Shown: positions 1-64,000 of the stretch, one piece after another
How positions within the stretch are numbered: the stretch's first letter is position 1
How the letters are laid out: every line of letters begins with the position of its first letter
Assembly: GCF_040267685.1 (NCBI RefSeq)
Contig: NZ_CP158367.1
Coordinates: 682,001-746,000 of the forward strand
Length of the DNA: 64,000 bases
Reading direction: 5' to 3'
From: Proteinivorax tanatarense
Lineage (GTDB): Bacteria; Bacillota; Proteinivoracia; Proteinivoracales; Proteinivoracaceae
The notes under the pieces: generated by a model
The model's input: only the letters and a program-made list of their open reading frames with translations
What the model was told of the DNA's origin: nothing
Database searches by the model: none
Translations under genes and position numbers: made by a program

Positions 1-177
1 ACTAAGGAGCAAATTTTTTATTCATTAAAGAATGCTTCAAAAGGTTCAATAATATTATTTCATATGAACCAGCCTAACTCGCCTATCGCCGAAGGAGTGA
101 AAGAAGGGGTTTTGTACTTAAAAGAACAAGGATTCCAGTTTATAAAGCTTAGTGATTATCATAAATATCTACAGTAA
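1..177 (+). CDS. Polysaccharide deacetylase, C-terminal fragment (gene enters from the left edge)
   Basis: The frame is open from base 1 to the TAA at 175-177 and gives 58 residues. It contains GSIILFHMNQ, then a helix and KEQGFQFIKLSDY, which is the usual end of a NodB-type deacetylase: the strand carrying the second metal/catalytic His, then 'lk..Gf.fv.lsdy'. Such enzymes remove acetyl groups from peptidoglycan or chitin-like sugars, usually outside the membrane. Only the last quarter is visible, so substrate and signal peptide cannot be judged. The next gene converges on it with 4 bases between stop codons. Confidence 0.7.
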   Translation, partial: TKEQIFYSLKNASKGSIILFHMNQPNSPIAEGVKEGVLYLKEQGFQFIKLSDYHKYLQ

Positions 178-181
178 GCTA

Positions 182-955
182 CTAAAAGTTGTTATTTTTT
201 CTTTTTTGAATTTTAGTTTTGAGTTCTTCGATGATATTTTTAAACTTTTTTGATTTAAGTGTAGGGTAGTTTGCTAACCATGTTCTTTGTCTACTATTTA
301 TTCTATCTACTAGCTTTGCTTGTAATGAACGCAGTTTTTTGTTTCTTTTTTGCAATTTTTTTATAGCCAGCTTTTTGACTTTTTCATTTTTTACTAGGGC
401 TATATTTTCTTTAAGTTCCTTTGTTGTAGATTGGAACTCTGCCAATATCTTTTTAAAGTGCACCATGTTGTTAATAGTTATAACGGCATCCAGCACCAAA
501 ATAAAAGTTATTGCTATAAGTATGAAGTTTGTTAAACCTGCAGAAATGAAACTCCACAGATTTTCCACCAGAGGGTGAGCGAAATTCAGAAAAAAAATCG
601 TCAATATTCCCCAGTATAAAGAAAATTTTAAGCATACATAACCCCATAGATTAAATTTATCTTCTGAATAATCCCACCAGCGAGTGTCAAATAGGTATTC
701 CAACAAAAATCCTGTTATCAGCTCCATAATGGACGCAATGATAAAGCCGCCTATAAATAAGGTGAAAATATTTTCCTTTAATGGAGATAGAAGCATAACT
801 ATAAAAACAGCAGAGCTGCCATAAATAGGACATACAGGACCGTGTAAAAAACCTCTGTTTACGAATCGTTTTTGTTTTTTGAAATGATAAATAACTTCTA
901 AGGTCCAACCTATAAACGAATAGACAATAAAATAAAAAAATATTTCTTGTAAAAT
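182..955 (-). CDS. Membrane protein of the putative ABC-transporter permease family (PF06541-like), probable ATT start
   Basis: The first ATG (796) gives 204 residues but starts inside the protein. The same frame stays open upstream and encodes the family hallmark: FIGWTLEVIYHF, then FVNRGFLHGPVCPIYG. No ATG, GTG or TTG lies in that upstream stretch. A GGAGGG ribosome site (962-967) sits 6-7 bases before an in-frame ATT at 955-953, which gives about 257 residues. Four or five hydrophobic segments are followed by a basic, coiled-coil-like tail of about 80 residues (many Lys/Arg) that is probably cytoplasmic. The family is widespread in Firmicutes; its transport role is only predicted. The start is inferred. 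Confidence 0.72.
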   Translation of the reverse strand: MLQEIFFYFIVYSFIGWTLEVIYHFKKQKRFVNRGFLHGPVCPIYGSSAVFIVMLLSPLKENIFTLFIGGFIIASIMELITGFLLEYLFDTRWWDYSEDKFNLWGYVCLKFSLYWGILTIFFLNFAHPLVENLWSFISAGLTNFILIAITFILVLDAVITINNMVHFKKILAEFQSTTKELKENIALVKNEKVKKLAIKKLQKRNKKLRSLQAKLVDRINSRQRTWLANYPTLKSKKFKNIIEELKTKIQKRKNNNF

Positions 956-968
956 TTTTATCCCTCCC

Positions 969-1310
969 AGAAAAAATTGGTTATTGCGGAAATTATAAGT
1001 TTTAACTAAGCTCTTGTTCTAGCCATGAAGAATAGAATAACTTATTACTTGTGTTACTTATATACTATTCTGCACTAAATTAAGTTATGTGGCAATTAAC
1101 TTTACTATCAAAAAGTGAAACTTTTTAAACTGTTTTACGTCTATATATGTAAATGGAGTAAAAAGTTATGGAATCTCCAGGGGATTTTAATAAATGAACC
1201 AACTTAACTAATGCAAAACGCCCAGATTGTCAACTAATATTCACCTTCGGTGCAAAATGAACTAGGTATTTGGGAGAAAACCTTTGAAATTATACATAAA
1301 AACGCTGTTA
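969..1310. other. Intergenic stretch with no gene
   Basis: About 340 bases between the divergent genes at 955 and 1370. It is AT-rich, with stops in all frames and no convincing tRNA, repeat or terminator. It should hold promoters for both flanking genes, but I could not pick a clear -35/-10 pair. The hairpin element at 1315-1363 lies at its right edge. Confidence 0.5.
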
Positions 1311-1314
1311 GTTC

Positions 1315-1363
1315 AGGTGTTGTACAGCTTTGCAGTCACCTATGATCAAAGTTATAGGGAGGG
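1315..1363 (+). promoter_or_regulatory. Hairpin element A before the LRR gene: candidate translational switch
   Basis: Stem AGGT (1315-1318) with ACCT (1338-1341), then inner helix GTTG (1319-1322) with CAGT (1333-1336), a 10-nt loop TACAGCTTTG, and a single bulged C at 1337. The 3' arm can instead pair as CCTAT (1339-1343) with ATAGG (1354-1358), whose GG belongs to the ribosome site AGGGAGGG (1356-1363). The loop's CTTTG can also pair with CAAAG at 1347-1351, giving a pseudoknot. The same geometry recurs at 45528 and 58397. Regulation by alternative pairing is inferred; no known riboswitch class was recognised. Confidence 0.5.
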
Positions 1364-1369
1364 AAAATT

Positions 1370-3172
1370 TTGAGAGATTTTCAAAATGTCCTTATTGAGA
1401 ATAACACGACTAGAACCATTTTAATTTTTTTGCTATTGGTAGCTACCTTTGGACTGGTATATTTAACAAGTAAATTCTATGTAGTTGATGTCTCTGTAGC
1501 TGTTGAACCAGAAGGGACAGGTGAGGTGCATGGAACTGGTATATATGAAAAAGGGGAAACAGTTAATTTGAAGGTAATCCCTAAAGATGGTTATGGCCTA
1601 TATAAATGGACAGAAGAGAATCAAATAGAGCTTAAGGAAGAATTTGTAGATGTAAAGCTAAAAGATTATGAGCGACCGACAATGTACTCTTTGACATCTA
1701 ATAAAAATAGAGATTTAACTGCACATTTTTCTCCTTTGGTAGATTTGGAGGATAAAGGGCTTTCTAATGACTTAAAAAGAAGTTTTAACAATCAACGTAA
1801 TATTAATGGTTGGTACTGTACAGAAAACTTAACTTTAGCACATTTGGAGCACTTAGAACATATACAATTGAGTAGACATATAAGAATAGAAGATGAAGAT
1901 TTTTTTACAAAGGTACCTAATGCTAAAAGTCTAACTTTAGAAGGTACCAATCTTGATTTGAGTATTTTAAAAAGGTATCCTAACATAAAAAGTTTAACTA
2001 TAATTGGTTGTCCCTACTCAGAGGATGATTTAATTAGTATTGATAAGCTTGAGCAACTAACAGAACTAAGGATTTTAAATGTTACTGTAGATGAGCAACA
2101 ATTAAAAGATATATCTAAGCTGGGCAACTTAGAGGTTCTTGAAATTACAAAAAGTGAGTTAACCGATATTTCCCCTATTAGTGAACTGACAAACCTTAAA
2201 GAATTAAATTTGAATCAAAACTCAATAAGTAACTTAGCACCTCTTAGTAACTTAACCACTATCAAGAAACTACAAATGGATAACAATTATATAGAAGATA
2301 TAAGTGCTTTGAATACAATGAGCAATCTAGAATATATAAGCCTCAGCAAAAATCAGATAGTAGATATAACTGCCTTAAAAAAGCTAGAAAAAGTAAAAAA
2401 AATAAACTTAGAAAATAATGAAATAGAGAGTGTTCAGCCATTAAAAACTCTTACAAATCTAGAAGATCTAAATGTCGGTGAAAATAAGGTTCAAAATGTA
2501 ACAACCTTGGGAAAATTAGAATCATTAAAGAAGTTGAATTTAACCTCCAACAAAATTTCAGAAATAACAGCCTTAAAGAACCTACAGGTGGATAAGCTAT
2601 ACTTGAGTGATAATTACATTTCACATATTAAAAGCTTAGAAGGTATAGATGATCTAAAGTTTTTAGATGTATCCAACAACTCCATAACTGACAGTAGTCA
2701 GATAAAAAACTTATCTAATGTGGAAAAAATTAATATTAGGGGTAATGAAATAGATGGAGTGCTGTCACAAATTAACCAGATAGAAATCTGCCATATAATA
2801 ATGGAAAAAGAAAATATAGAAGAGGTTATCCCTTTGGATTTGGAACCATGGAACAACTTAACCGGTATAGAGCTTTTGAAATCACCAGATGGTAAGGACA
2901 CTGTAGTACTTGTTGAAAGCAGAGAATTAATTTACGACATTGTGATTATAAATACTGATATATTTAAAAGTGGTAAAAAAAGATATCATATGAGTTTAGA
3001 TGAACACTCTAAATCAAGAATGGCAAAGAATGAATACAGCGTAAGGGCGCAGTGGCATCGGAACGGTGTGGATTTGCACTTTGAACGTAATACTTTAGGT
3101 GTAGAAAATAGCTTAGTATACAGATTTGACTTAAGACAGAAAAATGTAGATGTTTTTTACAATTATGAGTAA
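1370..3172 (+). CDS. Membrane-anchored internalin-like leucine-rich-repeat protein (LRR protein 1)
   Basis: 600 residues from a TTG start set by AGGGAGGG six bases upstream. One transmembrane anchor (about residues 15-36) is followed by an InlB B-repeat-like beta domain (about 40-118; GTGEVHGTGIYEKGE...PKDGYGLYKW). A degenerate segment leads to about ten 22-residue repeats of the LxxLxxLxLxxNxIxDI type (about 240-480), then a roughly 110-residue C-terminal domain with no recognised motif. The topology puts the repeats outside the cell, where such domains bind proteins or glycans. There is no LPXTG or SLH anchor, so the N-terminal helix must hold it. A protein of the same design follows at 3453. 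The upstream hairpin could control translation. Confidence 0.85.
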   Translation: MRDFQNVLIENNTTRTILIFLLLVATFGLVYLTSKFYVVDVSVAVEPEGTGEVHGTGIYEKGETVNLKVIPKDGYGLYKWTEENQIELKEEFVDVKLKDYERPTMYSLTSNKNRDLTAHFSPLVDLEDKGLSNDLKRSFNNQRNINGWYCTENLTLAHLEHLEHIQLSRHIRIEDEDFFTKVPNAKSLTLEGTNLDLSILKRYPNIKSLTIIGCPYSEDDLISIDKLEQLTELRILNVTVDEQQLKDISKLGNLEVLEITKSELTDISPISELTNLKELNLNQNSISNLAPLSNLTTIKKLQMDNNYIEDISALNTMSNLEYISLSKNQIVDITALKKLEKVKKINLENNEIESVQPLKTLTNLEDLNVGENKVQNVTTLGKLESLKKLNLTSNKISEITALKNLQVDKLYLSDNYISHIKSLEGIDDLKFLDVSNNSITDSSQIKNLSNVEKINIRGNEIDGVLSQINQIEICHIIMEKENIEEVIPLDLEPWNNLTGIELLKSPDGKDTVVLVESRELIYDIVIINTDIFKSGKKRYHMSLDEHSKSRMAKNEYSVRAQWHRNGVDLHFERNTLGVENSLVYRFDLRQKNVDVFYNYE

Positions 3173-3452
3173 ATAAAGTGGATTAAATCAAGTTAAAAGG
3201 TAGATGACTACGTAGAATCATTAATTTTTAGGTTAACTTATTTTATTGTATTTGCAATACCTAGTGTGGATAATTACATGATTATCAGGTTTAATTTCTC
3301 TATACTTAGGAAGAAAACAAAAATGTTATCTTTAGTCTTAGAGTCACAATTAGCTAGTTTGGGAATTATTGAAATTATTTATAAAAAAATGATATATCTA
3401 GATGTTGCAGAGTTGTCGCTCTTAACTAGTAAAAAAGTAAAGGGGAATAGTA

Positions 3453-5459
3453 ATGAAAAATTGGGAAGAGAAATTATTTGATTCGTTAAATGTTAAGGAC
3501 TTAACTAAAAGAAAAATAATAAAAGTGGGAGTTATAATCCTTACTATGGTAATGATACTTGCCATAGTAAAGGTATCTAGTGGGTACTACGTTTCTGAAG
3601 TTTTAATTGAAGTGAATAAAACTGAGGGAGGCGAGGTGGAAGGTGAAGGGGAATATCAAAGAGGGGAGCATACATCTATAAAGATTCATGCAAACCCTGG
3701 TTACAAACTGGACAAGCTAGTGATAGATGGTGATGAAATTGAACTAGAAACAGTTGGCTCAACTTTTGAATACCAGTTAGAGATGGAGAGAGATAAAAAT
3801 ATTCAAGTATACTTTGAAAAACTATTAGTTCCTGACATGACTTTAAAAAGAGCTATTCAAAACGAGTTAGGAATAAAAAGAAACCTGACAATAAGTGATA
3901 TAGCTGCCCTTGAGTATTTAGTTATAGAAGGCAGTGTTTCAGATTTAACGGGATTAGAGCATGCTAAAAACCTTCGAGGAATAACCATGCATAACGTAAA
4001 AGATATAGAATTAGATAAAGTGCAAAAAATTGAAAACTTAGATACTTTAAGAATTTTCAACACAGAGCCTTTAAGTTTACAAGGACTAGAACAACTTCAA
4101 AATCTTAAAGAGTTGTTGGTGAATACTAATGAAATAGATGATTTAGGCCCATTATGGAGGATGAAAAGTCTTGAACGATTGACAATTGATGGTGGGGATA
4201 TGGATGACCTGACAAATCTAAGGGATTTAGAAAGCTTAGAGTATTTGGAGATTAGAGGAAGACTAGATAGGTTAGAGGGTATAGAAAAGCTAACAAATCT
4301 GGAAATTTTAGAATTAGAAAATATTTCAGATTTGACGGGTATAGAAAAATCTGCCAATCTAAACCAACTTATAATAAGACAAGTTGATGATTTAAGTGGG
4401 TTGGCAAATGCTGAAAACGTAACTAAACTGACCCTTTACGATACAGCTAATGTAGATAGTTTACAGGGAATGGATAATGTTAAAGAACTTACTATTTTCG
4501 GATTAGAAAATGATAACTTAAACTTTTTATCCCAATTTGATAACTTGCAATTTCTATCGATTCATAACAGTAAAATAGCAAACATGCAAGGAGTTGAAAA
4601 TTTAGATAGTCTAACGGCAGTTAGTTTATTTGGTTGTAAAATAAAAGATATAAGTGCGTTGGGCGAGGTTAACGCCTTAGAAACACTACATATCCCCTGC
4701 TTAGACATAAAAAAACCCTCTTCCTTTGGCAGTCTCACAAATGTATCAAACATTACTGTGGCAAAAGAGCATAGCACCTATATTTTGAATTTGACGCAAC
4801 TTGAGAGTCTAGAGCTAATAGATAACTCACGGGAAGATGGAGAAGAGGGTATTAATGATTTAACAGCACTAAAGAAATTAGAAAACTTAGCTAGTCTTAG
4901 TTTGCAGGTTAGCATTGAATCAATAAATCTAAAAGGTATTGAAGAGTTTGAAGATTTAAGAACTCTATACTTATCAGATGGCGTTGAGGGTTTAAATTAT
5001 CTAGAAGGTGCAGAAGGGTTGGAGAAAATTTATATACGTAACCATAATATCGATCTTAAAATACTAGAAAACCTTACTCAGTTAAAATTGCTAAGCTTAC
5101 AGGCGAGCAATATCGTGGACATAGAACCTTTAAAAAAGTTAACAAATCTAAAGGAGTTGAATTTGAGTTATAACGAAGTTGAGGACATAACTCCTTTAGT
5201 AGATATGGTGAATTTAAAAAGACTATATTTAAATGGTAACAATATAGATGATGTATCGTCATTAGTACATCTACCAAATCTTAAAAAGCTGGATTTGAAA
5301 GACAATAATATACAAGATATGTCTTCATTATTAAAGCTTGAAAACTTGGAAACTTTATGGTTATGCAATAATCCATTAAAAGATAAAACTACCTTAAAAT
5401 CCAAATTAGAGGAACAATCTGTCGAAGTATTGTCTAATAGACTAAAAATCTATTATTGA
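3453..5459 (+). CDS. Membrane-anchored internalin-like leucine-rich-repeat protein (LRR protein 2)
   Basis: 668 residues; ATG preceded by AAAGGGG. It has the same plan as its neighbour: short basic cytoplasmic N-terminus, one transmembrane helix (about 25-44), an InlB B-repeat-like domain (about 46-120, GGEVEGEGEYQRGEH...ANPGYKLDKL), then repeats that are divergent up to about 500 and canonical (NLKELNLSYNEVEDITPL) to the end. It lacks the extra C-terminal domain of LRR protein 1. The pair looks like an old duplication. The 280 bases between them hold no gene, only AT-rich DNA and small hairpins (about 3230-3262 and 3269-3286). A strong terminator follows directly. Confidence 0.85.
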   Translation: MKNWEEKLFDSLNVKDLTKRKIIKVGVIILTMVMILAIVKVSSGYYVSEVLIEVNKTEGGEVEGEGEYQRGEHTSIKIHANPGYKLDKLVIDGDEIELETVGSTFEYQLEMERDKNIQVYFEKLLVPDMTLKRAIQNELGIKRNLTISDIAALEYLVIEGSVSDLTGLEHAKNLRGITMHNVKDIELDKVQKIENLDTLRIFNTEPLSLQGLEQLQNLKELLVNTNEIDDLGPLWRMKSLERLTIDGGDMDDLTNLRDLESLEYLEIRGRLDRLEGIEKLTNLEILELENISDLTGIEKSANLNQLIIRQVDDLSGLANAENVTKLTLYDTANVDSLQGMDNVKELTIFGLENDNLNFLSQFDNLQFLSIHNSKIANMQGVENLDSLTAVSLFGCKIKDISALGEVNALETLHIPCLDIKKPSSFGSLTNVSNITVAKEHSTYILNLTQLESLELIDNSREDGEEGINDLTALKKLENLASLSLQVSIESINLKGIEEFEDLRTLYLSDGVEGLNYLEGAEGLEKIYIRNHNIDLKILENLTQLKLLSLQASNIVDIEPLKKLTNLKELNLSYNEVEDITPLVDMVNLKRLYLNGNNIDDVSSLVHLPNLKKLDLKDNNIQDMSSLLKLENLETLWLCNNPLKDKTTLKSKLEEQSVEVLSNRLKIYY

Positions 5460-5472
5460 GTTAGCCATTTTT

Positions 5473-5516
5473 AAAAGAACATCTTCACCTCTGTGCTAAG
5501 GTGAAGATGTTCTTTT
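5473..5516 (+). terminator. Intrinsic terminator after the LRR genes
   Basis: Perfect 18-bp stem (5473-5490 with 5499-5516) around an 8-base loop, ending in TTTT on the plus strand and in A-rich sequence that also gives a T-run on the minus strand. It can serve the LRR gene and the small gene converging from 5711. Confidence 0.9.
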
Positions 5517-5543
5517 AGATAAATAGATGATATGTAAATATGG

Positions 5544-5711
5544 TTAGCGCCATATGATGATTACTATACCATACAATATAGCAAAGATAATTGTTGAAAT
5601 CAGAGCCTCTTTAAAAGCTAAGCTGGTCTCTTTATCTCTTTTCTTGTTAAAAAGAAATATTAGTAAGCCGTAAATAATAACAGCAATTACATAACTAAAT
5701 ATTTCAGGCAT
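5544..5711 (-). CDS. Small two-helix membrane protein, unknown function
   Basis: 55 residues from the ATG at 5711, which has AAGGAGGT seven bases upstream; the longer frame from 5744 has no such site. Two hydrophobic helices (about 5-20 and 36-54) flank a charged loop NKKRDKETS. No family recognised. It stands alone, convergent with LRR protein 2 and divergent from the exporter-like gene at 5886. Confidence 0.6.
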   Translation of the reverse strand: MPEIFSYVIAVIIYGLLIFLFNKKRDKETSLAFKEALISTIIFAILYGIVIIIWR

Positions 5712-5885
5712 ATACTGTACCTCCTTTGTAATACAGACAAGCATTAGTCATATTCTATATTGTATATTCTTTAAACTAAAAGTAAAGTCCTGCTAAAATT
5801 AAGGATAACTAAATAGATTCCTATGATTTTAAATGTTATAATACCTAATATAATATAATATAAAATGGAGATGAGATATTAGGAA

Positions 5886-6773
5886 ATGTTTGTTGGAATG
5901 CGGATTATAAAAACTGCTATGGCAGTTACAGTTTCAGTTTTAGTTGCTAATTTACTTAATTTAGACTCACCTTTTTTTGCAGCAGTTGCAGCAGCTATTA
6001 CAATGCAGGGTAATATAGTGGATTCCTTTAGTATGGGTAAATATAGGATTTTAGGGACTATAATGGGGGCTATATTTGGTTTTGTTGGTTCTTATTTTGC
6101 TCAAGGGAACCCTTTGGTCACAGGTATAGGCATACTTATCATTATCTATGTAGCAAACTATTTGGAATGGAATAAGTCTATAACAATTTCTTCTGTTGTT
6201 TTTCTTTCAATTATGCTAAACCAAGATGAGGCGACTAGTGTATATTATAGCTTAAACAGAGTTATTGATACTTTCATGGGTATAACCGTAGCTGTTATTA
6301 TTAACTTTACCATTAGGCCTCAGTATAGTAGGGATAAGGTGTACGATTATTCCGAAGACTTGATTAAGAAATACAAAGAAATAATTAAAATGTTGATTTT
6401 AAATAAAAACAATCTATCTTTAAGTGGTATAACTGAAGAGTTAGATGAATTGGAAAATGAGTTTCCCTCTATTGAAAAAGAGGAACGTATACCGATTCAC
6501 CCCGGTGAAGAGCATTGTGATGAGGATATAGACTTTGATGATACCAAAAGGCTATTACATAAACTTAATTGGAACGTGGTTTTGTTGGTAGATATGGGTA
6601 GCGGTTACAAGCTTGATGAAGATAACGCTAAGATGCTTAGGAAAATCTATAAGATTAATATATGCCCTAAAGAAAAACTTAATACAGATGATATAGTATT
6701 TAACTATCACCTTAAAATAGCCCTTGAAATAGTTTCAAAGCTATCTGAAAGGTTTAAGGTAGAAGGTAATTAA
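5886..6773 (+). CDS. Aromatic acid exporter-like membrane protein (ArAE_1 / FUSC family)
   Basis: 295 residues. The N-terminal half has about five hydrophobic segments with the ArAE_1 pattern (MRIIKTAMAVTVSVLVANLL, then AAVAAAITMQ and GT.MGAIFGF). The C-terminal 140 residues are charged and cytoplasmic, as in the Firmicute branch of this family. Members are predicted to export aromatic carboxylic acids, but the substrate is unproven. A second in-frame ATG (5898, MRIIK) is an equally plausible start because the ribosome site is weak. TATAAT-like sequence lies near 5838. Monocistronic. Confidence 0.75.
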   Translation: MFVGMRIIKTAMAVTVSVLVANLLNLDSPFFAAVAAAITMQGNIVDSFSMGKYRILGTIMGAIFGFVGSYFAQGNPLVTGIGILIIIYVANYLEWNKSITISSVVFLSIMLNQDEATSVYYSLNRVIDTFMGITVAVIINFTIRPQYSRDKVYDYSEDLIKKYKEIIKMLILNKNNLSLSGITEELDELENEFPSIEKEERIPIHPGEEHCDEDIDFDDTKRLLHKLNWNVVLLVDMGSGYKLDEDNAKMLRKIYKINICPKEKLNTDDIVFNYHLKIALEIVSKLSERFKVEGN

Positions 6774-6932
6774 CACTTAAGGTCTTTTAAAGCATCCTAG
6801 GTGTTATTTACTGGTACTTTGTAGGAATGGATAGTCACTAAAGATAACGGGAGTTACTAAAGCTTGGCTTTATCAAAAGGTGTTTTAATTTCAGTAACAT
6901 TAATCAAATTTTAAAATGTTAGGAGGAGTGTT

Positions 6933-8093
6933 ATGTTAAAATTAATTAAAGCAGCAAAATGCTATGTTCCTGAGCCCGTTAATGATGTAGAGATTTTGAT
7001 TGCTGGGGGAAAAATTATAGGCGTCGGCAAAAAAATAGAGGATAAGTTAAAGTTAGAAGATGTTGAGGTTTTAGAATGTGGACCTAATTCTATTGTCGCC
7101 CCTGGGTTAATTGATCAACATGTTCACTTACTTGGAGGTGGTGGAGAAGGAGGATATCACACTCGAGTTCCAGAAGTGACGATAAGTGATATCACAAAAT
7201 ACGGCGTAACTACCGTTGTTGGAATGCTTGGCACTGATGATATGACTCGCCATCTAGACTCTCTTTTGGCTAAGGCAAGAGGACTTGAAAATGAAGGGAT
7301 TTCTACATATATTTTAACTGGTTCCTACTCCCTTCCTACTCCTACAATGACTGGCAGCGTAAAGAGGGACTTAGTGTTAATAGACAAAGTACTGGGAGCG
7401 GGTGAGATTGCTATATCTGATCATCGCTCTAGTAAAGCAGGGTATCAAGCTCTTAAAGATGTGGCAGTGGGATGTAGGTTAGGCGGTTTAGTAAGTGGTA
7501 AAATAGGGTTGTTGCATTTACATGTGGGTAATGACCCTGCTGGCCTTGCTCCTGTTAGACAACTTTTAAAAGATAGAGTAATTCCTGCCCGACAAATTTC
7601 TGCAACCCACGTAAATAGAAGTGAGGAGTTATTGAAAGAGGGGCTGGAATTACTTAATAAAGGGGTTAATATTGATTTAACTACTTTTGGTAGAGGAGGC
7701 AGAGCTGTTTCTGCTACCGATGCGATATCTTTTTTAATTAAAGAAGAAGTCAATTTAGATAAAGTCACCTTAAGCTCAGATTCTAATGGAAGCATGCCTC
7801 AGGTAGATGATGAAGGGCGAATAATAGGGTTAAAGGCTGCTAGTATGAAGTCATTACTTAATGAGGTCCAGACTCTGTACAAAGAGCAAGTGCTATCTTT
7901 AGAAGATATAATTGCGTTAGTTACAAAAAACCCGGCTAATGTACTGGGATTAAATCATAAGGGTACCATAGAGGTGGGGGCTGATGCAGATATTACAATC
8001 TTTGATAAAAGCTTGAATGTAAAAACTGTTATCGCAAGAGGTCAAACTATGTTGGAAAACGGAAATGTTTTAGTTAAAGGAACCTTTGAATAA
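6933..8093 (+). CDS. iadA: Isoaspartyl dipeptidase (beta-aspartyl peptidase)
   Basis: 386 residues, close to the roughly 390 of E. coli IadA, with strong GGAGG before ATG. An amidohydrolase that splits beta-aspartyl dipeptides formed when damaged Asp/Asn residues isomerise. Visible motifs: HVHLLGGGGEGG (metal His 63 and 65, Glu 72), AISDHRSS, ATHVNR and LSSDSNGSMP (catalytic Asp). Where E. coli IadA has the carboxylated lysine just before AISDHRS, this protein reads GEIAISDH, so Glu may bridge the metals; that rests on a by-eye alignment from memory. It fits a peptide-degrading lifestyle. Monocistronic, with a terminator after it. Confidence 0.92.
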   Translation: MLKLIKAAKCYVPEPVNDVEILIAGGKIIGVGKKIEDKLKLEDVEVLECGPNSIVAPGLIDQHVHLLGGGGEGGYHTRVPEVTISDITKYGVTTVVGMLGTDDMTRHLDSLLAKARGLENEGISTYILTGSYSLPTPTMTGSVKRDLVLIDKVLGAGEIAISDHRSSKAGYQALKDVAVGCRLGGLVSGKIGLLHLHVGNDPAGLAPVRQLLKDRVIPARQISATHVNRSEELLKEGLELLNKGVNIDLTTFGRGGRAVSATDAISFLIKEEVNLDKVTLSSDSNGSMPQVDDEGRIIGLKAASMKSLLNEVQTLYKEQVLSLEDIIALVTKNPANVLGLNHKGTIEVGADADITIFDKSLNVKTVIARGQTMLENGNVLVKGTFE

Positions 8094-8098
8094 ATAAC

Positions 8099-8131
8099 AA
8101 AAAGCATCTCGATGAAAAGAGGTGCTTTTTT
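8099..8131 (+). terminator. Terminator after iadA
   Basis: A 12-bp stem (8099-8110 with 8119-8130, one G·T pair) with an 8-base loop, ending in a run of T. Confidence 0.85.
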
Positions 8132-8191
8132 ATTATAACAATAGAACACTAGTTTGTTGGCTAACAATAAGCTGAGCAGAAATTTGAAGTT

Positions 8192-8209
8192 TTACATTAT
8201 ATAATGTAA
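8192..8209. promoter_or_regulatory. Perfect 18-bp palindrome, candidate operator
   Basis: TTACATTATATAATGTAA reads the same on both strands. It lies about 105 bases before the start at 8314, in the only intergenic space upstream of the 8314-10114 operon. Its dyad symmetry and AT content fit an operator for a dimeric repressor; no regulator gene adjoins it. Confidence 0.5.
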
Positions 8210-8313
8210 TAAAGTAGTGTCGAGTTAAAAACCTTGGACATTAAAGAGGGTTTTTACAGCTTTTGCTAGAAGATTATGAATAAAGAAATGAGGCGAGAGG
8301 GGAGAGTTGGGTT

Positions 8314-8727
8314 GTGTATGTAGAAAGTCAGCAGATTTGGAAGCTGTGGGTAATATTTGCTGCTTTGCTTATTTTGCTTTTATTGACTCTTTTTCAGTTG
8401 CTAACTAAATTTAGAACTTCTGGAAGCTTAAACAAAAGCTTTATTGAAGAAAATATAATGTACATAAGTGCTGGTTTATTTACTGTAGTGGTAGCTTTTT
8501 TTTATGGGGGCAGAATAAAAGAAGTGTTATCACTTAACCATTCTTCGTTAGCATATCAAATAGAATATATGAAAGAAACACTAGGGTTAGGGTATTTTGC
8601 TACTTTTGGAGGTCTTAGTTTACAATTTAATGCCACCTCAATTGTAATGTTTACTTTTATAATTTTTTTACTTGCTATATTTCATAGGGAATGCAAAAAA
8701 GCAGTAAAAGGAGGGGAGAAAAGATGA
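8314..8727 (+). CDS. Integral membrane protein of unknown function, first gene of a three-gene operon
   Basis: 137 residues from GTG with GAGAGGGGAG upstream. Three hydrophobic segments (about 10-30, 47-66 and 107-125) suggest three membrane helices, with a short charged C-terminal tail (HRECKKAVKGGEKR). No family recognised. Its TGA overlaps the ATG of the next gene (ATGA), so the two are translationally coupled and probably form a complex. The third gene is a D-cysteine desulfhydrase-like enzyme. Confidence 0.6.
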   Translation: MYVESQQIWKLWVIFAALLILLLLTLFQLLTKFRTSGSLNKSFIEENIMYISAGLFTVVVAFFYGGRIKEVLSLNHSSLAYQIEYMKETLGLGYFATFGGLSLQFNATSIVMFTFIIFLLAIFHRECKKAVKGGEKR

Positions 8728-9095
8728 AGATGGTGGAGGATAAAGGTCAAGACTTAGCAGAAAACAAAAAAGGGAAAGAGGTAATAGAACAAAAAGGAGA
8801 CAAAAGAAGATCTTTTATCAGTCACAAGTGTGATTTGATGTTTTATGTCTTTATATGTTTTTTAGTGGTAATGACCTTAATAATCCTTGCTGAGGTAAAA
8901 TATCTTTATGACAATAACTTTTTATCTAGCATGAGAGAAATACCTGAAATAAATCAGCGAGAATTTTTTACAATATACATTAGATTGCTACTCCAGTCCT
9001 TTGCAATACCTCTCGCCAATATCGCCTTGATGACAATCTTTTATTTTGAGGTTAGAAAAATACAAGACAGAGCTAAAGCTAAAGGCTATGGTTAA
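8724..9095 (+). CDS. Membrane protein of unknown function, coupled to the previous gene
   Basis: 123 residues. I chose the ATG at 8724 because GGAGGGG lies 6-9 bases upstream and the start overlaps the previous stop; the frame also opens earlier at 8691. A charged N-terminal 35 residues (many Lys/Glu) precede two hydrophobic segments (about 42-62 and 87-109) and a basic tail. No family recognised. The pairing with 8314 suggests a two-part membrane protein whose role may relate to the PLP enzyme that follows. Confidence 0.6.
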   Translation: MKMVEDKGQDLAENKKGKEVIEQKGDKRRSFISHKCDLMFYVFICFLVVMTLIILAEVKYLYDNNFLSSMREIPEINQREFFTIYIRLLLQSFAIPLANIALMTIFYFEVRKIQDRAKAKGYG

Positions 9096-9118
9096 AAAAA
9101 TAAATAGGAGGCTCAAAT

Positions 9119-10114
9119 ATGGATTTAACACATTTGCCAAGAAAAAGGTATACAGAGTTTGTTACACCTATTAAAAATATGGAAAAGTTAACTGAAGTTT
9201 TAGGGGGACCTAATTTATACATTAAAAGGGATGACCTATTAGGGCTGACTGCTGGTGGCAATAAAACTAGAAAGCTAGAGTTTTTAATTGCAGATGCCAT
9301 AGAAAAAGGTTCAGACACAATTATTACCGCTGGGGGAGTTCAGTCGAACCATTGTCGTTTGACGTTAGCGGCAGCTAATAAAGAAAACCTAAAATGCATT
9401 TTAGTTCTGGAAGAAAGTGCAGCTGTAAAACATGACACTGAAAGAAGTGGTAACTTCTTTCTTTATCAACTTATGGGGGCAGAGGATGTTAGGATTGTTC
9501 CCAATGGAACTGATGTATTTGAAGAAATGGACAAAGTAGCAGAAGAAGTAGCTATTAAAGGTGGGAAGCCTTATAAAATTCCAGTAGGAGGGTCGAATGC
9601 TATAGGAGCAACGGGATATGTAGCTTGCGCTCAAGAAATTATACAACAATCTTTTTCTGAAGGCATGATTTTTGACTATGTAGTGTGTACTAGTGGAAGT
9701 GGGGGTATGCATGCTGGCTTAGTAACAGGGTTTCAAGCAAACCAAAGTAAAACTAAGGTTTTAGGTATCAGCATAAGTAGAAGTAAAGAACAAATGGAGC
9801 CCAAAGTTATGAAATTGATAAAGGATACGTCCAGCCGTTTAAAACTAGAGAAGACCATTAGTTCTGATACAGTTACTTGTTATGATAATTATATAGGGGA
9901 CGGCTATGCGCTACCCACAAAAGAAATGGTGGGAGCTGTAAAGTTAGTAGCAAAAACCGAAGGGATACTACTGGACCCAGTTTATACAGGTAAAACCATG
10001 TCGGGTTTAATTGATTTAATCAAAAAAGGTCGTTTTGATTCCAAGGATAATGTTTTATTTATTCACTCTGGTGGAGCACCAGCTTTATATGCTTATACTT
10101 CTGAATTTTTGTAA
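9119..10114 (+). CDS. dcyD: D-cysteine desulfhydrase / ACC deaminase family PLP enzyme
   Basis: 331 residues, full length, AGGAGG before ATG. A fold-type II PLP enzyme: AGGNKTRKLEF carries the PLP lysine (about Lys49), GGVQSNHCR the serine/asparagine loop, and CTSGSGGMHAGL the phosphate-binding glycines. DcyD turns D-cysteine into pyruvate, sulfide and ammonia; close relatives act on other D-amino acids or on aminocyclopropane carboxylate, so the substrate is less sure than the family. Last gene of an operon with two membrane proteins 23 bases upstream. No terminator is obvious after it. Confidence 0.8.
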   Translation: MDLTHLPRKRYTEFVTPIKNMEKLTEVLGGPNLYIKRDDLLGLTAGGNKTRKLEFLIADAIEKGSDTIITAGGVQSNHCRLTLAAANKENLKCILVLEESAAVKHDTERSGNFFLYQLMGAEDVRIVPNGTDVFEEMDKVAEEVAIKGGKPYKIPVGGSNAIGATGYVACAQEIIQQSFSEGMIFDYVVCTSGSGGMHAGLVTGFQANQSKTKVLGISISRSKEQMEPKVMKLIKDTSSRLKLEKTISSDTVTCYDNYIGDGYALPTKEMVGAVKLVAKTEGILLDPVYTGKTMSGLIDLIKKGRFDSKDNVLFIHSGGAPALYAYTSEFL

Positions 10115-10217
10115 GTTATGACCTGGAGACTTATCAGCCCCAAATACTTAATTAGTAGGCACACAAATAACTTGACTTTAAATATTACTTAGGGGAATAT
10201 GTCAGAAGTTTGAATTA

Positions 10218-10226
10218 TGCTATAAT
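10218..10226 (+). promoter_or_regulatory. Extended -10 promoter for the acetyltransferase gene
   Basis: TGCTATAAT is a perfect extended -10 box about 30 bases before the start at 10254. The -35 region is poor, as is common with extended -10 promoters. Confidence 0.5.
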
Positions 10227-10253
10227 CTAGTTAGTAAATTAGGGAGGATGTTG

Positions 10254-10769
10254 ATGTTAAAAGAGATTTTCTCCAATCGGATTTTGTTGTCTTATACCAC
10301 AGATGAACATTTGCCTATTGTTATAGATATGGAAAAAAAGAACTCAAAATTTGTGTTTTCTTGGACTGAAGAACAACATAAAAAAGAGATTGCTGATCCA
10401 GATAAATTACATTTAGTGATAAAAAGTAAATTAAATGATAGATTGCTAGGATATATAATAATTGGTGGACTGAAATCTAAAGATAAATCTATGGAGCTCA
10501 AAAGGATAGTAGTAAACGAAAAAGGGTGTGGATATGGCAAAGAATCTATTGGTTTAATAAAAAAATTCTGTTTTGATGTGAAGGGTTTTCATAGATTATG
10601 GCTTGACGTTTTTGATGATAATAAAGCTGCCATAAGATTATATCTTAAGGAAGGTTTTGTAAAAGAGGGACTGATGCGAGAGTGTAAAAAAAACGGTGAA
10701 GCCTACCGTTCTATGTTTTTAATGTCAATTTTAGAGCACGAATATAACAAAGCTGCCACAATTAAATGA
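10254..10769 (+). CDS. GNAT-family N-acetyltransferase (RimJ/RimL-like)
   Basis: 171 residues. The ATG at 10254 is chosen because AGGGAGG (10241-10247) gives correct spacing; the ATG at 10248 abuts that site. The acetyl-CoA fold is visible: LKRIVVNEKGCGYGKESIGL (motif A, here GxGYGK) and RLWLDVFDDNKAAIRLYLKEGFVKEG (the 'N..A...Y...GF' end). Such enzymes transfer acetyl from acetyl-CoA to amines of proteins or small molecules; the substrate is unknown. Stands alone. Confidence 0.8.
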   Translation: MLKEIFSNRILLSYTTDEHLPIVIDMEKKNSKFVFSWTEEQHKKEIADPDKLHLVIKSKLNDRLLGYIIIGGLKSKDKSMELKRIVVNEKGCGYGKESIGLIKKFCFDVKGFHRLWLDVFDDNKAAIRLYLKEGFVKEGLMRECKKNGEAYRSMFLMSILEHEYNKAATIK

Positions 10770-10930
10770 GATAGGTATTAAAAATAGTAATTGGAGCATG
10801 ATTTTGATATTTTAAAAGAGCTGTACATCTTAATAACTTCTGATAATATAAGTAATCTTGTGGAATTAAAACTCAACTTATAGTAGTTCTTCTAGTGTTT
10901 AAACTACAATCATGGGGCATTTAGTTAAAA

Positions 10931-10968
10931 ACTCCAGTAGACAAATTAACCTTACTGTCTACTGGAGT
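10931..10968 (-). terminator. Terminator of the subtilase gene
   Basis: Perfect 13-bp stem (10931-10943 with 10956-10968). On the minus strand it is followed by TTTTT, and it lies 10 bases past the subtilase stop codon. Confidence 0.85.
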
Positions 10969-10977
10969 ATCAGGTTA

Positions 10978-12090
10978 TTAGTAACTTATTGCATACAAGT
11001 ATGCTTCATGAGCATCTATTAACCCATTGCCGTACCTTGAGGGATTATTCCACATATCATTTGCTGAGTCGTTGATAATATCTCTAACCTGTTGATTAGT
11101 TAGATTTTCATTGGCAGACCAAACAAGGGCTGCTACACCTGCTGCATGAGGACATGCCATAGATGTTCCACTCATTGATCCATAACCGCCATTATAAGTT
11201 GTGCTTAGAATATTGCTACCTGGAGCCATTATTTCCAAATCGGGACCGGTGCTAGAAAAACTTGAACGACTATCGCTAGATGTGGTTGAACCAACTGCCA
11301 TCACAGAAGGGTACTTTGCTGGATAACCAATGTTGTCACCCCAACCGAAAAAATTTCCGCTGTTGCCGGCAGCAGCTACTACCAAAAGGCCAGCATCGGT
11401 AGCAGCATTACAAGCATCTTCTAAGGCTACAGAGCCGACGCTACCACCTAAACTCATATTGATTATATCCATATTATTGTTCATTGACCAGTAGATACCT
11501 TCAATAATGCCGCTGTATGACCCGCTACCTCTACTGTCCAAGACTTTTACTCCATATAAGTCTACTTGCGGGGATACTCCTATTACCCCATAGTGATTAT
11601 CCAAGGCAGCTATAGTTCCCGCAACATGAGTTCCGTGTCCATTGTCATCATTATAGCTTCCACCAAAAACACTGTAGCCACCCATGACATTAAGGTCTTC
11701 GTGATTTAGCAATATTCCTGTGTCCAAAACAGAAACCCTAATTCCGTCGCCATACTGATTATCGCTATGAACATCAGGTGCGTTAACTCTGTCAATACCC
11801 CAAGGTACAGTTTGATTTAAAGCTTTAACTTCGGCATCAGGTTCAACATACTTGACATTGGGATGACTCTCCATAGTTTGCACAGTGTGAGCAGGTAGCT
11901 CCATAACCACTGCGTTGATAAAATCAAACTCTTTAACGACCTTTCCTTCAGTGTTTTGAATTACATTTTTATCAATACCTTTTTCAAAACCAACTATAAC
12001 CCTTTCAAATTCTACAGGTCTAGCCATACTAAACCCTGACGACACCAATATTAACATAAAGGTTAATAATAAACATGCTAACTTCTTAAT
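10978..12090 (-). CDS. Secreted subtilisin-like serine protease, probable ATT start
   Basis: About 370 residues. Order: signal peptide (KKLACLLLTFMLILVSSGFSMA), inhibitor I9-type propeptide (about 25-90), then an S8 catalytic domain with the triad Asp123 (VSVLDTGI), His152 (NGHGTHVAG) and Ser310 (SGTSMACPHAAG), plus oxyanion Asn243 (AAAGNSGN). The first ATG (12057) lies inside the signal peptide and has no ribosome site. GGAG at 12100-12103 instead points to an in-frame ATT at 12090-12088, which restores the basic n-region. It is probably autoprocessed and used for extracellular protein breakdown. Stands alone. Confidence 0.92.
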   Translation of the reverse strand: MKKLACLLLTFMLILVSSGFSMARPVEFERVIVGFEKGIDKNVIQNTEGKVVKEFDFINAVVMELPAHTVQTMESHPNVKYVEPDAEVKALNQTVPWGIDRVNAPDVHSDNQYGDGIRVSVLDTGILLNHEDLNVMGGYSVFGGSYNDDNGHGTHVAGTIAALDNHYGVIGVSPQVDLYGVKVLDSRGSGSYSGIIEGIYWSMNNNMDIINMSLGGSVGSVALEDACNAATDAGLLVVAAAGNSGNFFGWGDNIGYPAKYPSVMAVGSTTSSDSRSSFSSTGPDLEIMAPGSNILSTTYNGGYGSMSGTSMACPHAAGVAALVWSANENLTNQQVRDIINDSANDMWNNPSRYGNGLIDAHEAYLYAISY

Positions 12091-12387
12091 TGTAATCCAC
12101 TCCTATTTTTTATTAGTGTAAGCTAGCTAACTTTAACACTGGTATTTATCTATGTAGTTTTTAATAGAAATGTTAACAGAAAATTAATAAACGTATGAGT
12201 TTGTATAATCCTATAGTTATTTTTAATAAAAAAATAGGGCTGAGTATTTAGTAGAGTAAAAATATGTTTTTGTTTATAAGCTATAAATCATACTAGTTTA
12301 ATTATAATATAATCCTATAAATTAGAGGATAAAGGTTATTTTTGATGAATAAAGTATATTATAAGAGTTTGTAAGGGGGAAAAGTGT

Positions 12388-13443
12388 TTGAAAATAAAAG
12401 TTTTGAAAATAGTTGGAGTGGCAACTTTAGCGATTCTACTGGTGCTAACAGTTTTTTGGTTTTCACTGCCCCTAATAAGTCAGCAGCGTTTGGGTAAAGA
12501 GTTATCACAGGATTTGGGAGTGCCATCCCCTGCTATAATTGCCCATAGAGGAGCTTCTCATTTGGCTCCAGAATCTACAGCTCCTGCTTATAAGCTGGCC
12601 AGGGATATAGGAGCTGACTATTTAGAAGCGGATTTACAACGAACAAAAGATGGGGTTATTGTTGTTTTTCATGATGAAGCATTGAAAAGAACAAGCGACA
12701 TCGAAACTGTATTTCCAGAAAAGGCTGAGCAACCTCTAAGTGAGTTTACCTATAAGGAGTTAAAACAACTAGATACAGGAGGTTGGTTTAATGAAAAATT
12801 CCCTGATCAAGCTAGAGACTCCTATGTGGGTTTAAATATTTTGACTTTAGATGAGCTTATTGACATCGCGGAATCAGGAAATAATAATCCAGGATTATAT
12901 CTTGAAACAAAATTTGCAGATAAATATCCTGGGATAGAAAAAGATATAATAGAGATATTAGAAAGACGAGGCTGGATTGATGGGAAACCTAAGTTTTCAG
13001 ATCCTGAAAGAAAGGTTAATGATAAGTTAGGTGTTGCTACAGTAAATGTTATGGAACGAGATTCAAGACTTATATTTCAATCCTTTTATTCGCACAGCAT
13101 TGAAGAATTTAATAGCTTGGCCCCTTCAGTTCTGAGGGTTACGTTAATAAGTAAAGATATAGAAGAAAAATATGGCTGGGAAAACATTATAGAAGAAACG
13201 GTTGCAACATCTGATGGCATAGGACCAGTAGGTAATTTAGCATTACCCTGGCGCGTCAATAAAGTGCATAAAAAGGGCTTGATTGTTCACGCTTATACAA
13301 TAAACTCACCATTTCAAATGAGAATACTTCATAGGTCTGGTGTGGATGGGATTTTTACAGACAGGCCTGAACTAGCCCTTGAAGTTTACGACCGAACAAA
13401 TCAAATAGAATTAGATAAAATATTCCACAATATAGGATATTAA
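12388..13443 (+). CDS. Glycerophosphodiester phosphodiesterase with N-terminal membrane anchor
   Basis: 351 residues from TTG, GGGGG-type site upstream. An N-terminal hydrophobic helix (about 8-28) serves as anchor or uncleaved signal. The GDPD barrel follows: IIAHRGASHLAPEST (catalytic His and Arg), EADLQRTKDG (metal Glu/Asp) and VVFHDE (second His), with VHAYTIN and GVDGIFTDRPE near the end. It hydrolyses glycerophosphodiesters from phospholipid head groups, or teichoic-acid-like polymers, to glycerol-3-phosphate and an alcohol, probably outside the membrane. A small membrane protein follows 15 bases later. Confidence 0.9.
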   Translation: MKIKVLKIVGVATLAILLVLTVFWFSLPLISQQRLGKELSQDLGVPSPAIIAHRGASHLAPESTAPAYKLARDIGADYLEADLQRTKDGVIVVFHDEALKRTSDIETVFPEKAEQPLSEFTYKELKQLDTGGWFNEKFPDQARDSYVGLNILTLDELIDIAESGNNNPGLYLETKFADKYPGIEKDIIEILERRGWIDGKPKFSDPERKVNDKLGVATVNVMERDSRLIFQSFYSHSIEEFNSLAPSVLRVTLISKDIEEKYGWENIIEETVATSDGIGPVGNLALPWRVNKVHKKGLIVHAYTINSPFQMRILHRSGVDGIFTDRPELALEVYDRTNQIELDKIFHNIGY

Positions 13444-13458
13444 CTGGAGGTGACAGGG

Positions 13459-13707
13459 GTGGGGATTATAATTAGTTTAATCGCGGTACTACCTCTGCTA
13501 CTTATTTTTGTTGCAATAATAGCAGTACTTGAACTAAACAACCAATATGGGTCTTTAACAAGCTATCTAACTAAGGATTGGCGTTATCATTATGATTTGA
13601 AAAATAGAAAATTAATAAAAACCATTGATAAAATTAGGGAAAAGAAGGGTATAAACTATTTTATAGTGTTACTAATTATTTTCGTTGTTTTTATTTTAAC
13701 AAAATAA
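13459..13707 (+). CDS. Small membrane protein of unknown function
   Basis: 82 residues from the GTG at 13459, placed by GGAGGT at 13446-13451. One hydrophobic helix at each end (about 2-24 and 66-81) flanks a basic middle (YHYDLKNRKLIKTIDKIREKK). No family recognised. It follows the phosphodiesterase by 15 bases and shares its terminator, so the two form one transcript. Confidence 0.6.
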   Translation: MGIIISLIAVLPLLLIFVAIIAVLELNNQYGSLTSYLTKDWRYHYDLKNRKLIKTIDKIREKKGINYFIVLLIIFVVFILTK

Positions 13708-13713
13708 AAGGAT

Positions 13714-13750
13714 AAGAACCCAACTCAAATATAAAAAGAGTTGGGTTCTT
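13714..13750. terminator. Bidirectional terminator
   Basis: Perfect 13-bp stem (13714-13726 with 13738-13750) between the convergent genes ending at 13707 and 13819. T-rich ends occur on both strands. Confidence 0.85.
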
Positions 13751-13818
13751 GTTAAATAACAGATGAAAATAAGGTTAAGTAGCTACAAAGCTTTTTAAAA
13801 CCCTTTTTCAAGCGTCTG

Positions 13819-15375
13819 TTAGTTATCTCTATTTAAAGTTTCTAGGGCTCTGCTAGCGAGACTTTTAAAATTGTCTCTCCATGATGTTGCACCGGATATG
13901 GCATCTAAGTCATCGGGTTGCTGTGTTTGTTGAAAGGTATCTTCCATTTGTTGTACTAATTCCGGAGGGTTAACATCAGGATACTGCTCCTGCCAATTAC
14001 TTAAATAAGGTTCATCAAATTTTTTATTAACCCCATTTCTATAATCACTAAAGTCCACACTAGTCAATTCTTCTCCAGAAGTAGTCAAAAGCAACTGTGG
14101 CCTATCACCTCTAGCGTTCATTTCCCCCATAAATACATAGATTTGGTCATAATTAGCAATATCAGATTGATCAGCTTGGATAAAAGAACCTATGGATAAC
14201 TTTTTAAGGTTTAACCCCCATGATGTGGCACCAGTTGTGGCATCCACTAAATTTGGGTCTTGAGTGTTTATTACATCTTCTTCCCGTTCTTCTATTATGG
14301 AGATAGGGTCAACTTCTGGATAGGCATCTGTCCAGCTTTCCAGATATTCTTGATTTTCTCTTTTAGAGTTGCCGTCTTCATCAATTTCATCATAATAGAA
14401 AGAGCGGATATCTCCGTCAATTACCTCAATAAGTAATTGGGGAGTCCAGCCTCTTTCGCTTGGGTTACCATAAACTTCATAATTGCCATCAATTAACTGA
14501 TAATCTGGTTGGGAGCGTGCTTTACCCAATGCTAAGTTTGATAGCTTGACAAAGTTAGAATAAGAACCGGTAGCTCCTGTGGCCACATCTATATCATTTG
14601 GATTTTGTCTCTTTAGAAGTTGATTTTCCATGTTTTCAATTAAAGCAAGTGGATCCACATCAGGATTTTGGTTTTTCCAGTTCTCTATATATTCGGGATT
14701 GTCTAATTTACTATTGTTGTCTTCATCATATTCGTTATACTCAACGTTGGTTATTTCTCCGTCAGCTATGTCAAGCCTAAGTTGAGGTTGCCAACCTCTA
14801 CCATCTCTTGGTCTAACGGTTACATATTCTCCATCTCCTGGGGGGATGTTTTGGTCAGTTATATATACTGAATTTGCAAATATATTTTCATATATAGACC
14901 ATCCCATAAGAGGAACAATGTCTCTTGATGCAATATAAAAATCATTTTGATATTCAATTATATTTGCAGGAGTTAAATTGGTGTTGTTTAAATACAGCTT
15001 TAAGTCATCATTTTCACCAGGTTGTGGATTTTCAAGTTCTTCATCTTCTGTTATCATCAGTAGAAGATTATCTCCTTGTTCAAAAGTTAGTTCAAATGTG
15101 TCATTGTACTCAGATAACTCCAATGCAGGTAGATATACCAGACCCTTATCTACTATAGGATAGTTTTCAAGATCTAATTCCTCATCGTTTAAGTATATAC
15201 TTCCATCAAACTGATCGTACTCTTGTGGCTGTGCCTCTTCCTCCTCAGGTAGCCCAGTATCTCCATCAGGAGTCGGCTCCTGTCCATCAGGTGTTCCAGT
15301 GTCTCTGGCCAAAAAGAAAATTAGTAGCAAAGCCACTACCACAATTCCTACGATAAAAGACGTTCTTTTTGACAT
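13819..15375 (-). CDS. Membrane-anchored extracellular protein with three FMN-binding-type repeats
   Basis: 518 residues from the ATG at 15375 (AGGAGG upstream; the longer frame to 15480 lacks a site). One transmembrane anchor (about 6-23) and an acidic Pro/Glu linker are followed by a stalk domain resembling the copper amine oxidase N-terminal fold (about 57-175). Then come three repeats of about 110 residues, each 'DGRG.qPqL.l.i.dGeI..v.y.e.de..nsK' and ending in Dxx[ST]GAT: D263-T269, D378-T384 and D491-T497. That is the signature where ApbE enzymes attach FMN covalently to Thr. The protein could therefore carry three flavins outside the cell for electron transfer. No apbE gene is in the window. 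Flavinylation is inferred. Confidence 0.75.
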   Translation of the reverse strand: MSKRTSFIVGIVVVALLLIFFLARDTGTPDGQEPTPDGDTGLPEEEEAQPQEYDQFDGSIYLNDEELDLENYPIVDKGLVYLPALELSEYNDTFELTFEQGDNLLLMITEDEELENPQPGENDDLKLYLNNTNLTPANIIEYQNDFYIASRDIVPLMGWSIYENIFANSVYITDQNIPPGDGEYVTVRPRDGRGWQPQLRLDIADGEITNVEYNEYDEDNNSKLDNPEYIENWKNQNPDVDPLALIENMENQLLKRQNPNDIDVATGATGSYSNFVKLSNLALGKARSQPDYQLIDGNYEVYGNPSERGWTPQLLIEVIDGDIRSFYYDEIDEDGNSKRENQEYLESWTDAYPEVDPISIIEEREEDVINTQDPNLVDATTGATSWGLNLKKLSIGSFIQADQSDIANYDQIYVFMGEMNARGDRPQLLLTTSGEELTSVDFSDYRNGVNKKFDEPYLSNWQEQYPDVNPPELVQQMEDTFQQTQQPDDLDAISGATSWRDNFKSLASRALETLNRDN

Positions 15376-15524
15376 GAAAAAACCTCCTATTGTTTTTATG
15401 TTATATTTTTCTAAGTAACACCGAAAAGACGTCATTATTAGATTGTATTTTGTTGAAATCTGAACCAGCTGTTTGATCATCTATAATATCTATTATTTGA
15501 CATGTTGAGAGGGTTTATACAGAA

Positions 15525-15572
15525 AAAAAGTAAAGGGCTAAATCACTACTATTTTAAGAAGTGATATAGCCC
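15525..15572 (-). terminator. Terminator of the metal exporter gene
   Basis: A 13-bp stem (15535-15547 with 15560-15572, one mismatch). On the minus strand it is followed by a T-run (plus-strand A7 at about 15523-15529). It lies 7 bases past the exporter's stop codon. Confidence 0.8.
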
Positions 15573-15578
15573 AATGTA

Positions 15579-16772
15579 TTAAATAAAAGTTTTAATAATA
15601 TTATCTAAAGCTAACTGAACGTACTGGCCTAAGTCTGTATAAAACTCCAGCCAAAAGATAAACAATCCCATGGCTAATGCTGGTATTTTGTTAATTAACG
15701 TAGCGTAGATAGCACTTCGTCTATCCATAGCTAGCACTGGGAACAAAGCATCGCCATCTTGAGAAATTGCATTAGCAATAAGAGCTGCAAAGGGTACTAG
15801 TCCTTGTGCAAATAAAGCAACAAAAATTATTTGTGGACCACAACCTGGGATTATTCCGACTGCTACAGCTACAAATACAGAGGCTAAACCAGCAGTTAAT
15901 AGGACACCTTCAATTACCTGTTCGCCGGCGGCGTAATCGCCTCCACCTGCTCCTAACACCAATAACTCAAAAGCCATAAATCCTACTAGCACCCATGTGG
16001 TAACGAAAGCTGTTTCTAAGGTACTATGCTTTAAGGTAGCTTTTAGTGATTTAGACTTTGCTTCTTGACTTTCTATACTATCGTCTCTAAGCCATTTTTT
16101 CCCTTTAAACATTATGCCAAGGCATAAAAGAGTTCCTGTAATTCCAATAATATCAGCAAACTCACCTAAGAAAGATGAAACCTCACCTATGTCAATCATT
16201 AATATTTCCATAGTTCCAAAAACCAAACCTACTGCAATTAAAGCCCAGAATATATAAGTTAATTTTAACCCGTTTTTTTGTTGAACTGGTGTTAAGTTGG
16301 GTTTGGGCTTTGTTGTCTTTTTCTGACCTTTTAAAATAGCCATCCTTTCTTTATACTTACCCATAATGAATGTTCCTAAGCTTGTTTTGTCAACTATATA
16401 GCCAGTTATAACCGCTGGTATAAAAGATAGAATGCATACAAGAATGTAATGATATGGGCTAGTTGGTATAAGGACGAAAGCGGAATCTCCCATAGTAGCC
16501 ATTAAAGTAGCTACAACTGTTCCAAAAGTAACGTTCCCCTTGAAGAACAGGGGCATAACAAATACCGCTCCCCCACAGCCTGGGGTTAACCCAAGTAAAG
16601 CACCAAGTACAGGCTGAAACCTTTTGGAACTTTCTATGGATTTAATAAACCTCCCAGATTTCCTGTAATTTATATAGCCAAATAGCAGTAATATTGCTCC
16701 TACAAAAACGCCGACCTCTAAAAAGGCATCTTCCGCACTTTCAAAAAAAAGTCCTAAAATTTCTAAAAACAT
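15579..16772 (-). CDS. Putative 10-TM heavy-metal exporter (ArsP_2-like family)
   Basis: 397 residues, about ten hydrophobic segments. Two halves each carry a PGCG motif in a membrane segment: GLTPGCGGAVFVMPLFF (about 63) and GIIPGCGPQIIFVALFAQG (about 315), each followed by a short Ser/Asp-containing helix (TMGDSAF; SQDGDALFP). This internal duplication with paired Cys is typical of the putative 10TM heavy-metal exporter family. The substrate is not established. It faces a DtxR-family regulator across a 366-base divergent region with repeated TTTAGG/CCTAA sites, so expression is probably metal-responsive. Confidence 0.75.
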   Translation of the reverse strand: MFLEILGLFFESAEDAFLEVGVFVGAILLLFGYINYRKSGRFIKSIESSKRFQPVLGALLGLTPGCGGAVFVMPLFFKGNVTFGTVVATLMATMGDSAFVLIPTSPYHYILVCILSFIPAVITGYIVDKTSLGTFIMGKYKERMAILKGQKKTTKPKPNLTPVQQKNGLKLTYIFWALIAVGLVFGTMEILMIDIGEVSSFLGEFADIIGITGTLLCLGIMFKGKKWLRDDSIESQEAKSKSLKATLKHSTLETAFVTTWVLVGFMAFELLVLGAGGGDYAAGEQVIEGVLLTAGLASVFVAVAVGIIPGCGPQIIFVALFAQGLVPFAALIANAISQDGDALFPVLAMDRRSAIYATLINKIPALAMGLFIFWLEFYTDLGQYVQLALDNIIKTFI

Positions 16773-16830
16773 TTTTTCAACCTCCGTTAATTTTGTTATA
16801 AAAGTTAGTTGTGGGAAACTTTTGTATCTA

Positions 16831-16899
16831 CCCTAACATATGCCTAAACTACTAGATGGGTGCGGAATAATTTTTAGGCATTTATCATAAATTTTAGGA
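16831..16899. promoter_or_regulatory. Cluster of CCTAA/TTTAGG sites, candidate DtxR-family operator
   Basis: CCTAA at 16832 and CCTAAA at 16843 are followed by TTTAGG at 16873 and TTTTAGG near 16893. The inner pair forms a 9-bp inverted repeat, ATGCCTAAA (16840-16848) with TTTAGGCAT (16873-16881). DtxR/IdeR boxes are built from TTAGG and CCTAA half-sites. The location between the exporter and a DtxR-like gene supports an operator; binding is inferred. Confidence 0.45.
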
Positions 16900-17064
16900 T
16901 AAAGGAAAAATTAATTAGTTGGGGCTTGAACAATTGAAAAGTAAGTTGTAATGGGGCTATATTCAGTCTTAAAAATCGATGCTTGTGAGTGAAAGTTATT
17001 TAACTCAAAATGACAAATGCTTAAGATGAGAATAGAAAAAGATTTTCTTCTCTAGAAATAAAAA

Positions 17065-17098
17065 CCAAGCTTTACTTTTGCCTTGCTGGTAAAGCTCT
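17065..17098 (+). promoter_or_regulatory. Hairpin in the leader of the DtxR-family gene
   Basis: AGCTTTAC (17068-17075) pairs with GTAAAGCT (17089-17096), extended outward by CCA and TGG with one bulge. It lies 40 bases before the start codon and has no T-run, so it is not a classic terminator. It could be an operator for the regulator or a leader structure. No known riboswitch was recognised. Confidence 0.35.
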
Positions 17099-17138
17099 GG
17101 GTATAAGAATTATGCGATTGTAAAAAGGGGGAGCAATA

Positions 17139-17618
17139 GTGAATGAAAAGTTTCGTACTGTAAGGGGATATAAGTTAACTAATCAAGCCGTTGATAAATT
17201 AACTTCAAGTATGGAAGACTATTTAGAGATGATTTACCGTTTTTATCAAACTGAAGGAATGAGAGTTACAGATTTAGCTAAGTATTTGAACGTTAGAGAA
17301 TCTTCGGTTACAAAAATGATGCAACGATTAGCAGATTTGGGGTTAGTAAGTTATAAAAAGTATGGTACAATAAAATTAACAAAAAAAGGTGAAGAGATTG
17401 GTGGCTTTTTACTTAGCAGACATAAAATTGTTGAGCTTTTTTTAAAGAATATCTGCTTAAACTCAGTTAGTATAAAAGATGTAGAACTGATAGAGCACAA
17501 TTGTTCTTTGGAAACTTTACACTCTTTTCATACATTCAATAGTTTTTTAAGTTGCCACCCGGAATTCAAAACTCAGCTTTTAGATTTTAAAACTGAGTTT
17601 ACCAAAAGTAACACCTAA
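17139..17618 (+). CDS. DtxR/MntR-family metal-dependent transcriptional regulator
   Basis: 159 residues from GTG (AAAAGGGGGAG upstream). The winged helix is plain: SMEDYLEMIYRFYQ, VTDLAKYLNVRESSVTKMMQRLADLGLVSYKKYGTIKLTKKGEEIG. Then comes a dimerisation/metal region with LLSRHKIVELFLKNI and VELIEHNCSLETL, matching 'R H.l.e.fL...lg' and 'd...a..iEH..s....'. No SH3-like third domain, so it is MntR-sized (slightly longer). It likely senses Mn or Fe and controls the divergent exporter. A TVP38-like gene starts 32 bases downstream. Confidence 0.85.
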   Translation: MNEKFRTVRGYKLTNQAVDKLTSSMEDYLEMIYRFYQTEGMRVTDLAKYLNVRESSVTKMMQRLADLGLVSYKKYGTIKLTKKGEEIGGFLLSRHKIVELFLKNICLNSVSIKDVELIEHNCSLETLHSFHTFNSFLSCHPEFKTQLLDFKTEFTKSNT

Positions 17619-17650
17619 AAATAAGCTATAAGAACTAAGGGTGTGGTTGT

Positions 17651-18313
17651 TTGAAGAAGAGGACTATTGCTAACTTAAAATATATTATATTTACTTTTGT
17701 TACGGTATTATTTTTACTATACGTTGCAACTCAAACTAGAGGGAACTTGGAAAATTTAACTGAATTTTTTTATCAGCAGCGAGCTAATCCATGGACTCCT
17801 GTTATTTATATTGCAGTATATATATTATTTGTGTTAGTAGCGCTGCCAGCGTCGGCGCTTACCCTATTAGCTGGGCCATTGTTTGGTTTTTTTAGAGGGC
17901 TACTTTTTGTTCTAATTGGTTTTAATGTTTCCGCTCACCTATGTTTTGTAATTTCAAGAAAACTAGGCAGGGAAAAAGTAGAAAAACTCATTGATGCTAA
18001 TGGTAAAATGAAAAAATATTCAGACAAGATTGGCGAACATGGTTTTATGGTCATGTTTTATTTAAGACTAATTCCAATTTTTCCATATGCCCTTCTCAAC
18101 TATATATCAGGTTTATCGGTTATTAGCTTTAAAGAGTATGCTTTGGCAACTTTTTTAGGCAAGCTACCTTTTTTAGCTGTAATGGTTTATTTTTCTACAA
18201 CAGTAGCTGATGCTAGAGAAAATCCTATGGGTGTAGTAATTTCTATAGCATTGATGGCTTTGATGTTATTAATTGTAAACTTTGTTAGGAAGAAGATTAA
18301 AATTGTCAATTAA
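17651..18313 (+). CDS. TVP38/TMEM64 family (VTT domain) membrane protein
   Basis: 220 residues from TTG. An N-terminal helix and about five further hydrophobic segments. The VTT/DedA-like core has ALPASALTLLAGPLFGFFRGLLFVLIG and, later, FYLRLIPIFPYALLNYISGLS, the re-entrant loop with the conserved Arg and 'P.....NY..G' stretch. Relatives move lipids across membranes or affect membrane homeostasis; no specific role can be assigned. It sits after the DtxR-family gene and overlaps the next gene by 11 bases. Confidence 0.8.
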   Translation: MKKRTIANLKYIIFTFVTVLFLLYVATQTRGNLENLTEFFYQQRANPWTPVIYIAVYILFVLVALPASALTLLAGPLFGFFRGLLFVLIGFNVSAHLCFVISRKLGREKVEKLIDANGKMKKYSDKIGEHGFMVMFYLRLIPIFPYALLNYISGLSVISFKEYALATFLGKLPFLAVMVYFSTTVADARENPMGVVISIALMALMLLIVNFVRKKIKIVN

Positions 18314-18590
18314 AAAAGGTTATTTTACTTATATATTAAGGTGTTCTGATAACAGCTTATATACTGGTTGGACTACTGATATTGAAAATAGGGTGAAGTT
18401 CCATAACAAAGGTAAAGGAGCTAAATATACTTTGCCCAGACGCCCCGTTTATTTGGTTTATTTTGAAGAGCATGTGTCCCAAAGTGTAGCGCAAAAACGG
18501 GAATGGGAAATTAAGCAGCTTTCGAAAAAAGAAAAGGAAAAGCTGATTATTGCAAGAAAAAAAGTAAAACAGAGTAAAAAAACTACCTAA
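18303..18590 (+). CDS. GIY-YIG nuclease-superfamily protein (YhbQ/UPF0213-like)
   Basis: 95 residues from the TTG at 18303, chosen because AGGAAGAAG (18287-18295) gives correct spacing; it overlaps the previous gene by 11 bases. The GIY-YIG core is present as YFTYILRCSDNSLYTGWT, with VKFHNKGKGAKYT and a Glu in AQKREWEIKQL. Small stand-alone proteins of this type are common and probably act in DNA repair or nucleic acid processing; the function is not proven. Its stop codon lies inside the downstream terminator stem. Confidence 0.88.
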   Translation: MSIKKGYFTYILRCSDNSLYTGWTTDIENRVKFHNKGKGAKYTLPRRPVYLVYFEEHVSQSVAQKREWEIKQLSKKEKEKLIIARKKVKQSKKTT

Positions 18591-18610
18591 GAAATTACTT
18601 AGGTAGTTTT
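18579..18610. terminator. Bidirectional terminator
   Basis: Perfect 13-bp stem (18579-18591 with 18598-18610), six-base loop, T-runs on both strands. It separates the convergent GIY-YIG and glutamine synthetase genes. Confidence 0.9.
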
Positions 18611-18615
18611 TTATA

Positions 18616-20508
18616 TCAGATGATATTTCGTTTATATGAAGCGTATAAATTTCGTAGTTCAGCCATGATACAATCCATTTCTTTTTGTAGTTCAGAAGCT
18701 TTTTTTAGGTTATTTTCATTAAGGGAATCTCTTAACCTTGTAAATAAAGAGCTTTGTTCTAAGCTATCTTTTACCAGATAATTTTTTAGCTTGGTTATCT
18801 TTTCCCACCTGACTACATCTAAATCTGTTGTATCTTCAATATTATGGCTTTTTGTAAAGCTACGTATAATATCCATGTTACTAGGTATAATTCGGTGGAG
18901 TAATTCTTCCTTCCATCGATCTAAAGTTGCAGTTTTAAAAGAGGATATTAAAGATTCGGTAAATACATCACCGTTTAACAAAGTAGCGCTCTTTTTTTCA
19001 TGTTTATCAAAGTGGTTAAAGTTTTCCCACACAGTTTCCGGAGTTTTTCCAAATAAACTGTCTCTCTCATGGACAGAAAAATCTTTAAAGATATCTTGCT
19101 CACATCTGTATTGGCGATTTTGTTCTAGATAAACTCCCTCTGTTTGCGCTGATTTAGAAAGCTCGTTTTCTAAGAGTTGTGGATCATATATATGTTTTAT
19201 AGCCAGTATACCATCTAACATCCCTTGGTAACTTGAAGCCATAACCAAGTAAGTGTTTGAGAGTGGGTTAGGAGAACGGAGTTCAAATCTAGTTGCCATG
19301 GGATTGTCTAGATCTCTTATAAGTCCCACTAAAACTGAACGGTTTCTAGATGGGTTTTTAACATCGTTGCCCAAAGAAGCCACAGTACAAACTGGTGCTT
19401 CAAAACCTGGTTTAAGTCTATTAAATGCATCAGTGGAGCTGGTAACAAAAGGATTTATAACCTCATAATTATTCAATAAACCAAGCAAACCTCCATAACC
19501 GATTAGACTGAGGTAATCCTCTTTTAGATTTTTTGGAGAAAATAAATTTATGGTATTTCCGTTTTTTAGTTTAGCTGCAACACCCATATGAGTATGCTCT
19601 CCACTACCAGCCACCTCTTCAATTGGTTTAGCAGCAAAGGTTACTTCTAGGCCAAAAGAAGTAAAAGTATCTTGAACTAGTTCACGTACTAAAATTTCAT
19701 TATCGCCCGCTTGCAAAGCATCAGAATATTTCCAGTCAATTTCTAACTGCTCTAACACATGATTTTGTTCTCCATTTACTCCTATGGTACTATTTACGCC
19801 ACCTACCTCTTTGTGGCCCATCTCCGGTTCAATTCCGTACCTGCCCATAATTTCAATGGTTTTTTCTAATGCCGTTCTTACAGTACCTTGGGTTCTTTTC
19901 CAATATTGTTCTTTTAAGTTTTGCGAGGTAGAGAGCTGCTCTATATCTTCGCTATCCTCTGGTGTTTTAACCCAAAACTCTAACTCTGTGGCTGCAGTGA
20001 AAAGAAAGGACTCTATATCGCTAACTTTTTCTATTCCTAGGTTAGCTAAAAGGTGAGGATTAGATTCCATAACCTCTTTTACCTTTTTTTCAAAAAAAGA
20101 TAATGCTCTTTTAAGAATAGATCTGGAGTCGACAAATTTACCGTTATGTACTAAAAAAGCAGGAATTCTTAAAGTCCCTACATAGTGTTTACCATCATAA
20201 GGATGATCATAATTATAATCAACAATCCAATTGGATTGAGAATCAGGTAATAAATCTACCTTGGCATCACCTAAGGTAGCTATTTCTGGCAAAACAACGG
20301 AAGAACCGTCAGTCTGTACACCTTGCCTTAGAAATTCCTCTATGTCCTCTAAAAAAATTTTAATAGGAATTTTGGCATCCGTAGTATTACCACCAAGATC
20401 TACGCCCATTAACGAAACAAATTTAATTTGTGGGTTGTCTTTTAAAATACGCTCTATTTCTTCTAAACTTTTTTTACTTGGGTCAATAGAATAAACAGGA
20501 TTGGACAA
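18616..20508 (-). CDS. Long-form glutamine synthetase (GSI-like core with C-terminal extension)
   Basis: About 630 residues; ordinary GSI has about 450. The beta-grasp domain (VDLGGN..., GVQTDGSSVVLPEIATL) and catalytic core are complete: TELEFWV, EPEMGHKEVGG, AKPIEEVAGSGEHTHMG, RLKPGFEAP, RNRSVLVG and TRFELRSPNP. After about residue 430 comes a 200-residue, largely helical extension absent from standard GSI. It should make glutamine from glutamate, ammonia and ATP. The ATG at 20517 directly touches AAGGAG, which is too close; the TTG three codons on (20508) is spaced correctly and is used here. Stands alone. Confidence 0.88.
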   Translation of the reverse strand: MSNPVYSIDPSKKSLEEIERILKDNPQIKFVSLMGVDLGGNTTDAKIPIKIFLEDIEEFLRQGVQTDGSSVVLPEIATLGDAKVDLLPDSQSNWIVDYNYDHPYDGKHYVGTLRIPAFLVHNGKFVDSRSILKRALSFFEKKVKEVMESNPHLLANLGIEKVSDIESFLFTAATELEFWVKTPEDSEDIEQLSTSQNLKEQYWKRTQGTVRTALEKTIEIMGRYGIEPEMGHKEVGGVNSTIGVNGEQNHVLEQLEIDWKYSDALQAGDNEILVRELVQDTFTSFGLEVTFAAKPIEEVAGSGEHTHMGVAAKLKNGNTINLFSPKNLKEDYLSLIGYGGLLGLLNNYEVINPFVTSSTDAFNRLKPGFEAPVCTVASLGNDVKNPSRNRSVLVGLIRDLDNPMATRFELRSPNPLSNTYLVMASSYQGMLDGILAIKHIYDPQLLENELSKSAQTEGVYLEQNRQYRCEQDIFKDFSVHERDSLFGKTPETVWENFNHFDKHEKKSATLLNGDVFTESLISSFKTATLDRWKEELLHRIIPSNMDIIRSFTKSHNIEDTTDLDVVRWEKITKLKNYLVKDSLEQSSLFTRLRDSLNENNLKKASELQKEMDCIMAELRNLYASYKRNII

Positions 20509-20591
20509 AAAACTCATCTCCTTTGTCGAACAAAATTATTATTTATATTTTATGGATTATACCATAAAGTTTGTCAGTTGTCATAATTGAT

Positions 20592-20621
20592 TTGAATTGA
20601 TGGATTAAATTGGGTTATAAT
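20592..20621 (+). promoter_or_regulatory. Sigma-A type promoter of the flavoprotein operon
   Basis: TTGAAT (20592-20597) and a perfect TATAAT (20616-20621) with an 18-base spacer, about 35 bases before the first start codon. Confidence 0.6.
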
Positions 20622-20655
20622 CTAAACAGTGATAAAAGGTAAAGGAGTTTTAATA

Positions 20656-21891
20656 ATGAAAGATTCTAAAAGTGTTATAGTAGTTGGGGGAGGGGCATCT
20701 GGATTGATAGCTGCTATTGCTGCTGCTAGAAAAGGGGCAAATGTTGTTGTTTTAGAGCGTTTAAGTAGAGTTGGTAAAAAACTTTTGGCAACAGGAAATG
20801 GAAGATGCAACTTAACTAATATAAATACCGATATCGGTTTTTATCATGGAAATAATCCTAAGTTTGCTTTAAGTGCTTTAAATAGCTTTAATTGTAATCA
20901 AACAATAGATTTTTTTCAATACTTAGGTATCGATCCTAAAGTAGAAGATAAAGGTAAGGTATATCCATATTCTCTCCAATCTTCAAGTGTTTTAGATGTG
21001 CTAAAATATGAAATAAAGACCCTTAATATAAAGGAGATGTGTGAGCAAGAAGTTGTAGATATCAGGGCAACAAAACCTAAATTTACCATTGTAACTACTG
21101 CAGGTCAAATGAAGGCGGATTCCATTATACTAGCAACAGGGGGAAAGGCTAGTCCGCAGCTAGGGTCTAATGGAAGTGGGTATGAGTTGGCGGAAAAGTT
21201 AGGTCACCGAATCATAACAGTTCATCCATCCCTTGTTCAGTTGAAACTTAAGGAAAAGTATGTAAAGCAAATGAAAGGCGTAAAAGTTGAAGGCAAAGTT
21301 TCTGTGGGAGTGGAAGAAAAAAAAATAAGGGAAGAAGAAGGGGAAATACTATTTACTGACTATGGGATATCTGGACCACCAATATTACAAGTTAGCAGAG
21401 TAGCTTTAGAGAAACTAAATAAAGACAAAACTACATGGCTTTCTGTTGATATTTTCCCTGAATATAGTTTTAACCAATTAGAAGAACTTATAAGAACAAG
21501 ATTAGCGTACAGTGGCACAAAACCTTTAGATTTTAGCTTTATTGGTTTATTAAATAAAAATATGATTCCTGTGGTTTTACAATGTGCTGAAGTAAAAAAC
21601 GTAAAAATAGATGCTTACAAAGCTACTGATAAGGAAATAAAATCAATAGTGCAAGTTCTAAAACATTGGAAGTTTACCGTAAAGGACTTTAATTCGTGGA
21701 AGCATGCTCAAACTACAGCTGGGGGTGTGGACACTAGAGATATTTCACCCAAAACATTGGAATCTAAAATCATAAAAGGACTATATATATGTGGCGAACT
21801 TTTAGATATTGACGGTGATTGTGGGGGATTTAATTTGCAATGGGCATGGAGTAGTGGTTTTATAGCAGGTGAAAATGCCGCAAAGGAGTAA
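20656..21891 (+). CDS. HI0933/BaiN-family FAD-dependent oxidoreductase
   Basis: 411 residues from the ATG at 20656 (AAAGGAG nine bases upstream; the frame extends to 20629 without a site). The N-terminus has the dinucleotide motif VVGGGASGLIAAIAAARKGANVVVLER, and GNGRCNLTN and ATGGKASPQLGSNGSG follow. The C-terminus has TTAGGVDTRDISPKTLES and the FAD-closing CGELLDIDGDCGGFNLQWAWSSG. A member of this flavoprotein family acts in clostridial bile acid dehydroxylation, but most members have unknown substrates. First gene of a three-gene operon with another flavoprotein and a cyclophilin. Confidence 0.88.
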   Translation: MKDSKSVIVVGGGASGLIAAIAAARKGANVVVLERLSRVGKKLLATGNGRCNLTNINTDIGFYHGNNPKFALSALNSFNCNQTIDFFQYLGIDPKVEDKGKVYPYSLQSSSVLDVLKYEIKTLNIKEMCEQEVVDIRATKPKFTIVTTAGQMKADSIILATGGKASPQLGSNGSGYELAEKLGHRIITVHPSLVQLKLKEKYVKQMKGVKVEGKVSVGVEEKKIREEEGEILFTDYGISGPPILQVSRVALEKLNKDKTTWLSVDIFPEYSFNQLEELIRTRLAYSGTKPLDFSFIGLLNKNMIPVVLQCAEVKNVKIDAYKATDKEIKSIVQVLKHWKFTVKDFNSWKHAQTTAGGVDTRDISPKTLESKIIKGLYICGELLDIDGDCGGFNLQWAWSSGFIAGENAAKE

Positions 21892-21896
21892 TAAAG

Positions 21897-23495
21897 ATGA
21901 TAAGAGTAAACAATATTAAAATTGCAGCGAATAGAAAGCAGGATTTGGAAAAGGAAGTTAGTAAAAAACTAAAAATATCAAAGAAAGAAATAAAAGAGAT
22001 AAAAATTGTTAAAAAGTCGATTGACGCAAGACGGAGGGATATTTTTTATGTTTATAATATAGATGTCCAAATCAATAACAGTAAAAGATTTATAGGAAAA
22101 AAAGGAATTACTCAATCACTTGACTATTCATATAAGTTTGTCAAAGCGGGAGATAAAAAAATGACTAAGCCTTTAGTCATAGTAGGTGCAGGGCCGGCAG
22201 GGTTATTTTGCGGGTTAATATTAGCTCAAATGGGATATAAACCAATAGTTTTGGAACAAGGAGAATCTGTAGACCAACGGGTAAAAACTGTGGAAAGTTT
22301 TTGGCAAGGGCAAAAACCTCTAAAAACTAATAGCAATGTTCAGTTTGGAGAGGGAGGGGCCGGAACTTTCTCTGATGGTAAACTTACCACACAAATAAAA
22401 GATAGCCGCTGTCGTAAGGTTATAGACGAAATGTTAAACTTCGGTGCCCCAAAGGATATTATGTACCTTAGCAAACCTCACGTAGGTACAGATAACCTAC
22501 GGGGGGTAGTTAGAAATATTCGCCAAAGAATTTTTGAGCTTGGAGGACAAGTACTTTTTGATAGTAAAGTAACAAACTTTGATATTGAAAACGGCAAAGT
22601 GAATAAGTTACAAATAAATAATGGGAAAAAAATAGCCGTTGAAGCGGTGGTACTAGCGTTGGGGCATAGCGCTAGAGATACCTTTCAATTGTTATATAAA
22701 AAAGGTGCTAACTTAAAACAAAAACCTTTTTCAGTGGGTGTTAGAATCGAGCATCCTCAATCGTTGATTAATGATAGTCAGTATGGAAAGGATTATGAAA
22801 AATATAATTTACCAGCAGCTGACTATAAATTAAGTGTTCATTTGGAAGGAAAAGCTTCGGTATATACTTTCTGTATGTGCCCCGGTGGAAAGGTTGTAGC
22901 CGCAGCATCTGAAAAGGGGCATTTGGTGACTAACGGAATGAGTTATTACAGTAGAGACGACACAAACGCCAACAGTGCGTTGCTAGTAAATATAATGCCA
23001 GATAATCTAGAAAGCGACCATCCTTTGGCAGGTGTGCATTTTCAAAGAGAGATAGAAAAGAGAGCCTTTGATTTAGGTGGTGGTGATTATTATGCACCGG
23101 TTCAATTAGTTAAAGATTTTCTAAATGATGTTCCTTCTAAAAAACTAGGCTCTGTAAAACCGTCATATCTTCCTGGCATTAAGCTGACAAATTTAAATAA
23201 TTGTTTGCCCAAGTTTGTAACAGATTCATTAAAGGAAGGGATTTTGGAGTTAGACAAAAAGCTTAAAGGATTTGCATTAAATGATGCTGTTATGACAGCA
23301 GTGGAAAGTAGAAGCTCTTCTCCCATAAGGATACTTAGGGATGATAGTTATCAAAGTAACATAGCTGGGATATATCCAGCTGGAGAAGGGGCAGGATATG
23401 CCGGTGGGATTATGTCAGCTGCCGTTGATGGCATTAAAGTAGCTGAAAAGATTGCCGCAATATATGCCCCAATAAAAACCGAGGAGGAATTTTAA
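21897..23495 (+). CDS. Uncharacterised FAD-dependent dehydrogenase (COG2509-type)
   Basis: 532 residues, 5 bases after the previous stop. An N-terminal domain of about 90 residues (IRVNNIKIAANRKQDLEKEV...KKSIDARRR) precedes the Rossmann motif IVGAGPAGLFCGLILAQMGY. Then VQFGEGGAGTFSDGKLTTQI, GHSARDTF and the terminal IYPAGEGAGYAGGIMSAAVDGIK. This architecture is that of the uncharacterised FAD dehydrogenases found in most anaerobes. The substrate is unknown. The operon links it to a BaiN-like flavoprotein and a peptidyl-prolyl isomerase. Confidence 0.85.
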   Translation: MIRVNNIKIAANRKQDLEKEVSKKLKISKKEIKEIKIVKKSIDARRRDIFYVYNIDVQINNSKRFIGKKGITQSLDYSYKFVKAGDKKMTKPLVIVGAGPAGLFCGLILAQMGYKPIVLEQGESVDQRVKTVESFWQGQKPLKTNSNVQFGEGGAGTFSDGKLTTQIKDSRCRKVIDEMLNFGAPKDIMYLSKPHVGTDNLRGVVRNIRQRIFELGGQVLFDSKVTNFDIENGKVNKLQINNGKKIAVEAVVLALGHSARDTFQLLYKKGANLKQKPFSVGVRIEHPQSLINDSQYGKDYEKYNLPAADYKLSVHLEGKASVYTFCMCPGGKVVAAASEKGHLVTNGMSYYSRDDTNANSALLVNIMPDNLESDHPLAGVHFQREIEKRAFDLGGGDYYAPVQLVKDFLNDVPSKKLGSVKPSYLPGIKLTNLNNCLPKFVTDSLKEGILELDKKLKGFALNDAVMTAVESRSSSPIRILRDDSYQSNIAGIYPAGEGAGYAGGIMSAAVDGIKVAEKIAAIYAPIKTEEEF

Positions 23496-23497
23496 AA

Positions 23498-24022
23498 ATG
23501 GAAAGAAAAAATCCAGTAGTAACATTTGAATTGCAAAATGGTAGAAAGATGAAAGGGGAATTATATCCTAACATAGCACCGAATACAGTTAATAATTTTA
23601 TCAGTCTTATTCAAAAAGGATTCTATGACGGGCTTATTTTTCATCGGGTTATACCGGGGTTTATGATTCAGGGAGGATGTCCTGAGAAATCTGGAATGGG
23701 AGGCCCTGGATATAGTATAAAAGGTGAATTTGCAGAAAATGGTCATAAAAATGACCTAAAACATTCTAAGGGTGTTCTTTCAATGGCTAGGACGATGGAG
23801 CCTGACTCTGCTGGCTCTCAGTTTTTTATTATGGTTAATGATTCACCACATCTTGATGGACAATACGCAGCATTTGGTAAAGTGTTTGAAGGAATAGAAC
23901 TTGCCGACGAAATTGTTGGTTCAAAAAGGGATTTAAGTGATAAGCCACTAGAAGACCAAGTTATGGAAAAAGTAACAGTAGAGACCTTTGGGGTTGAATA
24001 TCCAGAACCTGAAAGAAACTAG
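23498..24022 (+). CDS. Cyclophilin-type peptidyl-prolyl cis-trans isomerase
   Basis: 174 residues, cytoplasmic (no signal peptide), 2 bases after the previous stop with GGAGG upstream. The cyclophilin core is intact: GLIFHRVIPGFMIQGG (catalytic Arg), SMARTMEPDSAGSQFFIM and LDGQYAAFGKVFEG. It speeds prolyl bond isomerisation during folding. Last gene of the operon, followed by a terminator. Confidence 0.93.
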   Translation: MERKNPVVTFELQNGRKMKGELYPNIAPNTVNNFISLIQKGFYDGLIFHRVIPGFMIQGGCPEKSGMGGPGYSIKGEFAENGHKNDLKHSKGVLSMARTMEPDSAGSQFFIMVNDSPHLDGQYAAFGKVFEGIELADEIVGSKRDLSDKPLEDQVMEKVTVETFGVEYPEPERN

Positions 24023-24028
24023 CATAAA

Positions 24029-24056
24029 AAACAACAACCTTATTGGGTTGTTGTTT
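24029..24056. terminator. Bidirectional terminator overlapping the CofE-like gene end
   Basis: An 11-bp stem (24029-24039 with 24046-24056) followed by T-rich sequence. The 3' arm lies inside the last codons of the convergent gene at 24040-24777. Confidence 0.75.
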
Positions 24057-24777
24057 GCTTTTGGGGTCTATATAAAACTATGGGAGTTTGTTGATCTTCT
24101 TGGCCAGCAGGATTATCTTTGAGCAGTTTTATCATTTCTTCATTTGTATAATTTACACTATAGGATTTTCCTAGAATGTCCACACCCAAATCGTTAGCAT
24201 CGACAATAACGCTTGCTATTCCCAGCTTATCTTCTATATTTTGACATACTTTTTGCGGGTTTGAGGGGTTTAATATACCCATTTGAGAGTATTCATCAAA
24301 AGCTTCTCCATAAAAGCCGTCTATACCTGCTATATCATTACCTGCAACTTTATAGAACACTCCTCTTATTTTAAATAGCTTACCAATGGCGGATAAAAAG
24401 GCTGCCAATAAGATTCTAGGTAATCCAGCCAGCTGGATAGCTACCTGCATTTTATACTCATTACCTACGGAATAACCTGCGGGAGTTTTCATAACAAACT
24501 TGGATAAAAACCTTGCCCAAAAACCTACCTGGATACTTTCCTTGTCCACAACGTTGTCCTGGCAAATAGCTATTATTTTTTCTGCTATAAAAATTATGTC
24601 TTTTTTTTGATGTATGGGAGTAACATAGTTATGGATAATGTCTATGTAACTTTCTCCTCTTGTGATAAAATGGGTTTTAATAGCAAACCTTTGAAAAACT
24701 ACTCCAGATAAGTTGATGTCTCTTTTGCGTACTATATTTTGTTCATCTCCTAACCTTAGAGCTAATTTTTCGCTCAT
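24040..24777 (-). CDS. CofE-like protein (F420-0:gamma-glutamyl ligase family)
   Basis: 245 residues, AGGAGG before ATG. It matches the CofE fold: IKTHFITRGESYIDIIHNYV, an IIFIAEKIIAICQ strand, then AGNDIAGIDGFYGEAF and GIASVIVDANDLGVDILGKS, the acidic metal/GTP region. True CofE adds glutamates to cofactor F420. No other F420 gene is visible here and most Clostridia lack F420, so this branch probably makes a different glutamyl or amide bond. Single gene. Confidence 0.72.
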   Translation of the reverse strand: MSEKLALRLGDEQNIVRKRDINLSGVVFQRFAIKTHFITRGESYIDIIHNYVTPIHQKKDIIFIAEKIIAICQDNVVDKESIQVGFWARFLSKFVMKTPAGYSVGNEYKMQVAIQLAGLPRILLAAFLSAIGKLFKIRGVFYKVAGNDIAGIDGFYGEAFDEYSQMGILNPSNPQKVCQNIEDKLGIASVIVDANDLGVDILGKSYSVNYTNEEMIKLLKDNPAGQEDQQTPIVLYRPQKQTTTQ

Positions 24778-24966
24778 ATATTTGACCTCCTAATAACTTC
24801 TTACTTATAATATGGTTAAAAAAACAGCTAATATTATATAATAATGCATATATTTTATTTAAATTACTTTTTTTAAGACTTCTTTATAGTCTAACATAAA
24901 TTAATTTATAATTGTAGAGAGATGACAAAGGTAAAAAAAGTTTTAAAATATGGAGAGGGGTATATT

Positions 24967-25239
24967 ATGAGAAGAGTTGATTTTTACAGGCTACAAACAA
25001 GAAATCCATTTAAAAAAATCTTTGGGATACTTTTAGCGATAGGTATATTAGCGATCATAATTCCTATAGTTGGAGTGGTTGTGGCAGCTTCGCTGGGCAT
25101 TGCATTTGTTGCAGTGGTCATAGGGGTGTCAATTGTATCTTTAACAATTTTAGCAGTTTTAATATTTTCTATAGTTAGTTGGCCATTTAAAAATGTTATT
25201 GATCCAGATGATGATAAAGATGAACCGTGGGACGACTAG
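24967..25239 (+). CDS. Small membrane protein with acidic tail
   Basis: 90 residues from the ATG at 24967, set by GGAGAGGGG; an in-frame ATG at 24922 has no good site. A basic start (MRRVDFYRLQTRNPFKK), two closely spaced hydrophobic helices (about 19-42 and 44-69) and an acidic end (DPDDDKDEPWDD). No family recognised. Its promoter is probably the TTTATAATT at about 24906. The ABC-class ATPase follows 63 bases later. Confidence 0.6.
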   Translation: MRRVDFYRLQTRNPFKKIFGILLAIGILAIIIPIVGVVVAASLGIAFVAVVIGVSIVSLTILAVLIFSIVSWPFKNVIDPDDDKDEPWDD

Positions 25240-25302
25240 AACTTAATAGAGAGCTAATTTTTGCTTGTTTGCAGTAAAAAATGTATATAGGGAGGATTTT
25301 TC

Positions 25303-27012
25303 ATGAAAACCTATCAGGACTTACAAACTTTATTAAAGAAAATTGATGGTAAAGGTTATAAAGCCTATAAAGATATTTCTGGTAATTATGAGCTAGATAA
25401 TCTTAAACTATTTATAGATTATGTACAAGGAGATCCTTTTGCATCTCCATCTAGAATTAGGGTGGCAATGTCACAAAAAATAGCAAAGTTTCCCAAGGAG
25501 TATTTTCAGGATAAAAACCGAAGAATAGCCACTGTGGATTTTTTAACAAGGACGTTTCATAATAATATACAAAAACTATATAAGGGTGTAGGAGGAACTG
25601 GGAAAAGTGGGCTTCTATCTATCGATAAATGCAGTCAAAAAATATTAGAAAAAACCAGCGTTATCATAGATGATAATAAGGTGGAAGCTAGAATAGAGGT
25701 GGGTTTGCCCGCTTCAGGACGTAGAGTTCTTGGGAAAAAAGCAATTTTTTTATTAACGAAGGTAATCCCCGATATCGCCCAAAAATCTTTAATGTATAAA
25801 AATATAAATACTGACAAGCTGTGGGAACAAATTCAGTTAGTTGATGATCAACAAGTTTTAAGAAAAGAGGTTATAGAAAATAATTTGATAGCATTTGTCG
25901 CTAACAATTCTATTTTACCTAGGGAAAGTGGTATTTCTGATAAACCATTAAGAACTGGGGTGACAAGTTTCCAAGCACCGCCTTCTTTAGAGGTTAGCTT
26001 TGACTTGCCTCATAAAGGTAAAGTCAAAGGTATGGGAGTTCCTGAAGGAGTAAACCTTATTGTGGGAGGTGGATATCACGGCAAGTCAACACTTCTTAAA
26101 GCTCTAGAAAATGGGGTATATAATCATATTGTAGGTGATGGCAGAGAGTATGTCGTTGCTAGAAAAAATGCTGTAAAAATCCGTGCGGAAGATGGCAGGA
26201 GAGTAGAAAAGGTGGATATTTCCCCTTTCATAAACAATTTGCCTAACAAACAGGATACTACAAAATTTCGGTCAGAAAATGCTAGTGGCTCAACATCTCA
26301 GGGAACAAATATTGTGGAAGCTTTGGAAATAGGAACGGACTTGCTGTTAATTGATGAAGATACCAGCGCCACAAATTTTATGGTGCGAGACAGTAGAATG
26401 CAAGAGTTAGTAGTTAAAGATAAAGAGCCTATAACTCCTTTTATCGATCAAGTGAAAAATTTATATAAAAAACACTCAGTTTCAACGGTTTTAGTTGTAG
26501 GTGGATGTGGAGACTATTTTGATGTGGCGGATACTGTAATAATGTTAGATGAATACAAGCCTTTAGATGTTACCGAAGCATCTAAGGAAATTGCTAAAAA
26601 ATATTGCGCTCAAAGAAAAACAGAAAATAATAATGAGTTTTTAAATAAAAAAAATCAACGTAAAATAAGCAATAGGAGCTTTCCAGTTGAGAGAAGAGGA
26701 ATTAAAGTAAAGTCCAAAGGTCTTAAGTTAATCCAATATAATAAAACTTTTGTGGATTTAACGTATTTAGAACAACTAGTTGATAGTAGCCAAACTAACA
26801 CTATAGCCTGTATTTTTGAGTATATAGCAAAAAAAACTGCTAAAAATGAAATGACAGTAGAAGAAACTATTGAAACTATCTATGATGCTATTGAAACTAA
26901 CGGACTTGAAGTAATATCTCCATATAAAGGTCATCCAGGGAACTTAGCAATGCCAAGAAAGCAAGAGGTAGCAGCAGCGATAAACAGATTTAGATTGTTA
27001 AAAATTATGTAG
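25303..27012 (+). CDS. ABC-class predicted ATPase (COG3044)
   Basis: 569 residues. A distinctive soluble ATPase: a unique N-terminal domain (about 1-235), Walker A as GGGYHGKSTLLKAL, a signature-like segment SGSTSQGTNIVEAL, Walker B DLLLIDEDTSATNFM, and a switch region VVGGCGDYFDVADTVIMLDEY, then a C-terminal domain. No membrane part or transporter partner. Its biological role is not known; the family is common in anaerobes and archaea. GGGAGG precedes ATG. It is followed by a long terminator hairpin. Confidence 0.85.
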   Translation: MKTYQDLQTLLKKIDGKGYKAYKDISGNYELDNLKLFIDYVQGDPFASPSRIRVAMSQKIAKFPKEYFQDKNRRIATVDFLTRTFHNNIQKLYKGVGGTGKSGLLSIDKCSQKILEKTSVIIDDNKVEARIEVGLPASGRRVLGKKAIFLLTKVIPDIAQKSLMYKNINTDKLWEQIQLVDDQQVLRKEVIENNLIAFVANNSILPRESGISDKPLRTGVTSFQAPPSLEVSFDLPHKGKVKGMGVPEGVNLIVGGGYHGKSTLLKALENGVYNHIVGDGREYVVARKNAVKIRAEDGRRVEKVDISPFINNLPNKQDTTKFRSENASGSTSQGTNIVEALEIGTDLLLIDEDTSATNFMVRDSRMQELVVKDKEPITPFIDQVKNLYKKHSVSTVLVVGGCGDYFDVADTVIMLDEYKPLDVTEASKEIAKKYCAQRKTENNNEFLNKKNQRKISNRSFPVERRGIKVKSKGLKLIQYNKTFVDLTYLEQLVDSSQTNTIACIFEYIAKKTAKNEMTVEETIETIYDAIETNGLEVISPYKGHPGNLAMPRKQEVAAAINRFRLLKIM

Positions 27013-27052
27013 AGTACATTTAAAACAACCCAATAAAACTAAGATGGGGATA

Positions 27053-27121
27053 TAAAACATACTTCTAAAATATATAGTTTAATTAAAAGAAAATTAGACT
27101 ATATATTTGGAAGTGTTTTTT
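27053..27121 (+). terminator. Long terminator hairpin
   Basis: An imperfect stem of more than 20 bp (about 27058-27084 with 27091-27114), with a few wobbles and one bulge, followed by a run of seven T. It lies about 45 bases past the ATPase stop. Confidence 0.75.
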
Positions 27122-27221
27122 TATGGGAAGAAAATCGAAGCATAGCAAAGAAGGAAAAACAAGAGGTCATATATAATATAATATAGTAGATTTCATAATA
27201 AATGCCGCGAGGAGGCTTATA

Positions 27222-27884
27222 ATGGATAACATAATAGGATTAGTTATATCAGTTGTGTTTATCTTTGCGATTATGGGAATGTCCGCTATATTAATGAAAC
27301 ATGGCGGTTTATCCAATGAGGGTAGTAGAAAATTCATTCATATTGGGGTTAGTCACTGGTGGATAATTGCCATGATTTTTTTTGATAACATATTTTATGC
27401 TACAATAATTCCTGTGCTATTTATTGTGTTTAACTACCTTTCTTATAGATTTCAATTTGTGGACAGCATGGAAAGAGATGGGGGTAAAAAGGACTTAGGT
27501 ACGGTATATTACCCAATATCCTTATTTATATTGATGGTGCTGTCTTTTACAGGATATAGCGAGTTATATATAGGAGCGCTGGGGGTTTTGATTATGGGGT
27601 ATGGCGATGGCTTTGCTGCCGTAGCTGGAAAAAGGTATGGACGATATACATTTAAAGTGATGGGAAATACCAAAACTGTAGAAGGTTGTATAGCAATGTT
27701 TGTTTTTTCCTTTGCCATTGCTTTTGTGATTTTGGGACTGTATTCAAGCGCCCCCATACCTTTAGTAGCCTGGGTTATTGCGGGTTTTGCAACTATAATA
27801 GAGGCTATATCTCCATATGGACTAGATAATCTTACAGTCCCATTATTAACATCGGGATTCTACATGTTCTTTTTCTACAACTAG
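27222..27884 (+). CDS. Polyprenol/phytol kinase-like membrane protein (VTE5/SEC59 family)
   Basis: 220 residues with about seven hydrophobic segments; GAGGAGG before ATG. Family motifs: SRKFIHIGVSHWW, then DGGKKDLGTVYYP, LIMGYGDGFAAVAGKRYGRY (nucleotide-binding region) and NTKTVEGCIAMFV. The CTP-dependent dolichol/phytol kinase family phosphorylates long isoprenoid alcohols at the membrane. It overlaps functionally with the DUF92 gene 11 bases downstream: in plants, VTE5 and the DUF92 enzyme VTE6 carry out successive phosphorylations of phytol. The alcohol used here is unknown. Confidence 0.78.
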   Translation: MDNIIGLVISVVFIFAIMGMSAILMKHGGLSNEGSRKFIHIGVSHWWIIAMIFFDNIFYATIIPVLFIVFNYLSYRFQFVDSMERDGGKKDLGTVYYPISLFILMVLSFTGYSELYIGALGVLIMGYGDGFAAVAGKRYGRYTFKVMGNTKTVEGCIAMFVFSFAIAFVILGLYSSAPIPLVAWVIAGFATIIEAISPYGLDNLTVPLLTSGFYMFFFYN

Positions 27885-27895
27885 GGGGTTAAAAC

Positions 27896-28702
27896 ATGAT
27901 AAATTTAGTTATAGGATTTGCGCTATCCAACATAGTGTCTATACTTGCATATAAAAAGGAATCCCTAAATTTAAGTGGAGCTATATCTGCAATAATTTTG
28001 GGCACGTTGCTGTTTGTTTTTGGAGGAGCTTTTTTATGGATGATAATGATTGGCTTTTTTATTTCATCAAGTGTAATTAGCAAATTGGGCAAGCGCCAAA
28101 AAGAATTTACAAAAGATATTAATGAAAAAGGTTCCCGTCGTGATGTAACCCAAGTACTTGCAAACGGAGGGCTAGGGTTAGCTGTAGCTTTTTGTTATTA
28201 CTTAACTGATGCAGAAGAGTTTTTGCTAGCCTATGTCGTGTTATTTGCTTCGGTTAATGCTGATACATGGTCATCTGAATTAGGTGTGCTAAGCAAAAAA
28301 AAACCTGTATCTATACTTACATTTAGAGTTGTTGACAAGGGGACATCAGGTGGGATAAGCAAATTAGGAACTATAGCGGCAATATTAGGTTCCAGCTTTA
28401 TAGCACTAATTTTTTTTGTAGGCTATTTGTTAACATATGGTTATAATAATATGTTAATGCTAATGACAATGTTATGTTTATTGGGAGGTTTTTTAGGCTC
28501 CATTATTGATAGTGTCATGGGAGGAACTGTGCAAGGTAAGTTTTGCTGTCAGGTTTGTAATTGTATAACCGAAAAAAAAATTCACCATAATAAGCCGACA
28601 ATACATAAAAAAGGATGGAAGGTCTTAAATAATGAAGGTGTTAATTTTTTCAGTGCTGCTATTTCTTCATTGATTATGGTGCTGATTTTTCAGCTATTTT
28701 AA
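27896..28702 (+). CDS. DUF92 family membrane protein (VTE6-like isoprenyl phosphate kinase)
   Basis: 268 residues, about six hydrophobic segments. DUF92 features: SGAISAIILGTLLFVFGG, SRRDVTQVLANGGLG, SVNADTWSSELGVLSKKKP and VDKGTSGGISKLGTIAAILGS, near the end SIIDSVMGGTVQGKF. The pair of short Cys-rich turns (CCQVCNC) is also typical. Plant VTE6 of this family phosphorylates phytyl phosphate to the diphosphate. With the upstream kinase it could salvage free prenols into prenyl diphosphates; this is inferred from family knowledge and gene order. Confidence 0.8.
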   Translation: MINLVIGFALSNIVSILAYKKESLNLSGAISAIILGTLLFVFGGAFLWMIMIGFFISSSVISKLGKRQKEFTKDINEKGSRRDVTQVLANGGLGLAVAFCYYLTDAEEFLLAYVVLFASVNADTWSSELGVLSKKKPVSILTFRVVDKGTSGGISKLGTIAAILGSSFIALIFFVGYLLTYGYNNMLMLMTMLCLLGGFLGSIIDSVMGGTVQGKFCCQVCNCITEKKIHHNKPTIHKKGWKVLNNEGVNFFSAAISSLIMVLIFQLF

Positions 28703-28770
28703 TAAATATATAATTCTTTATTGTATATTTATTATTCGAGGCATAATATAAGATAAGGAATGTGTTCAGA

Positions 28771-28810
28771 AATAAGACATGTTTATAAACTAGTACACTT
28801 CTGTGTACTA
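28771..28810 (+). promoter_or_regulatory. Candidate upstream activating site A of the sigma-54 regulon
   Basis: Contains AAGACATGTTTATAAAC followed by the inverted repeat TAGTACAC (28791-28798) with GTGTACTA (28803-28810). It is 145-185 bases before the -24/-12 promoter at 28956, the normal range for an enhancer bound by a sigma-54 activator. Related ACAYGT...AGnACAY sequence lies before the other two sigma-54 promoters (36711, 42119). Confidence 0.5.
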
Positions 28811-28955
28811 ATCCTTTATTTTATACAAATTTTAGTATTGTGTTTGCGTAAGTGTACAAAAAAAATACATTTCTCTCTAAAAAAATAACTTTTCAGATGA
28901 TAAAAAAGGACTATAAAAAGCTTTCTGAGTGGGGAAAGGGATTATGGATTTTTGT

Positions 28956-28971
28956 TGGCATATATTTTGCA
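28956..28971 (+). promoter_or_regulatory. Sigma-54 (-24/-12) promoter 1
   Basis: TGGCATATATTTTGCA has GG and GC exactly ten bases apart, matching the sigma-54 consensus (TGGCAC-N5-TTGCA) closely. It is 44 bases before the crotonase start. The activator gene at 35286 is in the same cluster. Confidence 0.85.
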
Positions 28972-29014
28972 TTAAAGAGTTAATATAATGAAAATGTATG
29001 GAGGCGATAACTTT

Positions 29015-29788
29015 ATGGAATTTAACAATCTAATTTATCAAAAGCAAGGGGAAATAGCTGTCTTATCAATCAATAGACCCAAAGCTTTAAATGCACTAAA
29101 TGAAGAATTGCTTCAAGAACTAAATATTGCTATAGATAAGATTTGTGTTGATAAAGAAATAAATGTATTGATTTTAACAGGAGAAGGTAAAAGTTTTGTG
29201 GCAGGTGCAGATATTACACAAATGCAAAAAAAGACCTCAGATGAAGCAAGAAATTTTGCAGAGTTAGGGATGAAGGTGTTTAGAAAAATTGAGTTAATGG
29301 ACACCCCGGTAATTGCTGCAGTTAATGGATTTGCTTTGGGAGGTGGTTGTGAGCTTGCCTTAGCTTGTGATATTCGCCTAGCTAGTTCTAAAGCTAAATT
29401 TGGTCAACCAGAGGTGGGATTAGGGATTACTCCAGGGTTTGGTGGTACTCAGAGGCTGCCTAGGATAATTGGAGAAGCTAAAGCTAAAGAGCTAATATTT
29501 ACAGGTAGTATGGTTGATGCTGAAACAGCAAAAAATATAGGACTTGTTAATAACGTCTTTGAGCCTGATACATTGCTCGATGAGGCTTTTAAATTAGCTA
29601 AAAAAATTGCAGCTAATGGCTCGCTTTCTGTTAAATATTCCAAAGCAGCTATAAATAAAGGGCTTCAAATGGACTTAGACTCAGCTATGGAGTTGGAAAA
29701 AGATCTTTTCGCACTATGTTTTGCTTCAGAGCAGCAAAAAGAGGGAATGGCTGCTTTTGTGGAAAAAAGAAAGCCTAATTTTAAATAA
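29015..29788 (+). CDS. crt: Enoyl-CoA hydratase / 3-hydroxybutyryl-CoA dehydratase (crotonase)
   Basis: 257 residues from the ATG at 29015 (TGGAGGCG upstream; the frame opens at 28988 but that start lacks a site). Crotonase motifs: [10 protein letters not shown] (oxyanion hole), [42 protein letters not shown] (first catalytic Glu) and AKELIFTG (second Glu). It hydrates a 2-enoyl-CoA, or in the reverse direction forms crotonyl-CoA in butyrate synthesis. First gene of the sigma-54-driven operon with hbd and thl. Confidence 0.93.
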
Positions 29789-29805
29789 GTAGGAGGAATG
29801 ACAAA

Positions 29806-30651
29806 ATGAAAATTTGCGTATTAGGTGCAGGTACAATGGGAGCAGGAATTGCTCAAGTTTTTGCACAAAAAGGTTATGAAGTTATAATAAGGGATGTTCA
29901 ACAGGAGTTAGTGGATAAAGGTATAGCTACAATTACAAAAAATTTAGATAGAAGTGTTAAAAAAGAAAGAATCACACTAGAGCAAAAAGAAGATATTTTA
30001 TCAAAAATCACTGGCACAGTGGACATTAATAATGCCAGTGATGTTGATTTGGTTGTGGAAGCTGCCATAGAAAATATGGAAATAAAGAAGAAAATTTTTT
30101 CAGAACTTGATAAAGTATGTCAAGAGAAAACAATCTTTGCGACCAATACATCCTCCCTTTCAATTACTGAAATTGCAATTGCTACAAACAGACCGGAAAA
30201 AGTTATCGGCATGCACTTTTTCAACCCAGTTCCAGTTATGAAACTTGTGGAAGTAATTAATGGTATTGCTACCTCAAAAGAAACTACAAAAACTATAATA
30301 GAAGTAAGTGAAGCTATTGGTAAAAGTCCGGTAGAAGTAGAAGAGGCTCCAGGTTTTGTTGTAAATAGAATTTTAATTCCAATGATTAATGAAGCTAGTG
30401 CTATTTATGCTGAAGGTATAGCAAGTGCTGAAGATATTGACAAAGCAATGCAGTTGGGTGCCAATCATCCAATTGGTCCACTAGCTTTAGGTGACATGAT
30501 TGGTTTAGATGTTTGCCTTGCTGTTATGGAAGTGTTACACAGCGAGTTAGGTGAGGATAAATACAGGCCACATCCGCTGTTAAAGAAAATGGTTAGAGGC
30601 AATCTGTTAGGAAGAAAGACTAAAAAAGGATTTTATGATTATACCAAATAA
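29806..30651 (+). CDS. hbd: 3-hydroxybutyryl-CoA (3-hydroxyacyl-CoA) dehydrogenase
   Basis: 281 residues, standard length; AGGAGG before ATG, 17 bases after crt. Rossmann motif [20 protein letters not shown]; catalytic stretch [17 protein letters not shown] and [11 protein letters not shown]; substrate domain [15 protein letters not shown]. It interconverts 3-oxoacyl-CoA and 3-hydroxyacyl-CoA with NAD(P)H in the cytoplasm. The operon order crt-hbd-thl is typical for butanoate-type pathways, run either forward or as beta-oxidation. Confidence 0.94.
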
Positions 30652-30663
30652 GGAGGATTTTCT

Positions 30664-31845
30664 ATGTTGAAAGAAGTAGTAATAGCTTCTGCTGCAAGGA
30701 CACCCATTGGAAATTTCGGAGGTAGTTTAGCTAAGCTTTCTGCAGTTCAATTAGGAGAGGTAGCAGCTAAAGCAGCAATAGAAAGAGCAAATGTAAAACC
30801 TGAACACATCGATGATGTTCTAGTTGGTAATATACTGTCCACTGGTCTTGGGCAAAACCCGGCAAGACAGGTTGCTATAAACGCTGGCATTCCAGATACC
30901 ACTCCTGCCATGACCCTGAATAAGTTATGTGGTTCAGGTTTAAGGGCTGTAAGTATGGCAGCACAGTTCATTATGCTCGGTGATGCAGATGTAGTGTTAG
31001 CTGGGGGTGTTGAAAGCATGAGTAATGCTCCATACTATATGCCAAAAGCACGTTTTGGTCAAAAGATGGGACATGGGCAAATTATGGATTCGATGATTCA
31101 TGACGCCTTAACTGATGCTTTTAATGATTACCATATGGGAATTACTGCTGAAAATATAGCAGAAAGGTGGAACCTCTCTCGAGAAGAGCAAGATCAGTTT
31201 GCTGCTGCCAGTCAGCAAAAGGCTGAAAAAGCGCAATCGGAAGGTAAATTCAAAGATGAGATTGCACCAGTTGAAATACCACAGAGAAAAGGCGACCCGG
31301 TTGTTGTTGACACAGATGAGTACCCCAAGCCAGGAATTACAGCAGAGAAGTTGGCAAAGTTAAGGCCAGCATTCAAAAAAGATGGTACTGTAACTGCAGG
31401 AAATGCATCAGGTATTAATGATGGTGCATCTATGTTGATTGTAATGTCAAAAGAAAAAGCAGATGAGTTGGGTATTGAGCCACTAGCTACTATTAAAGCA
31501 TATGCTTCCGTCGCTTTAGATCCGGCAATTATGGGTTATGGCCCTGTTCCATCAACAAAAAAAGCTTTAGAAAGAGCAAAGATTACAGCGGAAGACATAG
31601 ACTTAGTTGAAGCCAATGAAGCTTTTGCTGCCCAATCTTTGGCAGTAGTAAAAGACTTAGGGCTAAACTCTTCTAAAGTCAATGTTAATGGAGGAGCTAT
31701 AGCTTTAGGTCATCCAGTAGGAGCGTCCGGAGCTAGGATACTTACTACACTATTGTATGAGATGAAAAAGAGAGATGCTAAAACGGGACTTGCCACTCTA
31801 TGCATCGGTGGAGGACAGGGAACTAGTCTGATAGTGGAAAGATAA
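30664..31845 (+). CDS. thl: Acetyl-CoA C-acetyltransferase (thiolase)
   Basis: 393 residues, normal length. Active site complete: [11 protein letters not shown] (Cys89), [11 protein letters not shown] (His350) and CIGGGQGTS (Cys380). It condenses two acetyl-CoA to acetoacetyl-CoA, or cleaves 3-oxoacyl-CoA in the catabolic direction. 12 bases after hbd with AGGAGG. A gap of 260 bases with several hairpins separates it from the acyl-CoA dehydrogenase, so the two halves of the pathway may be expressed at different levels. Confidence 0.94.
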
Positions 31846-31883
31846 AACAGTTCAAAACAGTCTCAAGTAGTTTGTTTGTAACC

Positions 31884-32008
31884 GAGTTAACTTGCTGTAA
31901 CTCTCACTCAACAGCTGAGAAAGGCTGAAATTTGTGAGTAGTTGTCAACAGCTAGGCAAAATTCTGATAGGTTAACTATAGTCAGCGGAGGGGTGTCCCC
32001 CTTGCTGA
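31884..32008 (+). promoter_or_regulatory. Chain of hairpins between thl and the acyl-CoA dehydrogenase gene
   Basis: Three stems in a row: GAGTTA/TAACTC (31884-31903), CTCAC/GTGAG enclosing CAGC/GCTG (31903-31938), and TCAGC-AGGGG with CCCCT-GCTGA (31982-32008). A fourth, GTGAAAG/CTTTCAC, lies at about 32067-32086 just before the ribosome site. No T-run follows, so these are not terminators. They could form a leader RNA, processing site or mRNA-stabilising structure. No T-box or known riboswitch motif was found. Confidence 0.4.
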
Positions 32009-32105
32009 TAGAAGTTTACTTTAACTGCTTGGGGCTGTAAAAATATATTTTTATTTATAATACCTGTGAAAGAATGAACTTTCACAATTTGAGGAGGTAG
32101 TGCAA

Positions 32106-33245
32106 ATGGATTTTAAATTACAAAAAACTCATGAAATGCTTCGTAAGATGTACAGAGATTTTACTATTAACGAAGTTACACCAATTGCAGAAGAGGTTGA
32201 TGAAAAAGAAGAGTTTCCGGTTAAAACTGTGGAAAAGTTAGCTCGTTATGGTTTTTTAGGCATTCCTTTTCCTAAAGAGTATGGTGGACAAGGTGGAGAC
32301 AACCTAGCCTATGCTATGGCTGTAGAGGAACTTTCCCGTGGGTGTGCCACTACAGGAGTAATTGTTTCTGCTCATACTTCACTGTGTGCAGCGCCAATAT
32401 ACCAGTTTGGAAATGAAGAGCAAAAACAAAAGTACTTGGTTCCATTAGCTAAGGGAGAGAAGCTTGGAGCTTTTGGACTTACTGAGCCTAATGCTGGCAC
32501 CGATGCTTCAGCTCAACAAACTACAGCGGTATTGGAGGGAGACCATTACGTTATAAATGGCTCAAAGATTTTTATTACAAACGCTGGATATGCTGATATT
32601 TATATAGTTATGGCTATGACTGATCAGTCAGCAGGCACCCGTGGTATTTCAGCTTTTATAATTGATGCTGATACCGAGGGCTTCACTATCGGGAAGAAAG
32701 AAAAGAAGTTAGGAATAAAAGGATCATCTACTTGTGAGCTTATTTTTGAAAATTGTAAAATTCCCAAAGAAAACTTATTGGGCAAGGAAGGAAAAGGATT
32801 CAAGGTTGCTATGACTACCCTAGATGGGGGCAGGATAGGTATTGGGGCTCAGGCTCTAGGAATTGCTCAGGGAGCATTGGATGAAACAGTTTCCTATACA
32901 AAAGAGAGGGTGCAATTTGGAAGATCTATATCTAAGTTTCAGAATACACAGTTTGAATTAGCTGAAATGGACTCTAAAGTTGAAGCTTCTAGGTTGTTAG
33001 TTTACAAAGCGGCAAGCTATAAAGATATGGGCAAACCATATGCAAAAGAAGCAGCTATGGCTAAACTATATGCTTCTGAAACTTCCATGGAGGTAACTAC
33101 AAAAGCAGTACAATTGCACGGAGGTTATGGTTATACAAGAGAGTATCCAGTGGAAAGAATGATGAGGGATGCAAAAATAACTGAAATATATGAAGGGACT
33201 TCCGAAGTGCAAAAGATGGTTATTGCAGCTAGTTTACTGAAATAA
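32106..33245 (+). CDS. bcd: Acyl-CoA dehydrogenase (butyryl-CoA dehydrogenase type)
   Basis: 379 residues, the exact usual length; the ATG at 32106 is seven bases after GGAGGT. FAD motifs FGLTEPNAGTDAS and FITNAGYADIYIV; substrate and C-terminal motifs GRSISKFQNTQFELAEM, QLHGGYGYTREYPVERMMRDAKI and IYEGTSEVQ with the catalytic base at about Glu363. It reduces crotonyl-CoA or oxidises short acyl-CoA, exchanging electrons with the EtfBA encoded directly downstream. That pairing permits flavin-based bifurcation with NADH, though this cannot be proven from sequence alone. Confidence 0.92.
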   Translation: MDFKLQKTHEMLRKMYRDFTINEVTPIAEEVDEKEEFPVKTVEKLARYGFLGIPFPKEYGGQGGDNLAYAMAVEELSRGCATTGVIVSAHTSLCAAPIYQFGNEEQKQKYLVPLAKGEKLGAFGLTEPNAGTDASAQQTTAVLEGDHYVINGSKIFITNAGYADIYIVMAMTDQSAGTRGISAFIIDADTEGFTIGKKEKKLGIKGSSTCELIFENCKIPKENLLGKEGKGFKVAMTTLDGGRIGIGAQALGIAQGALDETVSYTKERVQFGRSISKFQNTQFELAEMDSKVEASRLLVYKAASYKDMGKPYAKEAAMAKLYASETSMEVTTKAVQLHGGYGYTREYPVERMMRDAKITEIYEGTSEVQKMVIAASLLK

Positions 33246-33263
33246 AAGAAGGAGGAGTAAAAC

Positions 33264-34046
33264 ATGAATATAGTTGTTTGTATTAAACAGGTGCCAGACA
33301 CTACAGAAGTTAAAATAGATCCTAAAACTGGAACAATGATAAGAGCAGGTGTTCCTAGTATTATTAACCCTGACGATAAAAGTGGTTTAGAAGCAGCTTT
33401 AACATTAAAAGAAAATTATGGTGGTAATGTAACAGTGATTACAATGGGACCTCCTCAAGCTAAAGAAGTTTTAAAAGAAGCTTTGGCAATGGGGGCTGAT
33501 CAAGGAGTACTTTTAACCGATAAGGCATTTGCAGGGGCAGATACTTGGGCAACCTCTAGCACCTTAGCGTCAGCTGTTAAAAAAATAGGTTATGATTTAA
33601 TTATTGCGGGAAGGCAGGCAATAGACGGTGATACTGCACAGGTAGGCCCACAAATGGCAGAGCACTTGAAAATTCCTCATGTGAGTTATGTAAAAGATGT
33701 TAAGATTTTAGAGGAAAAAGTAGTAGTTAAAAGGGCTTTTGAAGATGGGTATCACAAAATTGCTGTGCAAACACCTTGCCTAATTACAGCGTTATCTGAG
33801 ATGAACACGCCTAGATATATGTCCGTTGCAGGGATATATGATGCACAGGACGAAAGCAGAATACAAACTTGGACATTAGATGATATTGATGTTGATAGGG
33901 AACACATAGGCTTAAAAGGTTCACCAACCAAAGTTAAAAAATCGTTTACAAAGGGAGCAAAAACAGCAGGTAAAATCCATGAAGTTTCTCCCGAAGAAGG
34001 TGCTAAGCTTATCGTGGAAAAATTAAGAGAAAAATTTATCATATAG
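33264..34046 (+). CDS. etfB: Electron transfer flavoprotein beta subunit
   Basis: 260 residues, GGAGGAG before ATG. Typical start MNIVVCIKQVPDTTEVKIDPKTG, then MGPPQAKEVLKEALAMGADQGVLLTD and the AMP/FAD loop GRQAIDGDTAQVGPQ. It pairs with EtfA to carry electrons between the acyl-CoA dehydrogenase and NADH or ferredoxin. Gene order bcd-etfB-etfA is conserved in butyrate-forming Clostridia. Confidence 0.95.
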   Translation: MNIVVCIKQVPDTTEVKIDPKTGTMIRAGVPSIINPDDKSGLEAALTLKENYGGNVTVITMGPPQAKEVLKEALAMGADQGVLLTDKAFAGADTWATSSTLASAVKKIGYDLIIAGRQAIDGDTAQVGPQMAEHLKIPHVSYVKDVKILEEKVVVKRAFEDGYHKIAVQTPCLITALSEMNTPRYMSVAGIYDAQDESRIQTWTLDDIDVDREHIGLKGSPTKVKKSFTKGAKTAGKIHEVSPEEGAKLIVEKLREKFII

Positions 34047-34059
34047 GGAGGGAAAATTA

Positions 34060-35055
34060 ATGCAGCTTGAAGAATTCAAAAATGTAATGGTTTTTATTGA
34101 ACAGCGGGAAGGCGAGATTCAAAAAGTTTCTTTTGAGTTATTAGGTAAAGGTAGAGAATTAGCAGATAAATTGGGAGTAAAACTAAAAGGTGTGATAGTT
34201 GGTAATAAAGTAAACAAGCTAGCGGAAGATGTGATTGCATATGGTGCTGATGAGGCTATCGTAGTTGATAATGAACTACTTGATATTTATGCAACTAATC
34301 CTTATACAAAAGCGCTATCTGAGGTAATTAACGGTGAAAAACCTGAGATATTTTTAATTGGAGCAACAACCATTGGCAGAGATATTGCGCCAAGAGTAGC
34401 TGCTAGGGTAGAAACGGGGCTTACTGCTGATTGCACTTCATTAGAAATTGATGATGAAAGCAACGATCTGTTGATGACAAGACCTGCTTTTGGTGGTAAC
34501 TTAATGGCAACAATCATATGCCCTGAGCACAGGCCGCAAATGTCATCAGTAAGACCTGGGGTTATTCCCATGCCTTCAAGAGTAGATGGCAAAAAGGGAG
34601 ATATAACACCATGGGAAGTTACATTAACAGATGAAGATATGGATATAGAAATTATTGAAATAGTAAAAGAAGAAAAAGAAAAAGTAAACATCGAGGATGC
34701 AAATGTTTTGGTTTCAGGTGGGAGAGGTTTAGGAAGTAAGAAGAATTTTGAGGAACTAGAAAAACTTGCCCAAATATTAGATGGAGAGGTTTCTGCATCT
34801 CGTGGGGTAGTGGATGCTGGTTGGGTTGATGCTGCTAGACAAGTTGGTCAAACTGGAAAAACGGTCAGACCTAACCTATATATAGCCTGTGGTATTTCTG
34901 GAGCTATTCAACATGTGGCAGGTATGGAAGAATCTGACTTTATTATAGCTATAAATAAAAATCCTAAAGCAGCAATTTTTGAAAGAGCTGATATCGGTAT
35001 AGTTGGAGATGTAAACAAGATTTTACCAGCCCTAATAAATGAGTTAGATAAATAA
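34060..35055 (+). CDS. etfA: Electron transfer flavoprotein alpha subunit
   Basis: 331 residues, GGGAGGG before ATG, 13 bases after etfB. The C-terminal FAD domain is clear: VSGGRGLGSKKNFEEL, SRGVVDAGWVDAARQVGQTGKTVRPNLYIACGISGAIQH and INKNPKAAIFERADIGIVGD. It forms the heterodimer with EtfB. No N-terminal ferredoxin extension. A terminator follows. Confidence 0.95.
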   Translation: MQLEEFKNVMVFIEQREGEIQKVSFELLGKGRELADKLGVKLKGVIVGNKVNKLAEDVIAYGADEAIVVDNELLDIYATNPYTKALSEVINGEKPEIFLIGATTIGRDIAPRVAARVETGLTADCTSLEIDDESNDLLMTRPAFGGNLMATIICPEHRPQMSSVRPGVIPMPSRVDGKKGDITPWEVTLTDEDMDIEIIEIVKEEKEKVNIEDANVLVSGGRGLGSKKNFEELEKLAQILDGEVSASRGVVDAGWVDAARQVGQTGKTVRPNLYIACGISGAIQHVAGMEESDFIIAINKNPKAAIFERADIGIVGDVNKILPALINELDK

Positions 35056-35063
35056 ATATATAT

Positions 35064-35104
35064 AAATTAATGGCTGTTGATTATTCAATAGCCATTAATT
35101 TTTT
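35064..35104 (+). terminator. Terminator after etfA
   Basis: A stem of about 12 bp (35064-35075 with 35090-35101), extended by TTGA/TCAA near the loop, followed by T-rich sequence. Confidence 0.8.
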
Positions 35105-35285
35105 ATCGATAATTACCTTTTCAACAGTTAGAAGAAAGCTTATAAATTGTAATCGGGTACTAATAGTTAAATTTATTAACCCCATTATGTGAAGTATGTT
35201 TTTCTTTATTGAATATAGTATTTTACTGACTAACTAAAAGAGGTATAATAAAAATAGTAATAAGTATTAAAAAGGGGTGGAAATA

Positions 35286-36701
35286 TTGAAAGATGATAGA
35301 ATAAACTTACAAGCTCCCGAATTTCTTCTCACAGATTATTTGGTTTCAACATTAGAAAAGATATTTGACCCTGTGCCTGTACCTATAATTCTTATTGATA
35401 AAAAAACTGAAATAAAAATGATTAACAGGGTGTTTGCAAACTATTTAGAATTTACGAAAGAAGAGATAATAGGTAGAAAAGTAAAAGAGGTAGATAAGAA
35501 CTCCCGCTTTCCTTATGTATTTAAAACTAAGAAAGCTGAGATTGCTTGGAAGCATAAATTTGAAAATGGACATACAGGAATTGTACATAGAATCCCGGTA
35601 TTGGATGATCAAGGCGAGGTAATTTTCGGTTTTGGCATGGTGCTTTTTGAAGACCTAGAGGAGTTTAAAGATATTATAAACAAAAATAAATTGTTAGAGT
35701 CGGAACTACATTTATATAAAAGGCAATTACAGAAAATTCAGGGAGCAAAATACTCTTGGGAAAGCATAGTGGGTCAAAGCGAAAAAATGGTCCAAGCTAA
35801 ATATATGTCTCGAAGAGCTGCTCAAACAAACTCCAATGTACTGCTTCTCGGTAAAAGTGGAACAGGGAAAGAACTATTTGCTCATGCAATACATAACGGC
35901 AGCTCGCGAAAACATGCTCCTTTTGTAAAGGTCAACTGTGCAGCAATACCAGCAGAACTTTTAGAATCTGAATTATTTGGTTATGAAGAGGGGGCTTTTA
36001 CTGGAGCAAAAAAAGGAGGCAAAGTTGGAAAATTTCAGTTAGCAAATGGTGGTAGTATATTTCTAGATGAAATTGGGGACATGCCTTTAAAAATGCAAGC
36101 TAAGCTGTTGAGAGTACTTCAAGAACATGAAATAGAAAAAGTTGGTAGTAACAACACAATAAAAGTTGACGTTAGAGTTATATCTGCAACAAACCAAAAA
36201 TTATTAGAGTTAGTAAAAGAAGGGAAGTTTAGAGAAGACTTATATTATAGATTAAATGTTATGACTATAGAAATACCTAGCTTAAAAGAACGGGAAGGGG
36301 ACATTGGACTTTTAACTGAAAAACTTATTAAAAAGGTTTCAAAAGAAATTGGGAAGCATGTAGATAAAATTTCACCAAAAGCTATGGATTTTCTTCAAAC
36401 CCATGACTGGCCAGGAAATGTTAGAGAACTAGAAAATGTATTAGAACGGGCTATTAACCTTGTTGAAGGAGATACAATAATGCCAGTCCACTTACCTGTG
36501 TATATAAATAAAAAAGAAGTAGCGGTTTATAGCTATGAGGGAAATATGCGAACACTTAAAAGCATAATAGAAGAGACGGAAAAAGAGACGATAGTTAGAA
36601 CGTTAGAATATACAAAAGGAAACAAACTTCAGACTGCTAAACTCTTAAATATAAGCAGATCCAGTTTATATGATAAAATAGAGAGATATTGTTTAGAATA
36701 G
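35286..36701 (+). CDS. PAS-domain sigma-54-dependent transcriptional activator
   Basis: 471 residues from the TTG at 35286, eight bases after AAGGGG; an upstream in-frame GTG (35277) lies inside that site. Domains: PAS sensor (about 25-125), AAA+ sigma-54 interaction domain (about 160-390) with Walker A GKSGTGKE, the GAFTGA sigma-54 contact loop (about 236-241) and FLDEIGDMP, then a Fis-type helix-turn-helix ([19 protein letters not shown]). No receiver domain, so it probably binds a ligand or cofactor in PAS. Three sigma-54 promoters nearby are its likely targets. TATAAT at about 35246 suggests its own sigma-A promoter. Confidence 0.93.
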
Positions 36702-36710
36702 TGTATGAAA

Positions 36711-36740
36711 ACAAGACACGTGTAAGAAATTAAGACATTA
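36711..36740 (+). promoter_or_regulatory. Candidate upstream activating site B
   Basis: AAGACACGTGTAAGAAAT followed by TAAGACATTA, 115-145 bases before the sigma-54 promoter at 36854. It shares the pattern ACAYGT, an A-rich spacer, then AGnACAY with sites A (28771) and C (42119). Confidence 0.45.
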
Positions 36741-36760
36741 CCTTCTCGTTATTTATAATG

Positions 36761-36809
36761 ATTAAACAGCACTTTGTGTACGAACTTTGTACACAAAGTG
36801 CTGTTTAAT
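36761..36809 (+). terminator. 21-bp perfect inverted repeat: terminator of the activator gene, possibly also an activator site
   Basis: Arms 36761-36781 and 36789-36809 are perfectly complementary around a 7-base loop and end in TTTGTTT. Position 60 bases past the activator stop fits a terminator. The inner arm ends read TTTGTGTAC and GTACACAAA, the same GTGTAC half-sites seen in site A, so the DNA form could also bind the activator. Confidence 0.7.
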
Positions 36810-36853
36810 TTGTTTATTGGAGCATAGACCCTGGAGTAGAGGGGTTTTAGAGT

Positions 36854-36869
36854 TGGCATAGTAATTGCA
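36854..36869 (+). promoter_or_regulatory. Sigma-54 (-24/-12) promoter 2
   Basis: TGGCATAGTAATTGCA has GG and GC ten bases apart and both conserved halves. It lies 41 bases before the MaoC hydratase start and should drive that gene and the Liv transporter. Confidence 0.87.
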
Positions 36870-36909
36870 AACTCTAATGATATATAAGATTTGAAGGGAG
36901 TTTTTATAA

Positions 36910-37326
36910 ATGAAAGGCAAAACCATAAAAGAAATAAGTAAAGGGCAAAAAGAGTTTATACAAAAGACTATTTCAGAATCAGATGTATATTTATATGCAG
37001 GGATTACCGGAGATCTAAACCCTGCTCATGTTAACCACGAGGTTGCCAAAGATAGTTTGTTTAAAGAAAGAATTGCTCATGGGATGTTAACAGCAGGCTT
37101 AATTTCAGCTGTATTAGGGATGCACCTTCCAGGACCTGGAACAATTTATCTGGGGCAAGAATTGAAGTTTACAGCCCCTGTAAAAATAGGAGATACAATA
37201 AAAGCAGAAGTTGAAGTTGTTGAAAAAAAAGAAGAAAAAAATATACTTAAGCTTAAAACTACGGGGACTAATCAAGACGGAAAAGTGGTATTGGATGGCA
37301 TAGCCACAGTAATGCCACCTAAATAG
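36910..37326 (+). CDS. MaoC-family (R)-specific enoyl-CoA hydratase
   Basis: 138 residues, single hot-dog domain, the size of PhaJ. The active site YLYAGITGDLNPAHVNHEVA places Asp35 and His40 in the GDxNPxH motif, followed by RIAHGMLTAGLIS and FTAPVKIGDTI. It hydrates 2-enoyl-CoA to the (R)-3-hydroxyacyl-CoA, the opposite hand to crotonase products. First gene of the sigma-54 promoter 2 operon; a transporter operon headed by such an enzyme suggests the imported compound is an acid metabolised as a CoA thioester. Confidence 0.88.
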   Translation: MKGKTIKEISKGQKEFIQKTISESDVYLYAGITGDLNPAHVNHEVAKDSLFKERIAHGMLTAGLISAVLGMHLPGPGTIYLGQELKFTAPVKIGDTIKAEVEVVEKKEEKNILKLKTTGTNQDGKVVLDGIATVMPPK

Positions 37327-37360
37327 GTAGGCAGACGTCTGGAGAGGTGGAGATAATTAA

Positions 37361-38248
37361 ATGACAACTTTTATACAAAATATTGTAGCAGGAATGGAAA
37401 CAGGAAGTTTATATGCGTTGGCTGCTTTAGGGGTAGTGCTGATATTTAGAGTTTCTGCGGTTACAAACTTTGCCCAAGGAGAAATGGCTATGTTTAGTAC
37501 GTTTGTAGCTTGGAGTATTTGGGGAAACCTTGCTGAGGCTGGATTCCCATACCCTTATCCAATTGCCTTTTTAGCAACTATTTTGTTTGCAATTTGCTTT
37601 GGATATGTAGTAGAACGTTTCTTTATACGACCTGCCAGCAAGGGATCTATGGTTGGGAAGATGATTGTTACTTTAGGATTGATAATGATTGTTAATGGTG
37701 GAGCAGCAGCGATTTTTGGTACAGACTCACATTATATGCCTAGAGCAATCCAAGGTAACTTAAATATCGGGGGAGTGTTGCTGAGGCCCCATGCTATTTT
37801 TGTAATGTCTTTGGCCCTTATCTTAATGACAGCACTATTTATTATGATTAAAAAAACTATGTTTGGGGTAGCTATTAGGGCAACAGCCCAAAACGATACT
37901 GCGGCTCGTTTAATGGGAGTGCCTACGTCTAAAGTCACTTCGTATTCATGGATTATAGCAACGGTACTCGGTGCTATCGCAGGTATGCTCATCGCTCCAG
38001 CTACAAATGTACACACCGGTATGATGGCCGATGTTCATTTGAAATCTTTTATAGCTGCAGTTCTCGGAGGATTTACTTCGTTTATTGGACCTGTCGTGGG
38101 AGGTTTGGCTATAGGGATACTGGATAACTTAGTAGGGTACTATATTTCCACTAGCTGGCAAACAGTAATAGTTTATGGGTTTTTAATTTTAGTTCTTATA
38201 TTTAAACCCTACGGGATATTTGGTAAAACCCGAAGAAAGAAGGTGTAA
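37361..38248 (+). CDS. livH: Branched-chain amino acid-type ABC transporter permease (LivH)
   Basis: 295 residues with about eight hydrophobic segments. LivH hallmarks: GMETGSLYALAALGVVLIFRVSAVTNFAQGEMAM at the N-terminus, AIRATAQNDTAARLMGVPTSKV (the cytoplasmic coupling loop contacting the ATPases) and AVLGGFTSFIGPVVGGLAIG. Forms the channel with LivM. The family imports branched-chain amino acids, but relatives also take amides, urea and aromatic or short acids, so the substrate here is open. Confidence 0.92.
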   Translation: MTTFIQNIVAGMETGSLYALAALGVVLIFRVSAVTNFAQGEMAMFSTFVAWSIWGNLAEAGFPYPYPIAFLATILFAICFGYVVERFFIRPASKGSMVGKMIVTLGLIMIVNGGAAAIFGTDSHYMPRAIQGNLNIGGVLLRPHAIFVMSLALILMTALFIMIKKTMFGVAIRATAQNDTAARLMGVPTSKVTSYSWIIATVLGAIAGMLIAPATNVHTGMMADVHLKSFIAAVLGGFTSFIGPVVGGLAIGILDNLVGYYISTSWQTVIVYGFLILVLIFKPYGIFGKTRRKKV

Positions 38249-38251
38249 ATT

Positions 38252-39301
38252 ATGGATGAAATAAAACAATCTAAAAATCCAGTAGTTGCCTTTTTTAGAA
38301 CTACACCTGGACTTTATACATTGATTGCTTTAATTATGATTTTGTTTGTACTTATTGATATGAACTTTTCATTGCTGCGTTCTCGTAATGTTAGTTTGCT
38401 GATTAGGGTGACATATTATTCTATAGCAGCTTTAGGTTTTAATATTTTGTTGGGGTACGGAGGACAGATATCATTAGGACATGCAGCATTTATGGGACTG
38501 GGTGCCTATATAACAGCGTATATTACGATGCAGTTGGAAATGTCCTTTTTACTAGCGTTGTTAATAGCAGGTATAGTACCCACAATAGTAGGTCTTATTT
38601 TAGGCCTTATAGCTCTTAGATTGGAACGCTTATATTTAGCCATTGCCACCCTTGGTTTAGGAGTAACTATACAGTACGTTTTTCAAGAATGGACTGAATT
38701 TACCGGTGGTTTTTCAGGCATGAGGGTTAGTTCTCCAGAGCTATTCGGTATTAGGATGTCCTCCCATAATATGTTGATTTTTAGCATAGTTTTATTGCTA
38801 CTGTTTGCACTGTTTTCTTATAACTTTTTGCGCTCAAAAACAGGAAGGGCACTAGTAGCTATGCGTGATAGTGACCATGCAGCTCAGGCAATGGGAGTGA
38901 GCATGTTTAAATACAAGCTAATAGCTTTTGCCGTAAGCTCATTCTATGTTGGTGTTGCCGGTGGTTTATATGCTATTAGCGAACGATTTGTTTATCCTGC
39001 AACATGGGGAGCGGAATTATCTTTAGATATCTTGGCTATGGTTGTTATAGGTGGCTTAGCTTCCATTGGTGGAAGTATTGCTGGTGCGGCATTTTTGGTT
39101 ATAATTCCTCGTTTAACACAAGGCATACCTTTTATAGGGGAAATCATGAATATTAATTTTATTCTTACAGGATTTGCTTTAATTTTGGTAATTAGGTTTT
39201 TTCCTGAAGGAATTTTTAGAAGAGGAATTTTTATTATTACAAGCATAAAAAACAAACTGGTTTCAAAATCAGAACAAAGCAAAGAAAAAGTCGACAGTTA
39301 G
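38252..39301 (+). CDS. livM: Branched-chain amino acid-type ABC transporter permease (LivM)
   Basis: 349 residues, about nine to ten hydrophobic segments, 3 bases after livH. LivM hallmarks: YSIAALGFNILLGYGGQISLGHAAFMGLGAY, AIATLGLGVTIQYVFQEW, VAMRDSDHAAQAMGVSMFKYKLIAFAVS (coupling loop) and MVVIGGLASIGGSIAGAAF. Partner of LivH in one transporter. Confidence 0.92.
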   Translation: MDEIKQSKNPVVAFFRTTPGLYTLIALIMILFVLIDMNFSLLRSRNVSLLIRVTYYSIAALGFNILLGYGGQISLGHAAFMGLGAYITAYITMQLEMSFLLALLIAGIVPTIVGLILGLIALRLERLYLAIATLGLGVTIQYVFQEWTEFTGGFSGMRVSSPELFGIRMSSHNMLIFSIVLLLLFALFSYNFLRSKTGRALVAMRDSDHAAQAMGVSMFKYKLIAFAVSSFYVGVAGGLYAISERFVYPATWGAELSLDILAMVVIGGLASIGGSIAGAAFLVIIPRLTQGIPFIGEIMNINFILTGFALILVIRFFPEGIFRRGIFIITSIKNKLVSKSEQSKEKVDS

Positions 39302-39312
39302 GAGGTCAACTG

Positions 39313-40089
39313 ATGAAAATTTTAAAAGTACAAAATCTATCCATAAGTTTTGGCGGACTAAAGGCTGTTGACAATTTAAGTTTTGAGGTTGAAAATAACT
39401 CCATTTATGGACTGATAGGGCCCAATGGGGCTGGAAAAACTACGGTCTTTAACTGTATTAGTAGATTTTATACTCCTGATAGTGGTAAAGTGCTGTTTTC
39501 TCCTAATGGAAAAGAAGTAGATCTACTTGATTATCAGGTCCATCAAGTTATAGATAAAGGCCTTGCTAGAACTTTTCAAAATGTAGAGTTGTTCAATAAT
39601 CTTACTGTTTTAGAAAATTTGATGGTGGGGCACCATGGGAAAACCAAGACTAACTTTTTCGCAGAAGGTTTAAGACTACCCTTTGTAAATAATGAAGAAA
39701 AGCGAGTAAAGGATAAGGCTTTAGAAATTTTAGATTTTCTAAACCTTAATGGTATAGAGGGTTTACAGGCATCAGCTCAGCCTTATGGAGTACAAAAAAT
39801 GTTAGAACTTGGAAGGGTTTTAATGTCTGATGCAAAACTAATAATTCTAGATGAGCCAGCGGCAGGAATGAATGATACTGAAACTGATAAATTGGCAGAA
39901 ACCATAAAAAGGATAAGAGATCACTATAAAGTTACCATACTACTTGTAGAGCATGACATGGGTCTTGTTATGGATATCTGCGAAAGAATATGTGCTATTA
40001 ACTTTGGTAAAAAGATTGCAGAAGGAACCCCTAAAGAGATTCAAAATAGTGTTGAGGTACAAGAAGCTTATCTTGGGAAAGGGGATTAA
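39313..40089 (+). CDS. livG: ABC transporter ATP-binding protein (LivG)
   Basis: 258 residues, AGGAGG upstream. Walker A GPNGAGKTTVF; Q-loop region GLARTFQNVELF; signature region QPYGVQKMLELGRVL, where LSGGQ is replaced by AQPYGVQ as is common in LivG; Walker B LIILDEPAAGMN; switch His in LLVEHDM. One of the two ATPases of the Liv-type importer, cytoplasmic face. Confidence 0.93.
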   Translation: MKILKVQNLSISFGGLKAVDNLSFEVENNSIYGLIGPNGAGKTTVFNCISRFYTPDSGKVLFSPNGKEVDLLDYQVHQVIDKGLARTFQNVELFNNLTVLENLMVGHHGKTKTNFFAEGLRLPFVNNEEKRVKDKALEILDFLNLNGIEGLQASAQPYGVQKMLELGRVLMSDAKLIILDEPAAGMNDTETDKLAETIKRIRDHYKVTILLVEHDMGLVMDICERICAINFGKKIAEGTPKEIQNSVEVQEAYLGKGD

Positions 40090-40093
40090 TAGT

Positions 40094-40798
40094 ATGTTAA
40101 AACTAGATGGAGTACAAGCGTATTATGGATATATACATGCTCTTAAAGACGTGACTTTAGAGGTGCCTGAAGGAAAAATAGTAACATTATTAGGAGCAAA
40201 TGGGGCAGGAAAAACGACAACTTTAAAGACAATATCCGGACTAATGAAGCCTCAAAAAGGAAAAATAACCCTAGATAATAGCAGTATCATAGGTTTACCT
40301 CCAGAAAAAATAGTTGCTAAGGGTATAGTACAATCTCCTGAAGGGAGACAGATATTTCCCGACTTAACTGTTGAGGAGAATCTGAGAATAGGAGCATATA
40401 CCAGGAAAGATAAAAAAAATATTTCTAAAACTTTTGATGAGGTCTATGAGTACTTTCCTATCTTAAAAGAGAGGAAAAATCAAGAGGGAGGTACCCTTTC
40501 AGGAGGAGAACAGCAAATGCTAGCGATTGGTAGAGCGTTAATGGCTAAGCCAAAAATATTATTGCTTGACGAGCCTTCTTTGGGGCTAGCTCCTTTAATT
40601 GTGCAAAACATTTTCAAGATTATAAAACAAATTAACGAAGAGGGTACAACTATTTTGCTAGTAGAACAAAATGCAATGAAAGCCTTAGCAGTTGCAGATT
40701 ATGGATATATTTTAGAAACTGGAAAAGTGGTCCAACATAATTTTGCTTCAAAGCTGATCAATGACGATTCAGTAAAAAAAGCATATTTAGGTGAATAA
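40094..40798 (+). CDS. livF: ABC transporter ATP-binding protein (LivF)
   Basis: 234 residues from the ATG at 40094 (AAAGGGG upstream, 4 bases after livG); the frame opens earlier inside livG but that part has no domain. Walker A GANGAGKTTTL; signature TLSGGEQQMLAIGRALM; Walker B ILLLDEPSLGLAP; switch LLVEQNA. Second ATPase of the importer. Confidence 0.93.
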   Translation: MLKLDGVQAYYGYIHALKDVTLEVPEGKIVTLLGANGAGKTTTLKTISGLMKPQKGKITLDNSSIIGLPPEKIVAKGIVQSPEGRQIFPDLTVEENLRIGAYTRKDKKNISKTFDEVYEYFPILKERKNQEGGTLSGGEQQMLAIGRALMAKPKILLLDEPSLGLAPLIVQNIFKIIKQINEEGTTILLVEQNAMKALAVADYGYILETGKVVQHNFASKLINDDSVKKAYLGE

Positions 40799-40857
40799 AC
40801 TTTAAGCCAAGCAGGCTTAGATTAAAATAATGAAGAAAATTCAAGGGGGCAACATCA

Positions 40858-42048
40858 ATGAAAAAGCTTTTAGTAATTACTTTATGCGTAGTAATGGTAA
40901 TGTCATTAGCTGCCTGTGGTGGTGGCGAAGCAGAACAAGGTGTTACAGATGACTCCATAAAGATAGGTTCTGTAGGAGTGACATCTGGACCACTAGCATT
41001 TATTGGTTCACCTTACTATGAAGGAATGACAGCTTATCTTAACACAATTAACGAGCAAGGTGGAGTAAATGGTAGAGAAATAGAACTAATCGTCGAAGAT
41101 GATGAGTTTGATCCTGCGTTAGCTATTGATGGGGTTAACAGTCTAATTGAAGATGAAGGTGTATTTGCTATAGTTGGTCAACTTGGTACTCCTGGTGTGC
41201 TAGCCACTGCAGATATAGTTGAAGAGCATGGCATACCATCAGTCTATTTTGGTTCAGGAGCAGTCGAGTTAACTACTCTGGGAGAAAATTTTTTTCCAGT
41301 TCAGCCAAACTATGTTTATGAAGGTAAGCTTAAAGCCAAATATGCTATAGAGGAGTTTGATGCAGAGAGGATTGGAGTAATTTATTCAAATGATGATGTG
41401 GGGTTAGAAGGGATTCAGGGAATTGAAGAAGGGTTAGCAGAAATGGGCAAAGAAGATGCATTAGTTGCTGACGTTTCATTTGCTCCAGGAGAAACTGATT
41501 TGACTGCACAAGTTCAACAGCTTCGAGACTCAGATCCAGATGTTATCATTGTTTATACTCTTGCTGCAGGGGCAACTCCTGCTCTTAGACAAATAAACGA
41601 TTTCCAAATGGTCGATATCCCTATTATAACTTCTTACTCAAATGCAGACGCTTCGTTTATTGCTGCTGTTGAGCCAACAACTATTCAAGATATTATCGAT
41701 GATATTTATGTAATGGGTTGGTTAGATGTAGATGAAGAGGGTTTAGATCCGTTGGCAACAGCTATGAGTGAGTACTACCCAGAAAGCATGATAAATGCCT
41801 ATACGATGGCTGGATGGGTAGCGGGTGAAGTTTTTGTGGCAGGTCTTGAAGAAGCTGGTGATGATCTTACATGGGAAGGATATATTGAAGCTATGGAAAA
41901 TATCCACTTTACAGAAGGGATGGCTCCAGAGGTTTCTTATTCTGGAGGTGTGAGACAAGGAGTTACTCATATGTCTTTGAGTAACATTGTTCAGGACGAA
42001 GATGGAAACTGGATATTCCAGCAATATACAGACTTCAACGAATTCTAA
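40858..42048 (+). CDS. Branched-chain amino acid-type substrate-binding lipoprotein (LivK-like)
   Basis: 396 residues. Lipoprotein signal MKKLLVITLCVVMVMSLAAC with lipobox LAAC, so it is tethered outside the membrane. The mature part is the Peripla_BP_6 fold: DSIKIGSVGVTSGPLAFIG, GVNGREIELIVEDDEFDP, FAIVGQLGTPGVLATADIVEEHG and APGETDLTAQVQQLRDSDPDVIIV. It captures the substrate for LivHMGF. Placing the binding protein last in the operon is less usual but the set is complete. A terminator follows. Confidence 0.92.
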   Translation: MKKLLVITLCVVMVMSLAACGGGEAEQGVTDDSIKIGSVGVTSGPLAFIGSPYYEGMTAYLNTINEQGGVNGREIELIVEDDEFDPALAIDGVNSLIEDEGVFAIVGQLGTPGVLATADIVEEHGIPSVYFGSGAVELTTLGENFFPVQPNYVYEGKLKAKYAIEEFDAERIGVIYSNDDVGLEGIQGIEEGLAEMGKEDALVADVSFAPGETDLTAQVQQLRDSDPDVIIVYTLAAGATPALRQINDFQMVDIPIITSYSNADASFIAAVEPTTIQDIIDDIYVMGWLDVDEEGLDPLATAMSEYYPESMINAYTMAGWVAGEVFVAGLEEAGDDLTWEGYIEAMENIHFTEGMAPEVSYSGGVRQGVTHMSLSNIVQDEDGNWIFQQYTDFNEF

Positions 42049-42058
42049 AAACAAACAT

Positions 42059-42087
42059 AAAAGCCCGATTAACTTCGGGCTTTTTTT
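42059..42087 (+). terminator. Terminator after the Liv operon
   Basis: A 10-bp GC-rich stem (AAAAGCCCGA with TCGGGCTTTT) and a run of seven T, 11 bases past the stop codon. Confidence 0.92.
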
Positions 42088-42118
42088 ATACAAAGCTATG
42101 TAAAGAAGTGTAGGATTT

Positions 42119-42148
42119 TGTGTACATGTATAAAAATTAGACACTAAC
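42119..42148 (+). promoter_or_regulatory. Candidate upstream activating site C
   Basis: TGTGTACATGTATAAAAAT followed by TAGACACTAA, 90-120 bases before sigma-54 promoter 3. Same half-site order as sites A (28771) and B (36711), with the spacer between halves differing by one or two bases. Confidence 0.45.
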
Positions 42149-42238
42149 AAAGTTAAACAACGTACTGATATTGTATAAAATTAGTACAATTCAAGGGGCA
42201 TCTTATCTAAAATCCTCAGAAATAGTGTGGTTTATAAC

Positions 42239-42254
42239 TGGCATGAAAATTGCT
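42239..42254 (+). promoter_or_regulatory. Sigma-54 (-24/-12) promoter 3
   Basis: TGGCATGAAAATTGCT has GG and GC ten bases apart. It lies 32 bases before the alpha/beta hydrolase start. Confidence 0.85.
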
Positions 42255-42285
42255 GTAAAAGTATAATACGAGAGGAGTGATTGTG

Positions 42286-43083
42286 ATGGCTATAGTTAAG
42301 GTTAACGATATTAGCATGTATTACGAGGTTCATGGAGAGGGAGAACCTTTAGTGTTAATTGAAGGTTTGGGTTATTCAACTTGGATGTGGTATAAGCAAC
42401 TGCCGGTAATTTCAAAATATTTTAAAGTTATTATATTTGATAATAGGGGAGTTGGAAAAACAGATAAGCCGGACTGTGAATATACAATAGAAATGATGGC
42501 TGATGATTTAGCTGGACTATTACGTTCTTTGAATATAAAAACAACCCATATTCTAGGCGTTTCAATGGGCGGGTTTATTGCTCAACAATTCTCTGCAAAT
42601 TATCCAGAGATGGTGGATAAGTTAATACTATGTTCCACATCATTTGGAGGTCCTAATAGCATTCCCATACCACAAGAAACATTGGATATAATGATGAAAG
42701 GTGGGGGGGAGTACAAAACAATCTTAGATATTAAAAAGGCAATTTCTACTGCTTTTTATAACGGTAAAATTCCTGAAGACAAAGAAGTTTTAGAGAAAAT
42801 TATGCAAGAAAAAAAGCAAGAACCCCAGCCCAAATATGCTTACCAGAGGCAGCTAATGGCAGGGGCTTCATTTAATGGTGAAGACAATACCCAAAGAATA
42901 AAAGCTGATACATTAATAGTGGCTGGGCAAAAAGATGAAGTGGTACCACCTCAAAACGCTTATTTACTCAATGAAAGAATATCTTCTTCAGAAGTAGAGA
43001 TTATTGAAAAGGGTGGACATGTTTTTTTTATGGAGCAGCCTAATAAAAGTAACGAAGTGTTTTTAAATTTTTTGTTAAAGTAG
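42286..43083 (+). CDS. Alpha/beta-fold hydrolase (esterase or enol-lactonase type)
   Basis: 265 residues from the ATG at 42286 (GAGGAGTG upstream; a GTG-type start at 42277 abuts that site). Fold markers: EPLVLIEGLGYSTWMW (oxyanion hole), FDNRGVGKTDKP, the nucleophile elbow GVSMGG, the acid in GQKDEVVPP and His in GGHVFFMEQP, so the triad is complete. Closest in look to 3-oxoadipate enol-lactonase-like hydrolases; the substrate is unknown. Under the same sigma-54 control as the acyl-CoA genes, it may hydrolyse an ester or thioester of the imported compound. Confidence 0.82.
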   Translation: MAIVKVNDISMYYEVHGEGEPLVLIEGLGYSTWMWYKQLPVISKYFKVIIFDNRGVGKTDKPDCEYTIEMMADDLAGLLRSLNIKTTHILGVSMGGFIAQQFSANYPEMVDKLILCSTSFGGPNSIPIPQETLDIMMKGGGEYKTILDIKKAISTAFYNGKIPEDKEVLEKIMQEKKQEPQPKYAYQRQLMAGASFNGEDNTQRIKADTLIVAGQKDEVVPPQNAYLLNERISSSEVEIIEKGGHVFFMEQPNKSNEVFLNFLLK

Positions 43084-43094
43084 GTGGTTACTAA

Positions 43095-43922
43095 ATGGAA
43101 CCCATTATTAAAAGTTTTGTAGATGTGGCACCATTTATCAATAAATTAACAACATCTGACTTTGCCGTATCGGTTTGTGATTTAAATGGTTGTGTATCCT
43201 ACATTCCTTCTGATAAATTAAACCACGGTTTAAAGCCTGGCCAACCTCATGTAGAAGGTTCTACTGCTCAAAAGTGTTTAAATAAAAAGCAAAGGATAAT
43301 TCAAAGGGTAAACAAAGATGTATTTGGTTTTCCATATATCGCCATAGCAATTCCTCTTTACAATAACCATCAAAAACTAGTTGGGGTAGTTTCCTTTGCA
43401 GAAACTGTGGACAAACAACAGGTTCTTATAGGTGCGGCAGAGAAACTAAAAAAAACTATGGAAAACTTAGGAATATATACAAATGATATTTCCACAACTG
43501 TAAATAATACAGCCAAGGTAGGCAGTGACCTAAATGAAGCATTTAAGCAGTCTATTGAGAAAATTCAGCAGACCGATAGGGTGTTAGGGTTTATTAAAGA
43601 AATTTCAAACCAGACTAATCTTCTTGGATTAAATGCAGCAATAGAAGCAGCAAGAGTAGGAGAACAGGGTAGAGGATTCGGAGTTGTTGCCGACGAAACT
43701 CGAAAACTTTCATCTAAAACAAACGATTATGTATTGACAGTGGAAGCTATTCTAGGAGAAATAAATCAATCTAAATCAGAAATCGAAGGGCAAGTAGAGA
43801 AATTGTTAAAAGTCTGTCAGTTACAACAGAAATACATCGAATCTATAACTGAAGTTATGTGCGATGTTACTGACTTATCTGACAGTTTATATAAACAAGC
43901 ACAAAAACTAAGTGAGAATTAG
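43095..43922 (+). CDS. Soluble methyl-accepting-chemotaxis-type signalling protein with sensor domain
   Basis: 275 residues, no transmembrane segment and no HAMP. The N-terminal half (about 1-125) looks like a PAS/GAF-type sensor ([18 protein letters not shown]..., [26 protein letters not shown]). The C-terminal half is a short MCP signalling coil with the hairpin tip [40 protein letters not shown]. It is much shorter than a standard receptor. Co-transcribed with the hydrolase under sigma-54 promoter 3, it could report the pathway substrate to the chemotaxis kinase. Confidence 0.82.
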
Positions 43923-44016
43923 GTAATTGCAAAATGCGTTAATTAAAAAAGAATAGAGCAACCGAAAATATGTAAAAATGTATTTTTAAGAAGAATCAGG
44001 TGCGAAAATAAGCAGT

Positions 44017-45420
44017 CTATGCTACAAGGTTTTTAATTGACATAGGTGCTGATGTGTTGTTCGCTCTATGCAGAACAGTTAACGCAGTAAGCTGCGTAAT
44101 AGCCGCTAATAATATATCAGCTTTTAAAGTCTTGGTATTATAAAGCTTAGAGGATCTAAGAGACATAGAGTGTTTAAGCTGGGCAATAGCTCTTTCACAT
44201 ATTGTTCTAACCTTATATAAGTTACTCCATTTCTCAGAGTCTCTGGGGATAGCACAATTAAGTCTATAGTTTTTGTGTATAGGCACATAAGTTACACGAC
44301 CATAAGAGGAAGAAGTACAAGGGTTTTGACAATCTAAAGTGCTTTTTTGCTTACCATTTACTCTTTTTTTTTTAGATTTAGGACACTTAAATTTAACCCT
44401 ATCAGCCCTTCCTTTTTCTCTGGCAACACCATCATAATTCATTTTTAATGAACTATCGTGAGGGCATGTAGGGGTGCCATCATCTGTAAAGCCTGAAGAT
44501 GGCAAGTCAGATTTACGCCTTTGGTTTAAAGGAATAATTGGGATCATATTCTTATCGCAATAAAGATAGCGATAATTATCGTAAGAGTCAAAACCAGCAT
44601 CTCCAAGAAAGTACTTGTACTTTAAAAGAGGGTGCTTTTTGAAAAAGTTTTCTAAAACGGGAATAAGAGTTTTAGAATCATACTCATCTTTTAATTCAGG
44701 AGAAATGGTTTCTAAGTCTAAATCATAAAAATCTATATGTCTAACAATGCCAAGCCCGTTAGTAACAACGTTTGTTTTAAGATAATAGCCAAAGTGTCCG
44801 TTTAAATGAGATAGCTTAAACTCGTTATTAGCAGACGCCATTTTAGGCATCTTACTTGCGGCAAGAGAATGAGGGTTAACAGAGTTTTCAATTTTAGCAT
44901 ACTTTTTTGCACTGGTTAGAAGCGTTTCATAAAACTTAGGGTTATTTTCTTTAACAAAGGCCTCAAACCCCGTGGTATCAGAGATTAAGATGTCAGCTAG
45001 ATCATCATTGATATCATGACATAAAGCCTCAGTATCATCCACTAAATTATGAAACATCTGCTCAATGTGTGGTAGAAAATTCTGTTTAAAACGAGTGAAT
45101 TGAGCTGGATCAGGCAACTTATCGTCAAACCCACAAAAATCTCTTAACTCTTTGGAAAGAGCTAGAATGTTTAGAAGAGTTTTAGTGTGGGGTAATGAGA
45201 GAATCTTTTGCAAGATTAAAGCAGATATCATAGACGACAAAGAATAGTCTCTATTTCTACCTAACGATGAATAGTAAGCATCATAAAACGAAGCCGGGAT
45301 GATTTCATCCACTTCTAAGAAATCGCTAAATAGCTCAATTAAGGTAGGTTGCTTAGATTTTAACAGCTCATCAAATTCTTGGTTAAAGTTAGCAAAAGAA
45401 ATTTGTTCGTATTTTTTCAT
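44017..45420 (-). CDS. Transposase, DUF772 plus DDE type (IS1182/IS5-like group)
   Basis: 467 residues, GGAGGA upstream of ATG. N-terminal DUF772-like region (YSLSSMISALILQKIL, then LPDPAQFTRFKQNF), DDE core with ISDTTGFEAF (first Asp), KYFLGDAGFDSYDNYRYL (second Asp) and RTICERAIAQLKHSM (Glu), and a Cys-rich insertion (CPHDSS...CPKSKKKR...CQNPC) like a zinc site. Full-length and uninterrupted. Catalyses cut-and-paste movement of the element. The exact IS family is uncertain. Confidence 0.88.
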   Translation of the reverse strand: MKKYEQISFANFNQEFDELLKSKQPTLIELFSDFLEVDEIIPASFYDAYYSSLGRNRDYSLSSMISALILQKILSLPHTKTLLNILALSKELRDFCGFDDKLPDPAQFTRFKQNFLPHIEQMFHNLVDDTEALCHDINDDLADILISDTTGFEAFVKENNPKFYETLLTSAKKYAKIENSVNPHSLAASKMPKMASANNEFKLSHLNGHFGYYLKTNVVTNGLGIVRHIDFYDLDLETISPELKDEYDSKTLIPVLENFFKKHPLLKYKYFLGDAGFDSYDNYRYLYCDKNMIPIIPLNQRRKSDLPSSGFTDDGTPTCPHDSSLKMNYDGVAREKGRADRVKFKCPKSKKKRVNGKQKSTLDCQNPCTSSSYGRVTYVPIHKNYRLNCAIPRDSEKWSNLYKVRTICERAIAQLKHSMSLRSSKLYNTKTLKADILLAAITQLTALTVLHRANNTSAPMSIKNLVA

Positions 45421-45439
45421 TGGATATTCCTCCTTTCAT

Positions 45440-45464
45440 GTAATCAAATGCGTATTTTGATTAC
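45440..45464. repeat. Hairpin at the transposase 5' side
   Basis: GTAATCAAA (45440-45448) is the reverse complement of TTTGATTAC (45456-45464). It is 20 bases upstream of the transposase start and may be part of the IS end or an operator. Confidence 0.5.
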
Positions 45465-45527
45465 TATATAATTTGATAAAAAGTGGGGGGATTCCTTTGA
45501 GATTATTAATATAAAAGCTTTTATATC

Positions 45528-45577
45528 AGGCATTGTGAAGTTTTGCAATCGCCTATAAGTGAGAATAACTAGGAGGG
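45528..45577 (+). promoter_or_regulatory. Hairpin element B before the KAS III gene: candidate translational switch
   Basis: AGGC (45528-45531) pairs with GCCT (45551-45554); ATTG (45532-45535) with CAAT (45546-45549); 10-nt loop TGAAGTTTTG; bulged C at 45550. The 3' arm can alternatively pair CCTA (45552-45555) with TAGG (45570-45573), the start of the ribosome site AGGAGGG. Loop AGTT can pair with AACT (45567-45570). Compared with element A, T-A becomes C-G and G·T/T·G become A-T/T-A, so pairing is kept while sequence changes. Confidence 0.5.
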
Positions 45578-45585
45578 AGTCTCAA

Positions 45586-46617
45586 ATGGAGAATCATGTA
45601 GGAATTGTTGGTACAGGACTTTATATACCGGAAACTTTTATGACAGCAAAGGACATTGCTGAGGAAACGAAAGGATTGTGGACAGAAGAAGCAGTAAAAG
45701 AAAAACTAGGTATAAATAGAAAGCCAATTCCAGCTAAAGAAGGTGACGGCACCCAAGAAATGGGAGTTAAGGCTGGTAAAAAGGCTTTAGAAAACACTGG
45801 TGTTGATCCTATGGATATAGATTTAATTATATGTATGGGGGAAGAGTGGAAAGAATACCCTCTGACAACCTCTGGTATTTACATTCAAGAACAAATAGGA
45901 GCTAAAAATGCGTGGGCGATTGATGTTCAGCAGCGCTGCTGTACAACTGTTGCTGCAATGAAGATAGCCAAAGATATGATGATGGCTGACAGCAACATAA
46001 ATACAGCTATGATAGTAGGAGGATATAGAAACGGTGACTTTGTTGACTATACTGATAAATCTATGTCTATGATGTATAATTTATCAGCTGGAGGTGGAGC
46101 TATTATCCTTAAGAAAAATTACGGGAAAAACGCTTTGCTTAGCTCTCATATTTTGACAGATGGTTCTCTGGCTAGATCGGCTGGTGTGGAGTATGGAGGT
46201 ACAGAAAAGCCTATAACCTCAGAAAATGCTGAAGAAGCTAACAAGTCTTTACGGTTGTTTCAGCCCCAATTTATGAAAGAGAGACTTAACGAAGTTTCAA
46301 TGAAAAACTGGGTTAGTTGCATAGATCAAGCTTTTATAAAATCAGGGGTGAAAAAGGAAGAATTAGGGTATCTTGCAGTGCTACATTTTAAAAAATCAAT
46401 GCACATGTATATGATAGACCTATTAGGATTAACAGAAGAACAATCAATTTACTTAAGTGACTATGGACATATGGGCCAAGTTGACCAGATACTTTCTTTA
46501 GAACTAGCCCTAAAAGAGGGGAAAATAGAAAATGGAACTGTTATCTCAATGATAGCTGCAGGCATTGGTTACGCTTGGGCTGCTAATGTGATAAAATGGG
46601 GACCTGTTAACAATTAA
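45586..46617 (+). CDS. KAS III-like 3-oxoacyl synthase with altered triad
   Basis: 343 residues from the ATG at 45586 (AGGAGGG nine bases upstream; the frame opens at 45559). Thiolase fold: GTGLYIPETFM at the start, catalytic Cys in VQQRCCTTVAA (Cys118), His in AVLHFKKSMHM. Where FabH has the third residue in GNTSAAS, this protein reads GHMGQVD, so Asn becomes His. It probably joins or splits acyl chains from CoA thioesters rather than starting fatty acid synthesis. Followed 21 bases later by a CoA-transferase and a second KAS III-like gene. Confidence 0.8.
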   Translation: MENHVGIVGTGLYIPETFMTAKDIAEETKGLWTEEAVKEKLGINRKPIPAKEGDGTQEMGVKAGKKALENTGVDPMDIDLIICMGEEWKEYPLTTSGIYIQEQIGAKNAWAIDVQQRCCTTVAAMKIAKDMMMADSNINTAMIVGGYRNGDFVDYTDKSMSMMYNLSAGGGAIILKKNYGKNALLSSHILTDGSLARSAGVEYGGTEKPITSENAEEANKSLRLFQPQFMKERLNEVSMKNWVSCIDQAFIKSGVKKEELGYLAVLHFKKSMHMYMIDLLGLTEEQSIYLSDYGHMGQVDQILSLELALKEGKIENGTVISMIAAGIGYAWAANVIKWGPVNN

Positions 46618-46638
46618 ACTTGAGGAGGAATAAAGAAA

Positions 46639-47958
46639 GTGAACGTACAAGATAAATACAACAGCAAATTAATCAGTTTAGAAGAAAGCTTAGCAAAAAT
46701 CAAAAGCGGTGATAACATTATAACTGCTTTAGCGGCTGCAGAACCTCAACAAATACTTTCTAATTTGCATACCATATCGGAAAAGGTAAAAGATGTAAAT
46801 ATATCAAATTGTCTGCCGATGCAAAATTATCCTTTTTTTGCAGATGAAAAATATAAAGATAGCTTTTTTACCGAAGGGTGGTTTTACAGCCCTGGCATTA
46901 GAAAAGCTCATAAAAATGGCAACGTTTCTTTTATCCCTAACCATCTACACTTTGCCGGGACAAAAAGAATTCAGCATAGGCCATGTAATGTTTTTTTAGG
47001 TACTGCTTCTACTATGGATAAGCACGGGTTTTTATCGTTGTCCCTAAGTGCAACTTATGAAAAGGAAGTTATAGAACAAGCAGACTTGGTTATACTGGAA
47101 GTCAATCCTAACTTGCCACGGACATTTGGTGATACCACAATTCATATTAAAGATATTGACTATGTAGTGGACGTGGACTATCCAGTTGCTGAACTGCCAG
47201 TAGTGGAGCCAAGTGATAGAGATAAAATAATAGGAAAACATATAGCTGAACTTGTAGAAGATGGTTCAACTATCCAACTGGGAATCGGTGGAATTCCCAA
47301 CGCAGTTGCATCAGAATTGGTTGATAAAAAGAACCTTGGAATTCATACAGAAATGTTTACTGATGGTATGGTAGACCTTTATAAATCCGGTGCCATTACA
47401 GGTACGGAAAAATCATTGCTACCTGGGAAGATGGTAGCAACCTTCGCTTTAGGTAGTAAAAAACTTTATAACTTCTTAGATGACAATCCGTCGGTTTCTA
47501 TACTTGACGGAAATTGGGTAAACAACCCTGATGTAATCGGTAGAAATTATAAAATGGTTTCGATAAACACCACCTTAGAGATGGACCTAACAGGCCAATG
47601 TTGCTCTGAATCTATAGGCCATCGACAGTTTAGCGGAACTGGTGGTCAAACTGACACCGCTGTGGGCGCACAAAAGTCCAAAGAAGGAAAATCTATTATA
47701 GCTCTGTATTCAACTGCTAATGTGCGAGTTTCCGGTAGTGATGAGCGTAAGACTATTTCTAAAATTGTGCCACGACTAACCCATGGTGCGGTAGTATCAT
47801 TATCCCGAAATGATGTTGATTATGTAGTTACAGAGTACGGTGTAGCATCTCTCAGGGGGACTTCAGTGAGAGATAGAGTCCAAAGTTTAATAAATATCGC
47901 CCACCCTGATTTTAGAGAACAGCTTAGAAAAGAAGCTGAAGAGCTAGGGATTAGATAA
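46639..47958 (+). CDS. Acetyl-CoA hydrolase/transferase family CoA-transferase
   Basis: 439 residues from GTG with GAGGAGG upstream, the normal size of 4-hydroxybutyrate/butyryl-CoA:acetate CoA-transferases. Motifs: VFLGTASTMDKHGFLSLSLS, IQLGIGGIPNAVA, GIHTEMFTDGMVDLYKSGA (catalytic Glu in TEMF), and the C-terminal TGGQTDTAVGAQKSKEGKSIIAL and VTEYGVASLRG. It moves CoA between carboxylic acids, giving access to or release of acyl-CoA without ATP. Its place between two KAS III-like genes suggests it activates or releases their substrate or product. Confidence 0.88.
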   Translation: MNVQDKYNSKLISLEESLAKIKSGDNIITALAAAEPQQILSNLHTISEKVKDVNISNCLPMQNYPFFADEKYKDSFFTEGWFYSPGIRKAHKNGNVSFIPNHLHFAGTKRIQHRPCNVFLGTASTMDKHGFLSLSLSATYEKEVIEQADLVILEVNPNLPRTFGDTTIHIKDIDYVVDVDYPVAELPVVEPSDRDKIIGKHIAELVEDGSTIQLGIGGIPNAVASELVDKKNLGIHTEMFTDGMVDLYKSGAITGTEKSLLPGKMVATFALGSKKLYNFLDDNPSVSILDGNWVNNPDVIGRNYKMVSINTTLEMDLTGQCCSESIGHRQFSGTGGQTDTAVGAQKSKEGKSIIALYSTANVRVSGSDERKTISKIVPRLTHGAVVSLSRNDVDYVVTEYGVASLRGTSVRDRVQSLINIAHPDFREQLRKEAEELGIR

Positions 47959-47970
47959 GGAGGGAAGTAC

Positions 47971-48954
47971 ATGTTTAATGCAAAAATAATCGGTAGCGGT
48001 AAAGCTCATCCATCGGTCTTACTGACTAACGCTGATCTAGAAGAAAAATTTGGTCAGCCACTTAAGCCTTCACTAGAAGCAAAATTAGGCATAAAGCAAA
48101 GATATATTACTTCTGAAACCGAAAGCTCGGCAGATATGGCTACAGAAGCAGGCTTTAAAGCTATTGAAGATGCGAAGATTGGTCCAGATGATATAGACCT
48201 AGTTATGGTTACAACAGACACTCCAGAATATTTAAGTCCCGCTACTTCTTCTGTTGTACAGGGGAGGTTAAAAGCTACAAATGCAGGAACTTTTGATGTC
48301 AACGCATCTTGCTCTGGGTTTGTCGCTTCTATGGATATAGCTTCTCGAATGATTCAGTCTGGAGGTTATAAAAAAATATTACTTATCGGTGTTTATAACA
48401 TGACTAAATTTGTGGACAAAGAAAACATATCAGTTTTTCCAATCTTTGCTGATGGAGCTGGTGCAGTTATTTTATCAGCTACAGAAGAGGACAGAGGGTT
48501 TTTGGCATCTAAGCTGATAGCTGATGGAACTCAATATGATATTTTAGGAATTTATGCTGGTGGTGCAAAAAAACCTATAACAAAAGAGAGAATAGATAAC
48601 AAAGAACATTTGCTGACATTTTTAAAACCATTACCACCTGATAGAAATATAAAGTTATGGCCTCCTATCATTAAAGACGTCCTTAAACAGGCTAACCTCG
48701 AAATTAAAGACATAGACCATGTGTTTTTAACGCAAATAAATAAATGGGTAATCGAAGAAGTAATGAATGTACTAGAACTTCCTATGGAAAAAACAACCTG
48801 TATCATGGGTGAATACGGATACACAGGATCAGCGTGCATTCCCATGGCCTTAGATGTTGCCTTAAAACAAGGAAAAGTTAAGCCAGGTGATAATGTTGTA
48901 TTTGTAGGCTCTGGTGTAGGATTTGCAGTAGCTTGTACAGCGTTTAAATGGTAG
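47971..48954 (+). CDS. Second KAS III-like protein, catalytic His and Asn replaced
   Basis: 327 residues, GGAGGG before ATG, 12 bases after the CoA-transferase. The Cys site is normal (FDVNASCSGFVASM), as are the N-terminal GSGKAHPSVLLTNADLEEKFG and LGIKQRYI. By alignment to FabH, the His of VPHQAN is Thr (FLTQINKWV) and the Asn of YGNTSAAS is Tyr (YGYTGSACIPMAL), giving Cys-Thr-Tyr. It may need the first synthase as partner, or perform an acyl transfer that does not require decarboxylation. A strong terminator closes the operon. Confidence 0.8.
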   Translation: MFNAKIIGSGKAHPSVLLTNADLEEKFGQPLKPSLEAKLGIKQRYITSETESSADMATEAGFKAIEDAKIGPDDIDLVMVTTDTPEYLSPATSSVVQGRLKATNAGTFDVNASCSGFVASMDIASRMIQSGGYKKILLIGVYNMTKFVDKENISVFPIFADGAGAVILSATEEDRGFLASKLIADGTQYDILGIYAGGAKKPITKERIDNKEHLLTFLKPLPPDRNIKLWPPIIKDVLKQANLEIKDIDHVFLTQINKWVIEEVMNVLELPMEKTTCIMGEYGYTGSACIPMALDVALKQGKVKPGDNVVFVGSGVGFAVACTAFKW

Positions 48955-48960
48955 GCATAT

Positions 48961-48997
48961 AAAAGTAACGGGGACCTCCCTCCCGTTACTTTTTTTA
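48961..48997 (+). terminator. Terminator after the KAS III operon
   Basis: A 12-bp GC-containing stem (48961-48972 with 48982-48993), followed by T; 6 bases past the stop codon. Confidence 0.92.
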
Positions 48998-49108
48998 GAA
49001 AAAAATATCCGGAAAGCTAGAGATTTTAAAAATTTTAAAAATTTTATATTGATAGTTTTATTGAAAAGAGATATCATTATAATAACAACTATAAGGGAGG
49101 AATGTTTG

Positions 49109-50881
49109 ATGGAAGGAAGATGGAATTTAGACGATTTATACACCTCTTTTGACTCTCCGGAGTTTAAAGATGATATGGCAAAGCTTGACCAAAAAGTAAA
49201 AGAAATTAACAGTTGGGCAAAAGACAAGCTAAAAAAAGATAGCAATCCCCAAAAGATTTTAGAGGAGTACATAGCCCAATATACTTCAATTTACAGCCTT
49301 GCTGTAAAGCTTATGAACTTTGGAAATTTGAGTTTGAGTACTGATGCGAAGAACCAAAAGGCAGCTAACGCTATCGAAAAACTTCAAATGAAGATGACTG
49401 AGTTAACATCAGCCACAGTAACTTTTAAACAGTGGCTAGGTAGTTTAGACAACTTGGATGAAATTTTAGATAGTACAGAAAAGCTTAAAGAGCATAAGTT
49501 CTATTTCCAAGAGCTGGACCTACAAAATAAACATACTCTAAGTAAAGAAAAAGAAGAAGTTATTGCAAAAATGAAAAACACAGGTTCCAGTGCTTGGAGC
49601 AAGCTTCAAAACAACCTTACTTCTACGTTAACAGTAGAGATAGAGGAAGACGGAGAAAAGAAAAAATATCCTCTTCCCGTTGTTCGTAACATGGCCTTTT
49701 CTAAAGATCAAGATTTTAGAAAAAAAGCATATAAAGCTGAGCTTAAATCCTATGAGAAAATAGAGGAGTCATCAGCTGCAGCTTTAAACGCTATAAAAGG
49801 TGAGGTTATTACAGTAAGCAAAATGCGTGGGTTTAAATCTCCCCTAGAAGAAACCTTAATTCAATCTAGGATGGACCAAGAAACCTTAGATGCAATGCTT
49901 CAAGCTATTGAGGAAAGCCTACCTATTTTCCATAAATATTATAAGAAAAAAGGCGAGCTTTTAGGTCATAAAAAGGGAGTTCCTTTTTATGACATGTTTG
50001 CACCTGTAGGTAGTGTGGAAACCACATTTAGCTACAAAGAGGCCCAAGAATTCATATTAGAGCAGTTTGACACCTTTAGTTCAAAGCTTGCAGAATTTGC
50101 AAAACATGCTTTTGATAATAACTGGTTAGACATTGAACCTAGAGAAGGAAAAAGAGGAGGAGCTTTTTGTAGCAACCTCCACCCAATAAAACAAAGTAGA
50201 ATTTTATCAAACTTTACTGGATCTTTAAGCGATGTAGGAACTTTAGCCCATGAGTTAGGTCATGGTTATCACGGACAGTGCTTATATCAAGAATCAATGC
50301 TAAATGCTTCTTACCCTATGCCCCTTGCTGAAACTGCTTCGATTTTCTGTGAGACTATAGTTTCTAATGCAGTGCTAAAAGAAGCATCTGACAAAGAAGC
50401 GATAGGGATATTAGAAGGCTCTATATCCCAAAGTGGTCAAGTAATAGCTGATATTTACAGCCGCTACTATTTTGAAAGTAAGCTATTTGAAAAGCGTAAG
50501 GAAAGCTCCCTATCTGTAGATGAACTAAAAGAAATTATGTTAGAAGCCCAAAGAAAAGCCTATGGCGATGGACTTGACCATGACTATTTGCATCCGTACA
50601 TGTGGGTATGTAAACCACATTACTACTCTGCAGGTAGAAGCTTCTATAACTTCCCATATTCTTTTGGACTGCTATTTTCTTTGGGTATTTACGCCCAGTA
50701 TTTAGAAGAAGGTGAAGCCTTTGTAGAAAAGTACGATAAACTTCTATCAGTTACCGGAAAAAACACTATAGCAGACGTAGCCGCTATGGTGGGGATAGAT
50801 GTTAGGTCTGTAGATTTTTGGAGAAGTTCGCTAAATATCATTGCTAAAGATATAGATAAGTTTTTAGAGCTAGTTGAGTAA
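49109..50881 (+). CDS. M3B-family oligoendopeptidase (PepF-like)
   Basis: 590 residues from the ATG at 49109 (GGGAGG upstream; the frame opens 20 codons earlier without a site). Starts EGRWNLDDLYTSFDSPEF, as in PepF. Zinc motif HELGHGYHG with downstream Glu in ETASIFCETIVSN, and the C-terminal HYYSAGRSFYNFPYSFGLLFSLGIY. Cytoplasmic enzyme cutting medium-sized peptides, consistent with peptide feeding and with the isoaspartyl dipeptidase and subtilase elsewhere in the window. Confidence 0.94.
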   Translation: MEGRWNLDDLYTSFDSPEFKDDMAKLDQKVKEINSWAKDKLKKDSNPQKILEEYIAQYTSIYSLAVKLMNFGNLSLSTDAKNQKAANAIEKLQMKMTELTSATVTFKQWLGSLDNLDEILDSTEKLKEHKFYFQELDLQNKHTLSKEKEEVIAKMKNTGSSAWSKLQNNLTSTLTVEIEEDGEKKKYPLPVVRNMAFSKDQDFRKKAYKAELKSYEKIEESSAAALNAIKGEVITVSKMRGFKSPLEETLIQSRMDQETLDAMLQAIEESLPIFHKYYKKKGELLGHKKGVPFYDMFAPVGSVETTFSYKEAQEFILEQFDTFSSKLAEFAKHAFDNNWLDIEPREGKRGGAFCSNLHPIKQSRILSNFTGSLSDVGTLAHELGHGYHGQCLYQESMLNASYPMPLAETASIFCETIVSNAVLKEASDKEAIGILEGSISQSGQVIADIYSRYYFESKLFEKRKESSLSVDELKEIMLEAQRKAYGDGLDHDYLHPYMWVCKPHYYSAGRSFYNFPYSFGLLFSLGIYAQYLEEGEAFVEKYDKLLSVTGKNTIADVAAMVGIDVRSVDFWRSSLNIIAKDIDKFLELVE

Positions 50882-50888
50882 GCAAAAA

Positions 50889-50919
50889 AACAGACTGTTG
50901 ACTAAGTCAGCAGTCTGTT
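50889..50919 (+). terminator. Terminator after the oligopeptidase
   Basis: A stem of about 14 bp (50889-50902 with 50906-50919, one G·T) with a 3-base loop, then TTC-TATT. Weak T-run but well placed. Confidence 0.75.
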
Positions 50920-50969
50920 CTATTAGGAGATAGGAGATAGGAAAGGTTCAATACATGTGTTCGGTCAGG

Positions 50970-51008
50970 ACATGGTTAACAAAAATGGTCCAACACATGG
51001 TTAACAAA
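50970..51008. repeat. Two 14-bp direct repeats
   Basis: ACATGGTTAACAAA at 50970-50983 and again at 50995-51008, 25 bases apart (start to start). Each holds the palindrome GTTAAC. They lie about 165-200 bases before the CoA-disulfide reductase start. The spacing, near 2.5 helical turns, would put the two copies on opposite faces. A run of TAGGAGA microrepeats precedes them (about 50924-50940). Confidence 0.6.
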
Positions 51009-51171
51009 TCATATAAAATGTTAGGTGAAAATATCTTAAGGAAGTTTTACTTTATTGTATTGAAAAAATTATCGAACTAAATATAACATGGCTTTACTCT
51101 TGTAAAAATTTGTACTAATATCTTATAACAAAGGACAAGCTAACTAAAAAAGTAAAAAGGAGCGTGTATTA

Positions 51172-52827
51172 ATGAAAGTTCTAATAATTGGTGGTGTCGC
51201 TGGAGGAGCAAGCGCAGCTGCTAGGCTTCGTAGGGTTACAGAAGAAGCTGAAATAATAATGTTTGAACGAGGAGAGCACATATCATTTGCCAATTGTGGA
51301 CTGCCTTATTATATAGGAGGCACAATAAAGGAGCGGGAAAACCTTTTAGTCCAAACGGTAGAGGGTATGGAGGGAAGGTTTGGAATTGATGTTAGGGTAA
51401 AAAGTGAAATCACAAAAATTGACCGTGAAAATAAAAAGGTCCACGTAAAAAACTGGGGCACTAACGAGCAGTATGAGGAAAGCTACGACTATTTAATTCT
51501 TTCGCCAGGAGCTAAACCTATTAAATTCCCGATACCAGGTATAGATAGCGAACATATTTTTAGCCTTAGAAGCTTAGAGGATACTGATAACATTACTGAC
51601 TTTATTGAGACAGAAAAACCTAAAAAAGCAGTGGTAGTAGGTGGAGGATTTATTGGGCTTGAGATGGTTGAAAACCTTATAGATAGGGGACTAGACACAA
51701 GCCTTGTTGAGGCATTAGATCAGGTTATGCCCCCTTTAGACTATGAGATGGCCGCTATAGTTCAGAAGCATTTAAAAGATAAAGGAGCAAAGCTATATCT
51801 TTCCGACAAGGCAATATCTTTTGAGAACCAAAAGGTTACTTTAGATAGCAAAAAAGAGTTAGATGCAGACCTGGTAATTCTATCAATTGGCGTAGCGCCG
51901 GAATCAGACTTAGCTAAAGAGACAGGTCTAGGCTTAGGTCAACGAGGGACTATAAAAGTTAATAAATATCTCCAAACTTCCGATCCATCAATTTATGCCG
52001 TAGGCGATGTTATTGAGGTAGAAGATTTAGTTAACAAAGCTCCTACCTTTATACCACTAGCAGGCCCAGCAAATAGACAAGGAAGGATTGCAGCAAACAA
52101 TGTGGGTGGCCAAAGAGAAGTTTATCATGGTAGTCAAGGCACTAGTATAGCTAAAGTATTTGACTATACAGTAGCAGCAACGGGAAATAGTGAAAAGGTA
52201 TTAAAAAAGCTGGGGATAAAATACTGCACATCCTACACCAACTCTGCCTCCCATGCTGGGTATTTTCCTGGAGCTATACCCATGACCGTAAAGACCATTT
52301 GTGATTTGAAAGGTAAGGTGCTAGGGGCACAAATAGTCGGTCAAAAAGGTGTGGATAAAAGAATAGACGTTTTTGCAACCTCCATAAAAGCGGGAATGAA
52401 TGTTGAAGATTTAGAACAGCTAGAATTAGCTTACGCTCCACCGTATTCTACTGCTAAAGATCCAGTAAATGTCGCAGGGTTTGTGGCAAACAATACCTTA
52501 AAGGGAGACATGGATATAATACATTGGCATGAGATAGACTCAATACTAGGAAGCGAAAGGTATTTAATCGTTGATGTAAGAACAAAAGAAGAGTTTGATA
52601 ATGGACATATTGAAAACTCTGTTCATATTCCTATAGATGAGTTTAGGGATAACTGGCAGCAAATACCCAAAGATAAAGAAATAATTTTAATTTGCCAAAC
52701 TGGATTGCGCTCGTATTTAGCAGGTAGGCTTCTTGCGCAAAAGGGTTATAGCGATGTAAAGAATCTAAGTGGTGGATATTATATCTATAATATGGCAACA
52801 ACAGAGAAAAAAGAATTAAGTTCATAG
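51172..52827 (+). CDS. CoA-disulfide / NADH-dependent persulfide reductase with rhodanese domain
   Basis: 551 residues. Two-FAD/NAD Rossmann fold (IIGGVAGGASAAARLRR; VVVGGGFIGLEMVENL), redox Cys42 in SFANCGLPYYIGG, FAD motif YAVGDVIEV, dimer domain, then a C-terminal rhodanese domain (about 460-551) with active Cys in LICQTGLRSYLAGR. This fusion reduces CoA disulfide, CoA persulfide or polysulfide with NAD(P)H, protecting against oxidative and sulfur stress or producing sulfide. Single gene with its own terminator. Confidence 0.93.
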   Translation: MKVLIIGGVAGGASAAARLRRVTEEAEIIMFERGEHISFANCGLPYYIGGTIKERENLLVQTVEGMEGRFGIDVRVKSEITKIDRENKKVHVKNWGTNEQYEESYDYLILSPGAKPIKFPIPGIDSEHIFSLRSLEDTDNITDFIETEKPKKAVVVGGGFIGLEMVENLIDRGLDTSLVEALDQVMPPLDYEMAAIVQKHLKDKGAKLYLSDKAISFENQKVTLDSKKELDADLVILSIGVAPESDLAKETGLGLGQRGTIKVNKYLQTSDPSIYAVGDVIEVEDLVNKAPTFIPLAGPANRQGRIAANNVGGQREVYHGSQGTSIAKVFDYTVAATGNSEKVLKKLGIKYCTSYTNSASHAGYFPGAIPMTVKTICDLKGKVLGAQIVGQKGVDKRIDVFATSIKAGMNVEDLEQLELAYAPPYSTAKDPVNVAGFVANNTLKGDMDIIHWHEIDSILGSERYLIVDVRTKEEFDNGHIENSVHIPIDEFRDNWQQIPKDKEIILICQTGLRSYLAGRLLAQKGYSDVKNLSGGYYIYNMATTEKKELSS

Positions 52828-52834
52828 TCAAACA

Positions 52835-52864
52835 AAAGTAGCTGGCAAAAAAGCCAGCTACTTT
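52835..52864 (+). terminator. Terminator after the persulfide reductase
   Basis: Perfect 12-bp stem (52835-52846 with 52853-52864), six-base A loop, short T-run. An extended -10 (TTGCTATAAT, about 52863-52872) for the next gene overlaps its end. Confidence 0.85.
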
Positions 52865-52942
52865 GCTATAATAGTAAAAGACAAGTAAAGTAACTAACTG
52901 CTTAACTTTAAACATGCCAATGTACGTCAAGGAGATGATACT

Positions 52943-54151
52943 ATGAACGCTATCGCTTTTATCGATATTAATAGCAAAGAAACTGAAAACCTTCGTTATA
53001 CTATTGATGGAAAGATGGTTATCGAGCATACCATCGAAAAGCTTATGATGATTAGGGAAATAGAGGCTATTATCTTGCCTTTACATAAATGCAAAGAAAA
53101 TAAAGCATACAAGAAGTTAGAAGAAAAATATCCCATAAAAGTATTTTTTTCTAAGGAACAAAACCTAGGCAAAAAAATGGTGGCAATAGCTAAAGAATTA
53201 AAGCCGCAGCACATTATTAGGGTGATGGGAGATCAGATGTTTTTAGATACAGATGTCTGCTCTGCTATGCTACAAGAAATGACTAACAAAACTTTGGATA
53301 TAAACTATGCCGACCTAAACTGTGGTTTGGCAGCTCAAATTTTTACATATAACGCATTAAAAAAATGCCAAATTGTTTTGGGAAAGTATCATCGCACAAA
53401 CAACTATATAAATGAAAACCCTGACCAGCTGAAAATATCCACCTATACTCACCCCCATCACAACCCTTATTTTCGCTTTCTAGTTAGAAGTGACAGAGAA
53501 AAAAAGATAGCAGAAATACTTTTAAATACTCCTATTGATTTTGATAACTTAGAAAAATATATAGAAATATTATGTGGCGAAACAGGTTTGTACAACAGAG
53601 GTTGGTTTGAAACCTTCAAAAACAAAGAAAGCTTAGATAAAAAAGGCAATCCTTTGCCTTGGTTTACCTACCAAGCTGTAACCTTTTTAGAAGAAAGGGT
53701 AAAAAGCAAATGGGATGTTTTTGAGTATGGGTGTGGCTATAGCTCCCTTTGGTGGTCAAAAAGAGTAAGCTCAGTAACTTCATGTGAGCATAACCTCCAG
53801 TGGCTTAAAATGGTGCAAACAAAAGCAGGAGAGAACGTTAACCTTATATATGCCGACTTTAACAAAGAAAGAAAGTTTGCAGAAAAAATCTTACAAACAA
53901 AGAAGAAATACGATGTAATAGTAATCGACTCCAAAGAAAGAATAAAATGTGCAAAATACGCTTTGAGAAAGCTTAAGCCCAGCGGTGTAATAATCTGGGA
54001 CGACGCAGAAAGAGATCAAGACAAAGAAGGGCAGCAATTTATAGTACAACAAGGCTTCAAAAGAATAACTTTTACAGGAATGAGCCCAATAGTAAAACAC
54101 GAAAACGAAACAGCAATATTTTACCGGGAAGGTAATTGCTTAGGGATCTAA
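52943..54151 (+). CDS. Fusion of a degenerate nucleotidyltransferase-like domain and a SAM methyltransferase
   Basis: 402 residues, AAGGAG before ATG. N-terminal part (about 1-195) follows the SpsF/CMP-sugar cytidylyltransferase plan (FIDINSKETENLRYTIDGKMVIEHTIEKLM; KPQHIIRVMGDQMFLDTDV), but the usual catalytic R..S.RLP.K loop is missing. C-terminal part (about 235-390) is a class I methyltransferase: FEYGCGYSSLWWSK (SAM loop), VTSCEHN, YDVIVIDSKER and SGVIIWDDAER. It may modify a surface glycan or lipid head group, but there is no glycan cluster around it. The function is unassigned. Confidence 0.75.
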   Translation: MNAIAFIDINSKETENLRYTIDGKMVIEHTIEKLMMIREIEAIILPLHKCKENKAYKKLEEKYPIKVFFSKEQNLGKKMVAIAKELKPQHIIRVMGDQMFLDTDVCSAMLQEMTNKTLDINYADLNCGLAAQIFTYNALKKCQIVLGKYHRTNNYINENPDQLKISTYTHPHHNPYFRFLVRSDREKKIAEILLNTPIDFDNLEKYIEILCGETGLYNRGWFETFKNKESLDKKGNPLPWFTYQAVTFLEERVKSKWDVFEYGCGYSSLWWSKRVSSVTSCEHNLQWLKMVQTKAGENVNLIYADFNKERKFAEKILQTKKKYDVIVIDSKERIKCAKYALRKLKPSGVIIWDDAERDQDKEGQQFIVQQGFKRITFTGMSPIVKHENETAIFYREGNCLGI

Positions 54152-54210
54152 ACATAGAGTTAGTTCCAGCAAATAAGTATTTTACTAATAATTAAAATGG
54201 GGTGATAGAA

Positions 54211-54495
54211 ATTAGAATTAAGAAGGCTATGCTCATGGTGGTAATTTTAACATTTTTGATGTTACTAACTGGTTGTATTCCTGGTGATGGGTCATATACG
54301 GAAGAGCAGCCAGCTGGTTTTTTCTGGGGAATATGGCATGGCTGGGTAGCGCCGATTTCTCTTATTATAGGGATATTTAATGAAGGAATTAGGATTTATG
54401 AGCCTATAAATACAGGGAGTGCTTATGATTTTGGGTTCTACTTAGCAGTAGTAGGTGGTTTTGGAGGAATATCCTTTGCCCGCAAGAACAAATGA
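54211..54495 (+). CDS. Small lipoprotein/membrane protein, probable ATT start
   Basis: About 94 residues. A lipoprotein signal (RIKKAMLMVVILTFLMLLTGC, lipobox LTGC) is followed by GFFWGIWHGWVAPISLIIGIF and FGFYLAVVGGFGGISFARKNK, so two more hydrophobic stretches. This 'GFFWGIWHGWIAP' protein type recurs in many bacteria without known role. A GTG at 54202 sits inside the GGGGTGAT ribosome site; the in-frame ATT at 54211 is correctly spaced and begins a normal signal. An ATT at 54217 is also possible. Confidence 0.65.
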   Translation: MRIKKAMLMVVILTFLMLLTGCIPGDGSYTEEQPAGFFWGIWHGWVAPISLIIGIFNEGIRIYEPINTGSAYDFGFYLAVVGGFGGISFARKNK

Positions 54496-54527
54496 TTGTT
54501 AAATTGAGTTTTAAGTAAAGTAGCAAG

Positions 54528-54567
54528 AAAATGGTTCCACTCATTGTTAGATGAGTGGAACCATTTT
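54528..54567. terminator. Bidirectional terminator
   Basis: Perfect 17-bp stem (54528-54544 with 54551-54567) and six-base loop with a T-run on the plus strand, between the convergent lipoprotein and ABC transporter genes. Confidence 0.88.
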
Positions 54568-54594
54568 TAGGTATATTAATATGATATATTTTTA

Positions 54595-56322
54595 TCATGC
54601 TCCCTTTTTCTTGCTAAACTGTACCGCATCAAGGTGGGCGTACACACCTTTTTTGTTTAACAATTCACTGTGGGTACCACTTTCTACAATTTGACCATTA
54701 TCTACAACCAAAATTCTGTCAGCATTTTCAATTGTAGATAATCTATGGGCTATTATAAGAGTTGTTTTATTTTGCATAAGGTTATTAATAGCATTTTGAA
54801 CTAGTTTTTCTGATTCGTTGTCTAAAGAAGATGTTGCTTCATCTAGTAACAAGATTGGAGCATCCTTGATTATAGCCCTAGCAATTGCAACCCTTTGCTT
54901 TTGTCCGCCGGATAAAAATATTCCCCTTTCTCCTACCATTGTGTCATAGCCATTTTCAAGGCTTAAAATAAATTTATGGGCGTTAGCCGCTTTTGCTGCA
55001 GCAAATATTTCGTAATCTGTAGCATCTTTTTTGCCATAAGCGATATTTTCTTTGATAGTACCGTTAAAAAGATATGGCTCTTGAGGTACATAAGCAGTAA
55101 GACTACGTAACCTGTCAATTGAGTAATCATGTGCCATAGTACTAAAATAGGACATGCTTCCATTCTTTGGTTGGTATAGACCAAGTAATAGCTTAAAAAT
55201 GGTACTTTTTCCTCCACCACTAGGACCTACAATAGCCACTGTTTCCCCATCTTCTACTTCAAAAGAGATATTATTTAGTACAGTATCTTTGCAGTTGTAA
55301 GAAAAGTTAACATTTTCAAATGCTATTGCACTATTGATATCTATGGTAGGCATTTTTTCAAAACAAGTAGGTTCTTCTTCTTTGTCTAGCAGTTCATTTA
55401 CCCTATCAAGTCCAGCAAAGGACTCTTGAACCTGGTTTAAAAATTCTCCAAGAGTTTTAAAGAACATTCCAACACCGTTTTGTAATTGATTTATAGCAAG
55501 AACTTGCCCAAAAGAGACATCACCTCTTAATATAAAAACACTAGCTATTGCAATAAAACCTACAAAGGAAAAAATAGTTAAAAAGTTATTTAAGCCTCGC
55601 ATAACAGAGTTTAGCTTTACCCTTTTTAAAGCAGATTCATACACAAATTTATTTTTTTGCTTAAACTTTTTTGCCATTTTAGTCTTTAGATTAAACAACT
55701 TGATTACCGATGAGCCGGCAACTATATCTGAAAGACCTGTGGTTGTGTCACCTAATTTTTTTTGCACCTGATCACTTTTTTCTTTCATAGGTTTAATGAA
55801 TAAGCTTGTAATACCAAGGTTAATAAAATTCCAAGCTAAGAGCCCTAGGGCAAATTTCCAATTCAGTATAAACATATAAATAATGCAACCAATTCCTCCT
55901 ATAAATTTTCCTGTGAGTTGAGTAAAATGTTGGGTTAAAGATTTTTCTAGAACTTGAATATCGTTGGTAACCCTTGAGGTGAAGTCTCCGCTATGGTTAT
56001 TACTATATTCTTGTTGGGGAAGGTTAAGCATTTTATTAAATGCTTTAGCTCTTAATGAGCTTATAGCTTTTATAGATGAGACTTTAATTAGAGTAAAACC
56101 AATTAACACAAGAGCAGTAAGAAGGAGAGTTAGAGCTAAAAGTCCATATATAGCATCTAATACCATACCTGTATCTTGAGCTACTATACCATCAAAAAGT
56201 ACCAAAAAAATAGTAGCTATAAAAATTTGACTTAAGTCTAGAATAGACATACATAAAAGTCCTAGTAAGTATTTAACTCTATTTCCTTTTAATAGGTTAT
56301 AAAAGCCTTTAAAACCACTCAC
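54595..56322 (-). CDS. ABC exporter subunit (permease-ATPase fusion), second of a pair
   Basis: 575 residues from GTG (AAGGAGG upstream). Six-helix exporter membrane domain (about 1-315) then the ATPase: Walker A GPSGGGKST, Q-loop AYVPQEPYLFNG, signature FLSGGQKQRVAIARA, Walker B ILLLDEATSSLD, switch IAHRLST. Its GTG overlaps the upstream gene's stop by one base (TAGTG), so the two are translationally coupled and should form a heterodimer exporting drugs, lipids or peptides. Confidence 0.92.
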   Translation of the reverse strand: MSGFKGFYNLLKGNRVKYLLGLLCMSILDLSQIFIATIFLVLFDGIVAQDTGMVLDAIYGLLALTLLLTALVLIGFTLIKVSSIKAISSLRAKAFNKMLNLPQQEYSNNHSGDFTSRVTNDIQVLEKSLTQHFTQLTGKFIGGIGCIIYMFILNWKFALGLLAWNFINLGITSLFIKPMKEKSDQVQKKLGDTTTGLSDIVAGSSVIKLFNLKTKMAKKFKQKNKFVYESALKRVKLNSVMRGLNNFLTIFSFVGFIAIASVFILRGDVSFGQVLAINQLQNGVGMFFKTLGEFLNQVQESFAGLDRVNELLDKEEEPTCFEKMPTIDINSAIAFENVNFSYNCKDTVLNNISFEVEDGETVAIVGPSGGGKSTIFKLLLGLYQPKNGSMSYFSTMAHDYSIDRLRSLTAYVPQEPYLFNGTIKENIAYGKKDATDYEIFAAAKAANAHKFILSLENGYDTMVGERGIFLSGGQKQRVAIARAIIKDAPILLLDEATSSLDNESEKLVQNAINNLMQNKTTLIIAHRLSTIENADRILVVDNGQIVESGTHSELLNKKGVYAHLDAVQFSKKKGA

Positions 56323-58046
56323 TATGCAACACCTCCTTTGTTACTATCAAACTGCTTGTGATAAAGGTTATAGTAAAGACCTTTTTTATCCAAAAGCTCT
56401 CTATGGCTACCTTCTTCAACTATGTTGCCATTATCTAAGACCAAAATTCTATCAGCATTTACTATAGTGGAAAGTCTGTGAGCAATTACTATGCTAGTTC
56501 TTCCTGACATAACATTATCCAAGGCTTTTTGTACAATTGCTTCTGATTCTGTATCTAATGCAGAGGTAGCTTCATCTAGCAGCAAAAGTTCCGGGTTTTT
56601 TAAGATAGCTCTAGCGATTGCTAACCTTTGTTTTTGTCCTCCTGAAAAATTGTTTCCTTTTTCTTCCACAATAGTATCATATCCGTTGGGCTGCTTTTTT
56701 ATAAAGTCATGGGCATTTGCTATGTTAGTAGCTTTTATTAGCTGTGTTTCCGAATAATTATCGCAAACTATAGTTAGGTTTTCTCTAATAGTAGCAGGGA
56801 AAAGATATGTGTCCTGGCTAACTGTTGAGATGTTGGATCTTAGTTTATCTAGGTTCCAGATTTCAATATCCTTTTCAAACATATTAATTTTACCTTTATA
56901 GTCTGCATAAAATCCTGTCAGCAGTTTAAAAATGGTAGATTTTCCGCTGCCGCTAGGACCTACCAACGCCAGTGTTTCACCTTTTTTTACTTTAAAGTTT
57001 AAGTTTTTTAAAACAGAGCTATCGCCATAACCAAAAGTTAAGTTTTTTACTTCAACTAATGTAGATGCATTTTCAACATCAAAGGATTCCCCGTTTTTTC
57101 TTTCGGCTTCTTCATTTAACAAATCATAAATTCTTTTAAGACCTTGCATGGAAGTTTTATAGCTGCCGTAATGACTGGGGATTTGGGCAAGAGGGAAAGT
57201 CAAGTTATTCAATAAATTAATAAAAGCTATTAGTTCTCCAGGAGTTAAAGAGCCGGCAACTGTAAGATAACCTCCTAGTCCAAAGGTTACTATAAAGGGT
57301 AAAAAGGATATGCCGACAGTAAGACTTTGCAAAACTGCTCTTTTTTTGGCTAGCTTTACACCTCTATCCATCGAAGTATTCACTTGCTTGCTAAACTTTT
57401 CCCTTACAATATTCTGTAAGTTAAAGGTTTTAACTATGGATACTCCACCTAAAATATCTTGAGTGGTATTATTCATATTTGATAGTTCATCTTGATGCTC
57501 TTTACTAAATCTAGATATAGGCTTTCCTAAATAGGTAGTAGCAATAAATAATAGAGGTATTACGACTATACTTATTAAGGTAAGCTGCCAGTTTAAAAGA
57601 AGAAGATAAACAAGAGAGACAATGGCTATTAGCGGTCTTGAGATTAACATGTAGGCATCGTTATTTAAAAACTGCCCCACTAGTTGAAGGTCGTTTGTAA
57701 GCTTTGACATGCTATCTCCGGAATTCATTTCATCAAGTTTATATTCTGGAAGCTCTATTAACTTCTGTGTGCCCTCTTTTCGTAGGGTATAGGTTATAGA
57801 TTCGCTAATTTTACCAGTAGATAAAGTCTGACCGCTTAAACAAAGAGATAAAACTACAGTAGAAAACATTAAAATTCCAAGATAAACATAAAAGGAATCA
57901 TGGACCTGTAGTATGGCGCTATCACCTAAAACTCTTAAAGATTGCGCCATTATAAGGGTAAATAACACTTCTCCAACTAAACATAAAACTGCCAACAAAT
58001 AATATGGCCTCAAATTAGGCAACTTTTTCACTAAATCTACCAACAT
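56322..58046 (-). CDS. ABC exporter subunit (permease-ATPase fusion), first of a pair
   Basis: 574 residues from the ATG at 58046, ten bases after AAGGAG; the longer frame to 58088 has no site. Six-helix membrane domain then ATPase: Walker A GPSGSGKST, TVSQDTYLFPATI, signature NFSGGQKQRLAIARA, Walker B LLLLDEATSALDTES, switch IAHRLST. Both subunits keep the Glu after Walker B, so neither ATP site looks degenerate. A 16-bp palindrome 135 bases upstream may be the operator. Confidence 0.92.
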   Translation of the reverse strand: MLVDLVKKLPNLRPYYLLAVLCLVGEVLFTLIMAQSLRVLGDSAILQVHDSFYVYLGILMFSTVVLSLCLSGQTLSTGKISESITYTLRKEGTQKLIELPEYKLDEMNSGDSMSKLTNDLQLVGQFLNNDAYMLISRPLIAIVSLVYLLLLNWQLTLISIVVIPLLFIATTYLGKPISRFSKEHQDELSNMNNTTQDILGGVSIVKTFNLQNIVREKFSKQVNTSMDRGVKLAKKRAVLQSLTVGISFLPFIVTFGLGGYLTVAGSLTPGELIAFINLLNNLTFPLAQIPSHYGSYKTSMQGLKRIYDLLNEEAERKNGESFDVENASTLVEVKNLTFGYGDSSVLKNLNFKVKKGETLALVGPSGSGKSTIFKLLTGFYADYKGKINMFEKDIEIWNLDKLRSNISTVSQDTYLFPATIRENLTIVCDNYSETQLIKATNIANAHDFIKKQPNGYDTIVEEKGNNFSGGQKQRLAIARAILKNPELLLLDEATSALDTESEAIVQKALDNVMSGRTSIVIAHRLSTIVNADRILVLDNGNIVEEGSHRELLDKKGLYYNLYHKQFDSNKGGVA

Positions 58047-58396
58047 TTTTAAACAACTCCTTACTATTTTTAATAATAAAATTAACATTGCATCGAATCC
58101 TAACCAGTTATTTAATATTTAAACTAAAAGCTTAATGTTTTAAAGGTGTTATCTCAATTATAATAAATTATTTAACAATGTCAATAAATTTATTGATATT
58201 TTTAAGCAAATTTATTATAAAATTTAAATTTAGCTTTAAAATAACATTTAAGACATAATCTTATAATTATTAAAAATATTAAAGGATTTTAGATTAAGTT
58301 GTCGAATTATTAAAATATAGAAAATTGAAAACTAATTGGTTGTAAATTCCAGCATCGTGAAAAAGAATAACCTAAGAGGTAAGTTGAAGTGCAACA
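58047..58396. other. AT-rich intergenic stretch between divergent genes
   Basis: About 350 bases, very AT-rich, no gene-like frame. It holds the palindrome at 58181 and must contain promoters for the ABC exporter (minus) and the prepilin (plus). Otherwise I see nothing in it. Confidence 0.5.
58181..58196. promoter_or_regulatory. 16-bp perfect palindrome, candidate operator of the ABC exporter
   Basis: TCAATAAATTTATTGA is fully self-complementary. It lies about 135 bases upstream of the exporter start. The form resembles operators of dimeric winged-helix repressors. No regulator gene adjoins it. Confidence 0.45.
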
Positions 58397-58430
58397 AGGC
58401 GTTTTAAAGTTTTACATTTGCCTAGTAGGG
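58397..58430 (+). promoter_or_regulatory. Hairpin element C before the prepilin gene
   Basis: Same geometry as elements A and B: AGGC (58397-58400) with GCCT (58420-58423), 10-nt loop TAAAGTTTTA (58405-58414), one bulged base (58419). The inner four positions (GTTT/CATT) pair poorly, so this copy is degenerate. The ribosome site AGGGGGGG starts four bases after GCCT, so CCT and AGG are adjacent and an alternative hairpin could not close. Same loop core AGYTTT as A and B. Confidence 0.4.
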
Positions 58431-58439
58431 GGGGATAAG

Positions 58440-58757
58440 GTGAAATTTAATAACTATGATGGGTTTACATTATTGGAAGTTTTAATTGTAATATCCCTTT
58501 TAGGAGTAATATTAGTGCTAACGATACCCAATATAGCTAGTGGTTCCGAACACGCTCACAAAGAACTTTGTAAAAGCTCCATAATTTTATTAGAAGGAGC
58601 AATTGCGCAATATGAAACTGTTAAAAATTCTACAATCGATGATAAAGGTGACATAGCTAACTATTTGTATAAAAATAATTTTCTAGAGTATGAACTAGAA
58701 TGTCCTTTAGGTGGCACATATAAGTTAAGTAAAGGAAAGGTTTCATGTAATCATTAG
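58440..58757 (+). CDS. Type IV prepilin-like protein
   Basis: 105 residues from the GTG at 58440 (AGGGGGGG upstream). The frame opens at 58389, but that part is the hairpin element. Prepilin leader VKFNNYDG cut before F in the class III motif G-FTLLEVLIVISLLGVIL, with the conserved Glu5 and hydrophobic N-terminal helix. The short C-terminal domain has two Cys pairs' worth of spacing (CKSS; CPLGG; C near the end). No pilin assembly ATPase, platform protein or peptidase is in the window, so it must be served by genes elsewhere. Confidence 0.85.
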   Translation: MKFNNYDGFTLLEVLIVISLLGVILVLTIPNIASGSEHAHKELCKSSIILLEGAIAQYETVKNSTIDDKGDIANYLYKNNFLEYELECPLGGTYKLSKGKVSCNH

Positions 58758-58759
58758 TA

Positions 58760-58799
58760 AAAAGATACTCAGAGTCAGTGATGACCCTGAGTATCTTTT
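58760..58799 (+). terminator. Terminator after the prepilin
   Basis: Perfect 13-bp stem (58760-58772 with 58787-58799) ending in TTTT, 3 bases past the stop codon. Confidence 0.85.
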
Positions 58800-58937
58800 G
58801 GCTTTTAAACTGACAAACTTAAAAAAGTATAGAGAGAAGCTTTTTTGTTGAAAATAACTTAAAGGGTTTTGTGATTGAAATCAATGATAACTTAAAAAAG
58901 GTAACTTATAATGGAGAAAGAAAAGGAGTGGTACAAT

Positions 58938-59591
58938 ATGAGTGCTTTTTTAGGACCTATTCATCACTGGTTATTTAATAAAGTTCTAATCTTTGAAGAT
59001 TTAGAAACTGTTGTGGTGCGGAAGTTGGAAAAAGAGTTTAAAGAAGATATTAGTAAAATTTATGAGGAACAGAAAAAGAAATATGGAGCTCCTTTTGAAA
59101 AAGGGGTAAATCTTGAAACTGCTATACAACATGATAATATTCATGGATGGCTGCAGCAAAGAATAGAGATTGCAGAAACTAGGCAAGCAGCTTTTATCGC
59201 TAAGGTAATAGATAAATATAAAGAAGAGGCAAAAGCAGTTTTAAAAGAAATTCATCGTGAGCATGGTCGTAAAATGGGAGAGCAAGCCAAAGAAAAAGAA
59301 AGTACAGGCACAGCTGAAGAAGTTTATCAAGTGTTAAATGATAATATTTTGGATGGTATGCCCTGTGATCAAGTAAATAATGTTGTTGAAAACCGACAAG
59401 ATTATCTTAGGTGGGATGTAACAAATTGCTTACATCGAAGATATTGGGAAGCTGTAAAAGCTGATGTACAGTTTTTTTATGTTTTGAGGGGGCTATGGAT
59501 TGGCTCTTTTGTTAAAGGATTAAATAAAGGTTTTGATTATAAAATGGAACTTAAAGATGGTAAAATAGTGAATGAAATTATAGCTAAATAA
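58938..59591 (+). CDS. Conserved-looking protein of unknown function
   Basis: 217 residues from the ATG at 58938 (AAGGAGTGG upstream; the frame opens at 58911). Soluble and mixed-charge, with a helical middle. Notable stretches: GPIHHWLFNKV at the start, NIHGWLQQRIEIAETRQAAF, NRQDYLRWDVTNCLHRRYWEAVKADVQFFYVLRGLWIGSFVKGL near the end. Conserved-type His, Cys and Glu clusters suggest an enzyme or metal/heme site. The start resembles L-2-amino-thiazoline-4-carboxylate hydrolase-like proteins only vaguely. No function assigned. Confidence 0.65.
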   Translation: MSAFLGPIHHWLFNKVLIFEDLETVVVRKLEKEFKEDISKIYEEQKKKYGAPFEKGVNLETAIQHDNIHGWLQQRIEIAETRQAAFIAKVIDKYKEEAKAVLKEIHREHGRKMGEQAKEKESTGTAEEVYQVLNDNILDGMPCDQVNNVVENRQDYLRWDVTNCLHRRYWEAVKADVQFFYVLRGLWIGSFVKGLNKGFDYKMELKDGKIVNEIIAK

Positions 59592-59594
59592 AAC

Positions 59595-59620
59595 AAAAAC
59601 TCCTAAGCTCAGAGTTTTTT
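59595..59620 (+). terminator. Terminator after the unknown protein
   Basis: An 8-bp stem (AAAAACTC with GAGTTTTT) and T-run just past the stop; a second T-run hairpin using GGAGTTTTT follows. Confidence 0.7.
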
Positions 59621-59766
59621 TCAGAGCACTGGAGTTTTTATTTTTATAAAAGTATGATGACAGGAAATTTTAAAAAAATCTGATAAAAAACTTTCGACTA
59701 ACGAAGGAATTTTATACATAATTGTAGAATAGTATTTGTAACAATTAAAGGGAGGAATGATTTTTT

Positions 59767-60927
59767 ATGATTGCAATTACAAACGGAAAGATTTACACAA
59801 TGGCTAACAAAACTCTAGAAAATGGGACTATACTTATTAAAGAAGGAAAAATTGAAGATGTGGGAGAAAGCATAGATATCCCTCAAAATGCTAAAGTAAT
59901 TGATGCAAAAGGCCAGGTTATAATGCCGGGGCTTATTGATGCACACTCACACATCGGTATTTTTGAAGAAGCAATGGGTTTTGAAGGTGCTGATGGCAAT
60001 GAGATGACTCATCCTTCAACTCCGCACCTTAGAGCTATCGACGCAGTAAACCCTATGGATACTGCTTTAAAAGAAGCTTATGAAGGTGGTATAACCACAG
60101 TTGTTTCAGGACCTGGAAGTGCTAACGTAATTGGTGGTCAAGGGATGGCCATGAAAACTTACGGTAAAATAATTGATGAAATGGTGATGTTAGAGCCTAC
60201 AGGTATGAAGTGTGCTTATGGCGAGAATCCAAAAAGAGTGTACAGCAGTCAAAAGAAAGCGCCATCTACAAGGATGGGGACAGCTGCAGTTATGCGTGAA
60301 GAGCTAATTAAAGCACAAGAGTACCTTAAAAAGCTTGAAAAAGCTGAAGAAGATTCAGAAAAAGCGCCAGCTAGAGATCTAAAAATGGAAGGCTTGGTAA
60401 AAGTGTTACGTAAAGAAATTCCTCTAAGAGCTCATGCCCATAGAGCAGATGATATTGTTACTGCCTTAAGGATTGCTGAGGAGTTTGATGTAGATATTAC
60501 CATCGAGCACTGTACAGAAGGGCATTTAGTAGCTGATTATCTTGCTGAAAAGAAGGTTGATGTTGTCATTGGACCGACATTATCCTCTAGACCTAAAGTT
60601 GAACTGGCAAACCTTACCTTTGAAACAGGAAGAGTGTTATGGGAGGCAGGGGTTAAATTTGCAATTATGACAGATCACCCTGTTATACCTCAACACTACC
60701 TACCTATTTGTGCAGCACTAGCCCATAGAGATGGTTTGCCAAAAGAAGAAGCGTTAAAGGCTATAACTATTAATGCAGCAGAAATTATTGGAGTAGGAGA
60801 ACGGGTAGGCAGTATAGAAAAAGGAAAAGATGCTGATATTATTGTGTTAGATGGCGATCTTTTTGATTACAAAACTAAAGTGCAAAAAACAATTATAAAT
60901 GGAGAGGTAATTTATGACCGTAAATAA
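59767..60927 (+). CDS. Amidohydrolase, imidazolonepropionase-like (tandem copy 1)
   Basis: 386 residues, GGGAGG before ATG. Metal ligands all present: HSH in GLIDAHSHIGIFEE, His in LRAHAHRADDIVTAL, His in ITIEHCTEGH and Asp in IMTDHPV. Ends with GSIEKGKDADIIVLDGDLFDY, the usual beta-sandwich return. The family hydrolyses cyclic amides or peptides (imidazolonepropionase and Xaa-Pro/Arg dipeptidases included); the substrate is unknown. Overlaps the next gene by 14 bases. Confidence 0.85.
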   Translation: MIAITNGKIYTMANKTLENGTILIKEGKIEDVGESIDIPQNAKVIDAKGQVIMPGLIDAHSHIGIFEEAMGFEGADGNEMTHPSTPHLRAIDAVNPMDTALKEAYEGGITTVVSGPGSANVIGGQGMAMKTYGKIIDEMVMLEPTGMKCAYGENPKRVYSSQKKAPSTRMGTAAVMREELIKAQEYLKKLEKAEEDSEKAPARDLKMEGLVKVLRKEIPLRAHAHRADDIVTALRIAEEFDVDITIEHCTEGHLVADYLAEKKVDVVIGPTLSSRPKVELANLTFETGRVLWEAGVKFAIMTDHPVIPQHYLPICAALAHRDGLPKEEALKAITINAAEIIGVGERVGSIEKGKDADIIVLDGDLFDYKTKVQKTIINGEVIYDRK

Positions 60928-62095
60928 TAAAGTATATACTGCTTTAATTAACGGTAAAGTAAATACAGCAGAAACAAAACAACCGGTTGAAGGTGGAGTG
61001 CTGATAGAAGGGGATAAAATCATTGCGATAGGAAAATTTGATATTCCTAAAGGTTGTAATGTTGTTGATTTGAATGGGGACAGTGTTTTCCCAGGATTTA
61101 TTGATCCACACACCCATATCGGTTTGAATGAACAGGCAAAAGGTCCTGTAGGTGTAGATGTAAATGAGGCAACTAACCCTGTTACTGCAGAAGTATTTGC
61201 TTTAGATGGTATTTATCCATCAGATAGTGCTTTTAAGGAAGCTTTGGCTGCAGGTATAACAAGTTCTATGGTGGTTCCTGGAAGTGCAAATATTTTTGGT
61301 GGAGTGGGAACTGCCATAAAACATTACAGTAAAGATAATCTAGTTTCATCACTTGTAATAAAAAAATATGCTGGTATGAAAGCAGCATTAGGTGAAAACC
61401 CCAAGCGAAATTATGGCTCTAAAAAAACATCTCCTTCTACCCGTATGGGAAGTGCAGCTATTATGAGGCAATGGCTGATAAAAGCAAAAGAATATAGCGA
61501 TAAAAAGAAGCAGGCTGAAAACGATCCAGAAAAAATGCCAACTACAGATTTGAAGTTAGAAAATTTGAGCAAAGTTATTAACAAAGAAATGCCGTTAAAA
61601 ATTCATGCTCATAGAGCTGATGATATAGCTACAGCTTTAAGAGTTGCCAAAGAATTTTCTTTAAAAATAACATTGGAACATGGGTCAGAAGCTCATCTGA
61701 TAGTAGACCATGTAAAAAAATATCCTTTTCCAGTAATAGTTGGACCTTCTCTTGGCGTACCAAGCAAAGTAGAAACAAAAAATAAGAGTCTAAAAGGTGT
61801 AAAAATATTAAGTGACGCTGGTTTAAATGTAGCGTTAACAACTGACCATCCTGTTTTACCTATATATAGACTTTTACATGCAGCGGCACTAGTAGTTAAA
61901 GAAGGGGTAGATGAATTTACTGCTCTTCAGATGATTACTATAAATAGTGCAAAAATATTAGGTTTGGAGTCAAGGATAGGCAGCATAGCGGTAGGTAAAG
62001 ATGCTGACTTAACTGTATACAATGGACACCCCTTTGATTTTCTTTCTAAATGTAGATACACATTTGTCAACGGTAAAAAAGTTTATGAAGCTTAA
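60914..62095 (+). CDS. Amidohydrolase, imidazolonepropionase-like (tandem copy 2)
   Basis: 393 residues; GGAGAGG before an ATG that overlaps the end of copy 1. Clear paralogue: GFIDPHTHIGLNE, LKIHAHRADDIATAL, ITLEHGSEAH and TTDHPVLP keep every metal ligand. Both share the insertion 'GENPKR.Y.S.KK.PSTRMG.AA.MR'. Translational coupling of two intact paralogues suggests a heteromeric enzyme or two linked substrates, perhaps in peptide or amino acid breakdown. A strong terminator follows. Confidence 0.85.
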   Translation: MTVNNKVYTALINGKVNTAETKQPVEGGVLIEGDKIIAIGKFDIPKGCNVVDLNGDSVFPGFIDPHTHIGLNEQAKGPVGVDVNEATNPVTAEVFALDGIYPSDSAFKEALAAGITSSMVVPGSANIFGGVGTAIKHYSKDNLVSSLVIKKYAGMKAALGENPKRNYGSKKTSPSTRMGSAAIMRQWLIKAKEYSDKKKQAENDPEKMPTTDLKLENLSKVINKEMPLKIHAHRADDIATALRVAKEFSLKITLEHGSEAHLIVDHVKKYPFPVIVGPSLGVPSKVETKNKSLKGVKILSDAGLNVALTTDHPVLPIYRLLHAAALVVKEGVDEFTALQMITINSAKILGLESRIGSIAVGKDADLTVYNGHPFDFLSKCRYTFVNGKKVYEA

Positions 62096-62144
62096 AAAAG
62101 GCTACCTCAAAATATCCAAATGATATTTGAGGTAGCCTTTTTTG
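62095..62144 (+). terminator. Terminator after the amidohydrolase pair
   Basis: A stem of about 21 bp (62095-62116 with 62122-62143, one bulge) and a long T-run. Confidence 0.92.
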
Positions 62145-62233
62145 TTGAAGTGCAAAAGTATAGTAATGAGGTATATCCGTTTGCTATGCAATTAACGAAA
62201 TTTTATAGGCAAGCTCTACTAGAAAGTTAAAAC

Positions 62234-62470
62234 TTAATTAAATGTAAGATCATTAACTCTCATGTTCAGCAATAATTTATTTAGGTCTGTTTTTAGTACT
62301 ACTGATAATAATTCTAAAGTTTCTTGTGTGGGCGTAACTTTGCCATGTTTTATTTTTCTAATAGCATCTTCACTTATACCTGATAATTCACTGACATTTT
62401 TTTGAGTTAAGTTAAGATCATATCGTATGATGCGCACTCTATTTCCGAATTTTACAACATTGTAATACAA
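62234..62470 (-). CDS. XRE-family helix-turn-helix regulator
   Basis: 78 residues from TTG, ten bases after GGAGGGGG. A single HTH_3 domain: VRIIRYDLNLTQKNVSELSGISEDAIRKIKHGKVTPTQETLELLSVVL. It is divergent from the ABC exporter gene at 62754 and probably represses it or itself across the 283-base gap. No separate ligand domain. The gap holds no other gene. Confidence 0.8.
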   Translation of the reverse strand: MYYNVVKFGNRVRIIRYDLNLTQKNVSELSGISEDAIRKIKHGKVTPTQETLELLSVVLKTDLNKLLLNMRVNDLTFN

Positions 62471-62753
62471 CCCCCTTACCCCCTCCCTGCCTATTGTTTT
62501 GTGAAAATTTTAAATAGTTATCCCTATTAAATTATATTAAATCATTCACAAATGTCAAGGGGGTGTTGTGTTTTCAGTTGGGGCCTTTTTGCAGTCTTTC
62601 TTGCAAATTTTAACAACAGCATATCTTATCAACGAAATATTGGCAGCTATAACCTCGATTCGAATCATGTTTACTTTTTAATTTTGGTTCTTTATTATAC
62701 AAGATAAGAAATTAATTTCTTTCACTCTTAATCTTAAGCAAGGAGTACTGTAA

Positions 62754-64000
62754 ATGAAAAAATATATTCAAAATCATAAATTGTTATTAACGTCCAGTGT
62801 GATATTAGTTATTTTTATCTCTATTACTGAAGCTTTTCAAGCTATATTGTTTCAAACAATTGTAGATACTGCAACAAGGAACTACAACTTAGGAATATCA
62901 ACATTAGCAATGTATACAATCATATTTCTAATAGCGGTCTTTGTTTTTGAGTCTTTATCAAAAATCAGTAATGCTGCCTTAAATACATCAGTAATGAAGG
63001 ATTATAAGTACTCAATTATAAATAGTTTTTTAAGTGCTGATAACAAATCTAAGCTGACTAGCTCAGAATTAATATCTATTATGAACAACGACGTTAAGGT
63101 AATAGAAGATAGTTATCTAAACAACTTAATTAACATAGCGAAAGATTTATTTTTGTTTGTAATATCATTGTTTCTGTTGTTTAGAATAAATATTTATTTG
63201 ACTCTATCAATACTTGTGTTCGGCTGGGTGCCAATTATAGTACCTCAGTTATTTACTAAAAAAAACCAATTTTTAAAAGGCAAACATCTAGAGAACCTCG
63301 AAAAAAGTGTAAATAAAATTAAAGAAATTGCACAAGGATTTGAAGTAATTAAAGGGTTTAACATAGAGAAAAAAATAGCAAGCATTTTTTCAACAATAAA
63401 CAAGGAGGCCGAACAAGCAAAATTTAAATCTGATGCTTTTAAAGGAGTTTTAGGTGCTATATCTATAGTATCAGGATTTTTAATGTTTTTTGTAAATGTA
63501 TTAATCGCCACTTACTTCGTAATCCAAGGTGATATAACAATTGGCCAAATGATGGCAGCTATACAGTTAATGAATTATATAGTTAACCCTCTTATTTCGC
63601 TGTCTAGGTATTTTACGGAAATTAAATCTGTTAGTAAGGTTATATCAAATATTCAAGATAAAATTTTAAACAACAACTCCATATCAAGCCTTGGTAAAAA
63701 CGAATTTAGTTTTAATAACAATATTGAAATAAAAGGATTGACATACTCATATGATAACCGAGATGAGGTAATATCTAATATAAATTATGAATTTGAAAAG
63801 GGAAAGAAATATGCGATAGTTGGAGAAAGTGGTTGTGGTAAAACTACCTTTTTAAAAATATTAATGAATCAGATAAATGACTATCAAGGAGAAATTAATA
63901 TTGACGATATAGAGATAAAAGAAATAGACCCCAAATCATATTACAAAAAGGTAACTCTGGTACAACAAAATGTGTTTATGTTTAAGGATACTTTAAAAAA
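62754..64000 (+). CDS. ABC exporter (permease-ATPase fusion), cut by the window end
   Basis: 415 residues visible from ATG (AGGAG upstream), open to the right edge. Six-helix membrane domain (about 1-310), then the ATPase begins: Walker A GESGCGKTTF, then VTLVQQNVFMFKDTL (Q-loop); signature and Walker B lie beyond the window. Lower similarity to the pair at 54595-58046. The divergent XRE regulator suggests induced expression, as in peptide or antibiotic exporters. The substrate is unknown. Confidence 0.9.
   Translation, partial: MKKYIQNHKLLLTSSVILVIFISITEAFQAILFQTIVDTATRNYNLGISTLAMYTIIFLIAVFVFESLSKISNAALNTSVMKDYKYSIINSFLSADNKSKLTSSELISIMNNDVKVIEDSYLNNLINIAKDLFLFVISLFLLFRINIYLTLSILVFGWVPIIVPQLFTKKNQFLKGKHLENLEKSVNKIKEIAQGFEVIKGFNIEKKIASIFSTINKEAEQAKFKSDAFKGVLGAISIVSGFLMFFVNVLIATYFVIQGDITIGQMMAAIQLMNYIVNPLISLSRYFTEIKSVSKVISNIQDKILNNNSISSLGKNEFSFNNNIEIKGLTYSYDNRDEVISNINYEFEKGKKYAIVGESGCGKTTFLKILMNQINDYQGEINIDDIEIKEIDPKSYYKKVTLVQQNVFMFKDTLK

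Follow-up and report, generated by a model that had tools for sequence, protein, structure and literature searches.

According to our analysis, the minus strand of the 64,000-nucleotide stretch examined here (the window), which comes from an anaerobic bacterium, encodes, at positions 13819..15375, a protein of 518 amino acids plus stop that starts with MSKRTSFIVG and in which a membrane helix, an acidic linker and a stalk domain precede three FMN-bind repeats. The start codon is supported by a ribosome-binding site read from the sequence, AGGAGG (15383..15388, minus strand), 7 bases upstream of the ATG. Strong terminator hairpins, both on the minus strand and both followed by T-rich stretches, lie on either side of the gene: one is 3' of the upstream ArsP_2-family gene (15535..15572; -19.4 kcal/mol, z = -5.6) and the other is 3' of the gene itself (13714..13750; -20.6 kcal/mol, z = -6.8), so that the gene is probably transcribed alone, as a single-gene transcript. 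It stands outside any rnf or apbE operon, and its neighbours are common to the same genus only and differ in other genera. The ArsP_2-family transporter gene (window 15579-16772, minus) adjoins it in the sister species too; we considered a functional link between the two and deem it weak, since they adjoin in the same genus only and are separated by a terminator. Beside the transporter gene lies a gene encoding an MntR-like regulator (window 17139-17618, plus strand; 114.9 bits against a cut-off of 138). Elsewhere in the window, positions 9119-10114 (plus strand) encode a PLP enzyme whose score with the model of D-cysteate sulfo-lyase CuyA, 471.8 bits, is above that model's threshold of 450 bits, which suggests sulfonate use.

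The first-pass annotation described an N-terminal membrane anchor, an acidic linker and a stalk domain in this protein, and all three can be recognised in its sequence. The anchor corresponds to a hydrophobic helix at residues 5-23 (15307..15363, minus) which has no lipobox cysteine and is therefore read as probably uncleaved; residues 3-24 are the best-scored portion of an otherwise poor full-length AlphaFold model, whose overall pLDDT of 40, obtained from two sequences, makes it unusable for judging shape or flavin spacing. The helix is followed by an acidic, proline-rich linker at residues 25-52 (15220..15303, minus), and the protein as a whole is acidic, with a pI of about 4.05 and 104 Asp plus Glu against 33 Lys plus Arg. 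The succession of a hydrophobic N-terminal helix and an acidic segment predicts an extracytoplasmic location. The stalk domain, residues 53-178 (14842..15219, minus), resembles Cu_amine_oxidN1 (PF07833) with 12.8 bits, below the cut-off of 24.2. Two homologues with the same layout exceed this cut-off, namely, an ortholog (L018; 29.8 bits) and a protein of Alkaliphilus peptidifermentans (40.5 bits), and on this ground the PF07833 domain is inferred by homology in the present protein, where it would probably serve for dimerisation.

The three repeats score differently with different models. With the Pfam FMN_bind HMM, which had been proposed as a check on each repeat, the whole protein scores 41.7 bits (cut-off, 22). 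Taken alone, repeat 1 (residues 179-290; 14506..14841, minus) lies above the cut-off with 23.9 bits, whereas repeat 3 (residues 408-518; 13822..14154, minus) remains below it with 17.6 bits and repeat 2 (residues 294-404; 14164..14496, minus) gives no match. All three are recognised by an HMM of the PplA domain, with 55.8, 51.3, and 34.1 bits for repeats 1, 2, and 3, respectively. This HMM was trained only on two-domain PplA-like proteins of other genomes and is independent of the query; its search space was set to 20 sequences, and on that account its bit scores, not its E-values, are to be relied on. Among known structures, repeat 1 matches 3o6u with an E-value of 2e-11, and a profile of six repeats, those of this protein and of the Alkaliphilus homologue, matches 3o6u (1.6e-19), 2kzx (2e-10), and, weakly, domain 1 of CbFMN4.

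The earlier reading had been made to hinge on the FMN-bind fold, and the repeat that is weakest in Pfam, repeat 2, adopts this fold confidently in an AlphaFold model built from a six-row alignment (pLDDT, 86). The model superposes on 3o6u with a TM score of 0.87 (rmsd, 1.8), on 2kzx with 0.63, and on 8p2b, which is CbFMN4 domain 1, with 0.54. All three repeats are thus FMN-binding domains, as given by HMM for each of them and by the fold model for repeat 2. In having several FMN domains, here predicted to bind FMN covalently, within one secreted protein of related fold, the protein is like SaFMN3 and CbFMN4 (PMC10339131). However, the domains of those proteins are more than 80% identical and are joined by flexible linkers, whereas here repeats 1 and 3 share 41% and 30% identity, respectively, with repeat 2 and the linkers between repeats are short. 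Scans of viral contigs yielded no relatives of the protein, and a viral fold library gave no significant match.

Each repeat carries near its end a Dxx[ST]GAT flavinylation motif. The residue positions given for these motifs in the first-pass annotation, which did not state the strand, are exact in the minus-strand translation: DVATGAT at residues 263-269 (14569..14589), DATTGAT at residues 378-384 (14224..14244), and DAISGAT at residues 491-497 (13885..13905). A protein of this composition is expected to contain 0.0009 such motifs, and at least one was found in 14 of 20,000 shuffled sequences. This rarity, together with the regular spacing of 115 and 113 residues within homologous repeats, indicates that the three motifs are not due to chance. 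With two or more FMN_bind domains, an intact Dxx[ST]GAT in each of them, and an ApbE encoded in the genome, the protein is a predicted member of the multi-flavinylated proteins, and its sequence makes three covalent flavins likely.

Full-length orthologs occur in 4 of the 13 genomes of the class, this genome counted, and the other three are 75, 51, and 49% identical to the protein. In a sample of 398 genomes of the phylum, all further matches were shorter and belonged to the PplA-like proteins with two domains. A more distant homologue of the same layout, 30% identical, is encoded in Alkaliphilus peptidifermentans (L029:9641-11203, plus strand), where it is divergently adjoined by apbE; judging from its start, this homologue appears to carry a cleavable signal peptide instead of an anchor. 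These comparisons bear on the possibility that the fold has been kept while only some of the sites are flavinylated, the protein having a sensing or structural role. Such a reading could appeal to repeat 3, which with its 34 bits departs furthest from the PplA domain, and to motif 1 of the Alkaliphilus homologue, which is altered to DLVTSAT. We consider it quite improbable, given that none of the four class orthologs has lost a motif, with the D, G, A, and T of every motif, final threonine included, invariant among them, and that in these orthologs the conservation of repeat 3 (61-77% identity) equals that of the other repeats.

The enzyme for flavin attachment is encoded far from the locus. 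The earlier statement that no apbE lies nearby is correct insofar as none was found within the 64-kb window, but the machinery is not lacking: the genome encodes one ApbE (279.5 bits, E = 3.3e-83), whose gene is located 1.1 Mb away from the gene studied here, in the Rnf operon (L010). The order of genes in this operon is rnfCDGEAB, a MOSC/MoCF fusion, apbE, a NusG_II gene (90 bits), and a PF07456 gene (115 bits). The fusion gene between rnfB and apbE (L010:10238-11152, minus) combines MOSC and MoCF_biosynth domains. PF07456 is the EetB family, and the EetB-type gene is adjacent to apbE and NusG_II; in Listeria, EetB is the ECF-S substrate-binding subunit of an FAD exporter which supplies flavinylation (PMC9973259). 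ECF-T candidates are also present in the genome. The RnfG protein of the operon (L010:13267-14724, minus) contains four FMN_bind domains, i.e., RnfG plus three extra ones, and scores 204.7 bits with FMN_bind and 139 bits with TIGR01947, while a motif scan detected DTTTGAT in the RnfD-family protein. Throughout the class, open frames with multiple FMN_bind matches were observed, and all 13 genomes encode both ApbE and FMN_bind proteins. Since the gene for the present protein occurs in only 4 of these 13 genomes, it is not an obligatory partner of Rnf.

The repeats are closest to those of PplA, the lipoprotein of extracellular electron transfer (EET) in Listeria, a relationship seen both with the NCBIfam PplA model (NF041941; 134.2 bits) and in the match to Listeria pplA by tblastn. 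It may accordingly be asked whether the protein acts as a PplA-like relay supplied with electrons, as in Listeria EET, from a quinone and a dedicated NADH dehydrogenase, all the more as the PplA-like two-domain genes of other Bacillota are found among UbiA-family, polyprenyl-synthase, and Ndh2-DoxX genes. Several results run against this. The homology of the FMN-bind domains notwithstanding, the score falls far short of the PplA family cut-off (134 versus 325 bits), and the PplA type has two domains and a lipid anchor, whereas the present protein has a third domain and a stalk and is anchored by a transmembrane helix. When the genome was searched with an EET-type Ndh2 (Pyr_redox_2 plus DoxX, taken from L041), only FAD domains were matched and no Ndh2 with a DoxX or other membrane domain was found, so that the search for an apbE and an Ndh2-like partner suggested earlier succeeded for the former only. 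Likewise, HMM searches detected a UbiA-family prenyltransferase in 0 of 13 class genomes and in 14 of 14 control genomes, an HMM-based absence which is not proof and in which one class genome is less than 90% complete.

This genome therefore shares with the Listeria EET system ApbE and the EetB-type FAD exporter but has no detected EET-type Ndh2 or quinone prenyltransferase. The Listeria pathway needs both, as it comprises an Ndh2 with a membrane domain and a demethylmenaquinone pathway, and a direct copy of it is therefore unlikely here; we regard the PplA-like relay as highly improbable. The best match to the Ndh2 query in the genome lies within the window (51172-52827, plus strand). We rejected this NADH-dehydrogenase-like protein as a partner, since it is of the CoA-disulfide-reductase type (524.8 bits against a cut-off of 578.8), with a C-terminal rhodanese domain and without a membrane part; the earlier observation that no NADH dehydrogenase partner is nearby is consistent with this assignment of its FAD domain. 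Two Listeria records in the plasmid collection, NZ_CP030101.1 (2.9 Mb) and NZ_LR134400.1 (0.6 Mb), carry pplA and look chromosomal.

With an EET-type Ndh2 and a quinone prenyltransferase not detected, Rnf is left as the best candidate electron source, and it is likely the donor to the protein. According to the scheme that we favour, and which we hold to be fairly likely as a whole, the membrane-anchored extracytoplasmic protein would present three FMN-bind domains on its PF07833-like, probably dimerising stalk; the single ApbE of the Rnf operon would flavinylate every Dxx[ST]GAT with FMN at its terminal threonine, using FAD that the EetB-type ECF transporter would supply. The protein would then relay electrons on the outer side of the membrane or in the wall. 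Their most likely source would be the Rnf complex, by way of its four-flavin RnfG, and their destination an acceptor or reductase outside the cytoplasm. Of this scheme, we infer the attachment of the flavins, the dimerisation, the donor role of Rnf, and what the acceptor is. The first-pass annotation compared the protein with a wire and suggested a part in extracellular electron transfer, a role that is a plausible but unproven hypothesis. A further-reaching version, in which anaerobes without the Listeria-type pathway would possess a flavin-only extracellular route, free of quinone and NADH dehydrogenase and leading from ferredoxin through Rnf and the four-flavin RnfG to the three-flavin relay with about seven covalent flavins in series, seems rather unlikely to us.

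Alternatively, the protein may not be a wire but a flavinylated partner which hands electrons to an extracytoplasmic FMN/FAD reductase, soluble or located in the wall, such as a lipoprotein combining FMN_bind and FAD_binding_2. The genome does encode one (L012:6207-7982, minus), with 63.7 bits for FMN_bind, 272.6 bits for FAD_binding_2, and 479 bits for the flavocytochrome c family. However, the two genes are far apart on the chromosome with no context linking them, and the reductase already has an FMN domain of its own, for which reasons we find this arrangement doubtful. As an observation in its own right, the lipoprotein-like, flavocytochrome-c-type reductase with its one FMN_bind domain is a possible extracytoplasmic terminal reductase.

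Related proteins have been described in the literature. Multi-flavinylated proteins with up to 13 sites have been reported in 1530 genomes, together with multi-flavinylated RnfG, and the same work proposed a route from Rnf to multiflavin proteins and drew the analogy with multiheme proteins (Meheust et al. 2021, PMC8238504), so that a comparison of this kind is not new. Such a multi-flavinylated RnfG is also encoded in this genome, inside the Rnf operon; RnfG is a subunit of Rnf, whereas the gene for the protein described here lies outside that operon and its product includes a PF07833-like stalk. Two multi-flavinylated proteins have been purified and shown to contain covalent FMN, with a potential of -184 mV for one of them (Tong et al. 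2023, PMC10339131). In another published group, three FMN-bind1 domains follow PF07833, which is N-terminal and serves for dimerisation; this group has been described as a "three-petaled flower" forming a two-flower bouquet, and it is characterised by a pseudo-threefold head and a homodimer (Huang et al. 2024, mSystems, PMC11334425, Fig 3C). The present protein resembles these flower proteins in its predicted extracytoplasmic location and in having a PF07833-like domain followed by three FMN-bind domains in the same order; its own PF07833 score is below the cut-off, and the likeness concerns the published domain layout. As this architecture has already been published, a categorically new kind of protein is ruled out.

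Multi-flavin proteins have been proposed as the flavin counterparts of multiheme cytochromes, and the literature surveyed shows none moving electrons over distance. Here, an Rnf operon containing the sole apbE and a four-flavin RnfG is combined, in one genome, with a separately encoded three-flavin protein and with no detectable quinone prenyltransferase or EET-type Ndh2, and this set of genes makes the route from Rnf to multiflavin proteins testable with fewer competing pathways. The same genome also encodes a lipoprotein with two FMN_bind domains (L011:7846-8601, plus strand), in which the second motif, EVFTGAT, has glutamate at the position where aspartate is normally found.

Follow-up and report, generated by a model that had tools for sequence, protein, structure and literature searches.

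Organization of the fusion gene and its flanks

The window analyzed here, a stretch of 64,000 nucleotides of the Proteinivorax tanatarense genome, carries on its forward strand a gene in which a degenerate SpsF-like cytidylyltransferase domain is joined to a methyltransferase domain. The features of this gene and of its 5′ flank are as follows, with the type of evidence in brackets:

52835..52864, + strand: terminator-like perfect inverted repeat of 12 nt with a 6-nt loop, after the upstream gene (sequence)
52929..52934, + strand: AAGGAG ribosome-binding site, 8 nt 5′ of the ATG of the fusion gene (sequence)
52943..54151, + strand: fusion gene encoding 402 aa, with a methyltransferase behind the degenerate SpsF-like domain (ATG start)
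52943..53542, + strand: degenerate cytidylyltransferase (SpsF-like) domain, residues 1-200 (profile, alignment, model)
52964..52990, + strand: site of the lost CTP-binding loop, residues 8-16, three residues deleted, mostly unconserved among the fusions (alignment)
53213..53254, + strand: IIRVMGDQMFLDTD, residues 91-104, including D97, the one active-site Asp (the first) that is kept (alignment)
53486..53488, + strand: Arg182, found in 5/5 fusions where SpsF has the Asp of its T-V-D motif (alignments)
53582..54148, + strand: class I SAM-dependent methyltransferase domain, residues 214-402 (profile, alignment, model)
53720..53746, + strand: FEYGCGYSS, SAM-binding motif I, residues 260-268 (alignment)
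53927..53929, + strand: Asp329, D in 74/74 relatives, candidate metal ligand (alignment; COMT-like pattern)
53999..54004, + strand: Asp353-Asp354, candidate metal ligands (alignment; COMT-like pattern)

The gene upstream of the fusion gene encodes a pyridine-nucleotide-disulfide oxidoreductase/rhodanese, and the 12-nt inverted repeat, with its arms at 52835-52846 and 52853-52864, lies between the two. Since this repeat separates the two genes, the fusion gene probably has its own transcript. The repeat was not among the matches of a consensus scan, and a sigma-70-type scan of 52750-54620 detected no promoter-like site 5′ of the fusion gene; the three sites that it found were all within the coding region and were fewer than in shuffled sequences. 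The close downstream gene, which starts at 54202 and is lipoprotein-like by eye, is not adjacent to the fusion gene in the sister genome. There, a sortase gene and a gene for a 915-aa protein with weak LRR matches (L013:4977-8531) separate the fusion gene from the small lipoprotein-like gene; the window is without these two genes. A perfect 17-nt inverted repeat with a 6-nt loop is located at 54528-54567 of the window between convergent genes, and is probably a bidirectional terminator.

No glycan or sugar gene was found among the window genes that were Pfam-scanned between 43095 and 62092. These neighbors comprise synthases, a CoA-transferase-like enzyme, a peptidase, an oxidoreductase, ABC transporters, a prepilin-like gene, amidohydrolases and a chemotaxis-type protein. 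The preliminary description had stated that the gene stands alone, and this agrees with the upstream inverted repeat, with the separation of the downstream neighbor from it in the sister genome and with the absence of a sugar gene from the scanned neighbors. The neighborhood is partly common to the five genomes of the taxonomic family, with a block of M3 peptidase and ketoacyl-synthase genes on one side of the fusion gene in four of them and the prepilin-like gene on the other side in all five; judged by eye, no glycan locus was recognized around the fusion gene in the other four genomes. The prepilin-like gene, which carries an N-terminal methylation motif, is found at 58389-58757 of the window, and it matched PF07963 (N_methyl) in the two genomes scanned.

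Fold and descent of the N-terminal domain

Profile and structural comparisons support a cytidylyltransferase fold for the N-terminal domain and its descent from a sugar-activating enzyme family. When taken alone, the domain matched PF02348 (CTP_transf_3) with 23.8 bits, above the cut-off of 22.6; the whole protein scored 22.5 bits, just below this cut-off, and 4/5 orthologues matched the same profile at E<=1. When a profile of the five fusions was compared by hhalign with one of five SpsF proteins, the two aligned along residues 1-197 (99.4% probability, E 4e-21). At the sequence level, the fusion profile also matched 6oew, a cytidylyltransferase of Leptospira (E 0.0016). The same enzyme was the best solved match of an AlphaFold2 model of the domain (pLDDT 81.5, pTM 0.83), with a Z of 23.9 and an rmsd of 2.2 over 212 aligned residues (Foldseek E 4e-13, TM 0.87), followed by IspD, TarI, GlmU and KdsB at a Z of approximately 17-19. 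Because the input of this model included 13 SpsF rows from viral contigs, it is the profile comparison that provides independent evidence for the fold. In a full-length model built without SpsF rows, the N-terminal half was of low confidence (pLDDT 31-68 by block). Two alignments of the domain that drew its tail to another Asp were excluded from folding, and an alignment that combined the rows for both domains with the full protein was misaligned and was also excluded.

In two fold searches, the 50 rows shown for each were, by their titles, all nucleotidyltransferases or proteins with such a domain; two Rv0371c rows among them are proteins that we take to be nucleotidyltransferases. A reading of the GDQ motif as that of a GT-A glycosyltransferase was also considered, and would still be conceivable with such row titles. 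An unrelated N-terminal fold was ruled out by the profile comparison, which was made without the structure model, and by the fold search. The claim that the domain keeps the fold signature of SpsF and CMP-sugar synthetases is thus borne out by the motif at residues 91-104 as well as by the hhalign and 6oew matches, and structure prediction, which had been proposed as a check, returned a cytidylyltransferase and not an unrelated fold. The domain has in common with SpsF (PF02348) the fold, the first active-site Asp and the similarity along residues 1-197; however, it lacks the C-terminal tail of SpsF, its CTP loop is deleted and altered, its second Asp is an Arg, and it is fused to a methyltransferase.

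Loss of the cytidylyltransferase active site

The five fusions were compared with 25 SpsF rows from the phylum, of which one is a duplicate and 24 are distinct; 28 SpsF loci were read, and the three left unaligned were two without an SpsF frame and one repeat of another. At the CTP loop (R..S.RLP.K), 25/25 SpsF rows have R, S, R, L and K, and 24/25 have P, whereas the five fusions have no R, S, R, P or K at these positions and are short of three loop columns. This confirms the earlier observation that the loop is not kept, although we take the lost segment to be the nucleotide (CTP) loop rather than a sugar-binding part, as opposed to the term "substrate-binding" that had been applied to it. 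A second loss, which had been overlooked, affects the Asp of the T-V-D motif: this residue is present in 25/25 SpsF rows, and Arg182 takes its place in 5/5 fusions. Arg182 fell on the Asp column again in two other alignments, including the hhalign comparison, and it presumably stands at one of the metal-binding Asp positions of the family. By contrast, 5/5 fusions still have the first active-site Asp, which belongs to the S/G-D-C-P motif and corresponds to D97 (GDQ).

In CMP-Neu5Ac synthetase, the two metal-binding Asp residues are D209 and D211, and alanine at D209 left an activity too low to measure while alanine at D211 lowered the kcat approximately 15,000-fold, as given in one report (PMC2901514). 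Similarly, two conserved active-site Asp residues of KdsB serve a magnesium ion, according to another (PMC3149649). The loss of the CTP loop, together with the replacement of the second active-site Asp by Arg182 in all five fusions, substantiates the description of the domain as catalytically degenerate. The evolution of pseudoenzymes can usefully be studied in dead nucleotidyltransferase domains that have gained another role, and the loss in the fusion is clean, involving the loop and the metal Asp, and is common to five genomes.

Among 12-residue windows of the N domain, conservation was highest in 67-78 and 91-102, the latter including D97, with 7/12 invariant residues each; both windows presumably cover former active-site loops. 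The fusions also have new invariant residues, K71, E72, N74, G76 and K77, in the former R-G-S-E-D-D-V-L segment. The positions conserved in SpsF were not significantly over-conserved in the fusions (11/24 vs 48/172 invariant, p=0.095), and the same was true when the three residues either side of these positions were included (p=0.36). The active site has been dismantled, yet the domain is conserved in all five orthologues and has a low dN/dS in the two close pairs, so that it must serve a purpose other than cytidylyl transfer.

Occurrence and conservation of the fusion

In a first search of 61 genomes, comprising the genome of origin and 60 relatives, nine genomes matched and five contained the full-length fusion, these five being every family member in the set. 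The fusion was thus present in 5/5 genomes of the taxonomic family examined at 45-97% identity, the same-genus genome being at 97% and three genomes of other genera at 45-47%. In a phylum sample, 33/299 genomes matched at E<=0.001; full-length matches were restricted to the five family members, and the remaining ones were partial, with one domain per gene. The dN/dS of the close pair was 0.15 for the N half and 0.22 for the C half, and the N half of this pair is under purifying selection. For the G003-G004 pair, in which synonymous differences are near saturation, the values were 0.16 and 0.07, respectively. The intact orthologues in five genomes and the low dN/dS rule out chance or artefact, and the 402-aa open reading frame is a real gene.

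A second lineage with the fusion was not found among the best 80 of the 178 relatives of the C domain or among the 299 phylum genomes. A scan of genome contigs with the whole fusion as the query gave 157 pattern stretches, none of which was confirmed; the viral contigs (60 loci) and plasmids (5 records) showed matches to the C domain only, and the phages gave no match. The evidence for absence elsewhere is incomplete, since near relatives may be missing from the genome collection. The suggestion to look for the same fusion in other genomes has therefore located it in five family genomes, and in none of the other lineages searched. No published account of the fusion was found in the literature searched, whose coverage leaves out most subscription journals. 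Both parts are known, and what is new is their combination, which was found in one taxonomic family only among the collections searched.

One of the family genomes also contains a 76-aa remnant of the C-terminal end of the fusion (L017, G002:C1:649381-649608), with 60% identity and located approximately 11 kb downstream of the intact copy, which looks like a decayed duplicate.

Nonulosonate genes and other SpsF-type proteins

In B. subtilis, SpsF is a putative cytidylyltransferase, and the transfer of legionaminic acid onto the surface of the forespore depends on it (PMC7439481). Among the five family genomes, a full NeuB was found in G002 only (E 3.7e-95), near that genome's own intact SpsF. 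Weaker NeuB matches, at 38-43 bits, were also above the Pfam NeuB cut-off; in G000, G001 and G003 these matches are in fact DAHP synthases (261-265 bits), in a comparison that covered these three genomes and left out the match of G004 and the second match of G002. Because the full NeuB match is confined to G002, most of the family genomes are unlikely to provide for the synthesis of a CMP-nonulosonate, and an active nonulosonate cytidylyltransferase is an unlikely reading of the fusion. With both NeuB and an intact SpsF, G002 provides a useful contrast within the same family.

In the genome of origin, the only other CTP_transf_3 matches were in frames of 466 aa and 239 aa, which we take to be GlmU- and IspD-like. 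Another genome of the phylum encodes a 594-aa protein (L019, G022:C11) in which, like in the fusion, an SpsF-type domain is fused at its C end to a sugar-pathway protein. However, the SpsF loop of L019 is intact and its partner, presumably SpsG-like, is not a methyltransferase.

The C-terminal methyltransferase domain

The C-terminal domain matched PF13578 (Methyltransf_24) with 31.2 and 32.4 bits (cut-off 26.3), and its model had a pLDDT of 82-98 by block. The fold matches to CbiT (Z 16.1), COMT (15.1) and TrmR (15.1) were tied or nearly so, and the only close solved structure found for this methyltransferase family was 3cvo, of unknown function. The SAM motif E-x-G-x-G (E261, G263, G265) and the acidic residue after beta 2 (E282) are intact; these residues, as well as D329, R333 and D353, are identical in 74/74 aligned relatives and 5/5 fusions. 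The SAM site, FEYGCGYSS at residues 260-268, is therefore normal, as had been stated.

The D353 column is D in 74/74 relatives, and at position 354, where the fusion has D354, the relatives have N in 40 cases and D in 34. We take D329 and D353-D354 to resemble the D...D-N metal ligands of COMT, and because of this resemblance it is possible that the domain is a metal-dependent O-methyltransferase. Two other positions distinguish the fusions: position 330 is S in all of them, compared to G in 69/74 and S in 4/74 relatives, and position 360 is D in all of them, compared to Y in 72/74 relatives. Because these positions differ in all fusions, their substrate may differ from that of the relatives.

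Unfused relatives of the methyltransferase and their glycan link

A scan of genome contigs with the C domain gave 178 confirmed relatives, the best 80 of which come from many phyla, according to the record titles, and have 30-49% identity in their best segment. Among these 80, 65 are 205-253 aa in length and 74 are 170-260 aa, while five are longer and one is masked or broken. The conservation alignment consisted of 74 of the best 80 (30-44% identity to the C domain), six having been dropped for length or masking. This methyltransferase family is thus mostly stand-alone elsewhere, and since the partner has many unfused relatives, the effect of the fused domain is testable by comparing fused and unfused forms. 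The five longer relatives gave no cytidylyltransferase match when scanned, and a simple pattern for the SpsF-like loop occurred in the fetched stretches of 1/80 relatives (L196), where it resembles a Kdo cytidylyltransferase. The C terminus NCLGI was found in 24/80 of the best relatives, and NCLGI or a close variant in 64/80.

In the 74 aligned relatives the methyltransferase is preceded by a leader with a median length of 35 aa, and leaders of 12 aa or more have a mean of 7.0 K/R vs 2.7 D/E. They are mildly hydrophobic (median best 15-residue window, 0.75), and because they are only mildly so, membrane binding by these leaders is uncertain. The degenerate N domain of the fusion occupies the place of this short basic leader. 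The Methyltransf_24 (PF13578) relatives have the SAM motifs and a similar C terminus in common with the C domain, whereas in the fusion the leader is replaced by the pseudo-cytidylyltransferase, positions 330 and 360 differ, and the gene lies outside a glycan locus.

A survey of 79 relatives covered 142 immediate neighbor genes, of which 126 were scanned; the 16 omitted were nearly all from near-duplicate loci, and six further open reading frames, of more than 900 aa, lay outside the scan. As raw counts, the matches were Polysacc_synt in 17 and Polysacc_synt_3 in 15 (two sets that may overlap), Glycos_transf_2 in 11, ABC_tran in 8, FkbM in 5, Wzt_C in 4 and flagellin in 2. The relatives are therefore often located beside flippases and glycosyltransferases. 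On plasmids, one relative (L044) sits between the genes for GDP-mannose dehydratase and GDP-fucose synthase, and another (L046) is near glycosyltransferases. In Halomonas citrativorans, a 1522-aa sugar-related multidomain protein (L176) has the same methyltransferase family at its C terminus, as in the fusion, but its partners are TPR, glycosyltransferase 41 and FkbM domains, with no cytidylyltransferase match. The fusion thus draws attention to a family of methyltransferases with a link to surface glycans.

Proposed function of the fusion protein

In our tentative reading, the protein may be a lineage-specific enzyme that O-methylates a glycan or a glycan precursor, and the pseudo-nucleotidyltransferase is a putative recognition or positioning domain. 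The O-methyltransferase would belong to a family associated with surface glycans, and the pseudo-cytidylyltransferase of SpsF origin to which it is fused would serve substrate recognition or positioning. The C domain would bind SAM and, perhaps with a divalent metal at D329 and D353-D354, would methylate a sugar hydroxyl in a glycan or in an activated glycan precursor. The N domain, standing where the stand-alone relatives have their short basic leader, would no longer be able to make a CMP-sugar; it would most likely recognize or position the substrate, or the nucleotide or phosphate part of the substrate, for the methyltransferase. The preliminary description had proposed such a binding module, and judged from the sequence this is plausible. 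A more specific version, in which the pseudo-cytidylyltransferase would present a nucleotide-activated or phosphorylated sugar in a remodeled cleft to the fused methyltransferase, so that the sugar is methylated before transfer, appears unlikely.

The main rival is a purely structural or targeting role, which also fits the data on the N domain. The domain would then be a structural, dimerizing or targeting module without a small-molecule ligand that merely replaced the basic leader, consistent with the fact that the leader of the relatives is replaced where the N domain ends, with the poor conservation of the CTP-loop region among the fusions and with the lack of significant enrichment of invariance at SpsF-conserved positions. 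This alternative is somewhat less likely, however, as the best conserved windows, 67-78 and 91-102, are those that we take to cover the former active-site loops, and D97 is kept in 5/5 fusions.

The acceptor might also be a non-glycan, for instance a protein such as the prepilin-like neighbor, or a small metabolite. The prepilin-like gene is near the fusion gene in 5/5 genomes, the substitutions at positions 330 and 360 are specific to the fusions, and glycan genes were neither found among the scanned window genes nor recognized by eye in the other four genomes. On the other hand, the relatives of the C domain often adjoin flippases and glycosyltransferases, one of them (L176) is fused to glycosyltransferase and FkbM domains, and the N domain has its origin in a family of sugar-activating enzymes, all of which give this alternative a low probability and argue for the glycan-directed O-methyltransferase proposed above. 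The invariant D97 of the GDQ motif and the new invariant K71, E72, N74, G76 and K77 might suggest that a reduced active site still allows the N domain to catalyze a reaction of the nucleotidyl or phosphoryl type. This is highly improbable, since both the CTP loop and the second Asp are gone in 5/5 fusions and the Asp-to-alanine changes in CMP-Neu5Ac synthetase nearly abolish its activity (PMC2901514).

Observations at other loci

Glycan genes near the flagellin loci, sought by eye and with one Pfam scan, amounted to a single case, in the genome of origin (G000). This is a 747-aa TPR protein with a sugar-transfer-associated ATP-grasp domain (PF14397), encoded near flagellin at L362:11126-13369. 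The flagellar locus of the same genome also contains a 188-bp tandem repeat between flagellar-looking genes, with 8.9 copies and 96% matches (L362:5927-7594). Finally, 83 relatives of the methyltransferase domain were confirmed in viral contigs (L053-L132 being the best 80 of them), some of which carry a long insertion before the V-I-D-G/S motif.
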